Positions 1 through 26,237 of a stretch of DNA of 26,237 bases are shown one piece after another; within the stretch, counting starts at the first letter, position 1; the number at the start of each line of letters is the position of its first letter. Location: the IMG/VR virus record IMGVR_UViG_3300042389_000956, positions 1 through 26,237 of that record; one strand, written 5' to 3'. Position numbers and translations under genes: made by a program. The notes under the pieces are model-generated. The model ran no database searches. It was not told the origin of the DNA and was given only the letters and a program-made list of their open reading frames with translations. This DNA is from a virus.

Positions 1-1902
1 GTAGTAAAAGATTTTAGAGTAAAAGCGGGACTGATAGTTGAAGGATCAACTGCGACCGTTAACACACACGATATATTAACAGAAGCATTAGTAGATGCAA
101 AAGGTGATTTGCTAGTAGCCTCTGGTGCAGATGCAGTAACTCGTCTTGCAGTTGGAACAAATAACTATATACTTACAGCAGACGATTCAGCAACCAATGG
201 TATCAAGTGGGCAGCCCCACAAGCAGTTGGTGAGTTCGGTTCAAGCATTGTTTTTGAAGGTGCTACAGCAAATGATTACGAAACAACTCTTGAGGTAACA
301 GATCCAACAGGAGATCGCACAATTACACTTCCTAATGCAACAGGAACTGTAGTTCTTAAAGATACAACTGATACATTAACAAATAAATCAGTTTCACTAA
401 CTACAAATACAATTACAGGAACTCTTGCAGAGTTTAATACTGCTCTTTCAGATGCTGATTTTGCTACACTTGCTGGAAGCGAAACACTTACAAATAAAAC
501 ATTAACTACACCAAAGATTAATGAAAACGTAGATCTTTTAGCAACATCAACAGAACTTAATATCCTTGATGGTGCAACTCTTTCTACAACAGAGCTTAAT
601 TATGTAGATGGCGTAACATCTGCAATCCAGACACAACTAGATGATAAGTCAACAGCATCAAAGATAGAAACCCTTACAAACAAGACAATTACAAGCCCAA
701 TCGTTTCTGGTTTAACCCTTAGCGATTCAAGCATTGTTCTTGAAGGAACTACAGCAAATGATTTTGAAACAACTCTTACAGTAACTGACCCAACAGCTGA
801 TCGCACTATCACTTTCAAAGATGAAACTGGCACAGTAGCATTTACTGCAGATGTAGACACAAGACTAGCACTTGCTGGTGGCACTATGACTGGTGCAATT
901 GCAATGGGAACAAACAAGATCACAGGTCTTGGAACACCAACTGATGCAACAGATGCAGCAACAAAGTCTTATGTAGATTCAGCAGCACAAGGTATTGACT
1001 GGAAAGCATCAGTTCGTGCAGCAACAACTGCTAACGTAACACTTGCTTCTGATCTAGAAAATGGAGATACTCTTGATGGAGTAACTCTTGCAACTGGAGA
1101 TCGTGTTCTTGTTAAGAATCAATCAACTGGTTCACAAAACGGTATTTATGTAGTTAAAGTATCTGGTGCCCCAGATCGCTCTACTGATGCAGATACAGGC
1201 GCAGAACTTACTTCAAACTTTGCGGTATTCGTAGAAGAAGGAACTGTTAACGCTGATCAAGGTTATGTGTTAACTAACGATGGCGCAATTACAGTTGGAA
1301 CTACAGCCCTTACATTTACCCAGTTTACTGGTCTTGGACAAGTAGTTGCAGGCGATGGTCTTTCTAAGACAGGAAACACACTAAACGTTACCGCTGGAAC
1401 TGGTATTACTATTACTGGCGACGCAGTTACAAATAGTGGTGTGGTTTCAATTAGTGGAACAGCAAACCAAATATCAACAACTGCTTTAGATGTAAATGGT
1501 GCAACAACACTCTCTTTACCACAAGACATTCACTCAACAGCAACACCAACATTTACTGGTGTAACCGTAGGGTCTGTAACACTAACAGATGCTCTTCTTG
1601 GAACTGCTACAGCAACTGCTGGAGTTACAGCAACAACAATTGACACATGGTCAGCAAGCACTTATTCATCTGCAAAGTATATTGTTCAAATGAAAAAGGG
1701 AACTGACATTGAAGTAATTGAAGTGTTAGTTACTGTAGATGGATCAAATAACGTTTACTTAACAGAGTATGCAGATGTAATTAGCAATACCCAATTAGGA
1801 ACAACCGATGCTGTTTACAGCGGTGGAAACGTTCTTCTTCAGGTAACTGGTGCAGCATCAGATACTGTTGTTAAAGTTAACAAAGTTTATATCGAAGCAT
1901 AA
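1..1902 (+). CDS. Tail fibre protein, 5' end cut by window
   Basis: The frame is open from base 1, giving 633 residues. No start codon is visible. Its first residues (VVKDFRVKAG) match residues 4-13 of the next gene (VNKDFRVKHG), so only a few N-terminal codons are probably missing. The protein is Ala/Thr/Ser-rich and built of repeats typical of pelagic phage fibres. A module of about 41 residues (GSSIVFEGATANDYETT) is encoded at 235-363 and again at 724-843. Between them lie ELNILDG and ELNYVDG units. A GGTMTGAI-type motif followed by DAATKSYVD is at about 880-980. The C-terminal region (about 1600-1900) resembles a fibre-tip domain. The likely role is a distal virion fibre in host contact. 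The family assignment is by recognition of repeat motifs; the receptor is unknown. Confidence 0.8.
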   Translation, partial: VVKDFRVKAGLIVEGSTATVNTHDILTEALVDAKGDLLVASGADAVTRLAVGTNNYILTADDSATNGIKWAAPQAVGEFGSSIVFEGATANDYETTLEVTDPTGDRTITLPNATGTVVLKDTTDTLTNKSVSLTTNTITGTLAEFNTALSDADFATLAGSETLTNKTLTTPKINENVDLLATSTELNILDGATLSTTELNYVDGVTSAIQTQLDDKSTASKIETLTNKTITSPIVSGLTLSDSSIVLEGTTANDFETTLTVTDPTADRTITFKDETGTVAFTADVDTRLALAGGTMTGAIAMGTNKITGLGTPTDATDAATKSYVDSAAQGIDWKASVRAATTANVTLASDLENGDTLDGVTLATGDRVLVKNQSTGSQNGIYVVKVSGAPDRSTDADTGAELTSNFAVFVEEGTVNADQGYVLTNDGAITVGTTALTFTQFTGLGQVVAGDGLSKTGNTLNVTAGTGITITGDAVTNSGVVSISGTANQISTTALDVNGATTLSLPQDIHSTATPTFTGVTVGSVTLTDALLGTATATAGVTATTIDTWSASTYSSAKYIVQMKKGTDIEVIEVLVTVDGSNNVYLTEYADVISNTQLGTTDAVYSGGNVLLQVTGAASDTVVKVNKVYIEA

Positions 1903-1919
1903 TTAGAAAGAGGTAGATT

Positions 1920-2372
1920 GTGGCAACAGTTAATAAAGACTTTAGAGTAAAGCACGGCATTGCAGTAGCCGATGGCGGAACTTTTGGAGGAACTGTTACA
2001 GTTGCCACTCCTACTGAAAATACACATGCAGCAACAAAACTATATGTAGATACAGCTGTTGGATCACCAACAATTGGAACAACACAACCAGAATCTCCAG
2101 TAAATGGAAATTTATGGTTTGACACCTTAACAGAACGTGCTCATATTTACTATAATGGTCAATGGGTTGCAATTGCTACCCTTGAAGATGCAGAAATACT
2201 ACAAGACCATATACACGATACTTCAATTGACGGAAGTGGGCTAGTTGTTAGCACATTTATTAGTGGTGGTGCATACAATGAACCAGGAGTTCTTGTAAGT
2301 GCTGGACTATACAACACTTCAGTCTTTGAGGCAACATATGATGGCGGAGTAGCAACTGATAATTTTAATTAA
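1920..2372 (+). CDS. Small tail-fibre-like protein
   Basis: A 150-residue protein starting at GTG, with a Shine-Dalgarno-like AGAAAGAGG at 1906-1914. Its N-terminus (VNKDFRVKHGIAV) is shared with the preceding fibre. It is followed by an ATKLYVD motif also common in phage fibres, then a short domain (about residues 58-88) with GNLWFDT and YNGQWVAI, a pattern seen in phage tail-fibre and baseplate proteins. The C-terminal third is Gly/Ser-rich. It probably forms part of the same fibre or tail tip, perhaps as a partner that shares the attachment module of its neighbour. A catalytic role is not apparent. Confidence 0.65.
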   Translation: MATVNKDFRVKHGIAVADGGTFGGTVTVATPTENTHAATKLYVDTAVGSPTIGTTQPESPVNGNLWFDTLTERAHIYYNGQWVAIATLEDAEILQDHIHDTSIDGSGLVVSTFISGGAYNEPGVLVSAGLYNTSVFEATYDGGVATDNFN

Positions 2373-2377
2373 TTATC

Positions 2378-2386
2378 TGATATAAT
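2378..2386 (+). promoter_or_regulatory. Extended -10 promoter, tail-fibre gene 2416
   Basis: TGA-TATAAT, the consensus seen eleven times in this window. The hexamer is 2381-2386. A start near 2393 would give a leader of about 23 bases carrying GAAGGAG (2403-2409), six bases before the ATG. A weak -35-like CTGATA lies about 20 bases upstream. Confidence 0.6.
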
Positions 2387-2415
2387 ATAACCAGGGGATA
2401 CAGAAGGAGTTCTAA

Positions 2416-3852
2416 ATGGCAACAAGAATGCAACAGCGAAGAGGAACCGCCTCTCAGTGGACCTCTGCTAACCCAGTATTAAATGCTGGTGAAATGGGCT
2501 GGGAATCAGACACAAATAAATTTAAAATTGGTGATGGAACAAATCACTGGGCAAGCCTAGACTATTTTAGTGATATTAACTCTATAGTAAACCCTGCTTT
2601 TGGTTCAAGCATCACTTTTGAAGGTGCAACAGCAAACGATTTTGAAACAACCCTTGCTATTACAGATCCTACCGCAGATCGCACAATTACTTTTCCAGAT
2701 GCAACAGGCACAGTAGCTCTAACATCTGATATTACAGTAACAGCATCATCAACAACTACACTTTCAAACAAGTCAATATCACTTGGCTCAAACACAGTTA
2801 CATCAACTCTTGCTGAACTAAACACCGCAATTTCTGATGCTGATGTAGTTTCACTTGCTGGAACTGAAACCCTTACAAATAAAACTTTAACTTCACCAGT
2901 AATTAATACCCCAACTGGAATTACAAAAACTGATGTTGGTCTTGCAAATGTTGACAATACAACTGATGTTAATAAGCCAGTCTCAACAGCAACTCAAACA
3001 GCCCTTGATCTTAAAGCAAACCTTTCAGGAGCAACCTTCACTGGCGCTGTATCTGGAACAAGCCTAACTCTTTCTGGAGATTTAACAGTCAATGGAACAA
3101 CTACTAATCTTAATTCAACTAACCTAGTTATTGAAGATAAAAATATTGTTCTTGGAGATACAACATCACCTACAGATACAACTGCAGATGGTGGCGGTAT
3201 CACATTAAAGGGTGCAACTGATAAAACCTTTAACTGGGTAGACGCTACAGACTCATGGACTTCATCAGAGCACATTAACCTTGCTTCAGGTAAAACATTA
3301 AAGATTGATGGAACAGATATATTTGGAACAGGAGTTGCCACATTCCTTGGAACTCCATCATCAGCAAACCTTATTTCAGCAATAACTGATGAAACAGGAT
3401 CTGGATCACTAGTTTTTGGAACTGCTCCAACATTAACAAATGCTGTATTAGCAAATCCAATACTTACAGGACCAGAAGAGCGTTTATCAGTATCTGCAAC
3501 TGCAGCAACTGGAACAATTGCTTTAGATACAATAACAAGCGGTATCCTATATTACACTTCAAATGCAACCGCTAACTGGACATTAAATATTCGTGGAAAT
3601 TCAGGAACAACACTTAATGATGCCCTTGCTACAAATGATTCTATTACAGTCGTATTTTTTGTTACAAATGGTGCAACTCCATACTATCAAACAGGATTCC
3701 AAATTGATGGTTCTTCTGTAACTCCAAAATGGCAAAATGGAAGTGCTCCATCTGCAGGAAATGCAAACAGCATAGACATTTATTCATATACTATAGTAAA
3801 AACAGGCAATGCTGCCTTTACAGCATTTGGATCACAGACAAAGTTTGCATAA
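2416..3852 (+). CDS. Tail fibre protein with Mtd-type N-terminal module
   Basis: A 478-residue protein with a strong Shine-Dalgarno. Residues about 4-50 (RRGTASQWTSANPVL, then GEMGWESDTNKFKIGDG) match the N-terminal attachment module found in many phage fibres and in the major tropism determinant. Residues 62-102 carry a third copy of the FEGATANDFETT module found twice in the window's first gene. LAELNTAISDAD and ETLTNKTLTSP follow, also shared with that gene. A DVGLANVDNTTD motif, typical of phage fibres, comes next. The C-terminal region (about 360-478, ending ASQTKFA-like) resembles the capping domain of cyanophage-type fibres. The role is inferred to be a receptor-contact fibre. Confidence 0.8.
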   Translation: MATRMQQRRGTASQWTSANPVLNAGEMGWESDTNKFKIGDGTNHWASLDYFSDINSIVNPAFGSSITFEGATANDFETTLAITDPTADRTITFPDATGTVALTSDITVTASSTTTLSNKSISLGSNTVTSTLAELNTAISDADVVSLAGTETLTNKTLTSPVINTPTGITKTDVGLANVDNTTDVNKPVSTATQTALDLKANLSGATFTGAVSGTSLTLSGDLTVNGTTTNLNSTNLVIEDKNIVLGDTTSPTDTTADGGGITLKGATDKTFNWVDATDSWTSSEHINLASGKTLKIDGTDIFGTGVATFLGTPSSANLISAITDETGSGSLVFGTAPTLTNAVLANPILTGPEERLSVSATAATGTIALDTITSGILYYTSNATANWTLNIRGNSGTTLNDALATNDSITVVFFVTNGATPYYQTGFQIDGSSVTPKWQNGSAPSAGNANSIDIYSYTIVKTGNAAFTAFGSQTKFA

Positions 3853-3865
3853 GGGGGAATAATAA

Positions 3866-4627
3866 ATGCCTATTATTGGTGGTAGAGGAGCTGGTGTAAG
3901 AGGTCTTGGTTTTCAGGGTTCAGGAAAACCTAATCCTCCAACAAGCGTATCTGCAACAAATGTTGGAACATCTCGTGCATTTAATAACGGTTCAGCAATT
4001 GTATCGTTTACAGCAGGTGGCGCAAACGGTTCACCGATTACATCATTTACAGTTACCTCATCTCCTGGAAGCTTTACAGCAACTGGAGCATCGTCACCAT
4101 TAACAGTAACAGGGCTACAATCTAACACTTCTTATACTTTTACAGCAACAGCAACAAACGGAATTGGAACTTCGGATGCCTCTAGTGCGTCTAGTGCTAT
4201 TACAGCAACTACTGTTCCAGCAACTCCTGCAGCTCCAACAGTAACTACACAGGTCAACCAAGATAACGTATCATGGGTCGCACCAGCAACTGGTGGAAGC
4301 ACTATAACTGGATATACCTGGGCTTCTTCTGATGGTAAAGGTGCAACAGTTAATGGATCAACAACAACAGTAGCTGTTACTCAAGAAGGTGGAACTTCAC
4401 AAACTTACACAGTTTATGCTACTAATGCTAATGGAAACTCTGGAACTTCAGCTGCATCAAATAGCATAACAACTACTCCACCATTCTTCCCACCATTCTT
4501 CCCACCGTTCTTCCCACCGTTCTTCCCACCGTTCTTCCCACCGTTCTTTGCTCCACCATTCTTCCCACCATCCTTTGCTCCACCATTCTTCCCACCATCG
4601 TTTGGTCCATATTTCGGTCCATTCTAA
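3866..4627 (+). CDS. Fibronectin III tail protein with Pro/Phe repeat C-terminus
   Basis: A 253-residue protein with a Shine-Dalgarno (AAGGGGG, 3851-3857). It has a short Gly/Arg-rich N-terminus (residues 1-20) and a first FN3-like domain (about 22-117, with NGSPITSFTVTSSPG and NTSYTFTATATNGIG). A second FN3-like domain spans about 119-204 (PAAPTVTTQ, TVYATNANG). The last 49 residues are a low-complexity tail: six PPFF units (205-228), two nine-residue units APPFFPPSF (229-246), and GPYFGPF. FN3 modules in phages usually decorate virion surfaces. Similar Pro/Phe tails occur in marine phage fibre-tip proteins. The tail is unusually proline-rich and sits directly upstream of a cluster of prolyl-hydroxylase-like oxygenases, so it is a candidate substrate. 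That link is inference. Confidence 0.7.
   Translation: MPIIGGRGAGVRGLGFQGSGKPNPPTSVSATNVGTSRAFNNGSAIVSFTAGGANGSPITSFTVTSSPGSFTATGASSPLTVTGLQSNTSYTFTATATNGIGTSDASSASSAITATTVPATPAAPTVTTQVNQDNVSWVAPATGGSTITGYTWASSDGKGATVNGSTTTVAVTQEGGTSQTYTVYATNANGNSGTSAASNSITTTPPFFPPFFPPFFPPFFPPFFPPFFAPPFFPPSFAPPFFPPSFGPYFGPF
4478..4603 (+). repeat. 12-bp tandem repeat coding (PPFF)n
   Basis: Six 12-bp units of the form CCACCGTTCTTC or CCACCATTCTTC occupy 4478-4549. Two 27-bp units beginning GCTCCACCATTC follow at 4550-4576 and 4577-4603. The units are nearly identical at DNA level, with only A/G and C/T wobble changes. Unit gain or loss by slippage would keep the reading frame, because both unit lengths are multiples of three. 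Confidence 0.9.
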
Positions 4628-4659
4628 AAAACAATATTTAAAATAATAAAAAATATTTG

Positions 4660-4668
4660 TGGTATATT
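4660..4668 (+). promoter_or_regulatory. Extended -10 promoter, enzyme cluster
   Basis: TGG-TATATT (hexamer 4663-4668), in an AT-rich gap after the Pro/Phe tail gene. A start near 4675 leaves a leader of about 20 bases with AAAAGGGG at 4682-4689, six bases before the ATG at 4696. It would begin the enzyme cluster transcript. Confidence 0.5.
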
Positions 4669-4695
4669 GTTTAGTGTAGGTAAAAGGGGTAATGT

Positions 4696-5430
4696 ATGGG
4701 GAAAATTCCTGATAAAACTATAGCTTATTTTTTTGATAGACATGATTATGCAAAAAATGATATAAGTAAGTTTATAGAAAAGCTAGACATTAAAAGAGAA
4801 TGGTTTACTTCTCATTTTTATAAATGTTTGCCTTTGAGCATAGCAAATACTTATGGATTTTCCGTTAAGTCAGAATTTGATTTTACTGCAATATGGGATG
4901 GAACAGCAAATCGAAATAGCGTTTTAATAACAACACCCGAAAACAATAAAGATCTATATCCTAAAGTTGAATCAAGATTTGGTTCTGGGATAATAACATT
5001 AACCTATCCATTTCAGTTAAGAACCCCAACAGGGGTAAACTTAATGACAATAAACCCACCAAATATCATAATACCAAACATAACAGTAATGAGTGGAGTA
5101 ATTGAAACAGATAACCTAAGATGGTTATTTACATTTAATTTAAAAATTCAAACCCCAGGAGTTGAGGTAAAATTTTTAAAAAATACGCCTCTGTCTTCTT
5201 TTATACCAATTCCCCGATATTATGCAGATTCTTTTAATTTGGTTGATTTTGAAAATATTGCAAGTGAAGATGAATATACAGAAGAGCTTCAAGCATCTTT
5301 AGATTTTGCATATAAAAGAAATGAGATAGATGAATATGTGCCAAATAAAACAGGAAGAGATTACTACTTAGGTCGTGATGTTTATGGTAATATTTTTTCA
5401 GATCATCAAATGCCAAAAAGAAAAAAATAA
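4696..5430 (+). CDS. DUF6065-like protein
   Basis: A 244-residue protein of unknown function. Residues about 36-70 (REWF, CLPLSIANTYGF, FTAIWDGT) and 130-175 (SGVIETDNLRWLFTFNL, then TPGVEV and FIPIPR) match the pattern I recall for DUF6065, a family of probable beta-sandwich proteins frequent in phages and in bacterial natural-product or oxygenase gene clusters. No catalytic signature is visible. The start at 4696 is favoured by the Shine-Dalgarno; an ATG at 4692 opens only a seven-codon frame. The C-terminus is charged (MPKRKK). It heads the oxygenase cluster and has a diverged paralogue at 6972. The family call is from memory of motifs, not a search. Confidence 0.55.
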   Translation: MGKIPDKTIAYFFDRHDYAKNDISKFIEKLDIKREWFTSHFYKCLPLSIANTYGFSVKSEFDFTAIWDGTANRNSVLITTPENNKDLYPKVESRFGSGIITLTYPFQLRTPTGVNLMTINPPNIIIPNITVMSGVIETDNLRWLFTFNLKIQTPGVEVKFLKNTPLSSFIPIPRYYADSFNLVDFENIASEDEYTEELQASLDFAYKRNEIDEYVPNKTGRDYYLGRDVYGNIFSDHQMPKRKK

Positions 5431-5444
5431 CATTAGGTCCAATA

Positions 5445-5453
5445 TGCTACAAT
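5445..5453 (+). promoter_or_regulatory. Extended -10 promoter with ATG at the expected +1
   Basis: TGC-TACAAT (hexamer 5448-5453). Six bases separate the hexamer from an ATG at 5460, so the transcript would begin at that ATG. This ATG opens a 12-codon frame that overlaps the next gene. Confidence 0.55.
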
Positions 5454-5459
5454 GGTATT

Positions 5460-5498
5460 ATGATAAAAAAAACATTAAAGAAAAAAAATAAAAAATGA
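5460..5498 (+). CDS. Possible 12-residue leaderless leader peptide
   Basis: This frame reads MIKKTLKKKNKK and stops at TGA 5496-5498. The stop overlaps the ATG of the next gene (ATGA at 5495-5498). The ATG lies at the predicted transcription start, and the following gene lacks a Shine-Dalgarno (only A-rich DNA precedes it). Translation of this mini-gene followed by restart at the overlap would explain how the next gene is translated. The peptide is very Lys-rich and may have no function of its own. It is too short to judge by coding statistics. Confidence 0.35.
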   Translation: MIKKTLKKKNKK

Positions 5499-6283
5499 AC
5501 AATTCTTTAAAAACAATAAAAAATATAATAACTTTTAAATCATATAGATTTTGGCTTAATGAAAAAAGCCCGTCATTGCCTTCTTCAACCCAAAGTGCAA
5601 TTCCAAAATGGTATAAAGAAGCAGACAGGTTTGCAAAAATGCCAAATGGAGAATACTATAAAGCACCAAAAGAAGTATGTCCGTTTCCAAAAGAAGGAAC
5701 AACTGATGACTACGGTAAAATTCCAACATGGAAAGCATGTCCAGCTATTTTAGATGCTTTTTCAACAGGATATATATTAAAAACACCATGCGATATTACA
5801 TTTTTTAAAAATCAACAGGGCTTAATCGATGTTGCTATTTCTGATGAAAAACATCAAGATTTTTGTGGAAAAAGATTTCCAATGCCACAATTTAACCACC
5901 CTTATGGATATTATAAAGAACATTTTGCCTGGTATCCAGATTGGGGTTTAGAGCTTCCAGAAGGCTATAGCGCCCTTTTTATGACACCAATGAATAGGTT
6001 TGACCTACCATTTTTAAACACTACTGGCATAGTCGATTGCGATAAAGTTCAAATTCTTGGAACATTTCCATTTTTTATCCCAGAAGGATGGGAAGGAACA
6101 ATCCCTGCTGGAACGCCATACATGCAAATTATTCCATTTAAAAGAGAAGACTGGGAACAAAATATAGAACTACAGCATGAAAAACAAATCTATGATAAAA
6201 TTGTAGATAACGCAACGTTTTATCGTCAACCAGACGGCGGTATATATAAAAATAAAGTTTGGTCTAAAAGAGAATACAAGTAA
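5495..6283 (+). CDS. Phage protein related to DUF6065, unknown function
   Basis: A 262-residue protein. It resembles a family common in pelagic and cyanobacterial phages, with an N-terminal SAIPKWYKEA motif (35-44). TWKACPAILDAFSTGYIL follows at 78-95, then a C-terminal block FMTPMNRFDLPF, GIVDCDKV and IPAGTPYMQIIPFKREDWE (162-220). That last block parallels the GVIETD...FIPIPR region of the DUF6065-like proteins on either side (4696 and 6972), suggesting a shared beta-sandwich fold. There is no recognisable active site. It lies between a DUF6065-like gene and the first oxygenase. Its start has no Shine-Dalgarno and may depend on the mini-ORF at 5460. The function is unknown. Confidence 0.6.
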   Translation: MNNSLKTIKNIITFKSYRFWLNEKSPSLPSSTQSAIPKWYKEADRFAKMPNGEYYKAPKEVCPFPKEGTTDDYGKIPTWKACPAILDAFSTGYILKTPCDITFFKNQQGLIDVAISDEKHQDFCGKRFPMPQFNHPYGYYKEHFAWYPDWGLELPEGYSALFMTPMNRFDLPFLNTTGIVDCDKVQILGTFPFFIPEGWEGTIPAGTPYMQIIPFKREDWEQNIELQHEKQIYDKIVDNATFYRQPDGGIYKNKVWSKREYK

Positions 6284-6294
6284 AGGGGTAGCAA

Positions 6295-6972
6295 ATGCAA
6301 ACTTGGACAGAAAAACAAGACCTGGGTAACGGAATCTTTTTATATAAAAATGTTATAAAAAAAGAGTTTGACGTTATTAATAGATTAGAAAATGTTTTAG
6401 GAGAAATTGCACCACAGGGAGAGCCATTAAAAGATGGAAAAATTTATCGTTGGAATCCAGCATTCGTAGGGTATAGAGAGTTAATGCCTTTATATAGAGA
6501 CTGTAGTGATTTTAAATTTAAAAAATCTGATATTGAAAAAGATATAAATGAAGACTCTGTTGCCCTTCAATCATTATGGCAAGATGTTTATGATGCACAA
6601 TTTCATGCAGTAGAAGACTATAGAGCACATCACAATATTATGCCTTTAAAATATTGGGAAGCGTTTAACTTTATTAAATATGGACCAGGACAACATTTCC
6701 AAGAGCATCACGATCATGGTTTTTCATACAACTGCACAGTGTCTTTGGTTGCATACGTAAATGATGACTACGAAGGTGGAGAATTATTTTTTAGGCTACA
6801 AAACATAAACGCTAAGCCAGAAGCGGGAGATCTGTTTATCTTTCCTTCTAATTATATGTATCCACATAGGGCTATGCCAGTTCATTCTGGAACAAAATAT
6901 TCTATTGTTACTATGCTAGATTACAATAAAAAGTTTCACACTAGAGAAATGTATCTTCCAGACGAAGACTGA
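6295..6972 (+). CDS. 2-oxoglutarate/Fe(II) oxygenase, prolyl-4-hydroxylase type
   Basis: A 225-residue protein with Shine-Dalgarno AAAGGGG (6282-6288). Its double-stranded beta-helix core runs from about residue 122 to 208. The iron ligands are readable: H138 and D140 (QEHHDHG) and distal H191 (YPHRAMPV). K201 is in the place of the 2-oxoglutarate-binding Arg/Lys (SGTKYSIV), ten residues after the distal His. Collagen prolyl hydroxylases also use Lys here. The family motif YVNDDYEGGELFF is present at 154-166. Family members hydroxylate prolyl or other side chains, or small molecules, using O2 and 2-oxoglutarate. The stop overlaps the next ATG by one base, so it is cotranscribed with 6972. The substrate is not known. 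Confidence 0.85.
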   Translation: MQTWTEKQDLGNGIFLYKNVIKKEFDVINRLENVLGEIAPQGEPLKDGKIYRWNPAFVGYRELMPLYRDCSDFKFKKSDIEKDINEDSVALQSLWQDVYDAQFHAVEDYRAHHNIMPLKYWEAFNFIKYGPGQHFQEHHDHGFSYNCTVSLVAYVNDDYEGGELFFRLQNINAKPEAGDLFIFPSNYMYPHRAMPVHSGTKYSIVTMLDYNKKFHTREMYLPDED

Positions 6973-7691
6973 TGCTAAACATATCAGTTGAAAAACAAAA
7001 CAATTCTCATGTAGACATATCCCCAATGTCTATAAAAAGAGATTGGATGGACGAAACTCCAGAAAAACATGCCTATAGGTGTTTTCCAGTAACCCAAGCA
7101 AACATGGTTGGCTGGAATCTGTATTGCGATGAGGATGTTAAGTTTATTTGGAATGGAACAACTGATACTTCTCCGGAAAATGTTAAAATTTTACAAGGGG
7201 AAGATTTTACATATTCGGGAAGAGGTCAATCTACCGTAAGTTTTATAACTGGACTGGTATTTAGATCAGAAAAAAACATTAGTTTTTTAGTTATTAATCC
7301 AGTCAACTATTTCAATCCTGATTTTGAAACTATGTCTTACTTAGTAAGCACCTCCTGGTATGATAACGACTTTCCATTAGCAATCAGGGTAAAAACTGCT
7401 AATAAAGAAATTACAATAAAGGCGGGGGATCCGATTGCAACAATAATTCCAATATCTTTAACTTCTATTGATAATACAACTATAGAGATGTTTGATTATT
7501 ACGATAAAGACAGCATTCGTTATAACAATAATAAATCTTACGGTGACGCTGCAAGAGGCATAATCGAAAGCGGTAGGTGGACTGATTGGTATAGGGATGC
7601 TGTAAACGAAAAAGGAGAAACTCTTGGCTCTCACGAAACCAAGGCTTTACGTCTTTTTGTAAATAAAAATACAAAAAAGAAAGTGGTATAA
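6972..7691 (+). CDS. DUF6065-like protein, second copy
   Basis: A 239-residue protein. Residues 23-63 (RDWMDETPEKHAYRCFPV, then QANMVGW and FIWNGT) align with the CLPLSIANTYGF...IWDGT segment of the protein at 4696 and fit the DUF6065 pattern. A later beta-rich segment (AIRVKTANKEITIKAGDPIA, about 137-156) parallels the IIPFKRE/FIPIPR region of the other two members. The GVIETD motif has drifted to LVSTSWYDND. There is no visible catalytic motif. It starts on the TGATG stop/start overlap after the first oxygenase and has no Shine-Dalgarno, so it is probably translated by coupling. Its stop codon lies inside the -10 box of the next promoter. Confidence 0.5.
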   Translation: MLNISVEKQNNSHVDISPMSIKRDWMDETPEKHAYRCFPVTQANMVGWNLYCDEDVKFIWNGTTDTSPENVKILQGEDFTYSGRGQSTVSFITGLVFRSEKNISFLVINPVNYFNPDFETMSYLVSTSWYDNDFPLAIRVKTANKEITIKAGDPIATIIPISLTSIDNTTIEMFDYYDKDSIRYNNNKSYGDAARGIIESGRWTDWYRDAVNEKGETLGSHETKALRLFVNKNTKKKVV

Positions 7692-7692
7692 T
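7684..7692 (+). promoter_or_regulatory. Extended -10 promoter, leaderless gene 7699
   Basis: TGG-TATAAT (hexamer 7687-7692). The hexamer contains the TAA stop (7689-7691) of the upstream gene. Six bases follow, then ATG at 7699, so the predicted transcript begins at the start codon. Confidence 0.65.
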
Positions 7693-7698
7693 TTTATT

Positions 7699-8373
7699 AT
7701 GATAGAAATAAGCAATTTAAACCCAAGAAAAGAAATGTCAATAACACCATCTGGGTTTTTTGGCAATGACAAAAGCATGATTGTTGAGCTAGAAAACTTT
7801 ATGACAAAAGATGAAATTGATTTTTTAGAACATGCTGCTAAGTCTATTACAATTTGGGATATTTCAGAAACCCATGTAAATGAAAATGGAACTATTACAT
7901 ACGACTCAGACTATTGGAAAGATAGAGTTGCCAATAGATCATCTTTAGATAAAAATGATCCAAAGATTGGTCCAGTTATTGAAGGACTATTTAAAAGACT
8001 GCAACCAATCATTGAGGACTTTTTTAGTGTTAAGGTAGTCCCTACAGGACAAAGCATTGTTAAATGGCTTCCTGGGCAATTTCAAAATCCTCATGCAGAT
8101 AAAGAACTCCATGAAGGTCCAGATGCTGGACTGCCAAACGATTTTCCACACTATGACTTATCTAGTCTATTTTATTTAAATGATGACTATGAAGGTGGAG
8201 AGCTTTACTTTCCGCTTCAAGATGTTAAGTTTAAACCCAAAAGAGGTGCAGCCTATTTTTTCCCAGGAGATAAAAACTTTATACACGGAGTAACAGAAAT
8301 AAAAAGTGGTTTAAGATTTACTTGTCCATTTTTTTGGGAAATTTTAAAACACACTGGCGAAAGGCAGCCATGA
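7699..8373 (+). CDS. 2-oxoglutarate/Fe(II) oxygenase, leaderless
   Basis: A 224-residue protein. Iron ligands H132 and D134 (NPHADKE) and H196 (FIHGVTEI), with R206 as the 2-oxoglutarate carboxylate binder (SGLRFTC), are all present at the expected spacing. The motif YLNDDYEGGELYF is at 159-171. The N-terminal half (1-115) is a variable helical region starting with a short NPRKEMS segment. There is no Shine-Dalgarno; the ATG lies six bases past a TATAAT box, so initiation is probably leaderless. Its stop overlaps the next ATG (ATGA, 8370-8373), giving translational coupling. Of the six, it is most like the 9900 enzyme in having HxD plus Arg and an FFPGDKNFIHGV-type distal segment. Confidence 0.85.
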   Translation: MIEISNLNPRKEMSITPSGFFGNDKSMIVELENFMTKDEIDFLEHAAKSITIWDISETHVNENGTITYDSDYWKDRVANRSSLDKNDPKIGPVIEGLFKRLQPIIEDFFSVKVVPTGQSIVKWLPGQFQNPHADKELHEGPDAGLPNDFPHYDLSSLFYLNDDYEGGELYFPLQDVKFKPKRGAAYFFPGDKNFIHGVTEIKSGLRFTCPFFWEILKHTGERQP

Positions 8374-9182
8374 CTGATGCTCAAGATACAATAGAGTATG
8401 AGGTTTTATTTGACAAAGTTCATATTTATAAAAACCTAATAAAAGATCCTTTAGCTTTTGTAGAAATTTTAAAAGACTCTGAAATTAATCCAGATAAAAG
8501 TCCTTTATTTTTTGATTGGCAAAAGTGGTCAACCTTTGGAACATATATGTCATCAACAAGACAAATTATGCCTGAAGATGAAATAAGTTTATCTGATAAA
8601 GGCAAAGAAGAAAAACAGTATAGAGATAATATTGAAAAAGCTTTTAAAGATAGTGTTGCTCACTTCCTAAACAAGTATAATCTATCTGTTGATAAAAGTT
8701 GGGAAACCATGGGCCCATCATACTGTAAATACTATTCAGACCTTAAACCACATGATACAGAAGAGCCTTTAGCCATGGTTCCACATACCGACTACCAATG
8801 GTATGAGTTTGATTCAGATAGATCTAAGTTTGCAGTAACGTGTGCTATTTATCTTAATGATGATTATGATGGCGGAGAGTTGATATTTACCGTTAAAGGA
8901 AAAAAAGAAAAAATAAAATATAAGCCAAAAGCAGGAGACGTTGTTGTTTTCCCGTCAGGGCATCCAGATCTTTTATCTGAAGAAGGATTATATTACCATG
9001 CAGTTGGCCATGTTTCTAAAAAAGAAAAATATTTTATTAGGTGTTTTTATTTAATTCCAAACAAGCCATCTGAAAAGTTTTTAGAGTATCAACAAAAATA
9101 TGGTAAAGAAGAATGGCTAAAAAAATATGACGAAATTATGCAGTATAGAATTAAAACCAAAACAGTAGATGAGTTAAAATAG
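8370..9182 (+). CDS. 2-oxoglutarate/Fe(II) oxygenase, long variant
   Basis: A 270-residue protein. I choose ATG 8370 because it overlaps the upstream stop as ATGA; an upstream TTG at 8322 would sit deep in the neighbour's coding region. Iron ligands are H139 and D141 (VPHTDYQW) and H210 (YYHAVGHV), with K220 at the 2-oxoglutarate position. YLNDDYDGGELIF is at 161-173. It is the longest of the six, with an inserted lysine-rich loop at about 175-187 and an extra C-terminal helical tail (235-270, FLEYQQKYGKEEWLKKYDE). The role is unknown. It is followed after one base by the AdoMet-decarboxylase-like gene. Confidence 0.85.
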   Translation: MTDAQDTIEYEVLFDKVHIYKNLIKDPLAFVEILKDSEINPDKSPLFFDWQKWSTFGTYMSSTRQIMPEDEISLSDKGKEEKQYRDNIEKAFKDSVAHFLNKYNLSVDKSWETMGPSYCKYYSDLKPHDTEEPLAMVPHTDYQWYEFDSDRSKFAVTCAIYLNDDYDGGELIFTVKGKKEKIKYKPKAGDVVVFPSGHPDLLSEEGLYYHAVGHVSKKEKYFIRCFYLIPNKPSEKFLEYQQKYGKEEWLKKYDEIMQYRIKTKTVDELK

Positions 9183-9183
9183 A

Positions 9184-9897
9184 ATGACAGAAAGATCAGA
9201 AGTGGTTAGCCACCTGTCAATAAAAGGTTTTACCCTTAACCCTTTAAAAAGTGAACATCTTGCAAGAAACCTTCTTAATGGATTGGGAACAACCTATGAA
9301 AAAAAACATACATGTGACTGGGACCCTAACTTAACACATTCTTATCACTTTGAAGGAATTATTCCAGGATCAATAGTCTGTAATTACATAGAAGATAAAG
9401 GTTCTAGGGGAATGATTGGCTTTGCAGCATTGGTAAATGGTTATTATGTTTTAAGAATTTGGGACGAATACAAACCAGCACAAATTGAGTTTAACGTATA
9501 TGTTAGGGGAGACCTAGACCCTGATATTTGCTTAGATCATTTAAAGGCTCCATATGCCAAAGAAGATGGTGTTGTGGATGGGCTTGGAATGTTTGATTTT
9601 TCATATTCTATAGTAAAAGAACCAATTCCATTTAATCAAATAATGAAAACAAACAAAGAGTTAAAGCCATACGCTATTAATGCAGAAGGCTATAAAGTTT
9701 TGGACATTATTAGCTGTTATTGCTGTCCCATGCAAGCAAAATATTGGGGTATTCTGCCACCAGCACCATCCAAAGATTATAGAGATAGCATAGAAGATTC
9801 TTGGATACGAGAAAATTATGAAAATGGATTTTACAAAAATAGCTTTATGAGTGTTCCAATATGTGAAAATCATAGAAACGATACAAGGAGCGAATAA
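9184..9897 (+). CDS. AdoMet decarboxylase-like protein lacking the pyruvoyl-forming motif
   Basis: A 237-residue protein with no Shine-Dalgarno, one base after the upstream stop. Residues about 9-123 follow the pattern of small phage and bacterial S-adenosylmethionine decarboxylases. They show SHLSIKGFTLNP, a middle helix LARNLLNGLG, then GMIGFAALVNGYYVLRIWDE where SpeD has a Gly-rich strand, ESHxxIHTWPE. IEFNVYVRGDLDP occupies the IDLFTCGEDVDP position. The self-processing ESH is replaced by N85-G86-Y87, the catalytic His by Arg91, and the active-site Cys appears absent. Decarboxylation by the usual pyruvoyl route is therefore unlikely. The extra C-terminal domain (125-237) has C178, C180, C181 and C227/H230, a possible metal site. 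The alignment is by eye; the assignment is moderate. Confidence 0.45.
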   Translation: MTERSEVVSHLSIKGFTLNPLKSEHLARNLLNGLGTTYEKKHTCDWDPNLTHSYHFEGIIPGSIVCNYIEDKGSRGMIGFAALVNGYYVLRIWDEYKPAQIEFNVYVRGDLDPDICLDHLKAPYAKEDGVVDGLGMFDFSYSIVKEPIPFNQIMKTNKELKPYAINAEGYKVLDIISCYCCPMQAKYWGILPPAPSKDYRDSIEDSWIRENYENGFYKNSFMSVPICENHRNDTRSE

Positions 9898-9899
9898 AA

Positions 9900-10568
9900 A
9901 TGAAAAGCAAAAATGATATAGAGGTAAAAAATTTTAAGCATGATGTTTTCTATGTTGAAAATTTTCTTACAAATGAAGAGTGTGATGGACTAGCCCAATA
10001 CTTTGACAATGAAGGTCAGGCCTGGGATTTTATAGCTTTTTATGGTGCATCTGGAAAAGGTCTACAAGACACAAGCCCAACCCTTTTGAATTATGGATTA
10101 CCAGAAACTTTTATTAAAGATTTAAGAGTAGAAATGCTAGATCATGTTGAAGTCGTATTTGAAAGAAAGCTAAGAGCAAACACATCACACGCTCAAAAGT
10201 GGGGTATCGGTGGATTTGCCAACCCACACTCAGATAATTCAGATTTTGATGGAACCCCAAATGCTTTTGAAATTAATAAATATGTAACCCTACTGTATCT
10301 TAATGAAGATTTTGGTGGTGGAGAATTATTTTTTCCAGACCATAAATTAGAAATAAAGCCTAAGAAAGGTATGTTAATTTCATTTCCTGGCGGTCATGAG
10401 AATATTCATGGAGTAAAAGAAGTAACAAGTGGAGAAAGACATACAATGATGGCTTTTTGGGATTATGCTGAAGCAGAATACTCACAAGAGACAAAAGATA
10501 AATGGGAAGAAGAAATAAAGGGTATTAGAAAAGTTCAAGAAAAACAAAAAGAGGAGTGGTCAAAATAA
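9900..10568 (+). CDS. 2-oxoglutarate/Fe(II) oxygenase
   Basis: A 222-residue protein with AAGGAG (9885-9890) nine bases before the ATG. Iron ligands are H110 and D112 (ANPHSDNS) and H170 (ENIHGVKEV), with R180 (SGERHTMMAF) for 2-oxoglutarate. The core motif is YLNEDFGGGELFF (133-145), slightly diverged from the NDDYEGGE form of its neighbours. The N-terminus carries YVENFLTNEECDGL, a common lead-in of prolyl-4-hydroxylase-type enzymes. The C-terminal 30 residues are charged and helical (KDKWEEEIKGIRKVQEK). The substrate is unknown. It belongs to the same operon as the following oxygenase. Confidence 0.85.
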   Translation: MKSKNDIEVKNFKHDVFYVENFLTNEECDGLAQYFDNEGQAWDFIAFYGASGKGLQDTSPTLLNYGLPETFIKDLRVEMLDHVEVVFERKLRANTSHAQKWGIGGFANPHSDNSDFDGTPNAFEINKYVTLLYLNEDFGGGELFFPDHKLEIKPKKGMLISFPGGHENIHGVKEVTSGERHTMMAFWDYAEAEYSQETKDKWEEEIKGIRKVQEKQKEEWSK

Positions 10569-10570
10569 AT

Positions 10571-11188
10571 ATGACTAATAGCAAACTTACGGTTTTAGAA
10601 AAAAATATTTTTTATTATGAAAAAGCTATGTCTAACCACGAGACATTAATTGAAAGAATTGAAAAACTTGACGAGCTAACTGACCCTGAAAAAGAAAATG
10701 AATACTTAATCACAAGGTGGAAAACTTGGGGACCTGACGAAAATAATACTTTTGGAATGCAAAAACGTGTAGTAGATTCTTTAAGAGCAGATTCAGATTC
10801 CCCACTATACCTAGATCTGGTTCAAATAGTTTTAGACGTTGAAACTGCAATTAAGGCCTGCTCTTACGATTATGCAAAAAAGAATAATTTAGAAATTGGC
10901 TTTTTATCTCCATTATCTATATCAAAATATGATAAAGGAGCTAATATGGGAAAACATGTTGATTCATATGATGAAAATGGATTAGAAACAATTTCTGTTG
11001 TTGGATATATTAATGATGACTATGAAGGTGGAGAAATAGAATTTCCAGAACAAAACATAATAGTTAAACCTACAGCTGGATCAATAATTATTTTTCCATC
11101 ACAAAAGCCATATTTTCATTCTTCTAATACTATAAAAAATGGAAATAAATACATATCTCCTGGATTTTGGAAAAAACAAAAAGCCTAA
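10571..11188 (+). CDS. 2-oxoglutarate/Fe(II) oxygenase
   Basis: A 205-residue protein and the shortest of the six. I choose ATG 10571, two bases after the preceding stop; an in-frame GTG at 10556 would overlap the only Shine-Dalgarno-like GAGGAG (10551-10556). Iron ligands are H129 and D131 (GKHVDSYD) and H183 (YFHSSNTI), with K193 (NGNKYIS) in the 2-oxoglutarate position. YINDDYEGGEIEF is at 146-158. It ends the + strand run of the cluster. Seven bases separate its stop from the stop of the convergent oxygenase, and no strong terminator is seen between them. Confidence 0.85.
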   Translation: MTNSKLTVLEKNIFYYEKAMSNHETLIERIEKLDELTDPEKENEYLITRWKTWGPDENNTFGMQKRVVDSLRADSDSPLYLDLVQIVLDVETAIKACSYDYAKKNNLEIGFLSPLSISKYDKGANMGKHVDSYDENGLETISVVGYINDDYEGGEIEFPEQNIIVKPTAGSIIIFPSQKPYFHSSNTIKNGNKYISPGFWKKQKA

Positions 11189-11247
11189 ATTACTTTTAGT
11201 AAATAGTTCCTGGAAGTTCCATTTTTAGTATATTTTCATTAGGCTTT
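11180..11247. repeat. Inverted repeat across convergent gene ends
   Basis: AAAGCCTAA (11180-11188) is perfectly complementary to TTAGGCTTT (11239-11247), with 50 bases between them. Both arms lie in or at the ends of the two convergent oxygenase genes. A long-loop stem could slow polymerases from both directions, but no U-tract follows and the match may be chance. Confidence 0.25.
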
Positions 11248-11873
11248 AATGGAGTTAGCCAGCTCATTAAATTTTTTACATCTTCATAATATTCTGGGGT
11301 TTTGTAGTTACTAAAAGTTCCTGGATTTTTGTCTGCAGGAAGAGAAAATGTAGAAAACGCATATCTGTTACCAGATAATACTTTCTTTACACCATGAAGA
11401 CAATCATCAAGCGCACCATGAATTACAAGATCACCAGGCTCTACTGCAATTTCTATTCCTTGTTTAGGATAATATACTTCTCCACCAGTAAAATCTCCAA
11501 AATAAACAATGGCTCCCCAACTCAATAAGCAACATGTTGCCCAAAGGTCTGGGACGGTCAATGATTCATGATTTCCTTCTCCAGGACTATCACAATGTGG
11601 AAGCATTTCTTTATCTTCTTTAAAATGTAAAAGACTTAGTATTGGGTGTATGACATACTCGGGATAAAGCAGCTCTGAAATGCTTTCCCATACTTCATGT
11701 AGCTCAAAAGTAGCTGGTGTTAGTCCAAATTGAATTTCGTCAAAATAGTGACTAACAGATACCTTTTTAAATATATACTCATTGATTTCATTTACCTTTT
11801 CTCTAGGAATGAAATTTTTATATAAAAATATTTTTTCATCTAGCTTTGTTATATTAGGGTTATCTGTAAACAT
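11196..11873 (-). CDS. 2-oxoglutarate/Fe(II) oxygenase on opposite strand, leaderless
   Basis: A 225-residue protein and the only clear minus-strand gene in the window. Iron ligands are H93 and D95 (LPHCDSPG) and H160 (DCLHGVKKV), with R170 (SGNRYAFS) at the 2-oxoglutarate site. The core motif is diverged (YFGDFTGGEVYYP, 124-136) relative to the YxNDDYEGGE form. About 55 extra residues follow the core and end in LPGTIY. The N-terminus IFLYKNFI resembles that of the 6295 and 10571 enzymes. It has its own promoter with the ATG six bases beyond TATAAT, and no Shine-Dalgarno. Its opposite orientation suggests separate acquisition or independent control. Confidence 0.85.
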   Translation of the reverse strand: MFTDNPNITKLDEKIFLYKNFIPREKVNEINEYIFKKVSVSHYFDEIQFGLTPATFELHEVWESISELLYPEYVIHPILSLLHFKEDKEMLPHCDSPGEGNHESLTVPDLWATCCLLSWGAIVYFGDFTGGEVYYPKQGIEIAVEPGDLVIHGALDDCLHGVKKVLSGNRYAFSTFSLPADKNPGTFSNYKTPEYYEDVKNLMSWLTPLKPNENILKMELPGTIY

Positions 11874-11879
11874 GATTTT

Positions 11880-11888
11880 ATTATATCA
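11880..11888 (-). promoter_or_regulatory. Extended -10 promoter, leaderless minus-strand oxygenase
   Basis: On the minus strand this reads TGA-TATAAT (hexamer 11885 to 11880), then six bases (AAAATC), then ATG at 11873. The geometry is the same as at 5445 and 7684. Confidence 0.65.
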
Positions 11889-12036
11889 CAGTTTAAGAAA
11901 TCTTGAATTCATTTGTTTGTTTTTTGTCCTATACCCCACCCCAAAAACAATACCAGAGACACAAAAATCATAAAGCTCTAACCCTAAAGAAAACCTTTAT
12001 CTCTTTTAAATAAGCGTGTTTTTATTTTTAAACTTA

Positions 12037-12045
12037 TGATATACT
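12037..12045 (+). promoter_or_regulatory. Extended -10 promoter, ribonucleotide reductase
   Basis: TGA-TATACT (hexamer 12040-12045). A start near 12052 would give a leader of about 54 bases with a Shine-Dalgarno GAAGGG (12090-12095). Confidence 0.5.
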
Positions 12046-12051
12046 TTAGAC

Positions 12052-12072
12052 TGCTTCGTAAAATAGGAAGCA
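12052..12072 (+). promoter_or_regulatory. 5'-terminal stem-loop in reductase leader
   Basis: TGCTTC (12052-12057) pairs with GAAGCA (12067-12072) around a nine-base loop. The predicted transcription start falls at or next to the first stem base, so the mRNA would begin with a hairpin. Such hairpins can protect 5' ends from decay; here that is inference. Confidence 0.35.
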
Positions 12073-12105
12073 CTGGTTAATTTTTCTATGAAGGGTAAAT
12101 AATAA

Positions 12106-14139
12106 ATGTCAGAAAGCGTATTTTCATTTCGTCTATCAGAGGATTTTGTAACAAAATACTCACTAACCCCAGCACCTTTTGGTTTTTCAGATGCAGGGTC
12201 TAACTCTTTGGGGGAAATTACCTTCATTAGGACGTATTCTAGAATGAAAGAAGACGGAACAAAAGAACGCTGGCACGAAGTTTGTCGTCGTGTAATTGAA
12301 GGCATGTATTCGGTTCAAAAAAATCATGCTAAAGATAATCGTTTACCATGGAACGACAATAAGGCACAAAAGTCTGCCCAGGAAGCTTTTCAGAGAATGT
12401 TTGAACTAAAGTGGACACCACCAGGACGTGGACTATGGGCATTTGGAACTCCTATGACTATGGAAAAGCGTAACTCTGCATCCCTTCAAAATTGTGCAAT
12501 GGTATCTACTCGTGATATTGATCGCAATGACCCAGGCGCCCTTTTTGCTTGGGTAATGGATGCTTTAATGTTAGGTATAGGTGTAGGATTCGATACTATT
12601 GGTCAAGATAAAAATATGCCAATTTATGAACCAACAGAACCAGAAAATATTTGGGAAATACCAGATACTCGTGAAGGATGGGTAGATTCAGTTAGAATGC
12701 TATTAAACTCATATCTTCGTCCAAACCAATCTATTCAAAAGTTTAACTATGACCTTATCCGTCCACTAGGAGCACCAATTAAAGGCTTTGGTGGCGTTGC
12801 TAGCGGTCCAGCACCACTTATTGCGCTACATGACAGGATAAATCATGTTATTGGCTCTAGAGCTGGAGAGACGCTTGATTCTAGGGCTATTGTTGATATA
12901 GTTAATCTTATTGGAACCTGTGTTGTTTCAGGAAATGTTCGTAGGTCTGCTACTCTTGCCCTTGGAGCCTCGGGAGATGAAACATTTATTAATCTTAAAA
13001 ATCCAGAAGCATTTCCAGAAAGAAATTCTTATGATTCAGAAAAACCAGGATGGGCTTGGATGAGTAACAACTCTATTGCTGCTGAGGTTGGAACAAAGTA
13101 TGAAGATTATGTAGATTTAATTTCAGATAATGGTGAGCCAGGTTTTATTTGGCTTGATGTAGCTAGAAATTTTGGTCGTCTTGCAGATCCTGCAGATGGA
13201 AAAGATTCTAGAGTTATGGGGTTTAATCCTTGTGCAGAGCAACCGCTAGAGTCATATGAATTATGCACACTTGTAGAAGTGCATTTAAATCGCCATGAAT
13301 CTAAAGAAGACTTTCTTAAGACATTAAAGTTTGCCTACCTATACGGTAAGACTGTAACTCTTCTTCCAACACATTGGCAACAAACAAACGGTATTATGCA
13401 ACGTAACCGCAGAATTGGAACATCTCTTACTGGCATTGCATCATTTGCAGATGAGAATGGACTTCCAGCTGTTCGTGAATGGATGGATGAGGGATATCAA
13501 AAGATTCGTCACTATGACCATGAGTATTCTGAGTGGTTATGTGTTCGTGAATCAATTCGTGTAACAACAGTTAAGCCATCAGGCTCTGTATCACTTCTTT
13601 CTGGTGCTACTCCTGGAGTTCACTGGGGCCCTGGTGGTGAGTTTTACCTTCGTGCTATTCGTTTTGGTAATACAGATCCTATGCTACATTTATTTAAAGC
13701 AGCGGGATATAAAATTGAAGATGATCTAGTCTCAGCAAATACTTCAGTAGTATATTTTCCAATAGCATCAGGACACAAGCGTTCTGAAAAAGAAGTTAGC
13801 TTATTTGAAAAAATTGGTTTAGCAGCAACTGCTCAAAAATACTGGTCAGATAATGGTGTTTCTGTAACACTTTCATTTGATAAACAAGAAGAAACAAAGT
13901 TTATTGCTCCAGCCCTCAATATGTATGAAGGACAGCTAAAGGCAGTCTCATTCCTTCCCATGGGAAATAAGACTTATCCTCAACAACCTTATACCGAAAT
14001 TACTCGTGAAGAATATAATTCTCATGTGGGTAAAATTGGTAAAATTGATTGGTCTGCTATTTATGATGGAGTAGAAAATCTTGAGGCTGAGGGAGAATCT
14101 TATTGCTCTACAGATGCCTGCGAGATTAAATTATATTAA
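12106..14139 (+). CDS. nrdJ: Adenosylcobalamin-dependent ribonucleoside-triphosphate reductase (class II)
   Basis: A 677-residue single-chain enzyme reducing ribonucleotides to deoxyribonucleotides with B12 coenzyme, without oxygen or a second subunit. It resembles the monomeric Lactobacillus-type enzyme (739 residues) and is somewhat shorter. Expected residues are present: C130 (SLQNCAMV) and C387 (ESYELC) as the reducible pair, C376 and E378 (NPCAEQP) as the thiyl-radical Cys and its acid partner, and a C-terminal redox pair C667/C672 (CSTDAC). The phosphate-binding loop KPSGSVSLLSG is at 490-500. GIGVGFDTIG (157-166) and SGNVRRSATLALG (275-287) are further family landmarks. No intein or frameshift is seen. 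It probably feeds phage DNA synthesis. Its position between the oxygenases and the structural genes, with its own promoter, is typical of a phage metabolic cargo gene. Confidence 0.95.
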   Translation: MSESVFSFRLSEDFVTKYSLTPAPFGFSDAGSNSLGEITFIRTYSRMKEDGTKERWHEVCRRVIEGMYSVQKNHAKDNRLPWNDNKAQKSAQEAFQRMFELKWTPPGRGLWAFGTPMTMEKRNSASLQNCAMVSTRDIDRNDPGALFAWVMDALMLGIGVGFDTIGQDKNMPIYEPTEPENIWEIPDTREGWVDSVRMLLNSYLRPNQSIQKFNYDLIRPLGAPIKGFGGVASGPAPLIALHDRINHVIGSRAGETLDSRAIVDIVNLIGTCVVSGNVRRSATLALGASGDETFINLKNPEAFPERNSYDSEKPGWAWMSNNSIAAEVGTKYEDYVDLISDNGEPGFIWLDVARNFGRLADPADGKDSRVMGFNPCAEQPLESYELCTLVEVHLNRHESKEDFLKTLKFAYLYGKTVTLLPTHWQQTNGIMQRNRRIGTSLTGIASFADENGLPAVREWMDEGYQKIRHYDHEYSEWLCVRESIRVTTVKPSGSVSLLSGATPGVHWGPGGEFYLRAIRFGNTDPMLHLFKAAGYKIEDDLVSANTSVVYFPIASGHKRSEKEVSLFEKIGLAATAQKYWSDNGVSVTLSFDKQEETKFIAPALNMYEGQLKAVSFLPMGNKTYPQQPYTEITREEYNSHVGKIGKIDWSAIYDGVENLEAEGESYCSTDACEIKLY

Positions 14140-14148
14140 TCCCCATCC

Positions 14149-14157
14149 TGCTATAAT
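14149..14157 (+). promoter_or_regulatory. Extended -10 promoter, leaderless LamG-like gene
   Basis: TGC-TATAAT (hexamer 14152-14157), nine bases before ATG 14167. There is no Shine-Dalgarno between them. The transcript would carry at most about three leader bases. Confidence 0.6.
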
Positions 14158-14166
14158 AGGGTTATC

Positions 14167-17100
14167 ATGTCTAACCCATCAAATCTTTATGCAGAAAAAA
14201 TATACGCAGAGCATCCCCTGGTGCTTTGGGCATTAGACGACCAATCCGACTATGTTAGTCTTATTTCAGAAAGCCAGCGAGATATAGAAAGTCAATGGTT
14301 TACTACTGGCGGAACAGCAACAGAATCAACCATAGGCTCAGAGCCATTTTTAGATAGCACAACAACGTTATTAGAAGGAAATGTTCCAGTTGGATCTGAA
14401 GGTGAAATAGTTTGCATTAGTCCAGATCTTGTTAATTTTTTAGATTTAAACTCAGAATTTGGAACATTTTCTGTTGGTTTATATTTATATTCAAACAGTG
14501 CATATACTAAATCAATATCAGTTGGGTATGAGTATACAGACACCACTACGTCACTAATTATTCAAAAATTAGAAACTTTTGAAACAACCTTATTTCAAAG
14601 CTGGGGTTTTGTTTCAAAATCTTTTGAAATTCCAAACGAATATACAAATTTACGAATAGTGGTTAAAGTAGGATATTTATCTGGCGGTTCTAATGCAACA
14701 GATTATCAGTTTTATTTAAATGGTATTACTCTGGGCCAATGGTCAGAAGAGTTTAATACAACATCGCTTGGTGTAACCCCACAGGTATTTCCATCTGAAA
14801 TAGCTATAAATACAACAGACAAAGTTGTTCCGGCAGCAGCTTATGGACTTTCTTCAAACCAGGGATATTACATAGTAAATAATAATGCCTTGCTTGCAAG
14901 AAATACTAGCATTCCTTTAGTTTATGGTGCATCTGGAGTTACAAAGTTAATACCAAACACATCACAAAATCCTTCTTTGATAATTCCTGGCAAAGGATTT
15001 TTAAATGAAGTTGGAAGGTATAAAGAGTATACAGTAGAATTTTGGGCAAGAATAAATTCAAACACCGCAGAGCCTAAAAGAATATTTGGACCAATTGCTG
15101 GAGCTAATGGCTTATATGTGGAATCTGGTTTTCTAACTTTAGTTATTGGAAATAGCTTTGCTTCACATTTTGTTGGTGAATGGGTAAGGCCAATGCTTAT
15201 TCAAATTAGAGTAATTAGTAATTCTGCAACGATGATATTAAATGGTGAAGAAGTTGTATCTATTACAATTGATACAGATGGTATGGATTTGCCTTCAGAA
15301 TTTATTAATGGAGATTCACAAGACTGGCTTGGTTTCTATGCTTATGAAGATGTGTCTCCAGTAGAGATAGACTGTGTTGCAATATATTCATATCAAGTTC
15401 CAACTATTGTTGCTAAAAGGAGGTGGGTTTACGGACAAGGGGTTCTTTCTCCCGAAGGTATTAACTCAGCATACGGAGGATCTTCTGCCTTTATAGATTA
15501 TCCGTTTGCAGACTATACATCAAATTACAACTATCCATCTTTTGCACAATGGCAACAGGGATCTTTTGATAATCTCGTTACAACTTCAACATCGCTAACA
15601 ACACCAGAATATTCATTGCCTGAAATTTCTTTAGGATCAAAAACATTAAATAGTTTTTATTTAGATAATCAAGAAATTCAAGATGTTTCTTCGGGTCTTA
15701 CAGTTCCATATAAATTTGTCACGTTTAGACCAAATGAAACCTGGTCTGGACTGGGAACTTATTTTAATTTTCCAAGCTTAAACATTTTAAATAATAGGGT
15801 TAAATCTATATATGGGGTATTTAGTAGTAGCGTTTTGTTAATTGATGGAGGACTATATAACTCTGCTCAAACGTCATTGGCTGACGCAGAATATTACAAT
15901 ACCTTAACTTGGTCAGAAGTATATGATGGCGGTAGTGCACTTGCAGATGGATTTGCTCAAACATTAATAAAAATATACAATCCTTCTACTAATGACTTTT
16001 TTGTTATAAAATTTAATGGAAACATAATTCAATATATCCTAAACTATAATGGAATAGAAGAAACTTTATACACAACAGAAACAGTTGAGTCTGATCAACT
16101 TTTTGCAGTTGGCATTAATATAGATGATTTGACAAATCATTTTGGAGGAAATGTTTCAGCTTTTTTTGGTAATATAAACGGCTTAAAAATTTATGTTGCA
16201 GGGGACGAAGAGTTAGAAAATTCATTTTCTGGCAAAATATACTCTTTAGGATTTGCAACAGACCTTAACCATAAATCAATATCAAATTATTTTAATGAAC
16301 TTGGAATTGTTAAATTTGATGATTTGTCAGAAAGCGGGGCAATAGAAGAAACAAACGCCATTGCTCTTATAGACCACACAGCAAGCTATACGCTTCTACC
16401 AGTTGAGGCATATGATAAATTCTTTTTAGATATTGGTGTTTCTGGATACTGGCAAGACTATTTGCCACTATCATATTTTGCACAATTTGTAGCCAATGAT
16501 GTTGGAAATGAGTTCTATGATCTAGACTTTTTACAATTTAATATTGGATATCCATCACCAGATAAGGTTTTAGAGGTTGAGTCTATTGCAGAAAGCTGGA
16601 CATATTCTGATTTAAAGAATGAATACAAAAACCCAGTTCAAAGAACATATGAGCAGCTAGGAAACATTCTTTACACTGGTTGGTCAGATTATCAAGATAT
16701 GTTAGAAAAATCTGAAAAGTTTTATCAGTATGACACAACCAATGCCTCAATTAGAAGTTATTTAACATTTCAATATATTGATGCGGGAGCAAATGCATTA
16801 CAAGATTCTTTTACTATAAATGAAACACCAAAAAGCAACAAAATAATAGACATGGATGACCATCCAGCATGGGCAAATACTAGATTTGAAATTATCGACA
16901 ACACACTAATATATCCTACAAAATCTGTTGACTTTAATGACTTGGCTGTTGTATTTAATTTGGAATTTAATTTAAGGAACACATTGACAAAGCCAATAAA
17001 GCTTAATAAATTAGAGTTTGCATCTCAAGCATTAAGCGAAAATTCTTTTAATTCAATTGGAACTCGTTTTGGACTTAACCTATTTCCATATAAAAGATCT

Positions 17101-17913
17101 GGAATATATTTTGACTATAAATCTAAAAATCCATTTAGCATATATAAGGGAAGCACTCCCTATTTGTATTTAGATAGAAAAACTGGAATACAGGTTCGTG
17201 GTGAATTTGATAAACAAATAAATCGTGGAATTGCTGTTCCTATAAATCAAGAATTATCTTCAAGCTATCGTGTTAGTGCTACACAGCTTTGGATGAGGTA
17301 TGATGAAGAAAATTTCCCACTAGTTCCTACCGAAATATTTGAAATTAATTATAAAAACGATACTATTAAATTTTACATGGTTGCGGATAGTCAAAAAGGA
17401 AACAGGGCAAGAGTTTATGCAAAAAGTCAAAGCACTGGGCTAGATGTAGATGGATTATCGTATTTTTGGAACGGTCTGTTGGTTAAAGAGCCAGTTATAA
17501 CAATAAAAGAATGGGGAGTTCTTGGAATAGCATTTTCAAATGCATTAAATTTTGACTTGTATCTTGGAGGAATTAACCTAACTGGCCCAATGCTATTTAA
17601 TAATGTTGGATATTATCAAGCTAACAACCTACAACAGGTCCAGAGCGCATTAACTAGGCCTTGGCTAAAAGTTAAAAATGATGGCATATCCAACCTTAAT
17701 TGGCAATACTGGATAAATAATTTCACTTGGCAGGGCGTTTTAGTTATTGGAACGTCTAACCTATATGGAGTAAGCCCAGACTCAGTTTATAAGACTTACC
17801 TTGGAACTAATAAAATTATTATTGATGATTCAGAAGGAATGATTTTTGATGCAGATAGGGTAAAAATATATGCAGATACAATTTGGCAGACATCTGTCAG
17901 TGTCCCTGTCTAA
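14167..17913 (+). CDS. Large LamG/concanavalin-like minor tail protein
   Basis: A 1248-residue protein, the largest in the window. It opens with NLYAEKIYAEHPLVLWALDD, a start I associate with large minor tail proteins of actinobacteriophages. Residues about 270-385 look like a laminin-G/concanavalin-type beta sandwich (VGRYKEYTVEFWARIN, GPIAGANGLYVESGFLTLVIG, TMILNGEEVVSI). A second beta-rich region at about 1055-1100 (YKNDTIKFYMVADSQKG) may be another such domain. No transmembrane segment or catalytic motif is seen. It is likely a virion-surface or tail-tip protein binding glycans. Its location directly upstream of the portal module, far from the tail-fibre genes at 1-4627, is notable. Initiation appears leaderless. 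Confidence 0.7.
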   Translation: MSNPSNLYAEKIYAEHPLVLWALDDQSDYVSLISESQRDIESQWFTTGGTATESTIGSEPFLDSTTTLLEGNVPVGSEGEIVCISPDLVNFLDLNSEFGTFSVGLYLYSNSAYTKSISVGYEYTDTTTSLIIQKLETFETTLFQSWGFVSKSFEIPNEYTNLRIVVKVGYLSGGSNATDYQFYLNGITLGQWSEEFNTTSLGVTPQVFPSEIAINTTDKVVPAAAYGLSSNQGYYIVNNNALLARNTSIPLVYGASGVTKLIPNTSQNPSLIIPGKGFLNEVGRYKEYTVEFWARINSNTAEPKRIFGPIAGANGLYVESGFLTLVIGNSFASHFVGEWVRPMLIQIRVISNSATMILNGEEVVSITIDTDGMDLPSEFINGDSQDWLGFYAYEDVSPVEIDCVAIYSYQVPTIVAKRRWVYGQGVLSPEGINSAYGGSSAFIDYPFADYTSNYNYPSFAQWQQGSFDNLVTTSTSLTTPEYSLPEISLGSKTLNSFYLDNQEIQDVSSGLTVPYKFVTFRPNETWSGLGTYFNFPSLNILNNRVKSIYGVFSSSVLLIDGGLYNSAQTSLADAEYYNTLTWSEVYDGGSALADGFAQTLIKIYNPSTNDFFVIKFNGNIIQYILNYNGIEETLYTTETVESDQLFAVGINIDDLTNHFGGNVSAFFGNINGLKIYVAGDEELENSFSGKIYSLGFATDLNHKSISNYFNELGIVKFDDLSESGAIEETNAIALIDHTASYTLLPVEAYDKFFLDIGVSGYWQDYLPLSYFAQFVANDVGNEFYDLDFLQFNIGYPSPDKVLEVESIAESWTYSDLKNEYKNPVQRTYEQLGNILYTGWSDYQDMLEKSEKFYQYDTTNASIRSYLTFQYIDAGANALQDSFTINETPKSNKIIDMDDHPAWANTRFEIIDNTLIYPTKSVDFNDLAVVFNLEFNLRNTLTKPIKLNKLEFASQALSENSFNSIGTRFGLNLFPYKRSGIYFDYKSKNPFSIYKGSTPYLYLDRKTGIQVRGEFDKQINRGIAVPINQELSSSYRVSATQLWMRYDEENFPLVPTEIFEINYKNDTIKFYMVADSQKGNRARVYAKSQSTGLDVDGLSYFWNGLLVKEPVITIKEWGVLGIAFSNALNFDLYLGGINLTGPMLFNNVGYYQANNLQQVQSALTRPWLKVKNDGISNLNWQYWINNFTWQGVLVIGTSNLYGVSPDSVYKTYLGTNKIIIDDSEGMIFDADRVKIYADTIWQTSVSVPV

Positions 17914-17915
17914 TA

Positions 17916-17924
17916 TGCTATACT
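17916..17924 (+). promoter_or_regulatory. Extended -10 promoter, portal module
   Basis: TGC-TATACT (hexamer 17919-17924), just after the LamG-like gene's stop (17911-17913). ATG 17932 is seven bases beyond the hexamer, which favours it over the in-frame GTG at 17926. Confidence 0.6.
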
Positions 17925-17931
17925 TGTGGTT

Positions 17932-18303
17932 ATGGATAATGAAATTCTTAAAAAAGTTGGCAATGTCCGACGCAAAGTAATTGAAAAAGACTACAATTGG
18001 GGTCTTTATGTGTATAAAAAGTCTGATGGAAATTGGTTTACTGATGGAAGTGGTAGTGTTTTAAACATTCCATCAGAGCGTGGAGATATATCAAAAATTT
18101 CAGAGCTAAAAAAGGTAGCCCTTCACTACGGAGATGATGGTGAAGGAAAATGTGTTTTTGTTCCAGGACTCACCAGAATTAGCGAAGAAGAGTATTCAGA
18201 ACAACTAGATAGAATGAAAAGTGGCTTAATCCCATCTATGAATGATCATGGAGCTTGGGTAGCAGCACGACAAACCTATGATAAGTATGGTAGCGATGAG
18301 TAA
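17932..18303 (+). CDS. Small conserved protein upstream of portal, function unknown
   Basis: A 123-residue, soluble, charged protein. Segments are DYNWGLYVYKKSDGNWFTDG (about 20-39), a central VALHYGDDGEGKCVFVPGL, and a C-terminal DHGAWVAARQTYDKYG helix. I recall comparable small proteins next to the portal gene in actinophages but cannot name a function. I place the start at ATG 17932, which fits the leaderless geometry, not the upstream GTG at 17926. Its end overlaps the portal start by eight bases, so the two are translated together. Confidence 0.6.
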   Translation: MDNEILKKVGNVRRKVIEKDYNWGLYVYKKSDGNWFTDGSGSVLNIPSERGDISKISELKKVALHYGDDGEGKCVFVPGLTRISEEEYSEQLDRMKSGLIPSMNDHGAWVAARQTYDKYGSDE

Positions 18304-19894
18304 CGAATATGTAAGTGTTGGACTAAACACTCAAGAAAAAGATGAAAATATTTTTGCTTCTCAAGATCCTTTTAATAAGTCTTGGGAAAACTTAAAAGAC
18401 TATTCTGGACTTGATCAAAATTTTCGTAGAAAAACTGCACGGAATGTAACAAAAGCAATTAACGCTGCAACTAATGCATACTTAGATTCAGCCAATGCAA
18501 CACCTTCGGGCGTAGATGCTTCATCAAAAGCCATTAACCCTGGAACTGTATATCGTAATGGATATGGGTTGTTTGATGTAATTACTCCACCATACAATAT
18601 GTATGAGTTAGCTAACTTTTATGATACCTCTTTTGCTAATCATGCTGCTATTGATGCAAAGGTAGAAAATGTAGTTGGTCTTGGATACTCATTTGAAGTT
18701 GCAGATAAAACAATGCTTAGGTTTGAAATGAATGATGATCAAGCAGCAGTTGACCGAGCTCGTCGTAGAATCGAAAGAATGAAACTTGAACTTAAGGATT
18801 GGGTTGAAAACCTTAATGATGATGACTCATTTACAAAAACAATGGAAAAGTTTTACACAGATGTTCAAGCTACAGGAAATGGATTTTTAGAAATAGGAAG
18901 AACGGTAACTGGAGAAATAGGATACCTTGGCCACATTCCAGCAACCACGGTCCGTGTGCGTCGCCTTCACGATGGATTCGTTCAAATTATTGGAAACTCT
19001 GTAGTTTATTTTAGAAATTTTGGGGCTAAAAATAAAAACCCAATGACAGCTGATGCACGTCCAAACGAAATTATTCACTATAAAGAATATTCTCCACTAA
19101 ACACGTATTATGGAATTCCAGATATTATTGCTGCCTTGCCATCTCTTATTGGAGATCAACTTGCATCACAATATAACATTGACTATTTTGAAAATAAAGC
19201 TGTCCCAAGATATGTTGTAACCCTAAAGGGTGCTAAATTGTCTTCTGATGGAGAAGACAAGATGTTTAGATTCCTACAAACTGGTTTAAAGTCTCAGTCA
19301 CATAGAACTCTATACATCCCTCTTCCTGGGGATACAGATCAAAATAAAGTTGAGTTTAAAATGGAAGCTGTTGAAAATGGCATTCAAGATGGATCTTTTA
19401 AAGAATATCGTAAACAAAATCGTGACGATATTTTTATTGCCCATCAAATGCCTATGTCTAAAATTGGTGGATCTGAAAGCTCTGGTGTTGCAGCAGCTAT
19501 TTCACAAGATAGAACATTTAAAGAGCAGGTTTGTCGTCCAGCTCAAAACCATATTGCTAAGGTAGTGAATAAAATTATTAAAGAAAAAACAGACATTCTT
19601 GAACTTAAGTTTAACGAATTTACTCTTACTGATGAAATTGCCCAATCTCAAATTCTTGAGCGTTATGTAAAAACTCAAGTTATGACTCCAAATGAGGCTC
19701 GAATAAAGCTTGATCTTCCACAAAGAGCAGATGGAGATGAGCCTTTTGTAATGTCATCACGTCAGGCAACTGATGCAGCAGCAAATTTTGCGGGAAACAG
19801 ACAACGCAATTCTGAAAGAACAAATAATAATTCAGACTCTCCTACAACTGTTTCTGGACGAAATGCCCAAGGTGAGGGGAGATCATCTCAATAA
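18296..19894 (+). CDS. Portal protein
   Basis: A 532-residue protein in the HK97-type portal family, which forms the dodecameric ring at the capsid vertex through which DNA enters and leaves. Visible landmarks are ELANFYDTSFANHAAIDAKV, followed by VVGLGYSFE (about 105-135). Then come WVENLN...ATGNGFLEIGRT, PNEIIHYKEYSP...YYGIPDIIAAL and QYNIDYFENKAVPRYVV. EYRKQNRDDIFIAHQMP and GVAAAISQDRTFKEQV follow. The C-terminus is Asn/Ser-rich and disordered. Three in-frame ATGs (18278, 18287, 18296) are possible. I choose 18296 as the shortest overlap with the preceding gene; none has a clear Shine-Dalgarno. No terminase gene is present upstream in this window. Confidence 0.9.
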   Translation: MSNEYVSVGLNTQEKDENIFASQDPFNKSWENLKDYSGLDQNFRRKTARNVTKAINAATNAYLDSANATPSGVDASSKAINPGTVYRNGYGLFDVITPPYNMYELANFYDTSFANHAAIDAKVENVVGLGYSFEVADKTMLRFEMNDDQAAVDRARRRIERMKLELKDWVENLNDDDSFTKTMEKFYTDVQATGNGFLEIGRTVTGEIGYLGHIPATTVRVRRLHDGFVQIIGNSVVYFRNFGAKNKNPMTADARPNEIIHYKEYSPLNTYYGIPDIIAALPSLIGDQLASQYNIDYFENKAVPRYVVTLKGAKLSSDGEDKMFRFLQTGLKSQSHRTLYIPLPGDTDQNKVEFKMEAVENGIQDGSFKEYRKQNRDDIFIAHQMPMSKIGGSESSGVAAAISQDRTFKEQVCRPAQNHIAKVVNKIIKEKTDILELKFNEFTLTDEIAQSQILERYVKTQVMTPNEARIKLDLPQRADGDEPFVMSSRQATDAAANFAGNRQRNSERTNNNSDSPTTVSGRNAQGEGRSSQ

Positions 19895-19916
19895 TTGAGA
19901 TAATGTTTAAAATGTT

Positions 19917-19925
19917 TGGTATAAT
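19917..19925 (+). promoter_or_regulatory. Extended -10 promoter, leaderless protease gene
   Basis: TGG-TATAAT (hexamer 19920-19925), nine bases before ATG 19935. A possible -35 TTGAGA is at 19895-19900 with a 19-base spacer, the best -35 candidate in the window. Confidence 0.65.
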
Positions 19926-19934
19926 AGAAAAGCT

Positions 19935-21257
19935 ATGATTATAAATAAAGCCCATTGGGTAACCGAAGGCGATAACGTTCGCATATCTATGCCTATTGGA
20001 AAGGTTGATATTGAGCGCCGTATGGTGTCAGGTTTTGCTACTCTTGACAATATTGATAAGCAAGGAGATATTGTAACTACAGAGTCTAGCGTAAATGCAT
20101 TTAAAAATTTCCGTGGAAACCTAAGAGAAATGCATCAGCCATCAGCAGTTGGAAAAATAGTTTCATTTAAAGAAGATAGATATTTTGATCCAAATGATAA
20201 AAAGTTTTATAGTGGAGTTTATGTATCTGCATACGTTTCAAAAGGTGCTCAAAATGCCTGGGAAAAGGTATTGGATGGAACATACACAGGGTTTTCAATT
20301 GGGGGAAACATTAAAACTTGGGATGACGCATTTGATAAAGAAATGGATAAAACCATTCGTGTTATTAAAGAGTATGATTTGTTTGAACTATCTCTTGTAG
20401 ATTCTCCAGCAAATCAATTTGCCAACATTGTTTCTATAGAAAAGAAAGATGGCCACAATGTAATTGAGGGAATGCTTTCAAAGATTGAAACAGAAAATAT
20501 TTTTTATGATGCAGAAACAGGATTGGTAATGATTTCAGATTCCGAAACAGCAATGCATCCAATAACACAAAAGCAAATGCAAAATATAGGGTTTGTTGAA
20601 AAAAATGATAATGAAAAAGTAAACATGATAAAGTTCTTAGTTGATAGTGCCAAAGGCATTAGCACAATTAAGATTACAAAGGAGGTTAGTCCTATGACAG
20701 AAGCAGCGCAAGATATCCAAAAAGATAATCACGTTGAAAATGTTGAGGTCGCTCCAGAGGCACAACCAGTAGAAGTTATTAAAACTTCTGCAGTCGTTGA
20801 TGAGGCATTAGTAGCAAAAGCTACAGATGCAGAAAATTCAGTCGATGGTAGTGCAAATTCTTCTATTGAAAAATCAGAAGAGGGAGAAAAGGTTGCAGAT
20901 GTAAATGATGTAACCAAGTCTGATGATGTAATTGTTGAGGCAGTTGCTGACATTAAGAATTCTCTTACAAATGCCTTTGGCGATCTTGCAGCAACAGTAA
21001 AGTCACTACATGACCAAATTGCTGCACTAAGTAAATCTATTGACACTGTATCTAGTGAGGTTAAGGCCGTATCTGGAGAAGTTAACGATGTTAAGGGTGT
21101 CTTTAATGAGTTTGGTAAGCGAGTAGATGCCGTAGAGCAAGATACAGCTTTCCGCAAGTCTGGCGATCTAGGCGAGATCGTGCAGTTTGAACCTGTAAAG
21201 GTTCAGAAATCCCTATGGGGCGGTCGTTTCCTCAAATCAACCGACCTATTTAACTAA
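19935..21257 (+). CDS. Prohead protease with C-terminal scaffold domain
   Basis: A 440-residue protein. Residues 1-170 fit the prohead/XkdF-like serine protease fold. They show SGFATLDNIDKQGDIV, REMHQPSAVGK with probable catalytic H67, a TYTGFSIGG motif with probable nucleophile S121, and DLFELSLVDSPANQ. Residues about 250-440 are acidic, Ala/Val-rich and end in a long coiled coil (DIKNSLTNAF to VDAVEQ). A basic/aromatic tail follows (KSLWGGRFLKSTDLFN). This is the pattern of a protease fused to a scaffold, which shapes the prohead and is then degraded. There is no Shine-Dalgarno; the ATG is nine bases past TATAAT. An internal start at 20694 may release the scaffold alone. Confidence 0.85.
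   Translation: MIINKAHWVTEGDNVRISMPIGKVDIERRMVSGFATLDNIDKQGDIVTTESSVNAFKNFRGNLREMHQPSAVGKIVSFKEDRYFDPNDKKFYSGVYVSAYVSKGAQNAWEKVLDGTYTGFSIGGNIKTWDDAFDKEMDKTIRVIKEYDLFELSLVDSPANQFANIVSIEKKDGHNVIEGMLSKIETENIFYDAETGLVMISDSETAMHPITQKQMQNIGFVEKNDNEKVNMIKFLVDSAKGISTIKITKEVSPMTEAAQDIQKDNHVENVEVAPEAQPVEVIKTSAVVDEALVAKATDAENSVDGSANSSIEKSEEGEKVADVNDVTKSDDVIVEAVADIKNSLTNAFGDLAATVKSLHDQIAALSKSIDTVSSEVKAVSGEVNDVKGVFNEFGKRVDAVEQDTAFRKSGDLGEIVQFEPVKVQKSLWGGRFLKSTDLFN
20694..21257 (+). CDS. Nested scaffold protein from internal in-frame start
   Basis: AAAGGAGGT (20678-20686) lies seven bases before an in-frame ATG at 20694, residue 254 of the protease ORF. It is one of the strongest Shine-Dalgarno sites in the window, while the full-length protein has none. 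The product would be 187 residues (MTEAAQDIQKDN start) containing the acidic linker, coiled coil and KSLWGGRFLK end. Lambda makes its scaffold Nu3 from inside the protease gene in just this way. The internal initiation is inferred from the site; expression is not shown. Confidence 0.6.
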   Translation: MTEAAQDIQKDNHVENVEVAPEAQPVEVIKTSAVVDEALVAKATDAENSVDGSANSSIEKSEEGEKVADVNDVTKSDDVIVEAVADIKNSLTNAFGDLAATVKSLHDQIAALSKSIDTVSSEVKAVSGEVNDVKGVFNEFGKRVDAVEQDTAFRKSGDLGEIVQFEPVKVQKSLWGGRFLKSTDLFN

Positions 21258-21285
21258 GATATACAATCACTAGGAGGTGAACAAT

Positions 21286-22437
21286 ATGTCGGAACAAAAT
21301 AACAATCTAGAAAAAAATTACCCTGGATCAGGCGGAGCAGGCAATGAGATTAACTCTCAAGGCGGTTTCGTATCTGGTGGTGTTGGTAGTGCAACTGGTT
21401 TGGACTCTGCAGCACAGTCTGTAGGATCACAACTCGGTAACACAGCAACTGCAGCATTCGGATCAACATCTGGAGCAAATGCAGTAAACCCAACAGGCGT
21501 GGCTGGTGGTATTCTAGCACCAGAGCAGGCTCGTCGCTTCATCGACTATGTGTGGGATGCAACAGTTCTCGCCAAAGATGGACGTAGAGTTACAATGAGA
21601 GCAAACACAATGGAGATCGAAAAGGTCAACGTTGGAGAGCGTGTAATCCGTGCAGCTGCACAAGGCGCACCAGATTATACAAACATTGGCGCAACATTCT
21701 CAAAGGTTGAACTAACTACCAAAAAGATTCGTCTTGACTGGGAAGTATCAACTGAAGCACTTGAAGACAATATTGAAGGCGGAGCACTTGAAGATCATCT
21801 AGTTCGCTTGATGACAAATGCATTTGCTAACGATATTGAAGATCTTGCTATCAATGGTCTAGGATCAGGCGGAGATGCCTTCCTTTCCATTATGCCTGGA
21901 TTCGTAAAGCAAACTCGTGGAACAGTCGGTAACGACGCACACGAATATGCTGCAACAATTTCAGACAACAACTACACAACATCAGTAATGCAAGGCTTGC
22001 TTTTAGCAATGCCACGCAAGTATCGTGCACTTAAGTCAAACCTTAAGTTTTATGCAGGAACTGATGCATTCGCTGGTATTGTCCGTAACAACGGAACACT
22101 AGCTGACGCAGTTGCAGAAGCATTTGCTAACCGTCCAGGAAGCACTGAAGCAAATCGTCAAGCATTCCTTGATGGTGGTGCACAGACTACTGGCAACTCA
22201 CGCACAACCCGTGTGCTTGGTGTAGATGTTCTTGAGGTTCCTTATTACCCTGCAGGATATGTCGACTTGACATTCCCTCAGAACCGTGTATGGGGCTTCC
22301 AACGTGATATCACAGTAAATCGTGAATATCGTGCAAAGAAGGACACAATCGAATACACAGTATTCGTTCGCTTTGGTATTCAATGGGAAGAGCTAGATGC
22401 AGTCGCTTATGTCGACTCAGATAGTGCTGATTCCTAA
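21286..22437 (+). CDS. Major capsid protein, HK97 type
   Basis: A 383-residue protein that forms the icosahedral shell. The in-frame GTG at 21277 lies inside the Shine-Dalgarno (AGGAGGTGA, 21272-21280), so ATG 21286 is the start. Residues 1-70 are Gly/Ser/Asn-rich, followed by the fold proper. Landmarks are GGILAPEQARRFIDYVWD, the strand-rich E-loop and N-arm region, and WEVSTEALEDNIEGGALEDHL (spine helix). LAMPRKYRALKSNLKFY and VLGVDVLEVPYYP follow, with a C-terminal TVFVRFGIQWEELDAVAY. Codons ending in C are more frequent (GAC, AAC, ATC, CGT) than in neighbouring AT-rich genes, consistent with high expression. A strong terminator follows. Confidence 0.9.
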   Translation: MSEQNNNLEKNYPGSGGAGNEINSQGGFVSGGVGSATGLDSAAQSVGSQLGNTATAAFGSTSGANAVNPTGVAGGILAPEQARRFIDYVWDATVLAKDGRRVTMRANTMEIEKVNVGERVIRAAAQGAPDYTNIGATFSKVELTTKKIRLDWEVSTEALEDNIEGGALEDHLVRLMTNAFANDIEDLAINGLGSGGDAFLSIMPGFVKQTRGTVGNDAHEYAATISDNNYTTSVMQGLLLAMPRKYRALKSNLKFYAGTDAFAGIVRNNGTLADAVAEAFANRPGSTEANRQAFLDGGAQTTGNSRTTRVLGVDVLEVPYYPAGYVDLTFPQNRVWGFQRDITVNREYRAKKDTIEYTVFVRFGIQWEELDAVAYVDSDSADS

Positions 22438-22459
22438 GATTTAACCAATAAATAATAGG

Positions 22460-22494
22460 GCGGGTAGCGTAAAAACTACCCGCTTTATTCTTTT
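22460..22494 (+). terminator. Intrinsic terminator after major capsid gene
   Basis: GCGGGTAG (22460-22467) and CTACCCGC (22476-22483) form an eight-base perfect stem around an eight-base loop, followed by TTTATTCTTTT. It is the only clear rho-independent terminator found. It separates the abundant capsid transcript from a new promoter at 22496. Confidence 0.85.
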
Positions 22495-22495
22495 C

Positions 22496-22504
22496 TGGTA
22501 TAAT
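22496..22504 (+). promoter_or_regulatory. Extended -10 promoter, connector operon
   Basis: TGG-TATAAT (hexamer 22499-22504), two bases after the terminator T-tract. A start near 22511 leaves a short leader with GGAG (22519-22522) before ATG 22527. Confidence 0.6.
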
Positions 22505-22526
22505 TACAAATAAGCATTGGAGAATT

Positions 22527-22877
22527 ATGAATCTAACAATAGAAGAGTTATCAACAAAAACTGTAATGTCTTTAAAATCTTATGCTAAAAAAAATAATAT
22601 AGAATTATTTGAAGCAAATACTAAACTTGAAATTTTAGAAATCTTGGCTAGTTGGATTCCACCAGAGCCAAAAGAAGAAGTAGAAAAAGTAGAAAAAGTA
22701 AAAACTTTGGTTAATAAGGTAGCCCTGTATTCAGAAAGAAACCTACATATGGACAATCTAGGGGCTTTAAAAGTAGGTTACAACATAGTTTCAAAGGAGG
22801 CATCTGAAAAGTGGTTAACACACAGGTTGGTTAGAATTGCACCACCTGAAGAGTTATCCTCATACTACGGTAAATAA
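22527..22877 (+). CDS. Small post-capsid protein, HeH/SAP-like N-terminus
   Basis: A 116-residue protein. Residues about 3-43 (LTIEELSTKTVMSLKSYAKK, then LEILEILASW) look like the short helix-extended-helix/SAP-type module common in small phage head proteins. An acidic/Lys linker (EPKEEVEKVEKVK) follows, then a C-terminal domain with VALYSERNLHMDNLG, VSKEASEKWLTHRLVRIAPPEE and YYG. The C-terminal pattern is one I recall from small proteins following the capsid gene in actinophages. A function in head completion is plausible but not shown. Confidence 0.6.
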   Translation: MNLTIEELSTKTVMSLKSYAKKNNIELFEANTKLEILEILASWIPPEPKEEVEKVEKVKTLVNKVALYSERNLHMDNLGALKVGYNIVSKEASEKWLTHRLVRIAPPEELSSYYGK

Positions 22878-22879
22878 TT

Positions 22880-23872
22880 ATGTCAACAATTCTTCGTATT
22901 CCCCCATACCCATTATCCGTTACATATACCGTTCCAGATGCAAACACAGACTACATTATTGTTATTGAAGATGTTGCAGAACAGACTGAAACAGAAGAGT
23001 CTATTATTTCAACGGGAAACTCAGAAATTGTTTATTCGCTAACTGGAGATTTTGTTAAATATGATAAATCCTATGCTTTAAGCATTTACGAAGATGCTGG
23101 ATCATCTGGAGCAGACCTTGTGCGTGGAGATGTTGTAGTTGAGGATAATCTAGAAATTGTTAGACCATACGTAAATCCAGCAACACTTGCTACTTCTGGA
23201 ACAGCTACAGATATTACTGCTTACACAGAATATGAAAATTTAGCAAGAATGATAATTGATTCTATTACTGGTGGATTTTATTATAATAGAACATACTTAG
23301 AAGTTGTTGGACAAGGAACTGACTACATACCGCTTTGGAAAAGAACACATAAAATTTTAAAAGCATATGAAAATGCAGAGCTGGTTTATGACCTTAGTGA
23401 CACCGTAAATGGTCCAGCATTAAAAGAATATAACTACCTTATTACTAAAGATAAAAGTGCAATTACAAAAGATCCAATAGCATTTGTTGATTCCTTAAGT
23501 CGTGCAGAAAGAAAATATCCAAGCATACCCGTAGCCCCTTCAGACTCTATTAGTTTATTTGATACCGAAGATAGTGGAAATGTTCAAACTATTTTTCCAT
23601 CAGCAGCATTTTCAGAAGGACTTGATTGTATCTTTTTGCTGGAAACTGGCTATAAGGTAGTTCCAATAGATATTGTAGATGCAACAAAATTGTTAATTGA
23701 AGATATTAAATGCGGTAGATTAGACTATTATAAGCGTTATGTTAAAAATTATTCAACAGATCAATTCAAAATTGAGTATGATAAAAGAATGATTGAAGGA
23801 ACTGGAAATCTTTTGGTAGATAAAATATTAAATAAATATGTAGAAACGATTATCCGTCCAGGAGTATTATAG
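22880..23872 (+). CDS. Head-to-tail adaptor with N-terminal beta domain
   Basis: A 330-residue protein starting two bases after the previous stop, with no Shine-Dalgarno. Residues 1-95 are a beta-rich domain (YPLSVTYTVPDANTDYIIVIED and following). Residues about 110-330 are helical, starting EYENLARMIIDSITGGFYYN, as expected for gp6-like adaptors that dock under the portal ring. Bacteriophage adaptors are usually smaller, so the N-terminal domain looks like an added module. The position after the capsid and before a stopper-like gene supports the adaptor call. The beta domain has no assigned function. Confidence 0.6.
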   Translation: MSTILRIPPYPLSVTYTVPDANTDYIIVIEDVAEQTETEESIISTGNSEIVYSLTGDFVKYDKSYALSIYEDAGSSGADLVRGDVVVEDNLEIVRPYVNPATLATSGTATDITAYTEYENLARMIIDSITGGFYYNRTYLEVVGQGTDYIPLWKRTHKILKAYENAELVYDLSDTVNGPALKEYNYLITKDKSAITKDPIAFVDSLSRAERKYPSIPVAPSDSISLFDTEDSGNVQTIFPSAAFSEGLDCIFLLETGYKVVPIDIVDATKLLIEDIKCGRLDYYKRYVKNYSTDQFKIEYDKRMIEGTGNLLVDKILNKYVETIIRPGVL

Positions 23873-24321
23873 TGGATTCTTGTCTACAAACAGACTTTAT
23901 GTATCCAATGAAGGCTGATATATATTATCCAATTATTAATCAAACACAATATGGACAAGCAACTAAAACTTGGGTTTTTGATAGAACAATAATTTGTAAT
24001 GCTACAAGCGTTGGCGGTGCAGGAACTGAAGATATTAAACCAGAAACATTTCTTCAATATGAAAATAAACTTATTGCTAGGACTAAGTCTGATCCAAGAA
24101 TATCCTCTAATAATTCTGAAAATGCCATAACCAATATTTTAGTAACTAATATTCGTAATGCTCACGACGAGATGATTTACAAAGAAACAGCAGGACCTAG
24201 ATCTGGAAAAGGAACAATATATGAAATGGCAACGGTAGAGCCATTTACTGGACCTTTTGGATCAGTAGAATATTTTAAGATGCTCTGGCGTAGAACAGAG
24301 AATCAAACAGTGAGTGACTAA
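23872..24321 (+). CDS. Probable head-tail stopper
   Basis: A 149-residue protein starting at GTG on a TAGTG stop/start overlap with the adaptor. It is beta-rich: MYPMKADIYYPIINQTQYGQ near the start, TWVFDRTIICNAT, and a C-terminal VEYFKMLWRRTE. This resembles the head-closure (stopper) proteins that cap the adaptor and prevent DNA leakage. The assignment rests on gene order and length (usually 100-150 residues) more than on motif identity. Its stop overlaps the next ATG (TAATG, 24319-24323), giving a translationally coupled connector operon. Confidence 0.5.
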   Translation: MDSCLQTDFMYPMKADIYYPIINQTQYGQATKTWVFDRTIICNATSVGGAGTEDIKPETFLQYENKLIARTKSDPRISSNNSENAITNILVTNIRNAHDEMIYKETAGPRSGKGTIYEMATVEPFTGPFGSVEYFKMLWRRTENQTVSD

Positions 24322-24998
24322 TGATAACAAGAACTAATACAAAACAATTTGAAAAACAGATAAATAATATTGTTAACTATTCTTTTGGGTTTTTAGATGG
24401 AGTGCAAAAAGGAAAAACTCTATTTTTAAAAAATCTTGGTCAGGGAGTTATTCAGGCAATGGGGGCTTACATAGATGTTTCTGCAAGAGGAAATCCACAA
24501 GCATTACATCACGTTTATGAATGGTATCAAACTGGAAGTCCTCAAGCAAGACTTTTTGATTTAGATTATACAGTTAGCAATTTAGGATTAAGCATTAAGT
24601 CCACATTTAGACAATCTAAAAGTCTTCAGGAAGACTCTAATACACCATTTTATAATAAAGCAAAAATTATGGAAGAAGGAATTCCAGTAACTATAACACC
24701 TAAAAAATCATCAGTGTTGGTATTTACTGAAGGTGGAAAAACCGTATTTACAAAAAGATCGGTGACTGTTAGAAATCCTGGAGGAGAATATGTTCAAGGA
24801 TCTTTTGAAAACATTATGGATGAATTTATGCTAAGATATTTTAAACAATCATTTCTTAGGGCTAGTGGCATTTATGACTATATTAGTAGACCCACAGTAT
24901 TTAAGAAAAATGTTAAAGCAGGTTCCAGATTAGGAAGATCTAAGGGAATTGATACTGGGTATAAATGGATTATTAATGCAAAGATTGGTGTAGAATAG
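24321..24998 (+). CDS. Probable neck or tail-completion protein
   Basis: A 225-residue protein beginning on a stop/start overlap. The N-terminal helical part (NTKQFEKQINNIVNYSF) precedes a mixed region (HVYEWYQTGSPQARLFDLDY). A GIPVTITPKKSSVLVFTEGG strand pair follows, and a basic C-terminus (RLGRSKGIDTG). Placement between a stopper and a tail terminator, and the HVYEW and F.KRSVTVRNPGG pattern, suit an HK97 gp10-like neck protein. The exact family is unsure. Confidence 0.5.
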   Translation: MITRTNTKQFEKQINNIVNYSFGFLDGVQKGKTLFLKNLGQGVIQAMGAYIDVSARGNPQALHHVYEWYQTGSPQARLFDLDYTVSNLGLSIKSTFRQSKSLQEDSNTPFYNKAKIMEEGIPVTITPKKSSVLVFTEGGKTVFTKRSVTVRNPGGEYVQGSFENIMDEFMLRYFKQSFLRASGIYDYISRPTVFKKNVKAGSRLGRSKGIDTGYKWIINAKIGVE

Positions 24999-25002
24999 TC
25001 CT

Positions 25003-25575
25003 ATGGCTTCTAATGTTAATTTAAATACTGGCTTTCCCCCAACTTTTCTTAATGCTTTTGTAAATAGTGAGCTTCAAGAGTTTGGATTGGTTCCGGATGG
25101 GCCTAACCCATTCCAACCATTTTTCCCTGCACAAAGTCCAATAAATATAGAAGACATTTATAACGATAGTGTATATATTAGAAATAACCCTAACGCCACT
25201 GTAATTATGTTTGATAGATTAATTAGATTTAGACCAAACGCTTTCTATAGGCACAAGCGTGAGCAACTAGTATATTTTATATATGCCCCAGATCTTAGTA
25301 ACCTTTTTGATGTAACTCGTGTAATTATTGAGTGCCTCGATAGAGAAGACTCTTCAGCCCAAGATATGAATTCCTGGATTGCATCAAATGATATTTTAGA
25401 TGAATCTGGCAATGTTATTACCCCCAACGTATATTTTCACAATACCAAGGTTTACCAAGCAGATGAGTCAAGAGATATAGCAGAATTGGCCTCAGCTAGG
25501 ACACTATTCCTTAATAAGCTAGTTATTGAGTATGACTACCACACTACAGATGCGGTCAGCGCTAGATATACATAA
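25003..25575 (+). CDS. Probable tail terminator
   Basis: A 190-residue protein starting four bases after the previous stop. It has mixed alpha/beta content with a central FRPNAFYRHKREQLVYFIYAP strand region, then FDVTRVIIECLDREDSSAQD. A C-terminal LFLNKLVIEYDYHTTDAVS strand precedes the end. The order (adaptor, stopper, neck protein, this gene, tail tube) is the usual place of the ring that ends tail-tube polymerisation. The call is mainly by position. The gene ends eight bases before a new promoter. Confidence 0.5.
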   Translation: MASNVNLNTGFPPTFLNAFVNSELQEFGLVPDGPNPFQPFFPAQSPINIEDIYNDSVYIRNNPNATVIMFDRLIRFRPNAFYRHKREQLVYFIYAPDLSNLFDVTRVIIECLDREDSSAQDMNSWIASNDILDESGNVITPNVYFHNTKVYQADESRDIAELASARTLFLNKLVIEYDYHTTDAVSARYT

Positions 25576-25580
25576 AATGG

Positions 25581-25589
25581 TGTTATAAT
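25581..25589 (+). promoter_or_regulatory. Extended -10 promoter, tail tube gene
   Basis: TGT-TATAAT (hexamer 25584-25589). A leader of about 53 bases follows, with an AAAGAGGTG Shine-Dalgarno (from about 25635) before ATG 25649. The long leader contrasts with the leaderless genes. Confidence 0.6.
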
Positions 25590-25648
25590 TAGTTTGAGGA
25601 AACAAGCGCCAAAACTTAATATCTATTTTTACAGAAAGAGGTGAATAA

Positions 25649-26237
25649 ATGGCATATAGTCGTGGAACATCATCCAACATTATCGTTGGTGCAGCAGCAC
25701 TTTTTGTTGCAGATACAACCCTAACTCCAAATACATTGGAGTCTTTTAGCACTGAAGTATCATTCAGAGAAACACTCTCAGATGATGCAACATATACTAA
25801 CGTAGGTTACACCATGAACGGTCTAGAAATGCAGTTCCAACCAGACTTCGGTGAAGTTCAGGTTGACCAAATTCTTGACGTTGCTAAGCTTTATAAGCAA
25901 GGTATGCAAGTTAATCTTGCAACTGCCTTTGCTGAAGCTACCCTTGAGAACCTTCTCTTGGCTCTAGCATTTAGCGATACTGAAATGACTGGATCCGTCA
26001 ACACTCACACAGGCAAGTCTTTGAACTTATCTGCAGGAGATATCGGTGAATGTCCAGTAGAGCGTGGAATTGTTGCAGTAGGACCTGGAACAGGTGATTG
26101 CGTAGATTCTCCATTTGTGGAGCGTGTCTACACAGCATACCGTGCTTTGTCAATTGAAAACGTAACAGTTTCAGCAAAGCGTGATGAGGCTTCAATGTTT
26201 GAAGTATCATTCCGTTTGCTACCAGAGGATACTTCAG
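25649..26237 (+). CDS. Probable major tail (tube) protein, 3' end cut by window
   Basis: This frame is open to the window end, giving 196 codons plus one base. It begins MAYSRGTSSNIIVGAAALFV with a strong Shine-Dalgarno. Further landmarks are FSTEVSFRETLSDDATYT, LEMQFQPDFGEVQVDQILDVA and VERVYTAYRALSIENVTVS. The repeated strand pattern and place right after the tail terminator fit major tail tube proteins of siphophages. Like the capsid gene it uses more C-ending codons than its neighbours, a sign of high expression. No sheath gene precedes it, so a non-contractile tail is likely but cannot be proven from this window. Confidence 0.75.
   Translation, partial: MAYSRGTSSNIIVGAAALFVADTTLTPNTLESFSTEVSFRETLSDDATYTNVGYTMNGLEMQFQPDFGEVQVDQILDVAKLYKQGMQVNLATAFAEATLENLLLALAFSDTEMTGSVNTHTGKSLNLSAGDIGECPVERGIVAVGPGTGDCVDSPFVERVYTAYRALSIENVTVSAKRDEASMFEVSFRLLPEDTS

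Follow-up and report, generated by a model that had tools for sequence, protein, structure and literature searches.

A conserved in-frame Shine-Dalgarno site within a leaderless-type protease gene predicts a nested scaffold protein in a virus contig and its phage relatives

The stretch of DNA analyzed here, referred to as the window, comprises the 26,237 bases of an IMG/VR virus record and has a G+C content of 35.8%. Three head genes follow one another, namely those for the portal (18278-19894), the protease (19935-21257), and the major capsid protein (21286-22437), of which the latter two are read from the plus strand. The capsid gene starts at an ATG and encodes 383 amino acids, and a search on positions 21277-22437 matched phrog_1623 with an E-value of 1.1e-70. 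The first 73 residues of the capsid protein (21286-21504) are rich in Gly, Ser, and Ala, and the best matches to Streptomyces phage capsids start at residue 74. Elsewhere in the window, a class II (B12-dependent) ribonucleotide reductase gene was found at 12106-14139, and a tRNA search of all 26,237 bases identified none.

The protease gene encodes 440 residues and was matched to phrog_9427 (E-value 1.7e-107) and to the Peptidase_S78 family (Pfam accession PF04586), the latter with 25.9 bits and above the curated cut-off of 21. In an alignment of 45 proteins of the window's family, H67 and S121, which we take to be the catalytic pair, were invariant. The fold matches of the N-terminal domain in BFVD were prohead proteases or XkdF. 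When the full-length model, which has long low-confidence stretches, was compared with PDB folds, no significant match was returned; a PDB sequence search returned only weak coiled-coil matches (best E-value 0.023), and the coiled-coil Pfam models DUF7310 and DUF1664 were matched weakly and below their cut-offs.

An AlphaFold2 model built on the same alignment had a mean pLDDT of 63.6 and a pTM of 0.37, and it was therefore used for outline only. The model predicted a beta-rich domain up to residue 222, a helix at residues 228-240 that forms the last protease element, a probably disordered stretch at residues 243-329 (pLDDT below 50), and a single long helix at residues 329-409. The head maturation protease domain was accordingly assigned to codons 1-253 (19935-20693), and the remainder to an acidic disordered linker, the long helix, and a C-terminal tail that is highly conserved in the alignment. 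The predicted helix and the position of the gene beside the capsid gene make this part a candidate scaffolding protein; such proteins are long and helical, reside inside proheads, and are missing from virions. An earlier sequence-only reading had placed an internal start at the boundary of the protease and scaffold parts, and the model agrees with this placement, as it puts codon 254 within the linker, some dozen residues beyond the end of its last protease element.

The internal start is composed of AAAGGAGGT at 20678-20686, the spacer TAGTCCT at 20687-20693, and an ATG at 20694, all on the plus strand. The coordinates, the spacing of seven bases, and the reading frame given by the sequence-only reading were correct when read directly from the DNA. 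This ATG is codon 254 of 440, in frame with the ATG at 19935, and the frame is open to the common stop ending at 21257, such that a nested frame of 187 amino acids (20694-21257) is defined. AGGAGG is present in only five copies when both strands of the window are counted, and two of these precede starts, namely the internal site and the copy at 21272-21277 before the major capsid ATG at 21286. Shine-Dalgarno strength was expressed as the duplex energy with the anti-Shine-Dalgarno sequence. With -12.5 kcal/mol, the internal site was the strongest before any of the 1,005 ATGs on both strands of the window, the other 1,004 all being weaker. The capsid start followed at -11.5, and values from +1.5 to -10.2 were obtained for 21 further gene starts. 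Hence, the two best sites belong to the products expected to be the most abundant, scaffold and capsid. An RNA structure that masks or presents the internal site was not found beyond what shuffled sequences offer (z of 0.02); a weak hairpin in which AGGA pairs with TCCT is possible at the site and could damp it.

The full-length start has a different make-up. The extended -10 promoter element TGGTATAAT (19917-19925, plus strand) ends nine bases before the ATG at 19935, so that a 5' UTR of some two to three bases is expected, and no Shine-Dalgarno precedes this ATG (duplex energy of -2.8). A leaderless-type start is recognized by a -10 element that precedes the start codon by about 6-10 bases and by a missing Shine-Dalgarno, and both are found here. 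The proposal that the full-length start is leaderless is thus backed at the level of DNA sequence, and the arrangement is kept in relatives. A start codon and sufficient sequence before it were available in 189 loci. Of these, 151 had an exact TATAAT 4-13 bases before the full-length start, 120 of them at nine bases, and 138 had the extended form TGnTATAAT. Because ten spacings were scanned and the best hexamer was kept, weight is given to the exact matches and little to the weak ones. The Streptomyces phages had TATTAT, TAATAT, or weaker hexamers, below consensus and mostly six bases before the start, while the Rhodococcus phages Francesca and NiceHouse had TATACT and TATAAT, respectively, each nine bases before the ATG. 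Across the representative loci, the median duplex energy was -2.8 at the full-length start versus -12.5 at the best internal site.

Leaderless starts were defined by a 5' UTR of less than 9 nt in Streptomyces coelicolor and made up 21% of the primary starts there (PMC4895711), and in mycobacteria almost one transcript in four is leaderless (PMC4633059). The host of the window's virus is probably actinobacterial, judging from the relatives of its sequences; in a contig binned as Actinomycetota, the protease part is 69% identical to that of the window. Further TGnTATAAT elements were found 6-9 bases before the ATGs at 7699 (7684-7699), at 14167 (14149-14167), and on the minus strand at 11873 (11888-11873), which suggests that this phage uses leaderless-type starts more widely. 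In addition, a perfect inverted repeat (ATCTCAA-TAA-TTGAGAT, 19885-19901) spans the stop codon of the portal gene, some 19 bases 5' of the protease -10 element, and is a possible operator or -35-region element. Of the 189 loci, 108 had TCTCA-N5-TGAGA within 80 bases upstream, 22 had a repeat of the CCACA type, and 59 had neither.

The protease, scaffold, and capsid frames also appear to be transcribed together. An intrinsic terminator-like hairpin of 14 pairs follows the capsid gene at 22454-22489 on the plus strand, and at the stringency used no other was found in the window. Directly 3' of it, a second copy of TGGTATAAT (22496-22504, plus strand) stands about 22 bases before the next gene start at 22527 and is promoter-like for that gene. 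These features were compared among the 44 representatives with a complete capsid gene and 120 bases beyond it: a terminator 3' of the capsid gene was found in 39, with differing stem sequences, and TGnTATAAT within 120 bases past the gene in 34, as opposed to 96 and 131, respectively, of 5,600 random 120-base windows drawn from the representatives' loci. Upstream of the protease gene, terminators were found in none of 54. With a promoter before it and a terminator after it, the protease-scaffold-capsid block looks like a unit of its own.

A separate scaffold transcript would offer another route to the same protein, as in the herpesviruses, where the UL26.5 scaffold is made from its own transcript. 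Weak promoter-like matches do occur inside the gene, for example TTGATA-16-CACAAT ending at 20668. Against this origin, such matches were fewer in the region than in shuffled sequences (11 versus a mean of 14.8), and the plus strand between 19926 and 22498 lacks a TATAAT, so no obvious separate scaffold promoter is present. A promoter specific to the scaffold was looked for in the gene region and not found. We regard a scaffold mRNA of its own, in place of internal initiation on the protease mRNA, as very unlikely.

The conservation of the internal site had been named as a check on its function, and it was analyzed in a collection of related loci. A first scan of virus contigs provided 79 loci, and further scans and named phages extended the collection to 194, where L001 is the window itself. 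One of these scans confirmed 598 relatives, of which the best 80 were used. Named phages were sampled from the phage collection at 11 of 127 Streptomyces and four of nine Rhodococcus records, and matches to Brevundimonas and Thermoanaerobacterium phages were left outside the set. Some contigs or phages were fetched twice (e.g., L006/L121, L019/L177, L092/L097, and L093/L098), and 56 representatives, the window included, were obtained through de-replication by shared 12-mers. A protease match was found in 193 of the 194 loci, the exception being L078, which starts inside the linker. From these 193 loci, closed genes of at least 900 bases were counted, and open-ended genes were excluded. Also excluded were L150, L017, and L021, where the 5' end is missing; L068, where the frame is broken; and L095 and L096, which are from Vibrio phages and lack a fused scaffold.

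An in-frame Shine-Dalgarno with a start codon was found in all 157 complete genes with a fused scaffold and in all 56 de-replicated representatives. A lack of conservation, which the sequence-only reading had listed among the refuting outcomes, was therefore not what the relatives showed. Exactly one such site was present in 153 of the 157 genes and in 55 of the 56 representatives, where the single extra site was at codon 149. Out-of-frame sites in the representatives numbered four in frame +1 and none in frame +2. AGGAGG itself preceded the site in 152 of the 157 genes. Carriers were found among virus contigs from freshwater, among phages of Streptomyces and Rhodococcus, and in one phage of Alicyclobacillus. 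The site fell at codons 241-268 except in the Alicyclobacillus phage, where it was at codon 310 from an upstream-extended start, or 296 from the annotated start. Outside the count of 157, L150, L017, and L021 also carry the site. Among the 79 loci of the first scan, it was kept in all except L068 (3001-3435), where the protease frame is disrupted ahead of the site, at codon 146. Among loci numbered L081 and above, those lacking it were L095, L096, and six that end before the junction (L117, L119, L120, L158, L165, and L184).

More distant sequences varied. In L203 (3001-4401), a contig binned as a cyanobacterium, the protease is 53% identical and AAGGAGGTAACAAA-ATG occurs at codon 298. The same locus has TGCTACTAT before its full-length start; it is likely a phage contig, and its host is uncertain. 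In L204-L208, distant homologues encoded on five bacterial contigs, four of them with the label Ktedonobacterales or Chloroflexi, no clear site was present, and the tails look unrelated. A strong internal site was likewise not found in three protease-only Vibrio phages.

Conservation of the site could in principle follow from conservation of the peptide, with the full-length protease-scaffold as the only product and AGGAGG-ATG as a by-product of a conserved Lys-Glu...Met sequence. In phage P2, gpO is known only as such a full-length protease-scaffold. Within the freshwater clade, the KE and M residues are indeed conserved, and when synonymous codons were permuted within each gene, an in-frame site reappeared at its original codon in 13.5% of the shuffles on average (21% for the window gene) and anywhere in 25%. 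Since a site is not rare under synonymous shuffling, any one gene is weak evidence, and the conservation carries the case; since the loci share ancestry, the 56 representatives do not amount to 56 independent events. The wider family argues against a by-product of the peptide, which is not conserved there, while the DNA motif occurs in another codon frame and is followed by GTG starts. The motif is read as AAG GAG GTT (K-E-V) in the window and as AAG GAG G in the freshwater group, as GAA GGA GGT (E-G-G) in the Streptomyces Loccivirinae, as AAG GAG GAA in the Alicyclobacillus phage MMB025, and as GAA AGG AGT in L118. The presence of the same nucleotides in different codon frames suggests selection on a ribosome site and not on a peptide. 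In total, 31 different six-residue contexts were found at the site among the 56 representatives, and the neighboring residues varied already in the first-scan loci (KEV, KED, KEE, and EEE). Moreover, even in the freshwater clade, all 42 representatives have G as the last base of codons 249 and 250, where codon usage predicts about half. In P2 gene O itself, the best internal candidate reaches only -6.3 and is not comparable. A full-length product alone is thus considered very unlikely. The strongest synonymous constraint of the gene among the 42 freshwater representatives was located not at the internal site but at the 3' end, at about codons 408-437 (21156-21245), where the third position is richer in G+C.

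Internal sequences resembling a Shine-Dalgarno can also cause a translational pause or a frameshift, and the internal AGGAGG might be such a signal instead of a start. This capability is what speaks for it. The representatives speak against it, as every one of them has a start codon 5-11 bases on from the Shine-Dalgarno, with ATG and GTG interchanging (46 ATG, 10 GTG, and one TTG at the 57 sites), and the downstream frame is the same and open, so that no frameshift product is called for. A pause or frameshift signal was accordingly judged extremely unlikely.

Initiation at the internal site remains the reading that we favor: as predicted from the sequence and the model, the gene at 19935-21257 very probably makes two co-terminal proteins, a protease-scaffold from the leaderless-type start and a free scaffold from the internal start. 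The interpretation of the sequence-only reading, in which two modes of initiation in one gene set the ratio of the two forms, is supported by the conservation in relatives. The promoter whose -10 element lies nine bases before the ATG at 19935 would start the mRNA at this ATG or within a few bases of it, and ribosomes would initiate there without a Shine-Dalgarno, yielding the protease-scaffold of 440 residues. Further along this mRNA, the Shine-Dalgarno at 20678 would load ribosomes at the ATG at 20694 for the 187-residue free scaffold, the Shine-Dalgarno at 21272 would serve the capsid protein, and transcription would stop at 22454-22489. We infer that both products are made and in what ratio, with the free scaffold in excess over the protease form. 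Both forms may co-assemble in the prohead through their common C-terminal part, of which the conserved tail would bind the capsid shell, such that many scaffold copies would be incorporated together with a few of the protease; the protease would later cleave the scaffold away. Codon bias was considered as an independent sign of a higher scaffold output. It was computed for the 45 representatives whose locus includes the whole capsid gene. The bias towards capsid-gene codons was slightly higher in the scaffold part in 34 of these before correction, and it was nearly gone after control for amino-acid composition (mean z of 0.48, with z above 2 in two of 45), so it was given no weight as support.

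As a tentative and rather doubtful extension, the leaderless start and the strong internal Shine-Dalgarno, placed in a unit of their own, may form a conserved dosage device. An mRNA that reads through from the portal side would have no ribosome site for the protease form, which would therefore come only from mRNAs starting exactly here, while scaffold and capsid could be made from any. If so, changes in the state of the ribosomes for or against leaderless mRNAs would shift the protease to scaffold ratio and could time maturation.

The free scaffold would add a deeply conserved, unannotated predicted protein to a phage group that includes 136 named Streptomyces and Rhodococcus records and 598 confirmed relatives among virus contigs. 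A single reading frame would here combine leaderless and Shine-Dalgarno initiation for an evident stoichiometric purpose, which could offer a natural and genetically tractable system for the dosing of protease versus scaffold in capsid assembly, and for the division of actinobacterial ribosomes between leaderless and leadered starts. The internal frame was unannotated in all 14 annotated relatives (nine Streptomyces, four Rhodococcus, and one Alicyclobacillus phage), and a literature search that mostly lay outside subscription journals found no report of an internal start in Streptomyces phages.

The closest counterparts are the Streptomyces phages of the Stanwilliamsviridae and the Rhodococcus phages Trina, Weasels2, NiceHouse, and Francesca, which have a homologous gene before the capsid gene and the same kind of internal site. 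The genes of the Streptomyces phages are about 37-42% identical to that of the window; their internal start is often GTG, and in the Loccivirinae it is 9-14 codons further along. The T5-like Vibrio phages pVp-1, Pylo, and D51 also have a related protease domain adjoining the capsid gene; however, their protease is of about 200 residues and carries no fused scaffold, and the strong internal site is missing. Outside this group, the window gene resembles known nested genes in that the scaffold frame shares its reading frame and stop with the protease and has a ribosome-binding site and start at the predicted domain boundary. In lambda C/Nu3, the scaffold frame is similarly in frame within the 3' part of the protease gene, with a common stop, between the portal and capsid genes. 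In contrast to the S78 protease of the window, lambda C is an S49 peptidase, and its full-length start overlaps the portal gene and has a strong Shine-Dalgarno (-11.9), while the internal start, annotated and used here as a positive control, is weaker (-7.4, rank two of 36 candidates). The strengths in the window are reversed, with a leaderless-type full-length start and a strong internal one, and the window gene appears to have its own promoter and terminator. An internal in-frame scaffold start is also found in Mu I/Z and in the Mu-like phages KS10 and PaMx73, which belong to a different phage group. The Mu internal site, a second positive control, is likewise weaker (-7.4, rank one of 17), and the full-length start of the Mu type is not described as leaderless in the available part of the source. 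In-frame nested scaffolds are therefore already known from lambda C/Nu3 and Mu I/Z, and by comparison with them, it is the combination of a leaderless-type full-length start with a strong internal start that appears to be new.
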